A stretch of 64,000 bases of DNA from Haliclystus octoradiatus (taxonomy: Eukaryota; Cnidaria; Staurozoa; Stauromedusae; Haliclystidae), in assembly GCA_916610825.1 (NCBI GenBank), contig OU744453.1, positions 12,419,826 through 12,483,825 on the forward strand, in the 5' to 3' direction. Positions 1 through 64,000 of this stretch are shown one piece after another. The notes under the pieces were generated by a model. The model was not told where the DNA came from and did not search any database. It saw nothing but the letters and a program-made list of their open reading frames with translations. Numbering within the stretch: position 1 is the first letter of the stretch; each line of letters opens with the position of its first letter. A program made the position numbers and the translations under genes.

Positions 1-1
1 A

Positions 2-268
2 AACAGAAATTATGAATTAAACACCCAACTTTCAAAATACATTTGGCAAGCCAAAGACAACAAGCTGTCCTACCAGATTGAATGGTCAATCTTATGCAAG
101 GCTGCTGCATACAGTAATAAATCAAAGCGTTGTTTTCTCTGCCTGGCTGAAAAATATAATATAATTTGCTCAAAAGAAACCTTAATCAACAAAAGATCAG
201 AACTAATATCCAAATGCCGCCATGAAAACAAATTTTACCTTTCCAATTTCAAAACATCCAAAACGTGA
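2..268 (+). mobile_element. C-terminal end of a Penelope-like element polyprotein (GIY-YIG endonuclease region), partial
   Basis: An open frame enters from the left edge and ends at a TGA at 266-268. It encodes about 88 residues with the conserved tail seen in GIY-YIG endonuclease domains of Penelope-like retroelements: an 'LSKYIW..KD' block, 'Y.IEWSIL', a 'CFLCLAEK' cysteine pair, and 'NKRSELISKCRH.NKF'. In that family this domain nicks target DNA after the reverse transcriptase. The rest of the element lies outside the window. The frame is unbroken over the visible part. The hammerhead-like sequence at 398-439 follows, as expected for the end of such an element. The family assignment rests on motif recognition only. 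Confidence 0.7.
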
Positions 269-397
269 CCAAGCATACGGAAATGTAATAACAATAGATT
301 AAATATTAACAATAGAAACCATTACAATAAATAACAATAAGCACTGCTATTAAATATGTTTAACTAGGTTTTATGTATGTATGTTTTTAATTGTATT

Positions 398-439
398 CTG
401 TCTGATGATCGTTTAACAACGTGAAACTTCAAGTAACAG
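398..439 (+). ncRNA. hammerhead ribozyme motif at a Penelope-like element end
   Basis: All parts of a minimal hammerhead are present in order: stem I strand CTGT (398-401), core CTGATGA (402-408), stem II CGTT/AACG (410-413 with 418-421), core GAA (423-425), stem III ACT/AGT (426-428 with 432-434) with a 3-nt loop, a cleavage-site residue A at 435 after GT, and ACAG (436-439) pairing back to CTGT. The closing positions of stem II (409 and 422) are U and U instead of the usual G-C pair. Hammerheads are known in Penelope-like retroelement ends, and the endonuclease tail of such an element lies directly upstream. Activity is untested. Confidence 0.65.
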
Positions 440-590
440 CAAAAATGGTGTGTCTTTCTTGACTCTATTATTATTTACCGCTCTGCTATTTACAAGCATT
501 GAGCACTGTTCACCTGCCAATACTTTTAAATTTTTATTAAATTTGAAACATATTATATATATATATATATATATTTCAATCATTATAATG

Positions 591-725
591 GAGTCAAAGA
601 CTACACATTCATAATTGTTATTAATAGTTTCATGCATAGGCAATCATCAGGTCTGATGATCAGGTATGATGATTGCGTAAGCATGAAACTATTAGTAACA
701 ATTATGAATGTGTAGTATTTGACTC
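591..725. repeat. large inverted repeat of two hammerhead-like element ends
   Basis: The arms at 591-649 and 667-725 are near-perfect reverse complements separated by about 17 bases. Each arm, read outward from the centre, carries a TGATGA-like core, a short stem, GAAAC and an AGTAAC/AATAAC block, the same order as in the hammerhead at 398-439. The minus-strand arm keeps CTGATGA, while the plus-strand arm has ATGATGA. It looks like two Penelope-type terminal segments joined head to head. Confidence 0.6.
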
Positions 726-1146
726 TTTTTATTATATTTAGCTCTGTCAAATGATATCGAGCACCATTTTTTGCTATTAGATAATATCTAACATATATAT
801 TTCAATCATACATATATGAAAATACAAATATGACTGGAGTCACCCCTTAAGGACAATGTGCTTGTTTATTTGGTGGACATGATTTGTTCATTATTATATA
901 TTACGTATTTAGAGTCCGTAGCAGTTAATGTAAATATTATAGTTATTTATTTAAGTATTGTTTTTACAAACAATAGAAATAATTCAAATAAGCTGAGTGA
1001 TAGTGCGAGTATTTTATTCAGTGAAACATTGTAAAAAGGTTGAAGAAGAGTATGGATAGGAAAATGGACAAAATTGTAAAGACATAAGAGTTGAAATCAG
1101 TGGGAAATGAAAGTATGAGTGGAGAAAAAGAGAGATTTAGTTAACA

Positions 1147-1975
1147 TTATTGCATGGGAAAATAAAATAAAAAATGCGGATACGAAGAAAAAATATATAT
1201 AATATGTGAATGACTATGATCTGTGCATACATAACAGTTAGATATAATACATGCAGTGGAGTAAGTTTGAACAATGGATAGTTTCATGCTTTTTGGGAAT
1301 GATTTCCTGGACAGTTTTATATCAATCTTGTGTGAGCAATTGTTCCAGAGAGTAGGATATTGGTATGCAGGTAACCGCTGGAGATATGATGTTTTAGAGA
1401 AAGGAGATATAAAATGATTAACGTTAACTAACAATATAGTAGGGCAAATATGTTCGACAGTGGACTGTAGGAAAGAAAGAACTTTTAGAAAATAAATATC
1501 CTTGACTTTTAAAATGTTAAAATGTTTCATCAGTGGCTCAGTATGAGCATTGTACTTGGTGTTGCAAATTATTCGAATACATCGTTTATGTAATTTGTTT
1601 AAGGTATTTAAATGTAAGCTATTTTCCCATATTGTTAGGCCATATTCTAGGTGATGCTTGATGACTGCATTATATATTTGAACTTGAAGCTTTAGGGAAA
1701 TAACATTTTTTAAGCGTAGTTAAACTGTAAATATTTTTCTGATTTTTTTACAAACCATATTAATATGCTCCTTCCAGTTCAATTTTTCCATATGGTTAGG
1801 CCATATTCTAGGTGATGCTTGATCACTGCATTATATATTTGAGCTTGAAGTTTTAGGGAAAGAACATTTTTAAGCGTAGTTAAAATGTAAATATTTTTCT
1901 GACTTTTTGACAAACCATATTAATATGCTCCTTCCAGTTCAATTTATCTTCGATGAGTTTAATTAATTTAATAAT
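1147..1975 (-). pseudogene. LINE (CR1/jockey-like) reverse transcriptase C-terminal relic
   Basis: On the minus strand, pieces of frame give the usual C-terminal part of a non-LTR reverse transcriptase: 'WKEHI', then 'YNAVIKHHLEYG..IW', 'LNKLHKRCIRII', and 'HFNILKVKDIYFLKVLSF'. The last 127 residues (1530-1147) are open, and upstream parts contain stops and frame changes. About 160 bases are duplicated in tandem inside it (1627-1787 and 1788-1948). It is a dead fragment with no recognisable 5' end. Confidence 0.65.
1627..1948. repeat. tandem duplication (about 160 bp) inside the LINE relic
   Basis: The segment beginning 'GTTAGGCCATATTCTAGG' occurs twice at an offset of about 161 bases with roughly 90% identity and the same boundary 'CTTCCAGTTCAATTT'. 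It duplicates part of the reverse transcriptase relic and postdates its death. Confidence 0.8.
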
Positions 1976-2165
1976 GATTAACTTAGCTTCATTTCAATTC
2001 GATAATGGAAAGAACAATTTGAGTCATTGATCATAAATACGCTCAAAAGTTCTTATGTGCCCACTTTCACGGTCGATACTACCTACCAATGCAAGCTTTT
2101 GAGCACAAATATGTCACGCCCATTTCATTTGGCAAAATTATTAGCAAAGCGGCCTCTTGTAGTTT

Positions 2166-2340
2166 GATAAGTTACGATTGACCGTGATGATTGATATTCT
2201 TTATTGGTTACGAGTATAATGTTTTAGAATTAAAGGCTCGTAAGCACTGCGAAGGCATATATTCAGTTATAAATGTAATTTAGTTTTTGACTTGCTACTT
2301 CAGATTCGCTGTGAATTCTCGAATTGTCTTATCTGCAATT
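2166..2340 (+). repeat. left copy of a direct repeat flanking the DIRS relic
   Basis: About 175 bases beginning 'GATAAGTTACGATTGACCG' and ending at 'TTATCTGCAATT' recur at 3219-3392 in the same orientation with few differences. The two copies bracket the tyrosine-recombinase relic. Confidence 0.8.
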
Positions 2341-2349
2341 ATTAATCAG

Positions 2350-3115
2350 CTATTGTCTAGTCGGAGCTATCACGTGCTATCATTGTTACAAGTAACGGCG
2401 GTAAACCAATCGGCCAACATCCTATATTGTGTAGATTATTAAAAAGGATATTTGAGGAACGCCCAGAGTTACCTCGATATATTCAAACTTGGGATGTTGA
2501 CACGGTATTATCGTATCTGAATACATGGCCCGATTTATCGGCCTTAAAATTGAAATATTGACTCTTCACACTGCCATGCTATACATTGTTTACGGGTCAA
2601 TAGCTCATCCTGTCCATTCAATTATGAAGGACGATATATCATTTTTAAATAATCAATGTACTATACTATATTCGAATAAACAAAAACACTCGCGTTCAGG
2701 GCATCATCTTGCACCAGCTATCATAGAAAAGTTTGACAATGAGAAGCTATGTTTATTCAGTCATCGCTGGTATCAACACTGATATTTTCGAGTATCATAG
2801 CATACGATCGGCTAGTACGAGTGCTACCGCCTCTTAAAGACCACCACTGGCATCTATTATGAAGTCGGCAGGCTGGAGTAACTCTTCAACGTTTACAAAG
2901 TTTTCTAAGAAATCGGTTGTAGTAGATAATTATGCAGCGTTAGAGATGATTTATAAATTCTTGTATTGTTATCTTTGTTTAATTTTAAATTGATGAAAGA
3001 TAATTGAAATTTCTTTCTTTCAGTATATTTGTGGCATATAATTACTCCTTTTCTGTTGTCTGTTCACTATCCTTGCACTAAAGTTTCACGTATGATAGCT
3101 CCGACTAGACAATAG
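2350..3115 (+). mobile_element. DIRS-type retrotransposon relic with inverted terminal repeats and tyrosine recombinase remnant
   Basis: Inverted repeats at 2350-2376 and 3087-3115 ('CTATTGTCTAGTCGGAGCTAT' type) bound about 0.77 kb. Between them, from about 2400, broken frames give tyrosine-recombinase homology: 'GQHPILCRLLKRIFEERP..PRYIQTWDVDTVLSYL', then 'LTLHTAMLYIVYGS', 'QKHSRSGHH', 'HSIRSASTSAT' and 'KSAGWSNSSTFTKFSKK'. The last two blocks carry the conserved Arg and helix of the catalytic C-terminal half. Stops and frameshifts near 2560 and 2840 make it dead. DIRS elements use such a recombinase in place of an integrase. No reverse transcriptase remains, so this is an internally deleted copy. 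Confidence 0.7.
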
Positions 3116-3218
3116 GATATTCGTAATTTAATAATTAAACTATGCTTACGCTAGGAAGAAGACGGTTAATTGTAATTATTATGAACCCAATTGGCAGAAG
3201 GACGTATTTTTACGATAT

Positions 3219-3392
3219 GATAAGTTACGATTGACCGTGATGATTGATATGCTTTATTGATTACGAGTATAATGTTTTAGAATTAAAGGCTCGTAAGCAT
3301 TGCCAAGCCATATATTCAGTTATAAATGTATTTTAATTTTACTTCCTACTTCAGATTTGCTGTGAACTCTCGGATTGTCTTATCTGCAATTA
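3219..3392 (+). repeat. right copy of the direct repeat flanking the DIRS relic
   Basis: This matches 2166-2340 in the same orientation. With the inverted repeats just inside, the layout is direct repeat, inverted repeat, recombinase, inverted repeat, direct repeat. Confidence 0.8.
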
Positions 3393-5490
3393 ATCACCCT
3401 AATATTGATTAGTAATTGGCTGGCAGTGTTCTACACATTATTGTACTTATAACCAGTGCTATTTAATGCGTGATTAGTTTGCGTGGGATGCATTTGTGCA
3501 CTTGTTTAAAGTAATATGTAAAGCTGTAGATACCATTATGAAGTTGCCTCGTTACAAAAAATTTACGCTTTAAGATGATTTTTGATGTAAACCATATCGA
3601 AAATAAATGGTAAAACAAACAGTTATGATATGTGTGTATTTAAACCATTTGTAAACATCATGATGTTCACACGCCACTTGCTCAAAATACTAATTGTTTT
3701 CAATCATCTTACACTAGTAGGCCTTCCTGGTATCGTGCTGGGTCGTTGAGAAACAACCACCGTGGGAATGCATGATATTCAATGGGTCCTTTTCACAGAT
3801 ATGCCATTTCAACATAGATAGCTATTGTACGTAGTTAAGAGTGACATGAAATACATAGTCAGACACCCTATAACGTCAAAAGCATGCCGATTTCTACCAG
3901 CACGCTTTGCACATCTCTATCACAAACAACAGTACGATACTAAACAGACCTAAACTTGACAAGCTATCAAATAAACCGTCCAGCGTCGTTTTAGAATATA
4001 TAGCGGCACGTTTTATTTATATCTCTTAAACACAATGTATTGTTCCTTTCTATTGGGAGCGATACAAGGGGCTAATATAATATGCGTAAGTAGCAATATA
4101 TTGAGTAATTATTAAGTCGGAATGAACGGTGTGCTATTTGTCTTTAACCGCCTTGAATGTGTTCTGCAGGCATGCCAAATATTTTAACGATAATCTCTGT
4201 AGTATTTCTTTATCAGGATTATATATAGAAAATGAAATCACTCTGCCTTTTAAACCATTCTATTTTAACAGCGACATAGCGTAAACAAACTTTATTAAAT
4301 GGCAAGGCACCTTCATGTGCCTGTGTTTGACTTTGAGTTGAAAGCTACCGAAGTCAGATCTTATCATTTCATTTCATTTCGATCGTTCTTGACACAATGA
4401 TAACTTAAGCCTTCTAAATCTTAATGAAAGTAATGATTTTAATGTAACTACTTTTACTTAGAGGAATTTAATGTGCATTTTGAAGCAGAACATTGTGTAA
4501 CAGTCATTGCCGTAATAATCAACCAAAACATGATTAATCAATGCAGTTGCTTGGCAACGAGTCCACTGATCGGAGCCTTTCACTCAAAGTACCCTTCCGT
4601 ATGCTATTGACGTCTTCTTTGTTGCTACCTGTACATAGAGGAACCTAATAGCAAAGTTAAGACGTCAGTGGAATTACCCAATCAAATTAATTTCTACAGA
4701 GGCATCTTGTTTACTTAATGCGGAATAAACAATATCAATAATTAGCAAGATCAAAGCAAGAATTCTCAAAAGATCAAAGCCAACCCGTTTTTTTGGAAGC
4801 TCACAAAAATTTGCAGCATGTCAGTATACAACAATGCTCACATATTTTACTGATGTAAGGATGTTGATAGGTTGATTCCAATGATGACGTATATCTATCT
4901 ACGGATAACAATTGTATCAAGGTGTGGTGCTACACATGCATATATATGCCACAGATACGAAGTTATTATTATATATATCGCATAATAACAAATGAGCTCT
5001 AATTACGTCATTGTATCGAGCACGCTCTGGAATGGTTTAGATATCATTAATGTAGTATTATTATTATTAATACAATATGATCGTATGTAGTTTATTACAG
5101 CATAGCTAAGAATAGATATTCAATAAAGCAACTAATAAATTTTTCATCGCTTTAATAATTCATTTATCATAAATTCAAATAATAAAATAAAAATTATACC
5201 ATCAATTTAAAATTCTATAGTTATTGATAGGGCGAGAAAAGTCAATTTTCAATCAATGTTTAACTGTGTGCTCAATCTTTCCTGTAAAAAGAGCTAATTA
5301 TGGCTTGCAAGGTTTACGTTTAATAATTCAGAAAATGGGCTTTCAAAAATGTATTCTTGTTGGAATCTATACATGTATTTTTCACAATAAATAGGTCACA
5401 TACAATATATAATTTTCATTTTATATCAATTCCCATATCTTTAACTGACTAAAACGTTGTTGTAGTAATATACACTCTACGTATACATTA
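3393..5490. other. intergenic stretch, nothing recognised
   Basis: AT-rich DNA with only short chance open frames. I see no gene, repeat family or RNA gene that I can support. Confidence 0.5.
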
Positions 5491-5496
5491 CTCCGT

Positions 5497-5640
5497 TAAT
5501 ATCCCCTCTCTTAATGTCCCACCTTGCTCATTTCTCCATACAAACTCTCTGATTCCTATGTCGCTTAATTAGTGTCCCACCTTGCTTAATGCCCCCCTTT
5601 TCATCGGTTCAAGAGGGGCGATATTAAGCAAGTTCGACTG
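5497..5640 (-). mobile_element. DNA-transposon end, pogo/Tc1-mariner-like fragment
   Basis: Read on the minus strand, the segment starts 'CAGTCGAACTTGCTTAATAT' next to a TA dinucleotide and holds repeated 'TTAATGTCCCACC'-type blocks. CAGTCGAA-type termini with a TA target are common in pogo/Tigger-like elements. No transposase and no clear second end are visible. Confidence 0.35.
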
Positions 5641-8600
5641 TAGTATTAATATGATATTGTAAAAGATAATTTCTCTGTGTGGATAATTGGCTTTCTTATT
5701 AACTCGCCTCCTTTGTGTCGAAGATCTGTAATGTCTGAAACGAGATTATATAGATTTTTGATTCTTCCTTTTGGAAGTACAGAGAGGTATTGATAATTAT
5801 TAGTTCAAATAATTCTGAAACGGCAAATTGAGATCGATTATCATGTTCAGGAGGTTCCTCAAAATAGTTAAATGAAATCGCATAAAGTACAACTTATAAT
5901 ATCGTTCATATTTCTAACAATGAGCTAAAAATATCCATACTAATCCATTTTAAATCAAATTAAACGATAAATAATCTATTGTCATTACAGTTAAACAAAC
6001 ATGGAGTGTCTTTTTCAAATGACGTCAGATAGAACACATAGGAGATAAGCGGTAGAATTTGGTACAACGTTTTACTCGGCATGTGCATGACATGGCATTA
6101 ATAAGTGTCATGCAAATTCTATCTATCTCCATCTATCCGCATAGAAAGACACGGACACCGCTTCTCCGGAGCTAAATCCGTTGTTCAACTTTCGAATGTT
6201 TTAATCAAGATAGTTTGTGACAGTGATAGCTAATCATGACGTGCAAATAAATTAATCAAAATCAAGAAGATAAAGAAAATTGGATGAAAAGTCAAGTAAC
6301 ATCAATTAAACGTATCAAAATACTTAATTTTGAATAATAATAATTTACAGACGTTTAACCTCTTTAAAAGGAATCGGATAAGGAGATCCAGCTTATCTGA
6401 AACCTGGCTTTGAAACACCATAACTTTTTCCTTATTAAGTCCTTAACAACTTACTTTGAATAAATGAAAATTGAGATAAATGTATAAAAATAACTTGAAC
6501 GATATTTTTACGAGTGGTTTTTGATTAGTAAATTGCTTAATTGAGAACTGTATTCTTGAGTGTATTGATAGGGAAGATTGATTATCAACTCAATTGCTTA
6601 CTTCATAGACCATAGCTGAATTGATGTTTGTAGAATTATACCAAAACCATCGCGTCTGACAATCCTATCGAAGTTGTATTGCACTAGGTGGTATAATTCC
6701 ATTGTTATAAGTACGCGAACTATAATGAAAATGAAAAAACCAGCGTATTTTGATTTGTCATTAAATTCATTGCTGTGATTACTAATTAGAGCCTGGATAC
6801 ACGTAGATTTTTATTTATTACCTAAAAATTGTATTCAACATTGCGTATCCAATTATAGAAGGACATCTATCTATCATGGGTAAGTAGATTATTCTCACTA
6901 TTGGCTAACAAGTAAATATAGATACTACATTTCTTACAAATTTTGAACGTTTGAGTACGAAACTTCTTATTATCAGACTGCTTGATTTTTTATAAATGAT
7001 TGGTATGTTATGATAATAGAATTAGGAAATAGCCTCCGTGAGCTCATGTAAGTAGTGGATATTACGTACTATATGATCAACTTAAAATGTTATCTATATA
7101 TTTAATTAATCTATTTGCTATTTTTGTTAATTTAATTTACGCATTCCCATGTTGCTTAGTTAAAAATTTTAATTTATACCACGCTACATTAAATAGGACG
7201 TAGTTATGGTGATTTAAATATATTTCCTATCTCATATGTTTATGCATTAATGCACTTTAGATGCGGTATATATATGGATTTATTATTTCCTTCTCAAATA
7301 TCATATATATCTTATCGACAACCTTTAAATCTTTTTCTTTTCATAACGTGTGAAAATACCACATATTAAGATGACATGAAAAGCGTGGGACGCTGTTTCT
7401 GCAAAGGGACATTTGCCCCCAACAATACCCGCAATTTATCTATAATTTCACCGGCAAAGGAAATCCTAAATGATTTTTTGCATTGACATTCGATTTCTTA
7501 ATTTCAGTAAGAAGTGGACGTCCCATGTATTTTGGTATACGATTGAAAATCAAATTCTGTTGGGATGTGTGGAAGGTGACATTGAAATGTTAAAATAATG
7601 ATACCGTGTATAAACCGCGTGAATGCAGCCAAGTTAAGTGAAATTCCCGTTCATCTGCAGACTAACCTTGAAATCCTATAAATTATTTTGTGATCAAGAC
7701 CAAGTCCATATTAAATAATTTCGAAAAAGCACAAATTCAGTTAAATGCAATCGTTGGCAAGTTTGACTTGCATTTAAGCGGGTAATACACTGTAAATGTT
7801 AAAAATGATGTAATCTCAGAGGAAAGGGCATATCAACGCTATAGAAATTCAATGAGATTATATTTCTATGATTTGATTATCTGCTCATTACCTGAAATAT
7901 TCAAGCAAAGCAAACACATTTTATATAGAATGTGATTGTATATCTTGCATAAGCTTGAAATAAACCGTTCCAATTATCATGAAATATTGGAAATCAGATA
8001 CGGCCGTTTGTACGTACTAGAAAGTTATTTAGGAAATATGTTTCGTATTATACCTCGCTAAGCTTGTCATGTGTATAAGCTTGAAAAGAAATGCCTCAGT
8101 ATTTGTGCAATAAATCATTCAGCACTCTTTCAATTTCAGATTTCAAGATCTCTGCTACTTTGTTGATTTACGATGATTTCATAATCGCGTTAAAAAAGTA
8201 TTCTTAAAATGGCGGAACAATACTCAAATAATCCCAGGCAAAGCGATTAATCTGTGAAAGAATCAATTGTTATTAAGCACTGTAAGACTATCAGTCACTA
8301 AATTGATTCAATCTAATACAGATGTAAGCTCCTTAAAGCTTATAGTACGATGAAATGGATATGAAAGGTTTTGGAATTCAAGAAAAAATTATATATTTTA
8401 GAAAGTTCGGAATCCATGAAACATTATAATTTTGCTATGTTTATTTGAATGGTATAGAAGTGGTTACGCACTTTTCATTCGTATTAAAAGCTTAAAAGTG
8501 GAAGTTAATGATGATGAGCTCTACATTTGACACACCTTTGTATGTTAAACCGCGTATAAAGTGTTAGTCTAACCGCTTCAAAACACCTGATCATAAAAAG

Positions 8601-9733
8601 TAAAAGTCCGGGTAAAAGCACATTTACAATGAATTAATCTGGAGTACCGTACAACTTGTAATATTGCATCAATGAAAATCATACTCATTTATGATTAGTA
8701 TTATTTCCCTCCTTTTAAAATAGAAAACAAAAATACATTATCCAGTAACGTAAACGTAACAGTGTACTCGAACGCGCCAAATGCCAAGCCCGGTTTGTTG
8801 AGGGTAACTCAATATCAGCTCAAATATTTCAAAATGTTTTATTTTGCTATTCATAACACATTTCGGACAGTCGATAAATTATAGATTTATTCTATATATT
8901 TCAACCTATTTAAAAGTTCAAATGTGACATATTTTTCAAACTGGCGTTTTTACATTCGCCGGCATTATTTGTTATTGAGCCTTGACACGGTTTGCGATGG
9001 ACTGCACAAAGTATAAAGCCTGTAACAAATAAGGATGGCAGCTTATCATTTACTGCAGAATTTTCAATGAAAGCTTTACCAAATTGCCATCTAGCGTCCA
9101 CCTGAAAGTGATTATTAAAACTGTTTCTAATTTGGATAGATAGAAAGATATGCAATAAATCTTTGCGATCGATATCATTATAACCTTCGAGGTATCTAGG
9201 CAACCGATAAATTACGAGCTTCGAACCGGTACCTCTTGATGTTTTCGGATTCCAATTGGAAATCCCTTCAACGATTTGTAAAGTACAAATGGATGATGAA
9301 TTTCAACTTTGCCTAGTTCAAAATGATTAACAAGAACACAATTTATCAAATATCGAAATCAAGTAATTATTAATTAGAGGTACTGAACTTCAATTAAGAT
9401 ATCATAAATGTAACCACATGTTGGCAGTACTGATGGCATCGATTTACAATTTGGCTGCTTTAATAAAATAATTTAGTAGCGCAATTTATCAAATAAGATT
9501 ATTTTTGATTTGATTATAATTTGAAGAGGGTAAACTTTTATTGCAAATGAATTACAATTACAATAATATTTCAGACTCAAGTGGCGTACATAACTGTGGA
9601 CAGTAAGCAATTTCATTTGGTTTAAACGGAAGTTGTTATCCTATATTCAGGATAAGAAGACAGCTTGCTGAGCTAATATGGACCTCTGCCAGATAAAAAG
9701 TAGCTAGGGGGTCCACATGCGCCTAAACGGTAT
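5641..9733. other. intergenic stretch, nothing recognised
   Basis: Low-complexity AT-rich DNA. A 97-codon open stretch on the minus strand (9203-8910) resembles no family I know and has no convincing splice or promoter context. Nothing else is supportable. Confidence 0.5.
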
Positions 9734-10020
9734 CATCACGGCATCACGGTGATTGTGAACGATATAACCAAGTTGATATCATCACGGCATCACGTTAATT
9801 GTGTATGTATAACTCAGTTGATATAGAACGGGACCATCACGGCATCACGTTGATTATGGACGACGTGATTCAGTTGATATCATCACGGCTTCACGGTAAT
9901 TGTGGACGGTATGATTCAGTTGATATTGAGCGAGACCATCACGGCAGCACATTGAATATGGACCATATGACTTAGATGATACCATCAAGACATCAAGTTA
10001 ATTGTGGAGGATAGTTGATT
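9734..10020. repeat. minisatellite with alternating 46- and 55/56-bp periods
   Basis: Six units begin with 'CATCACGGCATCAC' or a close variant at 9734, 9780, 9835, 9881, 9937 and 9983. The spacings are 46, 55, 46, 56 and 46, so the true repeat is a dimer of about 101 bp. The longer unit carries an extra 'GAACGGGAC/GAGCGAGAC' insert. Divergence increases toward the right end. Confidence 0.85.
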
Positions 10021-10105
10021 AAAATTGATTTGATACCGGGAGTTAATACTATGGCTTTTTTATATATTAAATATAATGTCTTATTTCTGAGCAAATTTGT
10101 TAATG

Positions 10106-10500
10106 TTATATACATTTTGCGTTGTTGCTGTTTCTAATTAATAATTTGATATAAGTAAGTTGCTAACTGTTTGTTATTTTAAGCATGAGTATGTATGTAA
10201 AATTAATTTACTTTATTTTAACTTTAATTTTAATTTATTTTCAATAGTTTTCACTCTCTATACTGTTTACAAATTGAATGTAAGATTCGATAGGATCACA
10301 CTTTAGAATATGGTATAGATATAATGCAGGCCAATGCAGATAAGGCACATTTTTTACATATATATACATATACATTTACGGCAAAATAAAGTAAACAAAT
10401 TTTACATACATACTCATGCTTAAAATAACAAACAGTTACCAACTTATTGAATTTTCATTTAATATCAATTAGAAACAGCAACAACGCAAAATGTATATAA
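10106..10500. repeat. palindromic element with about 115-bp arms
   Basis: The arms 10106-10219 and 10383-10500 are reverse complements with small indels ('TTTGCGTTGTTGCTGTTTCTAAT' class core and 'AAGCATGAGTATGTATG'). A 160-base AT-rich spacer separates them. No coding capacity. Probably a fold-back element or MITE. Confidence 0.7.
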
Positions 10501-10764
10501 TACTATGGCTGATCTCAGAGTTACGGTCACGATTTTATGTAATCATCTATCCTTGATAATAATGTAAAAACGGGGTCAAAAGTGTCATGTAAACTTGAAA
10601 GGTACTATAGAATAAATCGTGATGTATATATATATATATATATATATACATATCCACTAGCAATTTATCTACTTACGAAAATAGAAATGTTTTTACGAGA
10701 TATTTCTGTATATATATTTAAGTTAAGTAAGTAGTAAACCAAGTAAGTAAGTTAGTAAGTTCAT

Positions 10765-10880
10765 CTAATATGTTACGTGTGTATGTTTCTAATTGCATTC
10801 TGCCTGATGATAGTTTAAAAACGTGAAACTTTAAGTAACAGTAAAACTGGTGCGTCTAACTTGACTCTGTTATTATTATA
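10765..10880 (+). repeat. Penelope-type end with degenerate hammerhead motif
   Basis: This aligns over about 100 bases with 365-480. CTGATGA (10804-10810), GAA, stem III ACT/AGT, the cleavage-site A and ACAG are kept. Stem I has one mismatch (CTGC against ACAG) and stem II loses its first pair, so folding is weakened. Confidence 0.55.
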
Positions 10881-12540
10881 TACAGTGAAATCATAAATGT
10901 TTTCGTAAACTGTTTTCAAGTGACTAAAGTAGATTTAATTATCTTAATCTTTTTTTTCTGACACTTTTATGATTGATTGTATTACGTACAAAGCAGTGAA
11001 ATAGATCAAAAAATAATTCGCACATTCGGATTAATCCAGTGGCGTTACTAATGTGACAATCCTTCAGACTCAACATCCATTAACGTCTTATAAACCGTTG
11101 AATAGCACTCCGCAAGTGGTGTACACACAGCCACAACAAACATGCTTCATGAAGGTATAAATACAATAGATTTATATGTACCGTATTGCTATGATAACAT
11201 GTAAACAATCCTATTATAAAAGTTCAGTACTATTATATTGAATACTTTAAATAATTAGTTATATAATATTATCTATATATCTAGTAAACATATTTACCTT
11301 ACGTGAGAAATCCCTTACTAATTCGACGTGTTCTGAGACATAAGTTTTTTAAGTAACTTTATATAGTAGCGTCTACTTTTACATTGGATTAATGTTTACT
11401 TCATTGGCTTTGTGTAGAACCTATAAAGTATACTTTGATGTGAAAATTGTGTTTGTCTTTCGCAGACTAGAACTATCAAGGAGGTCGATGGAAGCAAAGA
11501 AAAGCCATACTTGTAGACAATATAAATTGTTTGTATGTTGTTGTTAAGCAGGTTGACACCCTAATCAACTTTATTTGTTTGATGCTAAATAGCTATTAAT
11601 GGTATTCATTTTCTCATGTGGGAAACTGTTCACAGTATTCTCTGGAGTACTGGTGAATAGGCCTTACTTAGAACTATTCAAACATCAAGTTTCTATATTT
11701 AGCCAAACACTTTCAAGATTTTTAGAGAATGTGTCGATTTTAAATAGATTTACCTCAGCACTTAGGTACATTTCATCGCTTTAAAATAGATGGTGAACGT
11801 GCCAAGGAAGCTATTTTTGCTAATGAAAACGTATTAGAAAGATCGTCACTAGAGTATTGCGAAAACAACAGGCACGCATCAATTAACAAATGAAACAGCA
11901 TCATCTTATACATGCTAGAAGGGTGTGTCACCCAACTCCTTTCTGGAACGGTGGCACTCTGACGTCATAATCGCTACCGTCCGTATAATGACACCAATAT
12001 GGTACCGAAAAGTACTGCAATAGAACGTGAATCATCCTGTTTAAAGTTCATGCGAGCACAATAGATTATTTGCAAAATTCTCTACAAATGTAATAAATTC
12101 TAATCGCTGAAATAGTTCCATCGTTACTGCTTGATGATCTGTTACAGTAGAATTCCCCATGACTATTAGCTAGAAAGTTTTTATCGTCCTTTTGTTTAAG
12201 ATTAGATAAGAGTAACCACGACAATACGTTGATCCTCCACGCAAAACCGTTGAGCAATGATTATCATTGTTTAATGAACTACGCTGACTGTTGTTTGATG
12301 CGGTCCTCTTTTGTTTCTACCCTCACAAATCGCAACATTTCGTCTTCGTCACTGACCTACACAAATGATGCCATTTAAGAAATATTAACAAGGTCAAATC
12401 GTTGCTAACTGACTCTTTAGTTGGTTTGGTCTCCGTGTGTTGTTTTTGCAACCGGATTGCTTATTGTTTGTGTAATCCTGTCACGCTTTTGTTAGCATTA
12501 CTATGGTAATTGTCAATTGAACAAGACCTAAGCAAATCGC
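10881..12540. other. intergenic stretch upstream of the prokineticin-like gene
   Basis: No gene or repeat that I can support. The base composition becomes less AT-rich from about 12300 toward the promoter. Confidence 0.5.
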
Positions 12541-12555
12541 CTGGGCCCATGGGTC

Positions 12556-12563
12556 TATATAAA
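12556..12563 (+). promoter_or_regulatory. TATA box of the prokineticin-like gene
   Basis: TATATAAA lies about 200 bases before the first methionine codon of a signal-peptide exon. Transcription would start near 12587, leaving a 5' leader of about 175 bases. The region around it is more GC-rich than the flanks. Confidence 0.6.
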
Positions 12564-12761
12564 CCGAAAGACACACATGTCGTACTAGACACTCTATCTC
12601 GACCTTGCTGCCAACCGCACGGGCGCGCGTTCATTTGACGCAGTACTGGTTAGTAAACACACGTTCTCGCATTACAAAGACATCTCGGTTTGCAAACTCC
12701 GCCACGCAGTCGGAAACCTTCTTGGAACAACGTCGACGAGCTCAAAGTCACGCTGTCAGTG

Positions 12762-15700
12762 ATGGATGGTGTACCGTTGATGAATCGCCTTCGTCAGCTC
12801 ATGGTCTTTCTCATTATCACGGTGGTCTGTATGCTACCAAAAGCTATCATGGCAGATAGAACGGTAGGTGACAACATTTTAAATTTATCACGTGTTGAGT
12901 TACTTCGTTAGCAAAACAAATGTAATTATAGCGATTCTTGATTTTCTATCTCATCATTGATTTGATATTGGGGAGGGGGACTTATCATTTAGTAACACCA
13001 CATTGACATGAACAGAGATCTCGCAACGCATAAACATCTGTTTTGAGACAATTTAATATAAATGATTAAATCTGTTTTCATATGTTTTCTTACAAATGAT
13101 ACTTTAAACATTGATCCATTTCACAAATAACCACAGCTAAATATCACTGGATTCCAATCTGTCATCTATTTAATCTACCGCGGCTAAAAAAATTTGCCGC
13201 ATCGCGGTATTGATGACATATGCAATAGTACTAACCCTTTTATCTACGATTCAAGAGGCAGCTGTTGTTTCTTTTTCATTCAATTTATAAATTTTATTTT
13301 TAACTCAAAAACACACATTTGAAAAAGATTGTGTTCTAAATCGTAAGCACTGAAGAACGTTTGGTATGTAGCATATACGCACTTTTGAATCTATTGAAAT
13401 TTAACTCAATAGGAGCGAAAGATTTCTGCCATATCGGTAATCTGACGTCATTTAACTTTAGGGGCAGTTAATTGTTTGCTCTTATTTTGTAGACGCTTCA
13501 GTATTTAAAATAGATTTTAAAAGGAGAGGGTCAAATTGTTTGTGCTTGTCTGACGTGACAGTTTACATGTTAGGTTAGAGAGATTTTTAGTAATGTTTAC
13601 TATATTGAAATCTCTCGTATAAGGTCAATTAAGCAGCCGAGATAGGTTTGCCTGTTGCATAAATGATTATCTTAACTGTAGGTAATGTATATACAGTGGG
13701 TTTTCTCCCAGGGTCACAGCACCGCCTCTTCCTTAACGGGATACGGATTTCTTTCAACGGGGGTTCGTCGGTTGTCATAGTGATAATTTCCAACGGAAAG
13801 GATTCAAGCCATGCAGTTATGATTTAATGCCATGCTGCATGTGTTATGAATCCATAACCCATAATTTTACAATCTTTCTACATAATATTTGGCGCTTCAT
13901 TATTGTGATCAATTGCTTTGTTCCCTGAATAGCTATTCAATTCTTCTTCAAAATTGAGGTTAAGAAACAGATTGAATGGAACCGAATTTGTGCAAAAATT
14001 TCAATAATATATTTTATGTGCTGAGCTACTATAATTTATAAATATACTAGCAAATTACGGTTTTATACCTGCGATTTATATTATCATGGCGATAGAATTA
14101 TCCCGTTGCGGGATATTATTGTACTTGAACCATAGCCAATTGGTTATGTGAAGGACGTTGAAGAGCAATAACAAATAATAGCGGAAATCTAGAACACATA
14201 GCTTCCTTGCTTTTACTATCGTTCAAATGTTAAAGTAAGAGAGAAGAACTCTGTTTAAGAAACAACGGCAAGCGGCAGCCTGAATAACATCAAATTCCGT
14301 GTCTTCCGTTGAAACTCTGATTTTCTCATCCTATATATATACACATTATTTCAGGCATTAATTTACCTTAATTTTTCATCATTTAAAAAGAAATTAATCT
14401 TCATTCATTCATTCATTTAAAAAATTCTATTTTACAGCTATCCATGTGTACGAAAAATTCGCAGTGTGATGTCGGGCAGTGTTGTGCACTGAAGATGACC
14501 TATTCAACTGGTTTTTGCCTAAGACGTAAAGGCCTGGGGGAGGTCTGCAATCCAACAATTGAGGTGAGTTTATTTTACTATAAATCTTACTTTTTATTCT
14601 ACTTCAAAATGTATTTATTACATAGTATAATGTACAATAAAGCTGGAGGTGTGGTATCATCGTCCTGTTTGCTATATAAAATATCCCGCATGCGGTAGAT
14701 CTAGCGATTTTTGTTCCTGAAATCTGCGTGACTGCAAATATGAATGATAACGTTTTTACAAGTGTTCCTTTCCTGTTCATGACCAAGCGATTGCTAAGAC
14801 TGATATAGATTTTTAACGACCCTTATGTACTTGAGCAATATAAATACACCATGTAACACGTAAAAGCGAATTGATTGAGTTATATGGAGGTTTTTACTAT
14901 CGCAGACGACGTTTCACTATTTAAAATTGAGAGAGCAGCTGATATCAATATTCACAAATTGGATTTTACCAAAATATTATTGTTGTGAATAGGGAGAGTA
15001 CAGTTAATCGCGTGAGAAAGGCGTTTTATTACAAAAGCACGCTACTTTTACACAATCATGATAAATCATTGAATAATATTTACCGTCCAAGAATAACCAC
15101 AAGCTCAAATTATCTCACTAGAAAGAGTTCCTGCTTTTATTTATAATTGCGTAAATGTGTGACGTCTGCATCCGTGATACATTTGCCCCTGTTATTGATT
15201 ACCGCGCGGTTAACATCGTCTGACGAAGCGGTCCATTTGATCATTTGGTTTGGCATCGAAGTAAAGACGCCAATTACATCAGCAACATTTGAGCGATGAA
15301 GATATTACTAGCAATTCAAAGCCATGATGAAAGGAATGGTATTTTCGGTTCTGTTTGTAAAATAATATCTATCACGTGCAGTTGAAGTAGAAAAACATAT
15401 TTTCACTTGACGGACATGAGTTAATCATGCATTAAAACTTAAAAGTGATAAATTTTCATTTAATTCTCAATTCCATCAATACAGCTAGGATTAATAGTGG
15501 CATTACACTTGTTGACTACTTGACTACATATGCTATTAAAATGACGCCTTCATTTGACTGTAGTTAAACCCTGCCGTGGATTTGCACTTCTTTCGTTTCA
15601 TGCCGAAGAATTCGTAATCGGCCCACCTTTACTAACATCGTAAAAGCCGTCGGAATCTCTTGGAGGGTTGCTATCATATCAATTGCAAAAATATAAATGT

Positions 15701-16957
15701 ATAAACGTACAGAATAGCAGTTGTTGATTTTATAATTCACTAGGACATATGTATATATTCATGTAGATGATCATAGACCTCAGTCAGTTTCTTTATATTT
15801 CATTACGGATAAAATAATTAATAAGTGTGTGATTTTTATCGGCTAGAATTGATTCTTATAAGATTCCTAGTGCTTCAGCGTTATACTCTCTAAAAATCAA
15901 AACGTCCTCGCCCGTGTACACTGAATGTTACATTGCCATAATTATGTTGAAATTAAAATTAATCACTGTAATTACAATCTATTTCATCAAATTCCAAGAT
16001 ATTTATAATACAAATTTGTTTTATTTAATCGTTAAAGTTTTATTGGACATATATAAAAGAAAGATCTCACAGCCTTCCCGAATGACTTTCTCTATACATA
16101 GCTTGCATTCAGTGATTGATTTATCTACCGTCTTAAAGTGTAAATATATTAAGCATTTGTTGAAAGGGTTCACCTCTTTAAATAATGATTTACTTACGAG
16201 GTGAATAAAAGGGTGCATCTATCATATTCACTATTCCATATTCTATCGATGCTTCTGTTTAAAACATTTGCCGCAGCGAAAGTTCAAGTAAAAGTAGTAA
16301 ACATCTTGATTAATGACATGCATCGATCTGAAACTTGATTGTTTCTACGGACTTATTTTATTTACCAAATTTGTGTATACTTTATACAGATTTCACAAAT
16401 ATTCCTTGCGGTAGTTTTCAGACCGCTTCTTGACTATATTAATGATGTATATAAGAATTGAGATCATTAATTGATTGCTTATTACGCTCGGCATTATTGA
16501 AAAACCAGTATGGCCAACCCTTCAACTATAATAGTATACTGTGCTTGTTTATAATTATGTGAAGTTATCCGACATGTAAATCATTTATATGCAATAGATC
16601 TATTTTGCATGTTTCTTGGTATAAAGACATAAATTATCTCAATATAATTAACGTCCATGTTGATTCTTTGTATTTTAGCTTGGCAAGCAATTCACATGCG
16701 GCTGCTCTATTGGTTTAACATGTGCTATTGTCGAAGAAGACAAACAAAAGAAGCCAAAATATCGTTGTGTAAAAGTACCAACTGAATCTCCTGAGTTTCA
16801 AGAGGCACTTTCAGATAAAACTGACATTGCAGCCGATGCGAAACAATTAAGTCAGATCGGTGAGACGATGATGTCTGCACTGAACGACCTATTACTCAAA
16901 GTTAAATCTACAAAACAAGGTCATAACTATCGTAATCGAGCGAAAGAACCAATTTGA
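12762..16957 (+). CDS. secreted prokineticin/astakine-like ten-cysteine protein, three exons
   Basis: The exons are 12762-12863, 14438-14563 and 16679-16957. Both introns are phase 0 with good sites (ACG|GTAGGT, TTTTACAG, GAG|GTGAGT, TATTTTAG). The product is 168 residues: an N-terminal hydrophobic signal ('MVFLIITVVCMLP') in exon 1, then ten cysteines spaced C-x5-C-x4-CC-x10-C-x9-C in exon 2 and C-x-C-x5-C ... C at the start of exon 3. This spacing is that of the prokineticin/Bv8/astakine (colipase-like) fold. Family members are secreted ligands: vertebrate prokineticins act on G-protein-coupled receptors, and astakines drive haematopoiesis in arthropods. Differences are that the N-terminal AVIT segment needed by vertebrate prokineticins is absent (DRTLSM precedes the first Cys), and a 58-residue charged, helix-prone tail follows the last Cys. 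The start could also be the ATG at 12780 or 12801. The domain call is strong, but orthology is inferred. Confidence 0.85.
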
Positions 16958-17068
16958 ACAATATAACATTATCCTTCGAAAATGAAAGCAAACTTTTCGA
17001 TTTTGTTTTTACCTGAAAAGCGTTTGGAGAGTCGTTGAAAAGCAATATGCATTCAAAATGAATTGCTC

Positions 17069-17074
17069 AATAAA
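17069..17074 (+). terminator. polyadenylation signal of the prokineticin-like gene
   Basis: AATAAA lies 112 bases after the stop codon. A second AATAAA at 17325-17330 could be used for a longer transcript. Confidence 0.55.
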
Positions 17075-19238
17075 CGAAGATCTACGCTTATAAAGCATAA
17101 TGATGGAGCAATTACGAGGCTATTGCCAAGGTCAAATTGGACTTTAAATGATGTCAGCCTACCCCTAATTTATGAAACCTGACAAAGAACATTTATATTT
17201 TCCATTCAGTGGCCCTTTGAAATCAGGTAAATGCTCAAATGCAAAAGTCATACTGATACCCGAGTTCAAATCAATATGGTGGATCTACTTCATCGTAACA
17301 AGGCAATGCAATTAATCAAAACAAAATAAAAGATTAATATTGATGACAGGCAATATGCTTGGCTCATTTTAAATAACTAAAGTTTTAAGTAAATTATTAT
17401 CTATACTATTGAAAAGACTATAATATTATAACAGAGGAATAATTATAGTAACATTATAAACAAAGGAAATATTTATTACACAAAATGTCAGAAAATGGCT
17501 ATGACATTAATCGAAGCCAACACTATGAAAAAATAATAAGAGAATATTCACGAATATATAATTCTTGTTTACTTTTATATATTCCCATAGTACTACTAGC
17601 ACTCCCATGGCAACTGCTCTGTCCGCTTATTAAGGATGTCCGCGTTCTAAGAAATGTTCCATTAAGATATAACCAAGGATTATGTGCTCAATCCCTCAAG
17701 TTTATCTAGACCAGTCGACTATTAAGAAATAATATTAACACTACATCAATAATCATAGTAAATGTACTCGACATTTCAGTTTTTATTGCTGGCTGTATTC
17801 AAGTGGAGGCTTAAAATTTAACCAAATCTCCCTTTATTTGCCTGTCAAATTCCAATGGAAAAATATATCATAAAATTTAATATAAAATATATGAGACAAT
17901 AGCTTCGATCCCAATTTCGCTTGCTTATACTCATCAAGCTGCTATATATTCTGTTTGGCTTTATTATATTTAAAGAACATAACTGCATCAAGTTTTAACA
18001 GCACTTTGATCACAATTAAAGCCTGAACATCGAAATTTAATCAGAAAGTGTAATTCGCTATAATCTTCAATCTTCAAATATATACTTCAAACTTTAAAAT
18101 TTTTCCGCAAAAAGCCCCGGTGAATCGCAAAACCCTCTGTTTGATTTGATATATTTGTCGATATAGAGACAATGAAACACAGGTAATTATCAAAACTAAA
18201 ATATCAAAATTTTTATGTACATTATAATCATTATCATCATTCATTCAGAAAACCTTCTAAGCCCTTTTCAAAGGAAAGCCTAACTCTGTACGATAGAAAT
18301 TAGTATCAACAAATCCCAAGAATGCACATGTGACTGCCATGGGCTACTACTATACGTTTAATTCACATTTCTATTTTACAAGAAATCTACGAGTGAAATT
18401 CACGTTAACCTTAACATTTCGTTGCCATGTGAAGCACATCATTCAGGGAAACATTCCCAGTTTTTCTCGCCAGCTTGCGCAAATAGGTGGGCCCTGAATC
18501 ATGTAAGTTAATTCCGCATTGCTTTTAAAATAAATGCGAGAGCCTTGAGGGCAGTAAAAGGTATATCAATGACATATTGATAGATATGTAACTATTTATA
18601 ATCGATCATTCTAAATAGATCTGTTGGACGATATCTGGTCTGTTTGAAGACTCGTTGAAAACCACGAAAAGAAATACTACGTCAAACGTCATACCATACC
18701 ACTGACAGAAAACATGCTATCTGTTTCTACTGATATTTTCCCAGGTAAAGTGCTCTATCTTTCTATTTTTACTGTAAAAGTGCGACATTGCTTGAAAACA
18801 TGAACATTCTACAATTAATTCAGTTTCAACGCCTGATCAGTCGAATTCTATGCTAAGTTATGCAATTTTCAACATTGTCTGTCAATCATTCCAACCTCTA
18901 ATGTCCAATAACAGTATTGTTGAGTAAACACACAGACCACCCATGTATAATTGGAACTCTTGAAATTTCATATAAACTCTATAAAACTTAGAATTCTTGA
19001 ACAATAATATAACTCTATGATACTTGAACTACAACCTTATTTACACTTCTATATGGTTTTACATTATAACCTTTAAACTCTCTATCCATAATACAATTTT
19101 CAAAACGTGGAAATTTGCGTGTCTAATTTATAAAAATATTATTTGATGTATTCACAAAATCTTTACTCTTTAAAATGATGAAACTTAAGTTCAACCTGAT
19201 CACTAATGCTATAGTCAAATGACACCACCGTCCAAGAC
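17075..19238. other. intergenic stretch, nothing recognised
   Basis: AT-rich, with only short chance frames such as 17485-17709, which resembles no family I know. Confidence 0.45.
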
Positions 19239-19610
19239 CAAAGGTGTATATACGGAGTCATAATTTTTTTGACTCCGAATCCGAAAAAAGTCGTTATAGA
19301 AGCGTTTGACTCTGAATCCGGCTCCGTAAAAATGAGAAAAGTAGACTCCAATTCAGGCTCCGGCTCCAATATTGAAAATCAAAATAAATTAACATTATCT
19401 GAAATGCGTAGGCAATCATCCTTGAATCCTACCTCTGCGTAGAGAAATGCAGACAATTTTCGACTTTGCAATGATTATTAAGAAATTATCAGAATTGCAT
19501 TCTAGACTTCTGCTCCTGACTGGCGAACAATTCACTCTAGTCTGGCGCCTGTTGAAACATGGATAATCCTGCCAGAGTCGGAGTTTGACTCCGGCTCTCT
19601 TACACCTCTG
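19239..19610. mobile_element. hAT-like MITE (GGAGTC-rich family), copy 1
   Basis: The termini are 'AAAGGTGTA' and, on the opposite strand, 'CAGAGGTGTA', like hAT ends. The flanks CCAAGACC and CCCAGACC form an imperfect 8-bp target duplication. The interior is rich in 'GACTCCGAATCCG' and 'CCGGCTCC' and has no transposase. Related copies lie at about 37756-37958, 47763-48050 and 48802-49128. Confidence 0.65.
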
Positions 19611-21362
19611 CCCAGACCCTCGCGAAACAGCCAGATTATAACAAGGTCAGACACTTCCGATTAGTCCCTATAAATCGGTTTGTACAGCTTCACTGCACCG
19701 GTACCCGCGATTTTGCCATGGCGTAATTAACATTATGGGAAAGAGGGTCCGAGAAATAGCTGAAATAGGAGTTCAAAAAATTTGAAACGTATATGTTTTC
19801 ATAAGCATACGGTGGCACGCTCTATGCAAGCCACCATTTCATGACTTTTTAAAATCATTATTACAGCTATTCGGTTCAAAAACCGTCTAATAAACACAAT
19901 TTCTAACAAGCAAGCATTTCTAACACGATTTCAACGCTTGCCATTCGTTAATTTACTGGGTGTTTATCGTGGGACAGGGAACCATGATATCAATTGACTA
20001 GTACATGAAGTCATTTACACGTTCGTAATTTTAGAATCAAAATGCGTTTCTTATATAATGTTCCCAATGGAAAATGAGATAGTATTCTGCTCCAAAAGAA
20101 AATAGCTCTGACTCTGACAGTAATTGTCTTCGTTCTGGGAGGATCAACTCTAAACGATAGCAATAAAAGGGGAAGGTGCCCCTTTTAGGGGCGTCCCTAT
20201 TGAAACGTGTCCTTTGAAAGGAACAAAGGGTAATCATGAGAGTGGTCATTTGATCTCAGTATTCAATCTAAATTTGGAAGATATTAAGAATCGAATATTC
20301 ATTATTTTGATCTAACTTTGATTCCAACGAAAGGTAACCGATAGCGAAGTAATGTAATCCCTTCCATGGTTAACTTACATTAAATTAGAAGTAGGAACAA
20401 AATTCCCATCCATTGATAAAATTAAAACAGTATTATCATCGATATGATGACTATAATATGTGCTCGTAGCTGATCAACCAACATTGAAAATCAACCAACG
20501 TTCTTACCATCTGAATCTATCAAATCTATTGTAAGTTGCATTGATTTCAAACTTTTATTGATGGTAAAATGTTCCTGGGTTGCGTTGATTTGTATTTTTT
20601 TTCATGTGCAGACATTCTTGTATGGCGCCAAAGTTGTGCACGAAAGTGAAAGCGGGGCGACGAACGTATTCATCAGTAAATAGATGTACAAAAATAGATT
20701 TGTCTGTCAATTGACATATAATTGATTCTTTTCCATGCATTGTGAATCGATCCTTGAACTAATATTTACCAATGCCTTAAGTAAACACCATTTAGCTATA
20801 TTCATCATCAATTGTCCTTTATGGGGATCTGCCGTCGTTTTTGCTGTATTCTGCCGCTCTGTGACAGACAGTGCCACACATATATACATTGGCGGTGTTT
20901 ATTTGTTCTTTTAGATTAGAGTTATTCTATGACGCAAGTTAAGGGAAGCTGCCCCGGCCTCATCCCCCGGTCATCCCCCATGTAGGATGCGTGGCTTTGC
21001 ATATATGCCAGTCTCCTCTACAATATTCCTTCGCTGCTCTGTGACAGCTGCTGACACACTACAGTATTCGTCTGCGGAAGCAATAAGAATGGTAGTGAAC
21101 TTTAGAATACATGAAGAAACATGCGAATTGTCATTGACAGGCAAAAGTACCGTTCAAACAAATTTAGTCACGCTGCATCATAGCTGAAATAATGTCACAG
21201 TACTGTTAACAATTCCAAAAATAGCTATACAGTGTTATAGTTAGAGGGCCTTAAGGACGAGTTACATCAAAAAATGTGCCCTTTGAAATGCTTCAAACGG
21301 AGATCATACCCTGGCAAATAATGACTTAAATTTATGTAATTATAAGGTGATAATGTCGGCTA
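19611..21362. other. intergenic stretch, nothing recognised
   Basis: Several short overlapping open frames on both strands between 20037 and 21187 do not resemble known proteins and have no supporting signals. Confidence 0.45.
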
Positions 21363-21873
21363 CAGGGCCGTCCCTCGAAATTTTTTGAGGGGTGTGTCGA
21401 GCATAAAATTTTACGACTTCACCGGAGTCCGATCCATATGTAACCGTGATCTGGAAGCAGGTTTAAGGTCCGGAATCTGGTGTTGAATCCGCCACACCAA
21501 GGTTTGCATGCATGGATAAATTGTACAATGACCTAAAGTCATCATCGGCCGAACAGTTGGCGAGCGTAGCAATCAAAAATTTTCGAGCCATTATTTTATA
21601 GAGATCCCATTGCATCGGGCTCAATATTTCTCTCGTCTTTCTTGATTAAACACCAAAAGTTGAAGATAATTGTCCCTACGGTATTCATGATTTGTGTGAA
21701 TATGAATAAATGGACATCAAGAATTAAAAGAACTCTTATTTCTACTCTTGGAAAGGGAACATAACCCTCTTCTCTCTTCTCCCGACTGGAGACATTTCGA
21801 GTTAAATTTGCCCACTGACCAAGTCGCCAGGGGGTGTCACGCACCCAATACCCCCATACTAGGGACGGTCCTG
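21363..21873. mobile_element. non-autonomous hAT element with 8-bp target duplication
   Basis: The 15-base terminal inverted repeats are CAGGGCCGTCCCTCG at the left and CAGGACCGTCCCTAG on the opposite strand at the right. The flanks 21355-21362 (GTCGGCTA) and 21874-21881 (GTTGGCTA) form an 8-bp duplication with one mismatch. The 511-bp interior has no transposase homology. The TIR form and the duplication length fit the hAT superfamily. Confidence 0.8.
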
Positions 21874-22324
21874 GTTGGCTAAGTTACAATACACTCTCTT
21901 TTAGAAATACACTTAGCCTCAAATTTGAGAGTAGTTCACGGAAAATTAGTTGAGTTTTAACGCATTAAAGTAAGAATAAATCAACTCAATTGTACATGTT
22001 CTTATATTTGAAATAGTGTATTTTACTGAGCAGAAAATCCTGATCATTATTTTCACCAATATTTACACTGTAGTATAAAAGTTATTATGACCGTTCATTT
22101 CAAAAGAAGGAACAACGCATTGTTTTTGATCTTCCATCACCACAGAAACATGCACAGCAGCATATTTCAGGAAAGAAAATCATCACATGGATCAAAACTT
22201 CACTCTAAATGAGATGTGATGGGATGAAACTGTTGAAACCCCAGGAGGGTAAACCAAGTAAATTTCAGGGACGGGGCTGGCAATTTGAATTCAAAATTTT
22301 GCCCTCTCAATTATGTTTCAATTA

Positions 22325-22592
22325 TGTTTTATGTTAAAATTGATACCTTAAATATTTTATTCAGGCCAAAATGTATACCCCAAATATTTTTTATTGATTC
22401 TTGCTAGAAAATTGATTACAGCTTCGTAGGTCTACATCAACATTTCTTGTTCATTGAAAAACAATACCTCGAAAATTTTGAAGACTCTCAAATAGATAAT
22501 ATCCCAAAAATTTACAAAGACAATGTAAAGGTACCTTCAATAATTGGCACGTCACCGTATACAAAACATTTGCAGTTACCTCTCCCCCGGGT
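22325..22592. mobile_element. MITE of the 'GGGGTAACTTCCAT' family, decayed copy
   Basis: It shares internal blocks ('AAATGTATACCCCAAATATT', 'AAAGGTACC..C.ATAA', and a right end 'GTTACCTCTCCCCCGGG') with the intact copy at 46349-46674 and the decayed copy at 43700-43960. The left end is not clear. Confidence 0.5.
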
Positions 22593-23269
22593 TGAAATAT
22601 ATATATATGGTACGATGGTCTTCCCCGTCACGTGTCCAAAATCGACCAGCTGTTCTTGATAGATTGATGGGGCATGAAATCCTGCACATCACTTCACGAC
22701 GAAGAAGTGCAGAAAAATATAATTCCTTCACCTGAATCCATTGGAATCCCAGCCCTTCATTTAAAGTGTAAATAGAGGCTCTAAATGGAATACCGTTTAA
22801 GGTCGTTAAGCCAATTTTTACCTTTGTGACATCCATGTCAAGACACATGTACATCGCTTGAGCTAATAAATGTTTCTGTATGCATAATATAGATAGTCGA
22901 AAAAAATAACACTGGCGCAAGTCAAAGTACTCCCTTGAGAAAGAACCGGGAAAAGAACATGTATAGTAAAGAAGTACAAATATAGACATAGACATATAGA
23001 CAGATGTATTTAAGACACATAAATGGGCTTACATTACAACTGGCTAGATATAGAATCTAGATATAGAATATGCTAATACAGAATATTATATATTGCAACC
23101 AAAGTAAGGCTATAGCTGCCATTTCTTGATGTCTGACAGAGGAAACAGATATATTTGAATAATTACTAAAGAAAAGTAGAAGATATTTTATTATTTTATT
23201 ATTAATATTATTATTTTATTATTATTATTTTATTTATTATATTTTTTTATCAACAGTATTAACGTAATT

Positions 23270-24098
23270 TCTAAACAGCTAAACAGCAATGTCTAATAGT
23301 TTATTTCGTAAGCGCTGTTTGAATTGTGCTGTTGTTTGCCCTTGATCTGCATTGTATTTATTTAATAATGTTGGACTAGTTGAACCAAAGCGCCTTTGAC
23401 CATGAATTGTCCGTGATTTTTAAATTGTGAAAGACTGTTTACTTTATAGAATGTTAACTCCTGCTGAATAGGAATTAAAATATGATTTTAGTGGTGTATT
23501 TTATTTCGTCTGACAAGCTTTGTGGGCAGTTACAGGCAACTGCAGCGCTCTATCTCATCTGAAATTGGTATCCATCATTCTGGTTCTTTTGTGACGTCAC
23601 TGATGTGGTCGAACTTTCATCTGCCTGATAAGATTCTCGCAGCCCAGTTCAATATTTGTCATTGTAGCTTTTGCTGTAAGGTGATACTACATGATGACCA
23701 GGCAGGCAGGGCATAAAGAGCAGGATTATTTATTTTGAATTCAACAACAGCTTTTAAGTCATCAGGTGGAATATCTTTTGCAATCTTACTGATGTTTGAT
23801 AAACGGAATCCGGCAGTGCGTCTACTATTGCTTACGTGTACTTTGAAGGATAAGTTGGAGTCAAATGACACCCCTAGAATTGTAGATGAGTATTTTATAT
23901 TGAAAACTGTATTGTTCATTTGAATTCTGGGTGAATCATATGCTTTGATTATTCTTGGATGACCAATCAACATGATTTGTGATTTTGATCCGTTCACTGA
24001 TAAGGTACTTTCACAGCACCACTTGCATATGAGTTCAAGATCTCTATTTAATTTAATTTTGGCAGTTTCTTTATCTGATTGATTTGACAGGTTATAAT
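23270..24098 (-). pseudogene. LINE reverse transcriptase relic, 3' part, split by the Ty3/gypsy insertion
   Basis: The minus-strand frames read 'ELICKWCCESTLSVNGSKSQIMLIG', 'NIKYSSTILGVSFDSNLSFKVHV' and 'GFRLSNISKIA', the region just after the catalytic YADD box in CR1/jockey-like reverse transcriptases. The remainder to about 23270 is broken by stops. It continues from the piece at 28458-28800, the two halves being separated by the LTR element. Confidence 0.75.
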
Positions 24099-24257
24099 TG
24101 TTGGTTTAGCATGAGTTAGAGGCCAGCCTCGTGATAGAATGTATAAGTAAGAGGATCAAGAGATGTGAGACAGAAGAGTTTGGAAGCGGATCTGAATTAT
24201 ACTTGATGTTGTTATATTACTAACGTTGTATTCTTTATGTATTTATCCGACTCTACA
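24099..24257 (+). repeat. left LTR of the Ty3/gypsy element
   Basis: 159 bp, starts TGTTGG and ends CTCTACA. It is identical to 28299-28457. Confidence 0.9.
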
Positions 24258-24324
24258 TTGGCACAGTGGATAGATTTATATATTTTTTTTTTCATGCATA
24301 TATAATCAACCATATTTTTACGTT

Positions 24325-27300
24325 ATGGCAACTTTTCGTGGGCGTCTTCCGCCTGAATTCAATCCTGGTCAACGTGATGCATATGACCGATTTACGAAGT
24401 GGAAATTCGGTTTCCAAACCTATATGACTGCCACCGACTTAGCACTGCAATCAGAAGCAAAGAAGCTTGCTATTCTCTACAACATTGCAGGCGAAGAGTT
24501 CCGGCAATTTACCAAGAAAAACTGTACGTTTAATTTGGCCGACAACACGGAAACTGTCACTAATGTCCTCAAAGGAATAACTAAGATCCTGAAACCACAG
24601 AGACGACATTTGGAATACCGTTGTAAGTTATTTGATTGTCGTCAAAGTGAAGACGAGCCAATACATGAATACTTACAACAATTGAGAAATTTATATGATG
24701 AGACTGGTTACACTGACCGCACCCTAACCGGAGATATGTTAATGCGGGATTTGTTGGTTCGTGGTGTCCGAAACGAAGACGCAAAACGATTATTATTGCA
24801 ACAGGATTTTGACTCTTTAACTATTGACGAATGTACAAAATTAGTCTCAAGTTATGAAACTGTTAATAGATCAGATGCTGTTAAAACAGAGATTATCGCC
24901 GCTACAACTGCAAATAATACAAAGATTATCGATTCATGCAAATATTGTGGACGATCGCACGCTGTTGGACGCTGTCCTGCATATGGGAAATCATGTTCAT
25001 CATGTGGACTTCGTAATCATTTTCACAGCGTTTGTCAGCGTAGTAAATATGCGAATGACAGTGTTAACAAGACAAGGACGCCATCACAGCATAAAGTATC
25101 TGTCAGGCGTAAATCACATCGCTCTGATAAAAGCGCTGCTCTTGACAATGAGGATAACACCTCATCATCGAATGAGTCGGAAATTTCTTTTGCATTAACT
25201 TCCGCTCAGCCAGGTGAGCGTGCTTATGTACATTTATTTGTAAACGGAGACCCTTTGAAATTTTTAATCGATCCTGGAAGTACGGCAACGATGTTACCTG
25301 TAGAATATTTAAAGAAAGGTCAAGAATTTAAAATGTTTACTGACACTTTTGTGAAACCATGGAATAGTAAAAAGATACCTATTATTGCTGAAGGAAAAAT
25401 CAAAGTGTCGGCCTCATCAAGCGACAAGGCAATTTTGATCAAGGCTAAATGTATAAAGAAATTAAAATGTCCTCTGTTGAGTTATTCCGACTATTTATTA
25501 TTAGGAGGACAGCCGTTACAATTACCTGAAGCATACGATGTCAGCGTAAGTGCTGTCGATGAAACGCTAGGAAATATTGGTGTTGCAACAATTAATGTTA
25601 AATCTAATGTTACACCTATTGTTCAAGGTGCACGAAAACTTGCTTTCAGATTACATAAACCAGTTGAAAAAGAAATAGAAAAGATGGTTAAAGCTGATAT
25701 ATTGGAGAGAGTGACTGGCCCTAGTAAATGGTTATCGCCGATTGTTGTCGCTTGGCGAAAAAATGGAAATGTACGTCTTTGCGGCGATTTTAGACGTTTA
25801 AACGAAGCTGTTCAACGAGAACGTTATGCCATTCCAAACGCTGATTCATTTTTCGCTAAGATGTCTGGTTCCAAATACTTTTCCTGTTTGGATTTAGAGT
25901 CCGGGTTTCATCAAATCAAACTCGATGCGGATTCTTCGGAATTAACTACAATCTCAACTCATATTGGAAATTATAAATTTAAACGTTTACCTTTTGGTGT
26001 GAGCTCTGCTCCTGAATTGTTTCAAAGAGTTATGTCAGATCATTTAGTTGATCTTCCTGGATGTCTAGTTTATATCGACGATATAATTATATTTGGCAAA
26101 GACCGTACTGAACATGACGCTCGTCTAAATGCTGTTTTACGACGTTTAAAATCCATTGGGGCAAAATTAAATAAAAAGAAATGTAAATTTGCGCAAGAAC
26201 AGTTGCTTTATCTTGGTCATTCAATTTCTGCTGCTGGTCTGGCTCCAGATCTTACAAAAATTACCGAAGCTTTGGCATTACAACCACCAAAGTCTGTCAC
26301 AGAAGCGCGTCGTTTGTTAGGTATGTTAAACTACTTGCAAAAATTTTTACCTTCATTATCTAACAATTTAAAAGCCATACGAGATATATTGAAGGGCTCA
26401 TATGATCAGAGCGCTATTGATAATTGTTGGGATAAAATGAAGGATGATTTACGATGTGCTGCAACTACTTCGTTTGCATTTTATGATTGTAATGCTACTA
26501 CTGCTGTTTTGTCCGATGCAAGTCCACATGGATTAGGAGCTGTGCTCATGCAATTGCATAACAATGAATGGAAGCCTGTTTTGTGCGCTAGTCGATCCCT
26601 CACCTCCACTGAGCAGAAATACTCGCAGATGGAGCGTGAACTATTATCTATTGTGTTTGGTGCTACTCGTTTCCGACAATCTATTTTGGGTGGTCCTGTA
26701 CAATTTTGGACTGACCATAAACCTTTAGAGTCTATTTGGAAAAAACCATTTGACGATGTTGCCCCTCGTTTACAGCGTATGTTAATGAGATTAGCTTCTT
26801 TTGGGGGCACTATTTGTTATAAACCGGCCCGTGAACAGATGAATACATTAGCAGATACTTTATCTCGTTCACCTATTGCGGATGACACCACTGAATTGTC
26901 TACTAAAGATTATAGTGAAATTGCATCAGTTGTTCTTGATGACGCTACACAATTTCTTACTCCTGAAATTGTGTCTATAAAAGAAGTTTCCCGCGAAACA
27001 GCTGCAAGTAATGCGTTGTCGTTAGTTATCAATTGTTTAGAGACTAGTAATTGGTCTAACTTACCTGAAAATTTGGATTGTTATTTTAAAGAACGTTATT
27101 CATTATCTGTTTCTTCACAGCCACGTTTACTGCTAAGAGGTTCACAGATTGTCATTCCATCTACCTTACGTGAACGTGTTATTTATTCTGCGCACGACAG
27201 TCATGTTGGCTTAAAATCTACATTGTCTAATTTATCATCAGTATGGTGGCCTGGTTTGACCAAAGAAGTAAAAACTGTTATTGAACATTGTGAACAATGT

Positions 27301-28158
27301 AAAGAATTCGATGAACGGTGGCCTAATACTGAGTTAAAGCCATCTGATGTATTACCGCCGTGGCACACTTTAGCCATGGATATTTTCCATGTAGATGGTA
27401 AACCATATTTAAGTATTGTTGATTATGGGTCTCGTTACCCTGAAGTGTTTTCTATAAAACGTGAGAAAACGCCTGATATTTTAGATGCTTTAGAATCTGT
27501 ATTTTGTTCTCATGGTCCGTGTTTAGAGATCATGTCTGATAACGGATCGCAGTTTACGTCTAAGAAGTTTAAGTCATTTTTGTCATCATGGGGCGTTACA
27601 ATTCGACACTCGGCCCCGCGATACCCCAGATCTAATGGGATGGTTGAACGTTTTCACCGGACTTTTAAAAGACGATGGTCTCGTTGTGACGATCTTAGTA
27701 ATAACCAACGTTTACGTCACGTTTTATTTATTATGCGTACTTCTCATCATCGTATGATCGGTACATCGCCTTTGCATGCTTTGACAGGTCGACGTCCTAT
27801 AACGGCAATTCCTGCTTTATTTTCATCAAAAGCTGTAAATGTAGATAGTCAATTAAAAGCTAAGTTAGCAATGAAAAAATATCACGATAGCGGTAATAAT
27901 ATTAGTAATGTACCTATTCCCAATGACGGGGAAAGAGTTTTATTTAGACATGGTAACAATAATGTCCGTGGTATTGCAGTAAGTTCGTCTGAAGACCGTA
28001 CAACAATTTCAACAGATTCCGGTCAGCAACTTGTGAGGGCTAGGTCTCATGTGAGACCAACCTCAAGATTTAATAATAATGATAATGTACATACACGATC
28101 TGGACGAGTTAGTAAACCGCCTGTGCGTTTTGATCCATCCGATCCTTCTACACATTAA
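24325..28158 (+). CDS. Ty3/gypsy gag-pol polyprotein (single fused frame)
   Basis: 1277 residues encoding the replication and integration proteins of the element. The order is Gag (about 1-200), two zinc knuckles (205-237, C-x2-C-x3-H-x4-C and C-x2-C-x4-H-x4-C), aspartic protease with Asp316 in 'LIDPGST', reverse transcriptase with 'LPFGVSSAP' and the YIDD box at 583-586, RNase H ('LSDASPHG', Asp731), integrase with an N-terminal His2Cys2 finger ('HDSHVG...CEQC') and a DD35E triad (Asp1019, Asp1072, Glu1108), and a short basic C-terminus. The protease active site reads D-P-G-S where D-S/T-G is usual. Gag and Pol share one frame with no shift or stop, so another way of setting their ratio must exist. 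I see no env frame. Confidence 0.95.
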   Translation: MATFRGRLPPEFNPGQRDAYDRFTKWKFGFQTYMTATDLALQSEAKKLAILYNIAGEEFRQFTKKNCTFNLADNTETVTNVLKGITKILKPQRRHLEYRCKLFDCRQSEDEPIHEYLQQLRNLYDETGYTDRTLTGDMLMRDLLVRGVRNEDAKRLLLQQDFDSLTIDECTKLVSSYETVNRSDAVKTEIIAATTANNTKIIDSCKYCGRSHAVGRCPAYGKSCSSCGLRNHFHSVCQRSKYANDSVNKTRTPSQHKVSVRRKSHRSDKSAALDNEDNTSSSNESEISFALTSAQPGERAYVHLFVNGDPLKFLIDPGSTATMLPVEYLKKGQEFKMFTDTFVKPWNSKKIPIIAEGKIKVSASSSDKAILIKAKCIKKLKCPLLSYSDYLLLGGQPLQLPEAYDVSVSAVDETLGNIGVATINVKSNVTPIVQGARKLAFRLHKPVEKEIEKMVKADILERVTGPSKWLSPIVVAWRKNGNVRLCGDFRRLNEAVQRERYAIPNADSFFAKMSGSKYFSCLDLESGFHQIKLDADSSELTTISTHIGNYKFKRLPFGVSSAPELFQRVMSDHLVDLPGCLVYIDDIIIFGKDRTEHDARLNAVLRRLKSIGAKLNKKKCKFAQEQLLYLGHSISAAGLAPDLTKITEALALQPPKSVTEARRLLGMLNYLQKFLPSLSNNLKAIRDILKGSYDQSAIDNCWDKMKDDLRCAATTSFAFYDCNATTAVLSDASPHGLGAVLMQLHNNEWKPVLCASRSLTSTEQKYSQMERELLSIVFGATRFRQSILGGPVQFWTDHKPLESIWKKPFDDVAPRLQRMLMRLASFGGTICYKPAREQMNTLADTLSRSPIADDTTELSTKDYSEIASVVLDDATQFLTPEIVSIKEVSRETAASNALSLVINCLETSNWSNLPENLDCYFKERYSLSVSSQPRLLLRGSQIVIPSTLRERVIYSAHDSHVGLKSTLSNLSSVWWPGLTKEVKTVIEHCEQCKEFDERWPNTELKPSDVLPPWHTLAMDIFHVDGKPYLSIVDYGSRYPEVFSIKREKTPDILDALESVFCSHGPCLEIMSDNGSQFTSKKFKSFLSSWGVTIRHSAPRYPRSNGMVERFHRTFKRRWSRCDDLSNNQRLRHVLFIMRTSHHRMIGTSPLHALTGRRPITAIPALFSSKAVNVDSQLKAKLAMKKYHDSGNNISNVPIPNDGERVLFRHGNNNVRGIAVSSSEDRTTISTDSGQQLVRARSHVRPTSRFNNNDNVHTRSGRVSKPPVRFDPSDPSTH

Positions 28159-28298
28159 TCAGGTGTCGTTAACGTTGTTCTTCTTATAATTAAATACTTC
28201 TTGCTGTTACATATTTATTCGATAATTTGATTTAAATACTTCATATAATTATACATAATTAATAACTAAAATTAATAAACTTTTGAAGAAGAAGCGAG

Positions 28299-28457
28299 TG
28301 TTGGTTTAGCATGAGTTAGAGGCCAGCCTCGTGATAGAATGTATAAGTAAGAGGATCAAGAGATGTGAGACAGAAGAGTTTGGAAGCGGATCTGAATTAT
28401 ACTTGATGTTGTTATATTACTAACGTTGTATTCTTTATGTATTTATCCGACTCTACA
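28299..28457 (+). repeat. right LTR of the Ty3/gypsy element
   Basis: 159 bp, identical to the left LTR, preceded by a purine-rich tract and followed by the TAAT duplication. Confidence 0.9.
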
Positions 28458-28800
28458 TAATCTATAAGAAGTTGAATGTATCAGCAGTAAAGTCGTCAGC
28501 AAACTGCACAAGCGTTGTATGTTTAACTATAAGTAACAGGTCATTGACGCAAACTAGAAATAGTAGAGGGACCAATATTGAACTTTATGGGACTCCAGTC
28601 GATACTTTTATTACATCCGATTCAATTCCATTGACTTTAACAAACTGACGACGAATTGTTAAGTAGGATGCAAACCATTCCTGTGCACTATCAGAAAAAT
28701 CAATTAACTCTAATTTTTTCAATAAAGTAATATGATCAATGCTGTCGAATGCTTTGCTGAGATCGAGTAGAGTCAAGATGGAAACTCTGCGCTGATCCAT
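28458..28800 (-). pseudogene. LINE reverse transcriptase relic, 5' part, split by the Ty3/gypsy insertion
   Basis: From 28800 downward the minus strand encodes 'LLDLSKAFDSIDH', 'WFASYL..RRQFVKVNG' and 'VSTGVP', then a stop where Gln is expected, 'SILVPLLFLVCVNDL', and 'FADDF', the reverse transcriptase catalytic box. The chain resumes at 24098. This dates the LTR element as younger than the LINE. Confidence 0.8.
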
Positions 28801-28879
28801 GTTTTCTCAATCAAGTGGATTGGGATTTTTTCCTATGGCAACAACACTATGATAACATTTTCTCCATTGTGGTTCAAGA

Positions 28880-29480
28880 TTTGTCACTCCAACAGGTTCT
28901 GTTACTAGCTGTGGTTTGACGTATCCAGAAACGCCGTATTTTTCTACTTGGATCTCCTTTTAAAGTCTGATCGATCACGAACCACTATAAGCAATCCTGA
29001 GCTACAAAACACTGGACAGCATCAAGACACCTTGCATCACACCATTTATAGAAAACTGGCAAGTTATCTCTTTACCGTTGTATACAGCATGTGATAGTGG
29101 AATACCTCTCTCGAAATCCAGTGGATCAACCTGAAGAAGATGATCTTGCAGGGGAAATTGAAATTGAAAGCTGTGCCTTCTTTGTCTTTGTATGGTTACG
29201 GCAGAAATCCCTCAGCTGTCGAGCAACAATCTTCTTTTTGAGAAAGTCATTACCACTGGTGCCACAGATGGGTAATACTGCAAGCTCCATGCTGCAATTC
29301 CTAACCAACCAAGTCATGAAGCATGGCAGGACAACAGCTTTGAAGAATTCAAAACTTTTCACAAAGGTTTATCTATACAGGTAGAGAACGTCATATTATT
29401 TCAGCAGCACCGCCTACATCTCATCAAGGAGGGGTTCAAACACTATGCGGTGCTTGTGAATGAATCTTCTGGCCTGGCTT
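28880..29480 (+). pseudogene. decayed gypsy-type pol fragment (RNase H end)
   Basis: Broken frames around 28920-29110 suggest the end of a gypsy RNase H: a 'GSPFKV..ITNH' block and then 'HVIVEYLSRNP', resembling the usual 'ADxLSRNP' closing motif. Downstream sequence to about 29480 is open in places but not recognisable. It is unrelated to the intact element at 24099-28457. Confidence 0.4.
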
Positions 29481-29818
29481 TACCAAGGAAATAACCAACT
29501 TCAGAAAAAATTGTTCACTGTTCCCAAAACTTCTTGCCAGTTTAGGCAAATAGACTCTTCTTCCTGAAATCTCAGCAATTCGACAAGGTAAAGCAATTGC
29601 TATGGATTTGGTCTCTTTTGCAGGTGAAGAGTACTTGGTGATAACAGACAAGTATTCTGATTGGAAACAAGTGCACAGATCTCAAAGACCAACCAAATAG
29701 ACGGACTGCTGGGCTTATCCTTTCCTTAGCAGCAGGTGTATTTTGCAATTCAATTAGTGAATGCTCGTGTCTGGAGAGAGCCACATGGGATGAACTTTGT
29801 CATCAAGGCTTCCATGAT

Positions 29819-30062
29819 TGTTTTGAATGTTTTATAGTTTGTTTACTAATTTAAAGCCATTATGTATAAGCCTCATTATTTTTCATGTATTGAATAAGAG
29901 GCAGTTTAGTAATTGTTAGGACTGAAGAGCACATGGTTTAAAAAACGATATACAGTTTGAAAAACCAGTAAAATATATATTTTCAAGTTAGAATAAAGTG
30001 TTTTATTAATTTGACTTTACTTTCCCTGTATGTGGAGAAGACATTTGCAAGTTTTTTGTTCA
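29819..30062 (+). repeat. left LTR of the BEL/Pao element
   Basis: It matches 35374-35627 with substitutions and a few indels. It begins TGTTTTGAATGTTTTATA and ends near TTGTTCA. Confidence 0.8.
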
Positions 30063-30103
30063 GTTTTTCAAACTTTGGCTTAATGCTAACTTAAAGAAGA
30101 AAG

Positions 30104-33100
30104 ATGCCAGGAATTCAGTTAGAAAGAGAGCTAAGGAAACTAAAAAGATTGGAGATCATAAGGGGAGCACATAAGCACATAAGGCTCAAGAAGAAGTAGA
30201 GCAGGCCTTCTCCGAGGATCTTGATGTTGACACATTAAATTATCTATGGGATATAATGCACAAACATGTGGAGAACTTGAAAGTTGTTGTGGAAAGTTAT
30301 GTTGAATCAGCTTTACACGTAGAGCCGGTAGAGGCAATAGATGAAGATGAAGCCATATTATATGAGACCACAATTGACAACTTGAGATCTCCAGTAACTT
30401 TGTCTAGAACAAAGATTGCAAGAATGATGAAGATTGTGGAAGATCATGCTAAAAAATTAGATACTCAAATGGAGATAGTAGATCAAGATATGGATTCCAA
30501 TAAAGAGAAGGACAATGATCTAAATTTAATGGAACTTGAGTAATCAATCAATGAGATAGGACATATAGAAGGAAACACAGATTCTGCCTCAGCCATTATA
30601 GTAGAGTCTCAAAGCACCGTAGCTGTCAGTGATATCAGTGTGGCATTAGAAAAGCTGACAGACATTGTATCAAATCAAAAAGAAGTAAATGAGCTCAATC
30701 AAAAACTTTTTGCAGAATTATCTAAAGGAAAAAAGCCTGATAATGCAGGTGTTCGCCTTGGAGCTATACAACCAGACGCCTGGAATGGGAATCTCAAGGA
30801 TTATTTTTGCTGGAAAACAGTATTTATAGAGACACTAAATGCAGCAAAACAAATAGATCCATCAATATACAAGACATATTTGTTTAAGGGCGTTGCCTGA
30901 TAATTATCAGGAAGATGCCAGAGTTAGCAGCAACATACAAGAAGCATTTGAAAAGATTGAAATCAGAATCAATAACAATACGGTGTACAAAGTCATTATC
31001 AACTATTTTGAAAAATTACCACAAGCAGAAAGGTTTAATGAAGCAATTGTTATCATGGCTACTCAGATCGAAAGACTAGACAAGAGCCTTACTATTCAGC
31101 ATTTGGCTAGGCACATGAGAAACATTTCAAAATCTTTACCATCCAAATACGATAAAGTACCAACGAAAACGGCAACAGGAAAGAAGGGAGTAATTAGCTC
31201 TATGTCAAGTAATGATGATTGTATGTGCAAAATGTATTGTAGCGGTTTAGCAAAATGTCCACTGTTTAAGGAAAAATCCATCGCAGAATGACGAAATTTT
31301 GCTGCAGAAGAAGGAAGTTGTTACAATTGTCTGGGTAAAGATCATTAAGCAAGAAGATGCCAGATCAAGAAAAAATGTGCGAAATGCAATAAAAGACACC
31401 ATGATTTATTATATATTGAAAGCAAATGTGAATCAGCTGAAAAGTCAACAACAAAAATCACTAAAAAGAAGCAGACAAACCCCAGAGTGAGGTCACTTCA
31501 AAATCAAATTCCATATTGAAAGAAGGGATAAGGCTACCGGTATTAGTAGCAGAAATTGAAGACAGTGATGGTGATTGGCACGCGATAAGGTGCTTAATTG
31601 ATTCTGGTTATACAACATCGCTGATACGAACAGAGCTGGTAAAGGTGTTAGGCTTGTCTGGAGAAAAGGTAGAAATCAAGTACGAAGTTGTTGGTGGCGA
31701 AAAGAAGAAAGAAAAAACTAAAACATTCACTGCGCAAATTAAGAACCCTGATGGTAGCTACGAGAGAGATATTCAATTACATGGCATTGGTAAGCCATGC
31801 GGTTCAGCGCCAAAGCTTGCAAGGGGATTCTTTGATGAACATGAACATTTACAACCTATTCAATCAATGTTAGATGTAGATGGAGGATGTATAGATGTTT
31901 TGATTGGACAAGACATTGGTTTCTTACTGAAATAACTGGCAAGTCTATCAACTTGTGAAAAATCTCCTAGAGGAGTATAATACCCTCTAGGGTGGACAGT
32001 TGTGGGAGAGGTTCAAATAGATAGTAATCAATTAAATCTATTTCTTGGCTTAAAAAGAATCAACGTTCTAGAGGCTGTCATAGATGACACAGAAAAAGAA
32101 TTAAGAAGGCTGATGTTATCTGACCAGATTGGAATTAAGCCTACTAAGCTTTGTGCATGTTCCAAAAAACAATTTGATGAAGCAAAATTTATTGAACATG
32201 TGAACAAGCACACCAGGATGGCTGATGGTCACATAGTAGTAAAACTATCATGAAAAGAAGGGTATCCAAGTGCTATAGTCAACAACCGGCAACAAGCAAT
32301 TCATTCATTGGAGAGACTAGAGAAAAGATTAAAAAGGAATGCATCGTTAGAAGCATTTGATAAACAAGTGAATGAACCAATTGAATAATCATTTATTAAA
32401 GAAATTACTCCAGGAAATGAAAATGCATTTTACTTAGATATCCATCCTGTTTACAGAGAAGATAGTGCTTCAACACCACTTCGCATTGTCCATAATGCAG
32501 CGATGCCTATTCGTCCAGTAGTAACATACAATGACTGTTTTGAAAAGGGACCCGATTATAATAATCAGCTGTTTGGGGTTCTGATGAGATGGCGAGAAGA
32601 CAGAGTGGCAATTCATGATGACATTTCAAAAATGTTCAATCGAATCTTTGTAGAAGAGGAGGATCAACCATACCAACGTATTCTTTGGAGAGGGTGTGAC
32701 GCCAGCCAATCAGTCCCAACTTGGCAGCAAGCTCAATCAATCAGATACCTGGGTAACCTATGTAGAGAGGAATTGCAAATTGCAAGTGATGTCCTGAAAT
32801 CAGACATTTACGTTGATGATATTGCAACCTCGTTCAAAGATGTACAACAAGGAAAGCAAGCCATAAGGGAAATAAATTCAATTCTCCAACATGGTGAAAA
32901 AATGGCACTCCAATAGGAAAATGCTATAGAAGCAGATGAAGACAGCGAAACACATATCGACATATTGGGCCATGAGTGGAATAAGGAAGAAGATACCATG
33001 AAGCTGAAGATACAAGAAGGAAATAATATACTAGCCTTCACAAAGAGAAGTATTTTGAATGGAATTACCTGATTCTGGGATCCAATGGGTCTTGTGTCTG

Positions 33101-35256
33101 CTGCTCTGATTGGCATGCAAATTGAGTTTCAGAAGTTGTGGGAGCGAGGCATCAAATTGAATGACGTATTGTCAAAAGAAGAGGAGGCAAGATGGAAAAA
33201 GATGTTCAAATAATTAGCACCCCTACAAAAAGCAGTTGCAAATAGATGTTTGAAACCAGAAGGAGCGAAAGATCCCCCACAACTTCATGCGTTTTCAGAT
33301 GGGAGATTAGACGCTTATGGAGCAGTGGTGTATCTGAGATGGGAAATGAATGATGGATTCTTTCAAATAGTCTATGTTGCAGCCAAGGCATTGGTCACAC
33401 CTCTGAGAATGAAAAGCATCCCGAATTTAGAGTTAGTTGGAATCATGATCAGATTGGTGGATGCAATCACAAAGTCTTTGAGGATGAATCTAGAGAGGGT
33501 TAAGTGTTGGAGTGACTCCTTAACAGCTCTGAGATGGGTCCAAGCAAGTTCAACAAAGTTCAAAGCTTTTGTACAATCAATAGTGTCTGAAATACAAGAG
33601 ACACTCTCACCAAGTATATTTCGACATGTTCCTGGAGAATCGAACCCAGCAGACGAATTAGCAAAAGAAAATACAGCTGAAGAGGTCACAGAGTGGCAGA
33701 AAGGTCCAGCAATAAGAAAGAAGAAGAAGAAGACAATTATGCAAAAGTACGTGGCCAAAGTGGCAACGAGGCAAAATGATGAAGAAACGTTCATGAACAA
33801 TAAAGTTTTGGGAGTTGCAGAGACGAAGGTGACATGGCGTGAAGCAATAGAAGCAGTGGAAACAGAGTTTGGCAAACAAGAGAGCCCGGAAACCCTTATT
33901 TTAAGAGAAATTCAAGAAAATGTCAACTTCAAAGATAAAAAACTGAGAAAATTATGTTCAACATATGACACATCAGATAAGATTTACAGAGTTGGAGGTC
34001 GATTAGGGAAAGTGACGTGGCTGCCTAAATAAGTTGTGGCTCCAGTGATTGTACCTAAAGGCACAATTGCAAGACTCATTGAAACACACTATCATAAAAA
34101 CTCCGGACATGGAGGAATGAGAAGAGCGCATGCAGAAGTTGTAACAAGTGGGTAGTGGGTATTGGATAATCAGTGTAACAAGAACTCTGAATTCGGTACA
34201 ACAGAAATGTCTTCAATGCAGAGTGATGAAACGACCACTTTTAGAACAAAAGATGGGAGAATTACCAACATTTCGAATGCTTAAAGATCAAACACCATTT
34301 GAAGCCATAGCAGCAGATTGCTTTGGGCCACTCCAAGTGAAGTTATACAGAAATAGAAACATATCTGGACACGTGGTGATCTTCACCTGCCTAACGAGTC
34401 GAGCTATTCATCTTGAACTAATCTATGATCAAGTTGGAGGGGGAGTTGGTTTAACTACTGAAAAATTATTGCTAGCCTTCTGGAGATTTGTAGTAGTCAG
34501 GAGAAACAGGTCTGGGACAATTTATACTGATGGTGGACCAAATTTAGTTGGAGCAGAGCCTATATGGAAAGAGATCACTAATAATTGGCAGGAAATAATG
34601 CAGACTAAGGAGATGAAGACAAAAGGATTGGTATGGATTTGGTACCCATCAAAAGCGTCACATATGAACGGTGCAGTTGAGTCGTTGATAAAAAGTGTAC
34701 GAAAAGCACTAGAAATCGTCATGGCTGAAAACAGCTGAATCCTTACACCAGATGAATGGACTACAGTTTGTACAAAGTAACGTAGTTGGTCAATTCCTGG
34801 CCATTATTTCCATGTAACTCGGAAGACCTATTACACGAAGCTGGGTTTATTACACCAAATAGCATTTTGCATGGAAGTAACCTTGTTGTAGATCAACCTA
34901 TTGCAAAGGAGTCAGTCAATCCTAGGAATCGAATGGATGTAATCCAAAGAAAAGTACATTTATTTTGGAAGCAATGGACTAAGTATATACCTCAGCAATT
35001 GAACATCAGAAATCGATGGTTCCGAACAAGAGAAAATCTTATACGAGGAGATTTTGATATTGAACTCAGAAAAAGCGTCAATGGCTTAGCTCCCAGAGCA
35101 ACATGGGAAGTGGCTACAGTTATTGAAAAATCTACAAGAGATGATGGTTTGGTGCGCAAGGTGAAGATCAGAACAAAGAAAGATGATTATGAAAGGCCAA
35201 TCAATAAATTAGCGTTGATCGCTACGGCTGAAGAACTTGAAGAAGACCAAAGTTAA
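30104..35256 (+). pseudogene. BEL/Pao gag-pol polyprotein, interrupted
   Basis: In order: a charged gag segment (30256-30543), a gag domain with 'AWNG.LKDYFCWKTVFIET' (30640-30900), a zinc knuckle around 31317-31420 ('CYNCLGKDH'), protease ('CLIDSGYTTSL', 31516-31935), reverse transcriptase ('DISKMFNRI', then 'YVDD' at 32809-32820), RNase H ('AFSDGRLDAYG', about 33290) and integrase ('IAADCFGP' about 34311, 'IYTDGGPN' about 34522, 'NGAVESLIKSVRKAL' about 34669). A C-terminal basic domain ends at 35256. Many in-frame stops (for example at 30541, 31291, 32251, 34030, 34736) and shifts separate the pieces. BEL/Pao is recognised from the protease and integrase motifs. Confidence 0.85.
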
Positions 35257-35373
35257 ACAAAGAAGTGTAAGCAATGTTCAACAAAAATATTGTTTAAATT
35301 TAAATTAGTTAACTGTAAACATTAGTCATAGAATTCGAGAGTCATCGAGACGTTTCCCTTTGCTGAGAAGGAC

Positions 35374-35627
35374 TGTTTTGAATGTTTTATATTTTTTTTA
35401 CAAATTTAAAGCCATTATGTATAAGCCGCATTATTTTGTATGTATTAAATACGAAGCAGTTTAGTAATTGTTAGGACTAAAGAGCACATGGTTTAAAAAA
35501 CGCTATACAGTTTGAAAAATCAGTAAAATATATATGTTCAAGATAGAAGAAAGTGCTTTATTAATTTGATTTTATTATTGCGTATTTTCCCTGTATGTGG
35601 AGAAGACATTTGTACGTTTTTGTTCCA
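35374..35627 (+). repeat. right LTR of the BEL/Pao element
   Basis: It matches the left LTR and is followed by the TGAT duplication. Confidence 0.8.
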
Positions 35628-35631
35628 TGAT

Positions 35632-37755
35632 CATTACTGCACCTTTTTAGTTTTTAGATAGTAGTAGTGCCAATGCAGACCATATAGCCCATTTTGTTAT
35701 ATAATGGGCTAGACTGAAGGGGTTACATGCCAGATTGACAAGGAATGATTGACCACCAATCCGTGAATTTGATAAATACTGCTCAGAATGGTGCAAATTT
35801 CATGACCCATTATCCTCCTACCATATGAAAGCTAATGCAGTAAATATTATGAAAGCTTTCATGATAAAGGTCAGCCCACGTGGCTCTCTCGACACACCAG
35901 CACTCGCTGAGGTTCTCATTGATGTGCAAAGTACAGCTGCTGCGGTCATTCGAACCACAGTCGATCAGATATGATCCGATCTGAAGTTTGGTTGCTCTGC
36001 CATCTGAGCTATTCCGCCTTAAGCTAAAAAATAGCTAGGAGATTACCAGCATAGCTAGAAAATAGTGTACCAAATGCAAAGGAAATTCACCTTCGTTATG
36101 TGACTTTCCATAAAATATGCGTTTAGAGTAGATCGCTTTCTGTAGTTATTGATGCTTGAGAGAATTTCTTATTGCGATACGCCTGTTGAGATTGTTTTAT
36201 TCCGGTAAAATTGGATTGTGCCTCTTGGCTTGTGCATATGTCTTGCATGGAGAAGGTTTTTCAAGTGCTTCGCATGGCAAAAGGGATTTTCTTTTACTGC
36301 TCTTGTGAATCCGGGTATTGTCTGTGATTAATGTTCTCCTCTGGTCCTATGATTGATAACAATGTAGCAGCAACTAACCTTTTACCAGCATGATTTGGTT
36401 TACCATTTTTTTCTGTTTAGTTAAGGGAGTAGCAAGCATCAAATTATTTCATCGAGAATTGAAAGCTTTCACGGTTTTGTTAGTTGAAAGGTATTGCCTT
36501 TACTTCAATATAGGTATAAATAGGCAATATAGGTACTACCACATCTTGATATAAAATAGTAGCTTTGTTCTGTTATAAAGGTAGATCGATCAAGCACACT
36601 TACAAGTCAAGACTGAAAACTTGAATACTTTGATATCACAAAAGAATGTTCTATATCCAATGCGTATGATTTCAGCATTACAGGTCTTGTCTCACTTTTT
36701 TACAAGAGGGAAAGGAAATATAATTTGCATCAAGAATCTTGATAATTAACTAAATATTTGTTATCTGTTTCGATCTGGATATCTAATTTCCACTCTAATT
36801 CAGAGAGTAGCGTATCTTGTATCAGCTGGAATGAGAACTATATTTGCTGACAGCAATGATACTGGTCTTCCATGTCACCGTAATAAATTTGTGTGAACAA
36901 TCTATATGTAATGAAATTACAGGGGAAATAATCCAATTAAAGTAATAGAAATTATTCAATTACCTTGTGTGATTACGTCAGACCTTCAGCAAACGTCGAC
37001 TCTCACTTTCGTGGAGCAAAACATGGCGTAGAGACTCTCCCTATATATATATATACATATATATAGATTGGTCTTGAATCCTGTCTATATTAATATTCCG
37101 ATGGTTATTTGGTTTAGTACCTATTGCCATGTAAATGTTACAATAGTGGAGACATTTCCAGTGAATGATACGTTTTGGCGTTTTTAGTGGACACACTATT
37201 CTACTTAATTATTTACCTACTTTATTTACTATTCTACAATCCATGTTCAATGTGTGTTTAAAGGCTATAGCAAAGACTGCATCGTTCGATAAATTCAAAA
37301 GTCGTTTGAAAATTTGGAAATGCATATCAATTGATCTGCTACATTAGGAGTATGAAAGGGCTATGTGATTTAATTACTTATACAGAATTGAAAGGAGCGA
37401 ATGCTCATACCTTCAGTTGTAGCAGCTTCATTTTCTTACGCCAAGGAGCTATATTTCTGATTGGATTTCCAACTCTGACGCAAAACAGATACGTTCAACT
37501 TTAAACCACGGGCAACGTGAGATGGCTTAATTACACAGGTGTGCTGGTCATATGGCAGTAGAAATATAAATAACCCTTTAAAACTCGTCACCTGACGACT
37601 TTAATAGTGACTTATTTTTATGATCAATTCCAATATCTGGGATTACTTGGAATTATCTAAGCATAGTAGCCATGAAGTACCTATATAGACAAATCGAAAA
37701 GATCAAAGATGGATAATCACAGTACTTTGGCAAAGTCTATATGACAATCTGAATT
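35632..37755. other. intergenic stretch, nothing recognised
   Basis: AT-rich DNA with short TA tracts near 37040. A short readable stretch near 35870-35970 could be transposon debris but lacks a diagnostic motif. Confidence 0.4.
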
Positions 37756-37958
37756 ACATAGCCAATCCAACCTCTATGTAGAAATATCCAGACAATTTTC
37801 AACTTTGCGGTGCTTATTTTGTAATTACCAGGACTGCATTCTAGACTCTGGCTCTGACTCCTGCTCCTGACTGACAAACATTCACTCCAGTCCGGCTCCT
37901 GTTGAAATGTGGATACTCAAGCCGGAGTCGGAATTTGACCTGGCTCCTTTACACCTCG
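37756..37958. mobile_element. hAT-like MITE (GGAGTC-rich family), right-half copy
   Basis: It matches the right half of 19239-19610 ('TAGCCAATCCAACCTCTATGT', 'GACAATTTTCAACTTTGC', 'CTGCTCCTGACTG') and ends 'CTCCTTTACACCTC'. The left half is missing. Confidence 0.55.
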
Positions 37959-38189
37959 TGTTGGTGTTATTCTTTGAAAATCAGAAAAACGATTCGTTAA
38001 TTAGTAATTGTAAAGGACCACCTGCTTGATATCATTTACATTTGACGTAGAAAGTCTATAAAAGACGAACAGAAGTATATTGAATAACCCCATGTGGGAG
38101 CAATAAATGATTTGTTTATTTCTGCATAACAGCATAAAAATGTGAATTACATAAAGAATAACTTAACAAAAATTAATAAGTAATTAAAT

Positions 38190-38500
38190 AGTTTTACACA
38201 ATTAAGAATTTAGATAGATTTTCATTGGAGAGGTATAATTTAAATTTATAAACATTGGGTGTCTGACGTGTTTCCAGGCTTAACGAGTTATAAACAGTTA
38301 TACATCTTATAAAAAAGGTTTGACGATGGCGATTTGAATGCGCCATTGGCACAACAAGTCGACCATGTGGTGTGACACTGCAGAAGGCTATGAGGGTCAA
38401 TATCTACAAAACTACTAATAACTTTATAACAAAATATTTTGTCAACAATCAATCTTCTACTTTCAAGTGTTTCGATATTCAAATTAATAATTCGTTCTAT
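38190..38500 (-). pseudogene. LINE reverse transcriptase C-terminal relic
   Basis: The minus-strand frames give 'LESRRLIVDKIFCYKVI..FVDIDP', then after a shift 'LSLETRQTPNVYKFKLYLS'. These are the last conserved blocks of CR1/L2-like reverse transcriptases. At least one frameshift separates them. Confidence 0.6.
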
Positions 38501-38984
38501 ATAAATTAATTTGCATCGATACAGCAGTGTTTTCGAAAATCATCGTTGCACAGATTCTAGTAATTTGATATACTTTTTCAAAATTGGTGACCAAACCTCA
38601 TGAGCCTCAAAGGCGAACACTTGTCAAATAGTAGTAGTTCCCTGACAAACTTAGCTAATTTCAATTCCTACAAGCAGGCTTAGAAGATGCACATTAAAAC
38701 TGGAAGTTGTTGACGTTTAGGACTCAAAACGAACTATTTTCGATTTTCAGGGTCGAATGTAGTTGCAAAACTGCTGCAAATACAAGAAAAGCGTTATTTT
38801 TATCGACATGGCCGGACTAATAAAATTTAAGCATGATTAACACCCTGGATTGGTGCACAACGGTATTATTGTGTTGATAAAATATGCAATACTGTTTTTG
38901 AGAAACCTCGGAATCACTTCTGACGTTCCAAAAATACTCTGAGTATGTAATAAAGTTGGGGCTTGCTTGATAAACTCATCATAG

Positions 38985-39055
38985 TTGGTGTTGACTACAA
39001 ATTACCCTTGAATATTAATGTATATTTGGAAATTAAGGTGAGTATTCTATTGTTT
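38985..39055 (+). repeat. diverged duplicated segment carrying a donor-like AAG|GTGAGTATT, copy 1
   Basis: Around 38990-39055 the sequence 'GACTACAAATTACCCTTG...TATTTGGAAATTAAGGTGAGTATT' matches 41354-41420 with about 80% identity. Both carry a strong splice-donor consensus at the same place. No coding frame is visible. It could be a duplicated non-coding first exon or an unrecognised repeat. Confidence 0.4.
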
Positions 39056-39339
39056 GGAAAATATACATATATTCCAAAGACTGAATAATCTATCATTTAC
39101 ATTTATGTAATAAAGAAATTGATTCCATCGATCTGATTGGTTTGTTGGTTTGGAGCTAAAGCCGTCGGCAAATCACCATATCAACGCAACTAAAAAACAT
39201 GTTCGAAAATGCAATCGATCTTTCAGCTCGAACATGACGTCGTGAATGAGAATTTCAGATTTGATCAGAAATTAATAAAATCTTAAAGGATGCCTTGAAA
39301 TTGCATTGCGTATAACGTGCGCAATAATTTAAACAAAAT

Positions 39340-39842
39340 CAATTTAAATGAAATCCAAACTATCTGCTAGATTAAACACCAAGAGATATCAATTCATAAA
39401 TCGCCTCATCCCCTGGTGGAACAGTCTTCCAGAATCCATCGTCACATCAAAACCTATACCAACATCTCAGAAATAAACCATGACTGAAAAATGTAAATCG
39501 AGAAATGATACCTTATACTTGTGACATCTACAGTCAATCTAAAAGCATACCATAGTTTTGATATCTTAATGAACACGATTTAACCAATGCATTGTGCACA
39601 GTGCCTAATACATTAAACGGATACAAGAAACATAAAATAATGTAAATTCGTATCATTACTGAATTTTATTCACACCGTTATATTATAGATTATTAGCATA
39701 GCTATCTTATATATTGCTTATCTTTAATAGTTATATCGCCATTGTAAAGTGTGTAATTGCGGCCATATAAAAATGGAAGTTTACTTGCCTTTATATGACA
39801 GTCAAAATGATGACGAATAAATCAACAACAACAACAACAACA
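39340..39842 (+). mobile_element. 3' end of a LINE with (CAA)n tail
   Basis: Near 39370-39470 a frame reads 'LNTKRYQFINRLIPWWNSLPESIV', a typical C-terminal block of a LINE reverse transcriptase. The sequence then runs through a non-coding tail to a (CAA)n microsatellite at about 39824-39842, as expected for a LINE 3' end. Confidence 0.5.
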
Positions 39843-42800
39843 TGTAAAAGTTTATAATAAAAGTGTTCTCGTCATCATACAAAGCAATTGGGGCATAGTG
39901 TGATAAGTCATATATAGGCTCTATATAGGAAAGTGTGCGCCTATATAGGTTAATGTCAGCGCAATGATGTAACTGCTTTCTTAATCAGGTTTTATTTATA
40001 GGCCTATCGATAATCAAATGTAGGAATGTGGACTATATAGATAGCCAATAAAATGCCATTTAGTATTATCAAAGCTATTCTAATGGAATCACATGATGAC
40101 GTTGATACTGTAAAGTATACGAACATTCAGATGGGCGATATTGAGTGATTATACAACAACGCAATTGTAAATATATTTCTAATCATAGTAGTTGAAAGCT
40201 GGTGTAGAAGACGATATGCACAAACATAAACTCAAATTGTACGGAAAATTTCATTTTCATTAAATATTTATTGATAAATATTTGAAAAATCCAAGTAACA
40301 AAATGAGTATACTACTAGAACATTGTCATAAAAAATATGTCTTATTTTATTTTTATATAGGCAAAATATCGAATGAGCAGTGAATAGAGGAGGTGATATG
40401 ATAATACAATGCACAGCATAAGTTGGCTGACGGCCAGAGTGCTATAGAACGCATTATAAATACCAGGCTAAATACGTAAAACCCTTCCCCATAGTCTATA
40501 TATGAAATATGTATATAAATTTCCACGTGATCATGTAATAGCAGGGTGTTACTCTATTGTATAGTAAGGAAGTGATTCTTATACTACATAGCTAGTAGCG
40601 TTTTAATATATTGGGTCGTGTGAACACCTCCATGTGATAATATAATATATCATACACAAAGAAGAACGTGTTCCAATAAGAACACTATCACAATTCCTCT
40701 ATTATATAACTCTTAATAAATCCAATTAATATAGATTCTATTTGGGTTATCTCAAATGATATTTAATAGATATGATAATAGTAATATAGGAGTACCATCA
40801 TTATTCTCTTTCTATTACTAATCATTACACACATATATAATATAAACATAGGTGGTTTCATATTAAAATAGAGACAAATTTACATTATTCATGTTTTTAC
40901 GCTGTTATTTTTGTTCAAGTTAGTAACATATTTAAATAATAGTTCAAATGCCTTTAGTAAATTTTATTAAACAAAGCTGTTGTTCTGTTGTCGCCATCAA
41001 ACAGCACCGACTATTTTTCCATCTGTTCGTATGTCTTTAGGTTTATATGCTAAAATAAACTTAGATCAAACCTTAGCAGGAGGCAAGACATGATATCTTA
41101 TTGTCTGGGTCAGTATTGTTTACCACGTGGTTAGCTTATTAATCCATGCTAAAAAGGTAGGGCTGGAAGACTTAAATACTATACGCTTATAAAAACTGAT
41201 CTACTCTAATCAAAATTCACATAACACAGCACAACGCTCTTACAATAAGTAAGACTGCGGAACGGTAGATTTAAGATCATTAAGTATCCTGTCATATAAA
41301 ATGACTTCTAGGACATTTGAACAGGTTTAATAGATACAAATTGTCATTATAATTGGTACTAGACTACATATTACACTTGGATATTAATATCTATTTGGAA
41401 ATTTAAGGTGAGTATTATGCAATAAACTATACTAATATTGACTTTGATTCGTTTTCATTGGCGGTGTGTTTGTACTCTGTACTTCATTATAGAGGTTTTC
41501 AAAACACGGGAGTACAGGAATCCACTATTTCGATATCGGAAAAGCAAAATCTTCTGAATGTTTTTTGAGTAATGGTCAACTGGATTTCAAAATCAACCAA
41601 ACTCATCTGTTTCATAATTTTTGTGTTGAATGCAAAGATATATAAATGGGTACATTGAACAATATTTAATAGGAATTATTATTTGACAGTATATATAACA
41701 AAAAGTACTGATTATCAGTGACTTTGGAGAGGTGATTTTAACCTTAAAAATGAGAACTCGGGAAAAATGTTTGTTTTAGATGACGATGATAAATGTATAT
41801 ATACCAGGTGTTAAATGTTGTAAATAATTGCTGCACACATATTAACAAGATGCGAAATTTAATAAACAATGTATCGAAATACGGCAGTGCGTGCATAGAA
41901 GATACAGAGCATCATCGCTCAAATGGCTAGATTTAATTCCACAAGATAAAATCTCGATGTGACTTAGAATAGGAAGCTTCCAAGCCACCATACCACCAAC
42001 TGTTCATTACAGTGGGAGTTTTAGCTCAGAAACAATATTTCACATGTGAGGTCATATAATCAATGAACTTCCCATATGAAAAGATCCACAGATAATCCAT
42101 TAAGCCCCACAAGGATATCTCTACGGGAGTTTATAGTCACACAGGATTATTGCCGTTTGAAAACGAGACAGTAGAAAATAGATGTTGTGGGCTCAATCTT
42201 GATATGCATTGGGTAATGCACTTCGCATAATCTATTGTCGAGAGTGAGTTTGTCATAGGCATGTATCAATTCACATACTGCATCTGATTCATACGTATAG
42301 TTCTTCTATATTCAACTAAAGTTGTACCGTTGTAAAGGGTTTGATTCACAGATAATCAAAGTATAGGGACGGAGCGGGAGAAGTGGAGAAAGCTATTTGC
42401 AAATGGTTAAAAGCTTCGTATTTATCTTCAGTGAAAACCTTTAATGTTTGTATAGGGGTAATCATGAAAGGCTCAAGGTCTATACATAGGCTATATGTCA
42501 CAGACAGCAGCGTTTGCTTATATTTGAAATAAAATCTCATTTTCATGATATTCCATTATTCGCGAATGGTTCAAAGGCATAAAAGTGACCGATGGCTTTT
42601 GCGCTCGGTCTTCGAATGTGCACCGATTCACCGCACTACTTGTAATTTGAAAAATGAAATTCACTTTTCAATTCAGAGCACGCAAGGTGCGATGGGCAAT
42701 TTCATGCCTCTAATAATTATCCGAGTGCTAAAAATTATGATTTTTAAGGCATGCAATTGGCCTTCCTGCTGATTCTTGTTCACCTCCTTCAATTTTATTG

Positions 42801-43699
42801 GAGACTGATGTCACTAAACCAAACAAATAACAAAATAATGCACCGATTATACTCCAACTTGGGTTCATCGTTTATTATGCCGCCAATGCTTATCGTGGGA
42901 TGTTCTAGGAAATGTCACAAAATAAAAATCATGCTGGTTATAAGAATGGTATTTCAATGCAAAGCCAAGAAAGAATATCGCACCCTACTCTAATCGTAAG
43001 TGTTGCTGGATTTGATACCATCAAGCAAAGTCAAATCAAACGTGCCATTAGGCTATAAAGTGGGACAAAAAAATTAGAACAAAAATCGCAAAGCTGGATT
43101 TTCAAACAAGTTCTCACATACAAGTCGATTCCATGCGACTTTAGATAAGACCAGTACCATAGATCTCATCGAACTTTTCTAATAGGATAATAAAGTCTTT
43201 CTTTGAATCTATCTTTTTATTGATAGGTTATTGTACACAGTGTATACCATAGTTGTTTTTATATCTATATTGCATACTACTGAAACGCTTTTGCCAACCA
43301 TTCACTTTCATACGGTTATTAAATCTAGTCATGTCCAGGGGGCACGCTACTTCAAGTCCAGAAATATTTGACTTAGGTGTTAACTAAGAAGCACATACCA
43401 AGCTGGCATTTGATTGGTCTTTCATATGAATAAATGATGATGATCTGTCTATGGTATGCCTTTAGATTGACTATAGGTGTCACAAGTATAAGGTATCATT
43501 TCTCGATTTACATTTTTCAGTCATGGTTTATTTCGATGATATTTTTATTAAATTCAGATATCAACGAGATGATTTAATAACACAACTGTATGTATATAAT
43601 ATATGTATGTAATTGTATATAAATGTATATTGTACAACATATGTATATTGGAAATAGATTATACCAATATACAGTATCTCAAATTTTGCACTCCAAAAT
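39843..43699. other. intergenic stretch, one weak secreted-like frame
   Basis: Apart from the duplicated segment at 41354, little is visible. An 80-codon frame at 42751-42993 starts with a real ATG and a hydrophobic N-terminus ('MQLAFLLILVHLLQF') and ends in a lysine-rich part with three Cys ('GCSRKCHKIK'). It has no promoter, splice or polyadenylation support, so I do not call it a gene. Confidence 0.3.
41354..41420 (+). repeat. diverged duplicated segment carrying a donor-like AAG|GTGAGTATT, copy 2
   Basis: This is the second copy of the segment at 38985-39055, with the donor-like AAGGTGAGTATT conserved. Confidence 0.4.
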
Positions 43700-43960
43700 T
43701 TTGTTTTTCCGAAATTGATATCTCAAATATTTTATTCAGTCCAAAATGTATACTCCAAATAATTTTTTATCAAAGGATATTTGAAAATTGATTTTGATTT
43801 CGTGGGTTTAGATAAAAATTGTTTGCTCATTGCAAAACAAGAATTAGTATATTTTGAAATTCTGAAAAAGATACCAAAGAAATTTCCAAAACGATGAAAA
43901 GGTACCCTCGATAAATCGCACATCCCCGTATACCTACCCTTTGAAGTTACTCCATGGTCT
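43700..43960. mobile_element. MITE of the 'GGGGTAACTTCCAT' family, decayed copy
   Basis: It shares 'CAAATATTTTATTCAG.CCAAAATGTATAC.CCAAAT', 'AAAGGTACCCTCGATAAAT' and 'CATCCCCGTATAC' with the copies at 22325-22592 and 46349-46674. The termini have eroded. Confidence 0.5.
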
Positions 43961-46340
43961 TTACATTATAGCTGTACTGCTTGTAGCTATATATAGGTGC
44001 GATCATGCTTGTAATTCAGGGTACGTATAGCAATCTAATTACACTGAGTTCCATTTCCATGATGGCTATAACAATCAATACAAAGAGCGTCAGATCAGTA
44101 TTTTCTTGATAAATATAGTTAGCAGTATGTGTAAGAGAAAAGGAGAGATCGCTTTTCCCGTTATACGGTTTTCTTGCAGACATAATTATATTAACTTACC
44201 TTCTTGCCTGCATGGTCCATCCATAGTAGACTACATAGGCGCCAAACGTTTTTAGAATATCTTTAGTAGATGCCAATGATTGTCTTTCAAATGCCAATCA
44301 TAATTATGCTGATCGTTCTAAAATTGAAAGACATAATCATGCATAATGTGTCCATGACATCATTATTCAGTGTTCCAAGATGGTCATAAGTAAGTTTAAA
44401 ATACACTTATAAAAGACATCAAAGGAATGACGGTACATTATTAAAAAAGGAAACAGACAAACATGCTACGTACAGAACAAAATAACAGCTCACACGTACG
44501 AGGTTGTAATTAAATCGAGGCTCAGGCGATCACAGAAAGTAAAAATTGAAACCTATATGCGTGATTGATGATGTCATGTTCAAATTCATTTTGAAGAATG
44601 CCGCTCTGTCGTACTAATGTAAGTACAGTACTTGCACCTATTAGTGGATCTGTATCTAGTTCTAAGGCTTTTGAACTGTGCTTCGAATAGATGCCAGTTT
44701 TACTTCATGTTATATAAAACCTTACTAAAAGTTTTATGTAATTGTACACTGTAGACTCAGATTAAAAACTAAATTGTCACATATCATTAAGGCTATCAAT
44801 TAATTAAACAATATTAAGCAAGCAAAGGTTTGGGTCCTAGTGTTGTATGAATTCACTTTATCATCAAGTGAAGTACTTATAAAATGAACCAAAACGCTCG
44901 AAAGAAACCAATGTGCTCATATTATATTAAGGATGGGAAATTGAGAATGTGTACAATTTTGTACTAGGTATTCATAGAAAAACGCGACACACCTTCAAAA
45001 TTACGTAATAAGTGGGCGTTTTCTGTTTCTAAGATCTAATTTCTGCCGGAATTTCTGTCGTGTTGACTTTCAGACTGTGATAGAGAGGTGTGATTGAGCG
45101 CGTGTTTTTGAACATTGTATACCAAAAGTCTTCACTGAACGACGAACAGAGATTTACGATTGTTTGAGTTTAGGGATTGCATTGACGATTGCAAAGAGTA
45201 ACAAACAAACAAACAGCAAGTGGATTGTTTCCGTGTAATCAATCATAATCAAAGACTGACAATTGGCGATTGTTCCTCCTTCGATAAATGTAAGCAAGCG
45301 TGATAAAAGTTTCAGAATACAGAGTAATATATAAATGCATGTGTTGTTATAGACAAAGCTAGCTAGCGATTTGATTGATTAATATCACTGGTCACTGATA
45401 TCATATAGGCATATATTACCAACCAATCACTGTGTATCTATTTGCAATAAAATAATATACAAAGATAATTATTGGCTTCTTCCTGTAACATCAAACTCTG
45501 CTGCCATAATCTGGTATAAATAACTGGTAAGAACTTACTTTTGTTTATCTATGCTCTTCTCGCTTGATGTCGAACACTTGAAAAGCTTATATAATTCAAA
45601 ATCCGAATATAATATCCTTTTTGGTTTTCCCTGTTCGGTTTTCTATTCTTATTTCCAACTTTATGCGAGCAAGTATTTTCAAAATGTTATTTAAATTTGA
45701 TTGTATTACAACTACATGCTAATTAAGTCATTGCGTGATCATTTTTGGCGCGACCGAGAAAATGTTATCGTCATCTTTTATACCTCTCAAGGATGGGATA
45801 TGTTCTCATCTCAAAAACTAAATTTGGAATAATGTCTCATTAATGTCATGAATTGTATTAAATAGCTCTAATCAGAAACCTACTTTAATGACGTCGAATT
45901 CTATTACTGTATAGTACGAATCTGATCAGTGACCTTTGATCAATAATGAAATAGATTTACAGGGGTAAGGAGGATTCTCGGGTGTCAGCATTGCAGTTGC
46001 GAAACAAGCTATTTGTAAATTTATAGGCTAATCGCAAGACAATGTACTACAAGAAGTGAGCTTTGATGGCACTTGGTTTAATCTCGGGTTGTTAATGATG
46101 ATCATATTTTAACTTTCTTTAATCATGACCTGAATATATTGATAATGATAATTATAACTGTTTTTAGTGAGTTTTGAAGTGAGTTTACTGTCTAAAGTAA
46201 GTTTTGAAATTAAAAGGTTGGATTATAAATTTATTTTTTGAAAGGTATGCATATGTTAATTTATGTGTAGCGTACGTCATTATCTATTGTAATTGTAATA
46301 TTGTAAACTTCCTGTAAACCTATTGTAAACCTCCTATTGT
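43961..46340. other. intergenic stretch, nothing recognised
   Basis: A strong minus-strand donor (GAAG|GTAAGT near 44204) stands without a credible exon around it. No gene or element is supportable. Confidence 0.4.
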
Positions 46341-46348
46341 ATAAATCT

Positions 46349-46674
46349 CCCGGGGGGTAACTTCCATTGCGCTTCGACGGGGTCGTTCAAATGGAACTTT
46401 GGCAGTATGACCATTAAAAAATTTCACATGATGAAAAAGATACCCCAAATATAGTTTTATGAATGGCAAATTCAACCAAAAAAGATTAAAGAAAAAAATT
46501 TCATATGCAAAATTTCTTTTGCACCATGAAAAACTTGCAAAGGCGTCAAAAGGATACCTCAAAAAAAATTCTGACTAAGCATACACCAAAACATTTTTTA
46601 TGGATGTTGAAAAAGGTACCCTTTAATATTTGAACGTCCCCGTGCACCCAAAGTATGGAAGTTACCCCCCCGGG
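46349..46674. mobile_element. MITE with long TIRs and 8-bp target duplication (family type copy)
   Basis: The left end is CCCGGGGGGTAACTTCCAT and the right end on the opposite strand is CCCGGGGGGGTAACTTCCAT. The similarity continues for about 45 bases, including GGACGTTCAAAT/GGTCGTTCAAAT. ATAAATCT flanks both sides (46341-46348, 46675-46682). 326 bp, no coding. The 8-bp duplication suggests hAT-like mobilisation, although the ends do not start with CA. Confidence 0.8.
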
Positions 46675-46907
46675 ATAAATCTTCTGCTTGTTTGTAAATT
46701 AACTCTCTTCAGCTATCGACAATCAACAAGTGAGGTTGGTCCTGTCATAGAGGCTCTGCAACCAAATGTTATCTACATAATCATTATATGTGCTTTATTG
46801 TGGCATATCTAAGCGTCTAATTAAAAAGAATTGATCAAACATTTTGTAGATCAATTAGATCTATAACAAGAAGTGACTGGAGGTGCCCATCTGAAGATTG
46901 TTTCGAC

Positions 46908-47216
46908 ATGATGCAAATGAAGCCTTCCCTACATCATCGTTTGGAAACATCTGCTGCACTGTTAGCATGGGATGTTAGAAACAAAACATGTCCTTCTTAT
47001 GTATACGATCTTTTTATCACACGAAAAGGAAGAACACGAGCCTGCACAAGACAGGAATTTATTATTCCTCGAATTAATACCGTATGCGGGAAGCTATTAC
47101 CATCATATCAATGTGGAACACTTTTCAATAGGCTTAATAAAAACAATAGCAACATTACATCTATGAGCAGAGATGCTTTTAAACGTGAAATGAAAGACAA
47201 CTTTGTACATTTTTAA
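46908..47216 (+). pseudogene. LINE reverse transcriptase C-terminal relic
   Basis: 102 codons open to a stop at 47216, with 'CPSYVYDLF', 'RTRACTRQEFIIPRINTVCGK' and 'YQCGTLFNRL', matching the final block of CR1/jockey-like reverse transcriptases ('LPxYLxDLF ... VPRxNTxxGKxS'). Nothing of the upstream protein is readable, so this is a 5'-truncated copy. Confidence 0.6.
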
Positions 47217-47762
47217 TTTTTAGATAATTATATCTTTTTAATGTAAATAGAAATACTTCGACTTTTAAATTCTAATAAACCCATATGATTATCATTTTTT
47301 TACTATTATATATTTTTTTATTTATTTATTTATTTCTTTTCTCTTCTTACATCGTAGATATCAAAGTCGAAACAATTCCTTAAATTAACTGTCTCATAAT
47401 AATTATTTTTTTAGCTTAGCGATATCTCGCCATTTTATAAAACATGCCAATTCTGGCAACTACTATATTTTACGTACTATGTAGTAGAATGCAAGTTTTA
47501 AATAAATTAAAATTAAATTAAATTATACAGTCATCCTCTCCCTGACAGCAGCCAACCTCAAACGTTTTAACATTAAATTAAAGAATGATTCAACAACCAA
47601 GTATTAATTATTATCGTGCGTTACATATGTGGTGCAATTACTGCTTTGGAATAATGTTTTATGTAAACTGAAAGATTGTTGAATAAATGGTGATTATGAT
47701 GCCATGCTATTGCAGTTAAATGTATGATCCCAAATCTGATTACAATTTCGGACCCAATAGAT
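47217..47762. other. AT-rich LINE tail and intergenic DNA
   Basis: Probably the 3' non-coding tail of the truncated LINE, then unremarkable AT-rich sequence with a TTTA-rich tract near 47310. Confidence 0.4.
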
Positions 47763-48050
47763 CAGAGATGTATGGAGTCGAAATTTTCAAACTCCGAATC
47801 CGAAAAAGTCCTAATATAAGCCCTTTGACTCCAACTCCGGCTCCAAAGTATGTCAGACAAACTCCTGTAAAAAGTCCAAAATGGATTAACTTATGATTAA
47901 GATAATCTTGAATAAGTAGCCAATCCAGCTTCTATGTAGAAGATATCTAGACAATTTTCAACTTTGAAATGCTTTAAGAAATGACCAGGACTATTCTAAA
48001 CTCCGTGTGGATACTCTTGCCGGAGCCGGATTTTGAATCCTGCTTCTCTG
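47763..48050. mobile_element. hAT-like MITE (GGAGTC-rich family), copy 3
   Basis: It starts CAGAGATGTATGGAGTC and contains 'AAACTCCGAATCCGAAAAAGTC' type blocks, 'CTATGTAGAAGATATCTAGACAATTTTCAACTTTG' and the right block 'CCGGAGCCGGATTTTGAATCC'. The outermost right bases are lost. Confidence 0.6.
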
Positions 48051-48801
48051 AAATAGATGCATTCGCTTTATAGCACATTGTAGAGGGCTTCGAACATAGT
48101 GTGTAAGACGATAACCTACGACAGAGCAGGCAATGATTGATTGGCTCAGTTATAGACTACAATAAATATGATACTGATGTCATTGAACATTTTTAATGAC
48201 ATAGGCTCAGATATATCATTGCTCTACTGCCTGGTGTTGAAATGTTCGCTGTTGTAATCACGTTTTTACCCGGGCGTTTTTAGATGCATTGTTTGCTTCC
48301 ATAGCCTCCCGTCTTGATTTATCTTTATTATTTTCTTGTTATTCAAACTTTTTTGTGGTATAAAATAACAATGTTCAAGTAATCAAAATAGTTTGGTTTA
48401 TAATTTACGGGATAATTTTAAAGTAGATTATAATTGCATGGGATATGATGTATAGTAGAAAACAAATATATAACGATTTGTTTCTGTCTATTTATAATTA
48501 TGGCACACGAAAAAAATTCTCAGCAGATGTGATACAAAGTCAAGATTGGACAATTTTAAATATCTAAACGATTGACACTCATGGCCAAAATGTTTTAATT
48601 TATACCCTGATATAAAGGCCACTCATATTACTCGGGTTCACATTGAATACGTGAAAATTATGTTTGACGTCGTGTGCCTAAAATTGGAGTAGAATATTGC
48701 TCATGAATCGAACACGAGTCAACAGAATCGAGTAGAGAAATGAGGAAATAATCTACCAAAAATTTTCCTAACCTGCAATTCTACTTCATTCTGGCATATA
48801 C

Positions 48802-49128
48802 CACAGGTGTACAGGGTCCGAATTTTTTGAATCTGAAAAAAGTCCCTATGGAAGCCTTTGACTCCGAGTCCGGCTCTAAGGATGAAGAAAAATAGACTCC
48901 GGCTTCGGCTCAAAAATACTTCAAATAAGCTCACTGCACAAAGACCGAAACGAATTGTTTTCGAACGAAACATTTATCAACCCAAAATTAAGCAAACATA
49001 GGAATTAGGTACAAAATAAGCTAACATAATTTGAAATACGTAGCCAATCTTTGAGTTCAACCTCTATTTAGAAATATGCAGACCATCTTCAACTTTGCAA
49101 TGATTATTAAGAAATTATCAGAATTGCA
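48802..49128. mobile_element. hAT-like MITE (GGAGTC-rich family), copy 4, truncated next to gene A
   Basis: It starts CACAGGTGTACAGGGTCCG and follows the family through 'GCAATGATTATTAAGAAATTATCAG', where copy 1 continues with its right terminus but this copy stops. It ends 230 bases before the start codon of the peptide gene at 49357, so it may supply part of that gene's upstream region. Confidence 0.6.
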
Positions 49129-49356
49129 TATACAGATACAGGATTATATTTACATCGTCACTAATTCTGAAGATGGCATGGTAGTAATAAAACGTGGAAT
49201 TTATTACTCAAATACTGATGCCAAGGCTCTTTTGAAGGCTGAATTATTTTATTTCAATTTGAAGGGTATGAAATCAGGTGTAATTTATTATAATACGGCG
49301 TTCGTATTTCAGATTAACCGTTCAAAGTCCCAGTTGCTATAAAGACACACACGGTC

Positions 49357-50132
49357 ATGAGGTTATATCTGGTTTTGGTGATAACCGTGTTGGTCATTGA
49401 ATTATTTTCACAAGAGGTTGAATCGCAAGGATGTGGGGCTCTCAGATTCAGAGGATGCAAGAAGACTGCGAATTCAAATTTTGCAAGAAAGGTACTGATC
49501 ATATTCCATTCCTAGGTTAATCAAAGACCCTCACTCAACTGTCTTGATTACAAGCAGGTGTTGGAAATCAATTTGTTTTCAGAAGTGGATTTATTTGTAA
49601 CTTCTTGCGGAAAATTTAATGTATAGGTCGATGTATAGAGCTTAAATTCTAGCATTTGAAGTGCCATCAAATTGGTCCTTGGGCTGGGTAGGCATATGAT
49701 TTTTCAATATATTTATAAGGGAACATGCCCTCTTGTTAGTGCATCTACTATCATTAGCAATACATTACTGAATACTGATACATAATTGTATTGAAAAGAA
49801 GTGCAGTGCAAGGAAGCAAGTGATTTAATCATAGCCTTTCTGATTTAAAGTATTTTATTTTTAAATAATTTTTCAATTTTTACATAATATTTTCAAATTT
49901 TTTAATTATTCAGAAATCATCCAATCAACAAATTAATGATCAGGAATTTGAGGAATATAACATAATTGAAGAAACAGATTCCCCTACAGAAGATCATGAA
50001 TATCTTGATTTTGAAAACAAATCATCTTACGGAGAGGAAAATACAGACACAGAGGTTGACAGCACATCGTCATACGAGGAAGAAAATAGTGACAGAGAAC
50101 TTGTTGATTGGTTAAATAATTTCAAATATTAA
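49357..50132 (+). CDS. secreted cysteine-loop peptide precursor, gene A (two exons)
   Basis: The exons are 49357-49491 and 49914-50132, joined in phase 0 (AAG|GTACTG ... TTATTCAG|AAA), giving a 117-residue product. Residues 1-23 are a signal peptide ('LYLVLVITVLVIELF', predicted cut at VES|Q). The next block is QGCGALRFRGCKK (24-36), followed by a basic stretch to residue 45. Exon 2 (72 residues) is strongly acidic, with runs of Glu/Asp and no Cys. If processed at Lys-Lys, the product would be an N-terminal pyroglutamate peptide closed by a Cys26-Cys34 bridge; if not, a cationic peptide of about 22 residues. Signal peptide, basic peptide, then anionic tail is the layout of known ascidian antimicrobial peptide precursors, while a Cys-loop peptide directly after the signal recalls vasopressin-type hormones. 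I recognise no described family. Gene B encodes a close relative of the peptide. Confidence 0.75.
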
Positions 50133-50152
50133 ATAATGATGTAATAATCCAC

Positions 50153-50158
50153 AATAAA
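50153..50158 (+). terminator. polyadenylation signal of gene A
   Basis: AATAAA lies 21 bases after the gene A stop codon, supporting 49914-50132 as the terminal exon. Confidence 0.6.
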
Positions 50159-51200
50159 TTAACTTACAATCCATATGTATCATAGTAAAATTAGTTATAA
50201 GAATCAAATAACTAGGTGAATATATTTTGAACTAAATAATATTATAATCAATACAAGGTTGTTAATTTGTTATTTTATGTAGCTTGGTATGCATAATACT
50301 GGTGCGTAGTCTATAAAAGCAGAATGCAACAATAGTATGATAGATAGATATAATATTGACCATTTTATAAAACACAATATCAGATGAATTACGTGATACT
50401 CAATTCTGATTGACTTTCACTTCTGTGTGATGCCGATATTGATGGTTAGGAAAGTGATATAAAGTATATAAACGCTTTCTAATCATGAAAATGAAGCTTA
50501 GCCAGTCAACAGTTCTGTATAATCACCGGGAAATCATTCTAATCATACGTATATCATCTCAATTTACAAAGAGTTTTTATTTTATTCATATTATATTAAC
50601 GCATTTGTTACCAAATATATACTATAATCTGTTTTTTGCCTCTCACCTATCTCAAGTGACCATACATTAGCATTAACCACTTTAACCTGTTTTTACGACC
50701 ACCCTATTGTTAATGACCATGTCATTATTTCTCTAGAATACTCACCTGCCTATATCTTCAGTGATGTAATTTATTAGAAGCTATACATAATTCAACGAAG
50801 CTATTTAAATGATGATTCAAGTCAGTATACAATCTATACTTGGAGGATACAGATGATCAATGGTACGAAGATTATAATAATATCTTCAACATATAAATGA
50901 CTTGATAATCTAAGAATTAATTCAAAAATACGATTATAGATCCAAGATCAATGGTAGCTCAACAATAGACCTGCGCCACATGCCCCTGTACTTCACTTTA
51001 CCTGCAATCGCTTCATATAGGATGTAGCGGAATAGTTGACCTTGTAGGGTTAGGCTAGCTCAAGAAGCAGTCAATCTGAAGATACAATTACAGCCCCAAA
51101 ACATAGTTGTGACGAAGCTTTAACTCAGCAGGTCATTCCTTATTCAGATTCACAAAGTACCACTCATCTTGACGTCAGCGCACAATCTCCTAAAATACGT
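50159..51200. other. intergenic stretch, nothing recognised
   Basis: AT-rich DNA without a supportable feature. Confidence 0.45.
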
Positions 51201-51500
51201 ACTATTTCTGGGAACTGGACTAGTCTAAGTGAAGCTGAACGTCCCTTTGTGCGTTGAACCAAAATCTCAACATACACAATGATATAATCAATTTCTGTTC
51301 TCTTGCTTTTATTGGCCTTTTTCCAAAGTCATTACGCAGGTCAATCCTTGAAAGAGCACATTCTACCCATCAGTGTATACATTCCGCCCAATGTTTTTTT
51401 GCTAAAAGTGTTTGGTGGCCAGGCAAGGCTAGTGACATAGACCGCTATGTATCTTTTGGAAAGTAATCAAATTGGCAATGCCCCTGTATATTCAAATTTA
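51200..51500 (+). pseudogene. gypsy-type integrase zinc-finger relic
   Basis: The frame reads 'LFPKSLRRSILERAHSTHQCI' and 'VWWPGKASDIDRYVSF', the His2Cys2 region at the start of Ty3/gypsy integrases. A stop lies near 51256, and the second Cys pair is lost. It is unlike the intact element at 24099-28457 in detail, so it is a separate old insertion. Confidence 0.6.
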
Positions 51501-52400
51501 GCGGAGGGACAAACAGTTAGGACTTGCCCCTCGCCTGGTGCATCATCATCCATCAGTAGCCTTGACCCAGCTGCTGCCAACATATCTCAACCTCATTTAT
51601 CAATATTACTGTACTTTTATCGAGAATTGCTAATTATCCAAGTCGTTTCCGTTATCGTGATAGATAAATAAATAAATGATAAATAAATGATACATAAATG
51701 ATAAATAAATAAACAATTTATTTAATTCTAAGTAAAAGGAAGTTGTTGTTTTAGGTAACTATATTACTGTAATCAAATTTGTATTGGTTGCTTTATGTTA
51801 GCCTCGCGTTCGTGTAGTATATATATACGTGACTGTTTTTGATTAAAATATACAAGATTCTATCATGTCTCGTGTTATAGCCATTTCGCATACTTTCATT
51901 TTCCTATGACAGTAAACACTACTCTACTAATTTGGCCTTTCCCCTATGACTTTTATTTGCAGTTTCTCCCTGGCTATAGAGAAAGACCTTTTCTTCTTGA
52001 CTTCGTACAGATATATGGCCGATTTGCTGTACCAAGTTTTAATGCAGTCAGATATGACCCCGATATGATCGATTTTCTATAGCTGATGGCTGAATTGTCA
52101 CAAAATAATTATCCATGATGGTAGATCGTAGAGAATTTTCAGAAAAAAACCATTATTCAACTGTTATTTAATTATATTCTAGAAATTAATCTAAATAATT
52201 TATAATTTTACAGGCTTTATACATTTGTAATGCTTTAATAATTTTCTTTATCTCTTTGCATATTTGTAAGTTAAATTCAGATGAAAAATGTTTACATTGG
52301 ACTTTAACAATACTCTGTTGTAAATAGTATACATGTAACATCATTCCATGGTATATTTATGGTTTGTTCAATTTATCTTTGCATTTCAAGTAATACATTA

Positions 52401-52688
52401 TCATGATAGCAATTCTGATAGTAAATCTTCTTCGATACGTTCAATTTCCTTTTTTCTGATTTCTTCTCTCGATTTTCCTCTTGCCAAATTCAACCTGAAT
52501 GTATTTTTCCTCTGAGAATCAAGAACAAATGGAAAGTTATTACATATACTCTGCTTGCATTTCATTTTCAAATCGGGTGTATCGAATTTTGTTGCCAAGG
52601 CAGTGTTACCATTACCATCCTTCAGCAAGTAGGTCAGTTTGCCGAAAATACTATACATGTCTGCATAACTCAAAACTGATAAGTCAAA
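52401..52688 (-). CDS. unassigned 3' exon candidate (possible second exon of gene B)
   Basis: Read on the minus strand, a frame open from 52688 to the stop at 52401 gives 95 residues, with a highly charged end ('KSREEIRKKEIERIEEDLL') and two Cys ('KCKQSIC'). It is the most credible coding stretch on this strand below gene B. An AG at 52690-52689 would put it in phase 0 with the gene B donor (intron about 1.8 kb), but the pyrimidine tract there is poor. Better acceptors nearby (TATCAG, ATGCAG) are in another phase. I do not recognise the protein. No canonical AATAAA follows closely. Confidence 0.3.
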   Translation of the reverse strand, partial: FDLSVLSYADMYSIFGKLTYLLKDGNGNTALATKFDTPDLKMKCKQSICNNFPFVLDSQRKNTFRLNLARGKSREEIRKKEIERIEEDLLSELLS

Positions 52689-54210
52689 CTTATTATTGCG
52701 CGAGTGACAGCATATGTAGGGTAATTTCTTTTATCTATACTGCCATGGATCTTTGATGAGAGTATAAAAAAGATCAGGAGATTCCCAATTACGTAAGTTA
52801 TATTCTGATATAGCCAGCAATGTTGACAGTATCGCCCTATCTAATTAGGCTATTGTACCAGAACCATCTATTTACAAGATTTGGGACACTCTTTCGTGTG
52901 CCGCTCTCAGCTCCAATTGGAAAGATGCCAGTGACGTGATTTTATGGACGCCATTTTTGTTCCGTCGAATCCAGACTTACGAAATTTGAACAAAGCGAGC
53001 GAAAATAATACCGTGAAAATCGAAAAAACGTTTTGTTCAAAAGTAAAAACTTGTTTTCAATGGAACGAAAATGGCGTTCTTCGAGCCCCCAAAGTTGCGT
53101 GTCCAAACATTTGTAAATAGATGACTTTGTACCGTACCACTCGTATGGTTAGTAGAAAATGATCGCTTTTAGAGTGATGATTATACAGCAAATGCTCAGT
53201 ACTGATACAAATTATATCATGTTCATAAATGAATACAAATAATCTATAGGGCCTACCATACTGATTATTATTAAACCTTTCCAATAGTCTATATAGATAT
53301 GATTGGTTGAAATTTTTCACGCTATAATAATGGTACATACATTACCCTGTAAAAGGATATCAGTTTTTCATTAATTATCAAATAGACCAGATGTTTATAA
53401 TAACCAGTAAAACCATTTGCGTAATTAAAATCAAGAGAGATATATAATAATCTTTAATTAGGCCATTCAATGAAGAATCAATTTAATCCACTGAATCTCC
53501 TATCAGATGGGATCGATCCGCTTGTGGCTCACGATATCATTTATTACCATTGTATGTAATGATTGAAATTTCATCATTAAGCGATCTCCAAGGGAGAGTT
53601 TTCAGTTTGTATCTATACAGGTGTTGTTGATATTTTATCCTTGGGGATTTTTCATGCACAGCATAATATATATATATATATATGAGAAATTTCCTTAAGA
53701 CCCCGACACCAATGCATGCGTCTGATTATGTAGGTAGTTCAATATTATGTTAATGCTACATAACGTATTTTATGCATGATGTATTATGGTTAAATGAAAA
53801 AGGAAGATATATTGATGATGAATAATGCAGAATCATTCATAAATTATCAGAGAAAGTATATTTGGATTAATTGAATGTATTCGACAACAATAACTTTGAA
53901 CAGAGAAAAATGGGTGAGGTCAAAATATACTTTCAAATACCTCCTTAAAAATCATTTATAAGAAAATAACTTATTATGTTATAAATCCTCTATAATTACC
54001 CTTTATTACTACTGATATTAACTTTCCCTTGAATTTTAATAATCAATTCTTTGAAAGAAAGTTGTTTCTAATTTTAACGATTGTATTTATAAATAAATGA
54101 TGATCATGATACATAGTTTTCTAATACCGTAATCTTTATTTTACTTTCAAAAAAATGTTACGTTACTGAATAATGTGAATATATATATATAAGGTTGTTA
54201 TTTAAGAAAA

Positions 54211-54478
54211 GTGGTCCCAAACATAATTATGAATCAGTATTCTACAGATTTTTAACATCTGAAAACCTACTGAATAGGCTACTGAATTATAGCTTCTCTT
54301 AGCTTTCAAATTTTAAGGTGCGATTCAGTAGTTTTTCAGTAGAATGAAAAGATCCTAGATATATTTAAGTGTCTGGTGAACTTCAGCATGGTTTCAGAAC
54401 CCAATCTCATTCCAGGTTTTCTAGAAGGTTTTCAGTAGCGATTCAGTATTTCCAAGATTCATAGTGGTATGATCCCAT
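54211..54478. mobile_element. MITE-like element in the gene B intron
   Basis: The approximate inverted ends are 'GTGGTCCCAAACATAATTATGAATC' and, on the opposite strand, 'AATGGGATCATACCACTATGAATC'. The interior repeats 'ATTCAGTAG/CTACTGAAT' blocks in both orientations. No coding. It lies directly after the splice donor of gene B. Confidence 0.4.
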
Positions 54479-54498
54479 TATTAACAGTGTGTACTCAC

Positions 54499-54627
54499 CC
54501 CTTGTACAGATTTCTTACATCCACGGTACCGCATTGTGCATCCTTGAGCTTCAACAGATGCATCTAATAGACAGTTCGCAATCAATATAATCATTACAAG
54601 AGACGTTAAAGATAAATGACTAGCCAT
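54499..54627 (-). CDS. secreted cysteine-loop peptide precursor, gene B, first exon
   Basis: The ATG is at 54627, with 43 codons to a phase-0 donor (CAAGGG|GTGAGT, GT at 54498-54497). The first 27 residues are a signal peptide ('LTSLVMIILIANCLL', cut predicted at VEA|Q), followed at once by QGCTMRYRGCKK (28-39) and SVQG. It matches gene A: Gln-Gly-Cys, a loop of six (A: seven) residues ending Arg-aromatic-Arg-Gly, Cys, Lys-Lys, and the same exon end and phase. A TATA box stands about 105 bases upstream. The second exon is not certain; the best candidate is 52688-52401. Two independent signal peptides ending exactly before QGC argue that this is coding and not chance. Confidence 0.65.
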
Positions 54628-54732
54628 TATGATATTGTATGTTTAAAATTCGAGACGTTTTAACAGGACAGTCCACTGCAGATATACCTCATAGATGAAT
54701 TGATCGTTTACTGTTGATTCTGGATTTATTCC

Positions 54733-54739
54733 GTTTATA
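54733..54739 (-). promoter_or_regulatory. TATA box of gene B
   Basis: TATAAAC reads on the minus strand from 54739 to 54733. Transcription would start near 54708, about 80 bases before the ATG. A CACGTG E-box lies at 54771-54776. Confidence 0.5.
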
Positions 54740-55424
54740 AATTAATGTATGTCTGCGCAGGTGTATCAACCACGTGTTATCATGACCGTGGCTAAATGAT
54801 TGCTTGCATTGAATGGACACGTCCTACAGTATTCTTTGATGCTATTGACGAATGTAATCAGTTAACTTCATATTGACAAAACGGTGGGAATAATTGATAT
54901 TGATATTACTCATTAACATACGTGTAAAACTCGCCATCGTTTTATGTGCAAAACCAATACATTGACATAACATTTAATGTCTCCTATAGATAGGTGACAT
55001 AGGCACAATTATAGGGGTATGGCTTTCTGTTGACATTAATTTTATCTATATCCGATTCAATCTCTCGTAAATACTTAGTTTCGAAGCTGTGCCGGATGCT
55101 CTTTTCCTCGTGGAAAGGGGTGGATCTAATATTGGTATTGTATATTATCAATTACTCAAATCATAACATCATGGCAGTATAGGAAAGGACCGATCCAGTA
55201 CTAAAACTATGGATTCATTTTGATGCAGATCACGCATGCGCGAAAACAATCTGCCAGTTGCCTTGGTAGCATCACATATAGCAATAAGCTAGAAAATATA
55301 CTATACTACATAGTCATACAAGTGCTCCTGGCCATAATGAAGCAGTGATTTTTACTCAGTCCCGTCTATTACTAACCATCTATGTGATACGGTATGGAAA
55401 GATTCAGATGGATTTGACTCATGC

Positions 55425-56050
55425 CCTGTTTACAAGGAAGGGGATGATCCTACCTACTATGATCTTCATACCTGGTTTCGTATTTCAGTTTACAAGGGAT
55501 CTTCATAGCAGCTAGGATCATCCTATTGCTCTGGTAGGATGTCCTACCTACCAGGAAGATATCTTTCCTTGTAAACGGAACAGCTAGGATCATCCTACCA
55601 ATTGGGCAAGACAGAGCGTTTTTTCCGAATTGTGGTTCTTAGTCCCTTTCACTGCTTGTAATATTTCCATGTTTAAATTTTTCATTGTTGTCAAAAAAAT
55701 TGAGATTTCTTCTTTTAACGAATATGGCAAATTTATATCCCAAATTGTTTATAATTTTAGACTATTGGTCTGCTTTATCAAAAGATAAGGATTTCAATTA
55801 GAGAGAGTCTCAGGTGATTGACAGGTGAATTCGATCTTGCTAAATAAAACCTAGTATCACCATGATCACTATTATCATAACATAAGGCGTCACGTCCAGG
55901 TCATGTCCATGCTTGTAAACATAAACAGATAGGAAGATCCTACATGCTAGGATGATCACATTGAGTAGAGTTGTACCCCCTTGGAAACACTCAATAGGGT
56001 GATCATATATGGCAGGATGATCCTAACAATCCCACCTTCTTTTAAACAGA
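55425..56050. repeat. cluster of short palindromic repeats (GTTTACAAGG / AGGATGATCCTA)
   Basis: 'CTGTTTACAAGGAAGGGGATGATCCTA' near 55426 is mirrored by 'CTTTCCTTGTAAACGGAACAG' near 55566. Between them 'TAGGATCATCCTA' recurs. A second, more decayed set lies at 55905-56050. Probably two small inverted-repeat elements. No coding. Confidence 0.55.
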
Positions 56051-56321
56051 CGACCCTTGCAAAAAGAACTGCAGATACGCTATCACTGCGCCTTGTCACG
56101 GAAAACCTGCAATGAATATCAGCTGGATTTGAATATGGGAGTGGTCAACTATTTCTGTTTCTTCTTGTTAGCTCTAAAACCATAGCAATTTTTAAAAACA
56201 ATATAGATAATATTGATTTATCACGTTTTTGCAAAATTTTTAAATAGTATAATCATTAATCATGTAACTGTTAAATAAATTTTTTATAACTTCAAAGTTT
56301 TTTCGAGGCTGAATGTAAGAA

Positions 56322-56531
56322 TGTGTGTATGTATGTATGTATGTATGTATGTATGTATGTATGTATGTATGTATGTATGTATGTATGTATGTATGTATGT
56401 ATGTATGTATGTATGTATGTATGTATGTATGTATGTATGTATGTATGTATGTATGTATGTATGTATGTATGTATGTATGTATGTATGTATGTATGTATGT
56501 ATGTATGTATGTATGTATGGCTGTATGTATG
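56322..56531. repeat. (ATGT)n microsatellite, about 210 bp
   Basis: More than 50 near-perfect copies of ATGT, broken once by GGCTGT near 56519. Long open frames in several phases across it are artefacts of the repeat. Confidence 0.95.
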
Positions 56532-56532
56532 T

Positions 56533-56626
56533 GAGAATGGAATTGTTTCAAATTCCCTATATTTGCCTGTCAAAATTCTCATTTTTATTTTTGACAAAAT
56601 AAATCAATCAATCAGTCAATCAATAT
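56533..56626 (+). mobile_element. short LINE/SINE 3' tail with (AATC)n
   Basis: A short segment ending 'TTGACAAAATAAATCAATCAATCAGTCAATCAAT' in a tetranucleotide tail, typical of a 3' end of a non-LTR element. Nothing coding remains. Confidence 0.4.
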
Positions 56627-57043
56627 TAAAAGGGGGATTTTATATCTGAGAAAATTTCAGAAAAAATATACAATTAAAAAGGTTTGAAATATATTTTGTT
56701 TACAGAGCATTTGACGTACAGAGCGTTTGATCAATGTTATGATTTGATAAATTTTTAAGATTTCTTCTTTGCTGCTTTTGAAATGCTGCTTTTAAATGGA
56801 CTTTTGTTGTAGGGTAACATGCTATATATGTATATAAGAATGTTGCCATTCTTATGATATCTGTATAGTTCGACTGTGAGCGCATCACATAGTTTGTAGC
56901 ATAAATGATCCTTCAGCTAAATTTTATTGGCATAAAAATCTTCATAATTATTATTACATGCAAGATATAATCACATATTTTGCGCATAGAATTTTAATTA
57001 ATTGTAATATAAATCACAGTGAAGATTGACATGGATCAGATTA

Positions 57044-57168
57044 GGGGCCATACATAAAGTATGTACTCTGTGGATGGGGGATTGGGGGTCATGGTCATTT
57101 TAAAAGCGTACAGCTGATTACGTACAATAAGCGTACATTTACTGGGTACGTAATTAATGTATGGCTCC
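57044..57168. mobile_element. PIF/Harbinger-like MITE
   Basis: 125 bp with inverted ends GGGGCCATACATAAAGTA and, on the opposite strand, GGAGCCATACATTAATTA. TTA flanks both sides (57041-57043, 57169-57171), the usual Harbinger target. No coding. Confidence 0.7.
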
Positions 57169-57576
57169 TTATTCAGATTCATAAAAAAATGATGAGAGCT
57201 GATCCGATCAAAGAAACCATCATGTAGTTATAGCATTCGTTGATCTATTAGATCTACTACTGATGCCAATATGATATTTTTATAATACTCTGTAATACCA
57301 TATGATAAATAACATCTTTCTATAAACAAGGAAATAAAAATAAATATCAAACCAAAAAAAATACGCTATATATATGATATGTATGTTAACAATAAATACT
57401 TTTGAATTTTATATGTTTCTTTTAAATAATTCTATTATATTTGTCTATCAATAATTATGCTAAATTATATCTTTGGGTTTATATGGCAGGATCATTTTCA
57501 ATATAATGTTTTGATTTTCATAACATTGTCATTCTACTTGCAAAATGTCTCCAATCAAGTCCAGTAGCTTTTTAAA

Positions 57577-57582
57577 TTTATT
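57577..57582 (-). terminator. polyadenylation signal of gene C
   Basis: AATAAA on the minus strand, 29 bases after the stop codon that ends the exon 58090-57611. Confidence 0.6.
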
Positions 57583-57610
57583 GTCTTATTATTCATATTA
57601 GCTTTTGTAT

Positions 57611-60600
57611 TCAGTTACTTGTTACATCAGAGAAATGTTTTTCTAAATTTTCACCCATATTTTGTTGATGTCGATGCTCTTCTACATGAGTTTGTTTCGA
57701 GCTTTCAATTTCTGTACTGACTTCTTCATCAATCCGATGGTTAATCCTTTCAATTGAATTGGTTTCTTCTTGTTTTTCGGTTGTATGATCATTTGTTTTT
57801 GTTGTAGCTAAATTAATAGTATCTGTATTTTGTGAATTTGCTGCCTGCCATAATGTCTTTAATACCCTCATTAAAATTCGTTCTTTTACTGTGATACCAT
57901 TTACATAGGAGTGTTCATATGGGTGTGAACTTGTTCTTCGTTTTTCAGTTATTATGGCTGTTTCGACTGGTAGAGGATTGGCGTATGCTGCTTTGAATTC
58001 TTTATCATTTGTAATTATAGGGTTGGGACCTTCTGCTATACGACCAATTTCAGTTATTGTGATAGCGGTGCTTGAAGGAACGGCTTCAACCTAGAAATAA
58101 GTAATGAAATTTGAAATGGTCAATATTAAAATAGAAACATGTATAAAATGCGTTAATATATTTAGAGAAGGTACAATCCTAACTCCTAGTTAGGATAATT
58201 TATACATTACAAAATGATTAAGAGGCTCATATCAGTTTGATGCAGCCCATTCAATATAATTAGTTGCGAATACAGTAGAATCCGGCAACAGCGATTCCGG
58301 AATTAATTGTATTCTGTCAATAACAGTAAGTCAAAAAGAAATCAGAGAATAGATTTTTATTTGATATAAGAAATTATATTTTGAATTTATAAATATTGTA
58401 ATATTATTCATCGTCAATAACACAGATGTCATTACTCAATTATTAATGCTATTTTGAATCAAAACCGTTTTAAGTTTCATTTATTTAAATCTATATGGAT
58501 AAACCGAGGATAAAGCAATCCAATAAAATCCCACTCCATCGTTATAATATTAGTAAAAATTTTAATATTTATATTGAAAACCTTGGGAAAATAGATATAA
58601 TCTTGTTGAAATAGAAAATCTTGAAAAATCAAAGAGCTTAAAATAACCAGCAGCCTACTAAATCTTTAGATTTCTGTGTGAACTAATAATCAGTGACATT
58701 TCTTGTTATTGCGTTAATTTAAATAGTGAAATCATTTAATTACTCAGCCGTACAATGTCAAACCCATTTATTTTTATATTTTTATATTATATAACGTTTC
58801 AAATTTTCATTTTTCTTAAATCGATAATATAGCCTTATTTGAAAATTCAATCTAGTTGGTTTAAATATTGTAGCCAAATCAACCTGAACCAACCAGTTCA
58901 ATCTAGTTGGTTTAAATATTGTAGCCAAATCAACCTGAACCAACCAGGTATCATAAACAGATGTTTCATGTCACTATTAAATATTTGTAATCTAGGAATT
59001 CTTGTGAGAGTCCATTAATTATGGATTATCTTTACATAGACATTAATGCTCTTCATATTGTTGTGAAAAATCAAATGAAATACTAATAATTAAGTTAAAT
59101 AATATTTGGTCTCTCGTCAGCACTATCTACACATTGCTTGATGAATTCCAAACATATCCTACATGATGTTCGCTGATATGAAGTGACTTAATCGATTAAG
59201 CTTAATCAACGTATGATCCCGGGGGTATGATTGAAAATTATGGGTCACAAAAATTAAAATTTTTATTTAAGTTATGTAATTACAATAACGGCAACTTTAA
59301 ATTAGCCTACTGTACTAAATGATGCATTTCCTCGATATTTCAAATACAATTTTGCGAGTTGAGCCTCACATTATTCTTAACCCGTTCTTAAACTCAGAAT
59401 TTTATGTTTAAGTTATCCGAATTGAATGCGTTCTCTACTAGCTCATGGTAAGTTGGTAGAGCATAAGTATAGTGTATAGTGCGTAGTGGGATGGTATAAA
59501 TGTATTCAAATTACGTAATGAAATGCACTATCGTACAGTATAAAATAGGTGATGTGCCGTTATAGCCGATGTTACATAATCATCATCATCATTTAGTCAG
59601 AAAACCTGATAAGCTACAAACGTTTTTCAACATAAAGTGACGTAATGGACAGTTGTACTGCATCAGTTTATGTTAGCTTGTTTGTAATGTCAGTATTTTG
59701 TTGTTGTTGATAATCAATATGAATTCTACAGTTGTGTTGAATAAGTAACACTCAAAGGCATAAAATTGACCATCGCATTGCGAGCTCAAAGTTAAAAATG
59801 AATGCCATTTCTGAAGCCACGAGTAGTGTGCATTATGCATCCCGTTGGTCAATTTTATGCCGTTAAATGCAGAGTAAGGGTACATTACTTAGAGACAGCT
59901 ACGATTAATTTCAAATGCACGATCTCAAATCATCTTCAGAACTTCAGGCAGTAAAAGAGAGAATTCTAAAATTAGTCAATAGAATTAGAGCCTCGGAATG
60001 AGATCTTAATCAAATTATTCTTATTTTTTGTTACAAATTTAGCCTCAGTGTCTGTTCTATGATTATAATAAAAGCATAAATGAAATTGACTTTAGAAACT
60101 GTTCGAGATAACTAAAGAAAAACTTCATTTTTTCAATCAATACACCCGGGGTGTTCGTTCCATACTTTAGTTGCATAGATGTTTTGGCCATACGTTCAAA
60201 CATTAAAGGCTACCTTTTACAAAATTCTTAAACATATTTTTAGGGTATTCTTTACCATGAACATTTCGTTTTGAGGTATACATTCGAATTTTGGTTAATT
60301 TTTCATTCTATTTTCTCACTTTTTTTACTTTTTAGAGTAATATATGGCCCTAAAAGTATAAAATATATTTGGTGTACCTTTTTTCTATAATGTCTGAAAA
60401 TTTGTTGTGGTCATTCTGCCAATGTCCTATTAGAACGACCCCGTCCGGTGAAGCACAATGAAAGCTACACATGGGCCTATATACATCATACAACTTCAAG
60501 ATTTTATAATTTGCCGCTGTTTTGAGTCTCGTATTAATTCATTTCATTGTTAAAATCCATCTACATAATAAAGTAATTAAAATAAGTCCCAAAAACGAGC

Positions 60601-62239
60601 AACGGTTAATATTGCTAAGTCTCAATTGATTATATCCCCATATCTTGTCTGCTCAAATCACAAGACTTAACTCACTCTGAAACTGAAAACCAGTTACAGT
60701 TATTAAAACTTTATATACTTTTTGATTTTTATGAAATTTAAAATTATTGTCTTTAAATTTGTTTTATTGGAGAATAGATGAGTAATAAATGTTTTCATGT
60801 ATACAGAAATATATTGCTGCAATTACAAGGAGCAAAGTTAAATTTATGCTATTGCATTGGCCTATTTCGACTCAATTATATATTTTAGCCAATTGATCAT
60901 TGCTTAAACCATGATCAAACTCAAATTTATGTCGTAATGATGCTATCATCATTCCCGTTCTGATAACGGATTATGTTAATAATGATAACGTCCAACTTTT
61001 CCCAGACTTCACTCGTTAACTCATATCGCTAAAATCGATGTCGTCCACTTAAAACAGATTTTTAAAATACAAGGCTGCATCATGGTTGCATTTAGTTGAT
61101 TATATTCTTAGTTCTGGAATCTCTTATTAATTTCTTAAACATTTTTCGTGGCGGCATTCTTGATTAAAAGCTGTGCGTAAATCATTGAGTAAGTCCTTCA
61201 AATCTCTTGGGCAGTGTGTTCAATCTACTCATACGAATGCTGATATAAATTATAATATAACGTTGAAATATAACGTTAATGTGAAACTCCGAGTAACGGA
61301 AAAAGGCTTTGCCTCATCTCTGTCTCTTATTATATAATGCTCTGTTTTAACCAACATTAAACACTTTCATATTACATGTGATTTGAGTTCACTCATTTTA
61401 ATTTATTTCTTTAATATATTATTATTATAATATAACGTTGTCAAGGTGGTAGTTAACCGTTGTGGAAATTAAATGACAAAATAGTAATTAGATTTCACTG
61501 TTGAATAGGTATGCCAACCAATAAGAGAAGGAAACAGCCATCCGTTGTATAGGACGGACTTTCGTTGGCGTTTAACGGACGTCAAGCTATTGCGAATAAT
61601 TATATACCAGATTTCCGTCAAACTAACTGAAATAACGTTCAAGTCAAAACATTATCACAAAGAACAATAGCTAAAGAATAAACTAATGTTTACAGGTACC
61701 GAATTTGGAAACGAAACATAGAGCTTTTAATTTCCATTATTGTCAAGTTTTAAAAGACAATACGTCAAATAATGAAGCAGAGAAATATTAAAAGAAGGCA
61801 AAACTTCCCTCGCGATCGTAAAGTAACATGAAAACTATTTAAATGATCCGATGAAATCAACTTTTAAGGCAAAAACACGACCTAGAAATAACAACACTGA
61901 GGAACGCTTTGAAGTGGTGATCAGGTTAAGTTTCTATGGCAACGACTCCATCTGATCCATGCCGCTGTCTTGCCAACAAAACATTAAGTAATAATAAATG
62001 CTCAACATTTGGCAATGAAAATGTTTATCTTTCAGCTGAAATTTTCATCTTACCTCTTTCTTTCCCCTACACATGGACCATCTCCAGAAACTACACGTTG
62101 AACCCCATTGTCTTTTTTGTCTATTTAAAGTCTTTTTCTCAGCAATTGGTTTCGCCATAGTCAAAGATATTAATTGCAAAATTACTAACATTAGAATACC
62201 GGCTGATGCTAGCCTGTTAGAATATTCCAACGAGACCAT
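57611..62239 (-). CDS. secreted Trp-rich cyclic peptide precursor, gene C (two exons proposed)
   Basis: Exon 1 is 62239-62054: 62 residues with a signal peptide ('GILMLVILQLISLTMA'), a short spacer, RQKR (40-43), the block QWGSTCSFWRWSMCRG and then KK, ending at a strong phase-0 donor (GAG|GTAAGA). This predicts pyroglutamate at Gln44, a Cys49-Cys57 bridge around SFWRWSM, and C-terminal amidation of Arg58 from Gly59 before Lys-Lys. The Phe-Trp-Arg core inside a ring recalls the Phe-Trp-Lys of somatostatin and urotensin II, but the rest differs. The proposed terminal exon 58090-57611 starts after TTATTTCTAG, is in phase 0, gives 159 hydrophilic residues ending in a Glu-rich part, and is followed by AATAAA. 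Joining the two across 4 kb is inferred; a further exon may lie between. Exon 1 alone is well supported. Confidence 0.6.
58846..58947. repeat. 51-bp tandem duplication in the gene C intron
   Basis: 'TTCAATCTAGTTGGTTTAAA...ACCAACCAG' occurs twice back to back with no difference that I can see, implying a recent event. Confidence 0.85.
58948..60143. other. proposed gene C intron, nothing else recognised
   Basis: A 70-codon minus-strand open stretch at 59885-59673 has no splice support and no recognisable motif. Confidence 0.4.
60144..60456. mobile_element. MITE of the 'GGGGTAACTTCCAT' family, inverted copy
   Basis: It lies in the opposite orientation to 46349-46674. It starts 'CACCCGGGGTGTTCGTTCCATACTTTAG' and ends 'GAACGACCCCGTCCGGTGAAGCACAATGAAAG', which on the other strand matches 'CTTCCATTGCGCTTCGACGGGGTCGTTC'. 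It sits in the proposed gene C intron. Confidence 0.6.
61255..61350 (+). repeat. Penelope-type end with decayed hammerhead-like motif
   Basis: 'GTGAAACTCCGAGTAACGG' (61281-61299) and 'GTCTCTTATTATATAATGCTCTG' match the ends at 421-475 and 10823-10875. The CTGATGA core is disrupted, so it should not fold as a ribozyme. Confidence 0.45.
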
Positions 62240-62340
62240 TTTTATTATTATTCGATTTTAATAATTACAAATGATTTGTTTTAACTCTTCTCTTCGACGT
62301 GTCGATGCTGGTATAAGCTATAACTGACAACAGTATACAG

Positions 62341-62347
62341 TTTTATA
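62341..62347 (-). promoter_or_regulatory. TATA box of gene C
   Basis: TATAAAA on the minus strand, 108 bases before the ATG. A TCAGTT initiator-like sequence lies at 62327-62322. The spacing is similar to that in gene B. Confidence 0.5.
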
Positions 62348-62399
62348 ATCCTTAGTCATAACTGCGCATGTCCATTCAATTAATTCTAATTAATCCAAC

Positions 62400-64000
62400 C
62401 AATCAGCATTGATGATGAACTCAATAAGCTACATTTCCATACGAGAATAAATTATTAAAACAATCCCGACAGGATATTCATATACCGGTGTGATTTTCTG
62501 TAGTTAAAATATATCTCAATAAACCTTATTGTAGTCTGTATTCAAAGTTATAATGTTGCAATGAGCACAGCGAGAAATCAATCGGAAATTGCAATTATTA
62601 TTATTATTAGTCTAACGGTCTTCTTGTAATATTGCGTTCGGAAGGACAGAGGGGGGAACGTCCGTCTATAGTCAAAATAAATCCTTTTTTGTTAGAAACG
62701 AAATAATAAGATGGGAATTATATGAACGTCATGCATATATACTCCCCCTCGTAAATCGAACATTTTGTCAACGTTTTTGTATCTCTTTAAGTCTATATAC
62801 TGAGGCATAAATCCGCTGCGTTTCTTTCACTTCAAAACAGGACGTGCATTTTGACAGCGAACAACTGCTTTATCGTGGAGCTTTATCTGCTTTAACATTA
62901 TTGCATCTCCAACATCATTATGATGTCCGAATTATTGCAATTAATGACATCATTGATTACTTCATCACTAATGTGTCACAATGTGACGTATGACAAATGA
63001 CCAGAGGGAGCCCGGAATAAAGCTACCGGAACACTATATGTTATAAGGGCGGTTATAGGCGCTAAATGTTAGGATATATGATTTCATTTTGGTATCGTCC
63101 CATTTTTGTTCTATATATGCACGCAGGTTATTGTTTGATTTCCATCGGACATTAAAATGAATATCCCGCTTTTCTGCATCCTGACTCCAAAGCCCTACAA
63201 CTACCTTTTCTCAAATCTCTCTCAAACAATAAAGAATAACGCAATAAAAACCGTTGACAATAAATGGCATCCCGGTTCCCTGACCCTGGGAAGTTAACAC
63301 TTGTTAAAATAAGGCAATTTCCCCTGTATCTGGAGATACTTGCCTGTTAAAAACCCGGCCCAAAACTACTTAGCTATTGCACCAAAGTAGTAAGTTATGC
63401 GGCTGTATAAATCGTATTTTAGTCTGTATGATTGTGAAAAAGGGCCGGTTTTCTGTTACTAGTATAGATGCCATTGTCAAGGGAAAAACGCGTATTTTAA
63501 ATTTTATAAGAATTTCAATTCCCGGGCTCTTTATTCCCGCTTTTAAAATATGGCAACAATATGACAAGATTCTGGGTAACCGTCTTTAAGGGGACTGATC
63601 TGACGCGATAATGTCTAATGTTAATGGATATTCCCCGATAGTCTGCGGCCGTGATGTCAATTAACTCGTGGATTATGTGACACTATACTACATATCAATT
63701 ATAAATAATAATAATAAAGAACGCAATATATATAATTGTAGATGGTTCTTAATTAAATATAACCGTATTTCATATTTCTAATGGAAGAATTCTAAAGAAG
63801 TATAATACAATGTGAAAATAATGGATAATCAATCGGATTTGGATTAATCCATCTTTCAATAAACGGATATCTAATATCTATTCAAATTTGAATATATATT
63901 ATGTCATCACCTTGAAATAGATACAAATTCTATATGTAACTTAAGTGATTATATTTTGGTATTTCTATTTCAATATTCTGAATGTTTCTTTTGGTATTAA
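62400..64000. other. intergenic stretch upstream of gene C, nothing recognised
   Basis: Short open frames on both strands near 63370-63589 overlap each other and resemble nothing known. No gene or repeat is supportable. Confidence 0.45.

What the first reader, a model, noticed from the sequence alone, without database searches (positions are those of the whole stretch)
49357..54627. A new-looking family of secreted peptides with a Gln-Gly-Cys ... Arg-(Phe/Tyr)-Arg-Gly-Cys-Lys-Lys core
Genes A (+) and B (-), 4.4 kb apart, each encode a signal peptide whose predicted cut falls exactly before QGC, then a two-Cys loop ending Arg-aromatic-Arg-Gly-Cys-Lys-Lys, and both end the exon at a phase-0 donor. 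The signal peptides differ widely while the peptide core is kept, which is what selection on a mature peptide produces. Seen directly: sequence, splice sites and TATA box (B). Inferred: pyroglutamate, disulphide, dibasic cleavage and a common origin by duplication and inversion. I cannot name a described family.
Basis: partly seen in the sequence, partly recalled or inferred. Interest (0 to 1): 0.85.

Follow-up and report, generated by a model that had tools for sequence, protein, structure and literature searches.

The report
Three clustered cyclic-peptide genes, stalked jellyfish
A stalked jellyfish chromosome carries two sister genes, and a third of the same layout nearby, that look built to release small ring-shaped secreted peptides for which no described relative was found, most likely chemical messengers.

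Summary
The two exons are there as described, except that they lie 5.0 kb apart, not 4.4. In the 262-Mb genome the degenerate DNA pattern for R-[FY]-R-G-C-K-K occurs at these two places only, and each first exon finds itself and the other and nothing else at E 10 or less. New here: a predicted phase-0 second exon for each gene (precursors of 117 and 79 aa), and a third gene, C (62239-57611, minus), with the same plan: signal peptide, N-terminal Gln, one Cys ring, dibasic site, phase-0 donor, hydrophilic tail exon. Its predicted product is pQWGSTCSFWRWSMCR-amide. A and B are paralogues. C is tied to them by layout and position and to B by a weak exon-2 similarity; its ring does not align with theirs. 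A and B had no homologue in the protein database search; A, B and C none in Pfam, PDB sequences or the literature strings searched (C was not searched in the protein database). Best reading: single-copy prohormones for cyclic signalling peptides. Defence or venom use is not excluded. Expression, disulphide, pyroglutamate and cleavage are untested.

The parts
49357..49491 (+). Gene A exon 1: signal peptide (1-23 by the reading adopted), then QGCGALRFRGC-KK-TANSNFARK; phase-0 donor AAG|GTACTG
   Evidence: only A and B in the genome
49914..50132 (+). Gene A exon 2 (predicted): 72-codon acidic tail (23 D/E, 4 K/R) plus stop TAA; acceptor TTATTCAG, phase 0; makes RK|K at the junction
   Evidence: 0 of 3000 null sequences gave an acceptor within 422 nt with a phase-0 ORF of at least 72 codons and at least 30% D/E (acidity cut set after seeing the tail); length alone 1.8%
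50153..50158 (+). AATAAA, 20 nt after the stop of A
50011..50100 (+). Two 45-nt direct repeats (71% identical) inside the tail of A
54499..54627 (-). Gene B exon 1: signal peptide (1-27 by the reading adopted), then QGCTMRYRGC-KK-SVQG; phase-0 donor GGG|GTGAGT
52401..52511 (-). Gene B exon 2 (predicted, least certain): RKNTFRLNLARGKSREEIRKKEIERIEEDLLSELLS plus stop; acceptor TTGATTCTCAG, phase 0; makes G|RK at the junction; no AATAAA within 200 nt after the stop
   Evidence: by length alone weak (null 11%); resembles the tail of C (18 and 12 of 10000 shuffles reach the score)
54734..54739 (-). TATAAA, 112 nt before the ATG of B
54242..54484 (.). Dispersed repeat inside intron 1 of B; the matches begin 15 nt after the exon at the earliest, mostly 26-36 nt; 40 of 903 first-look candidates scored, B itself included
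62054..62239 (-). Gene C exon 1: signal peptide (about 1-29), KPIAEKKTLNRQKR, then QWGSTCSFWRWSMCR-GKK-E; phase-0 donor GAG|GTAAGA
   Evidence: only match to itself in the genome
57611..58090 (-). Gene C exon 2 (predicted): 159-codon hydrophilic tail plus stop TGA; acceptor TTACTTATTTCTAG, phase 0; AATAAA at 57582-57577, 28 nt after the stop
   Evidence: (1 of 1500 nulls); only match to itself in the genome
62342..62347 (-). TATAAA, 108 nt before the ATG of C

Best explanation
A, B and C are two-exon genes for single-copy peptide prohormones of a stalked jellyfish. Exon 1 carries the signal peptide and the whole active peptide; exon 2 carries a disposable hydrophilic tail. In A and B the signal peptidase cut itself exposes the Gln, which cyclises to pyroglutamate; in C a Lys-Arg cut does so. 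The two Cys close a ring of 6-7 residues that shows a charged-aromatic face (RFR, RYR, or FWRW). A convertase cuts at KK (A, B) or GKK (C, which would be amidated), giving pQGCGALRFRGC, pQGCTMRYRGC and pQWGSTCSFWRWSMCR-amide, or slightly longer forms. The peptides are released as signals, most likely to G-protein-coupled receptors. A and B arose by local duplication and now lie tail to tail; C is probably an older member of the same cluster. Shown: reading frames, splice-site-like boundaries, rarity in the genome, A/B paralogy. Inferred: transcription, all processing steps, signalling role, kinship of C.
For: Two genome-wide matches only, 5 kb apart. Core kept through synonymous change while the signal peptides drifted. 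All three exons pass a joint test that 60 x 164 kb of Markov sequence never passed. In-phase second exons: C in 1 of 1500 nulls, A in 0 of 3000 with acidity counted and 1.8% by length alone; B leans on its likeness to the tail of C. Dibasic sites follow the ring in all three and fall at the exon junction in A and B. TATA boxes at -112 (B) and -108 (C); AATAAA 20 and 28 nt after the stops of A and C. The same genome has the known RPRSamide prohormone, so prohormone processing exists in this animal.
Against: No transcript or peptide was seen. No relative in another species was found; no named cnidarian genome was open to search. The prohormones found in Staurozoa by the published script are multi-copy and amidated (PMC6909153, section 10); A has no amidation Gly, and B has one only at GRK further on (a bioactive non-amidated peptide has been reported in Hydra, PMC12440616, passages). 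A's donor is weak and A has no TATA box at the B/C distance. B's second exon is not beyond chance by length (11%) and has no AATAAA in the 200 nt after its stop. The signal-peptide cut is not unique by rule. The ring of C does not align with A or B (568 and 1552 of 2000 shuffles reach the scores).
Confidence: 0.52

Rival explanations
1. They are defence or venom peptides: small cationic rings (bactenecin-like in size, recalled) released into mucus or nematocysts, with the acidic tail of A shielding the charge until cleavage.
For: The peptide part of A and B is purely basic (6 K/R and 4 K/R, no D/E) and the tail of A is strongly acidic. Drifting signal peptides and local duplication also occur in toxins and antimicrobial peptides (recalled).
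Against: The tail of B is not acidic overall (10 K/R, 8 D/E). Two or three copies only, no expansion. The core is conserved between A and B. A Gln start and a GKK amidation site (C) are hormone-like, though not exclusive.
Confidence: 0.27
2. A and B are one new peptide family, but C is an unrelated single-copy cyclic prohormone that only happens to lie nearby (compatible with either reading of function, so not exclusive of them).
For: The C ring does not align with A or B, and the signal peptides do not either. The C search finds only C.
Against: Same exon plan and phase; the 3 of 3 such exons found in 164 kb lie within 13 kb; B and C tails resemble each other.
Confidence: 0.4
3. Chance or decayed open frames: one or both are pseudogenes or accidental ORFs.
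For: No transcript evidence; weak donor in A; the exon 2 of B is not beyond chance by length.
Against: The core is conserved against the nucleotide changes, the genome-wide pattern is at these two places only, and the frames are intact.
Confidence: 0.06

Closest known systems
CxxxMCWFRamide cyclic peptides of Scyphozoa and Cubozoa (PMC6909153, passages)
   Same: Jellyfish peptides, presumed single cystine ring, basic-aromatic residues
   Different: Several similar copies per precursor, 4 residues between the Cys with WFRamide outside the ring, not found in Staurozoa by those authors
GPPCRWGCamide of hydrozoan RWGamide precursors (PMC8638164, passage)
   Same: Predicted cystine ring holding Arg-aromatic
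   Different: 3 residues between the Cys, inside a multi-peptide amidated precursor
Staurozoan RPRSamide, pQFLRGRFamide and pQPPGAWamide prohormones (PMC6909153, section 10)
   Same: Same class of animals; Gln-start peptides in the last two
   Different: Many linear amidated copies per precursor; here one cyclic copy near the N-terminus
Melanin-concentrating hormone type (PMC4772807, section 12)
   Same: One Cys ring, basic residue penultimate to the second Cys (A and B)
   Different: MCH sits at the C-terminus of its precursor and has Met/Ile after the first Cys; neither holds here
Somatostatin / urotensin-II type (recalled, no call)
   Same: FWRW in the ring of C recalls the Trp-Lys core
   Different: Ring of 7, not 10 or 4 residues; peptide lies near the N-terminus, not at the C-terminus; no sequence comparison was run

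Membership tests
Peptide prohormones in general | Signal peptide followed by a short peptide bounded by convertase sites | tested here: met
   (by rule, no SignalP; the exact cut is not unique by rule)
Peptide prohormones in general | Expression in neurons or endocrine cells and a receptor | not testable with these tools
   no RNA or receptor data held
Cnidarian amidated prohormones as defined by the published script | At least three similar copies each followed by GR/GK sites | tested here: not met
   One copy per precursor; criterion seen in passages of PMC6909153 and PMC7523074
Cyclic CxxxMCWFRamide peptides | Four residues between the Cys, WFRamide after the ring | tested here: not met
   7, 6 and 7 residues between the Cys, no WFR after the ring
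Melanin-concentrating hormone type | Peptide at the C-terminal end of the precursor | tested here: not met
   Peptide directly after the predicted signal peptide; features read in PMC4772807 section 12
Melanin-concentrating hormone type | Basic residue penultimate to the second Cys | tested here: met
   RGC in A and B; not in C (SMC)
Any Pfam family | Score above the curated cut-off | tested here: not met
   A: one sub-threshold hit (Unpaired, E 0.028); B and C: none at E<=1
A/B family (defined here) | QGC-x(6-7)-CKK with R-[FY]-R-G before the second Cys | tested here: met
   A and B meet it; C does not

The most novel reading that the evidence does not exclude
A, B and C are surviving members of an old cluster of single-copy cyclic prohormones in Staurozoa, in which exon 1 carries an interchangeable ring peptide and exon 2 a related tail. 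This would be a class of cnidarian signalling peptides that the published script (three or more similar repeats before processing sites) cannot see.
Probability: 0.3. Interest if true: 0.7.

Novelty: new variant of a known kind. Interest (0 to 1): 0.5.

Why it matters
The survey that covered Staurozoa reported three prohormone genes there, all with numerous linear copies, using a script that demands three or more repeats (PMC6909153, passages and section 10). If the genes here are expressed, stalked jellyfish add cyclic single-copy messengers of the sort familiar in vertebrates and insects, and similar precursors may have been passed over in other Cnidaria. The precursors give exact peptides to synthesise and test on orphan receptors.

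Tried and rejected
Pfam, PDB sequences (one chance-level hit for A, E 4.7) and literature strings gave nothing relevant. Kinship to MCH was considered for the R-aromatic-R-G-C ring and rejected on precursor layout. Somatostatin/urotensin kinship for C was thought of and not claimed. Transposon origin: the DNA of A had one match, itself, at E<=0.001 (the tool skips very common words, so this is not proof of rarity); the repeat at B lies in its intron. Kinship of the A tail with the B or C tails was tested and not found. DNA comparison of the A and B regions showed only short weak matches: the best, E 0.002 over 32 nt in opposite orientation, lies in the intron of A; 17 nt over the V-E-x-Q-G-C codons score E 0.84. 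Coding-potential training on host GPCR exons failed because the family search did not complete. The first B acceptor null (3%) used a stricter cut (0.8) than B meets (0.76); the corrected one (11%) is. Observed counts for M-anchored patterns count overlapping starts.
Full report
What and where. The window is contig C10, 12419826-12483825, of a 261,861,806-base assembly in 33 contigs. C10 is 20,733,292 bases, C1 39,977,743 and C5 28,991,210: exactly the N90, longest and N50 chromosome lengths printed for Haliclystus octoradiatus jrHalOcto1.1, where chromosome 8 (OU744453.1) is 20.73 Mb with GC 33.8% (window 33.9%) and there are 33 scaffolds (PMC9975415, first of two parts of the text read; its total, 261,898,343, differs by 0.014%). 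A 327-aa open frame with 16 RPRS copies, 15 of them before GKR or GRR, the staurozoan neuropeptide (15 copies in H. auricula, 16 in H. sanjuanensis per PMC6909153, section 10), agrees with the class.

The observation. Both exons are there as described: A MRLYLVLVITVLVIELFSQEVES|QGCGALRFRGCKKTANSNFARK and B MASHLSLTSLVMIILIANCLLDASVEA|QGCTMRYRGCKKSVQG, each ending at a phase-0 GT. The gap between them is 5007 nt. Chance is made very unlikely by Markov simulations and by the whole-genome pattern (2 hits, control 1). The first exons find only each other in 262 Mb (E 0.066 and 0.044): weak scores taken alone, but the sole other hit lies 5 kb away. The exact signal-peptide cut is a prediction; the rule allows other cuts, and the case for QGC rests on V-E-[SA]|QGC being shared by A and B.

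Selection. In the 12 aligned core codons there are 14 nucleotide differences, yet 9 residues are identical, with synonymous changes at both Arg, both Cys and one Lys codon. Placing 14 differences at random keeps 9 or more residues with P 2e-5 (from A) or 5e-6 (from B); this is conditional on the pair having been noticed for its likeness. The A and B peptide parts score beyond all of 2000 shuffles; their signal peptides do not (554 of 2000).

Second exons. A: 49914-50132, acidic, with AATAAA 20 nt after the stop; no null sequence of 3000 reproduced acceptor, length and acidity together, while length alone came up in 1.8%. B: 52511-52401; length alone comes up in 11% of 1500 nulls and no AATAAA follows within 200 nt. 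C: 58090-57611; 1 of 1500 nulls, AATAAA 28 nt after the stop. Junctions make RK|K in A and G|RK in B. The tail of B resembles that of C (2 of 2000 shuffles, one of nine comparisons; 18 and 12 of 10000); that of A resembles neither. The tails of A and C match only themselves in the genome at E<=10; the B query, which included 51 residues upstream of the predicted exon, had one further hit at chance level (E 2.05).

The third gene. Reading the rest of the window I found exon 62239-62054 (minus): signal peptide, KPIAEKKTLNRQKR, then QWGSTCSFWRWSMCRGKKE and a strong phase-0 donor. A scan of 164 kb (window plus 50 kb on each side) for signal + Cys ring + dibasic found three exons, A, B and C, all within 12.9 kb; a looser scan found five, the other two without this look. 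TATA boxes stand at -112 in B and -108 in C. The C ring does not align with A or B, so C is a probable, not a proven, relative.

Mechanism. The layout is that of a prohormone: secretion, Gln exposed at the new N-terminus, ring closure, dibasic cleavage, tail discarded. Signalling is favoured over defence because the ring is conserved between paralogues, copy number is low, C carries an amidation site, and the B tail is not acidic. None of this shows where the peptides act.

Known families. Cystine-ring peptides of Scyphozoa/Cubozoa (CxxxMCWFRamide; passages) and Hydrozoa (GPPCRWGCamide; passage) differ in ring size, copy number and position. MCH type fails on precursor position (section 12 read). 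The strings QGC and RGC do not occur in the main texts of PMC6909153, PMC7523074, PMC8638164 and PMC11087051; PMC9545775 and PMC12440616 were searched for QGC only, none. Of these papers I saw passages, and of PMC6909153 also section 10. Library-wide searches for the core strings found nothing relevant (listings only). Supplementary files were not open to me, so peptides listed only there could have been missed. The published script demands three or more repeats (passages), so single-copy precursors like these would escape it.

Noticed in passing
14387-14695 and 16679-16954 (+): Cys-rich frames like a prokineticin/astakine-type secreted protein: the first alone hits PF06607 at E 0.003, below the curated cut-off; joining the two pieces did not improve it (E 0.077).
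   Followed up: partly
24274-28155 (+): A 1294-residue open frame with reverse transcriptase, RNase H and integrase domains: a retroelement frame.
   Followed up: partly
30175-35253 (+): Several separate open frames that look like a Pao/BEL-type element; only 33214-34029 was checked (Peptidase_A17).
   Followed up: no
54242-54484: Roughly 210-230-bp dispersed repeat inside the intron of B; 903 first-look candidates genome-wide, 40 scored.
   Followed up: partly
45246 (-): Short frame MIDYTETIHLLFVCLLLFAIVNAIPKLKQS with a signal-peptide-like start; one of 31 starts that my crude scan listed in the window.
   Followed up: no
56243-56646: Long tetranucleotide microsatellite, open in several frames.
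   Followed up: no
L005 1078-2061 (-): RPRSamide prohormone of this species: 16 RPRS copies, 15 before GKR or GRR, one with EKR in place of GKR.
   Followed up: yes
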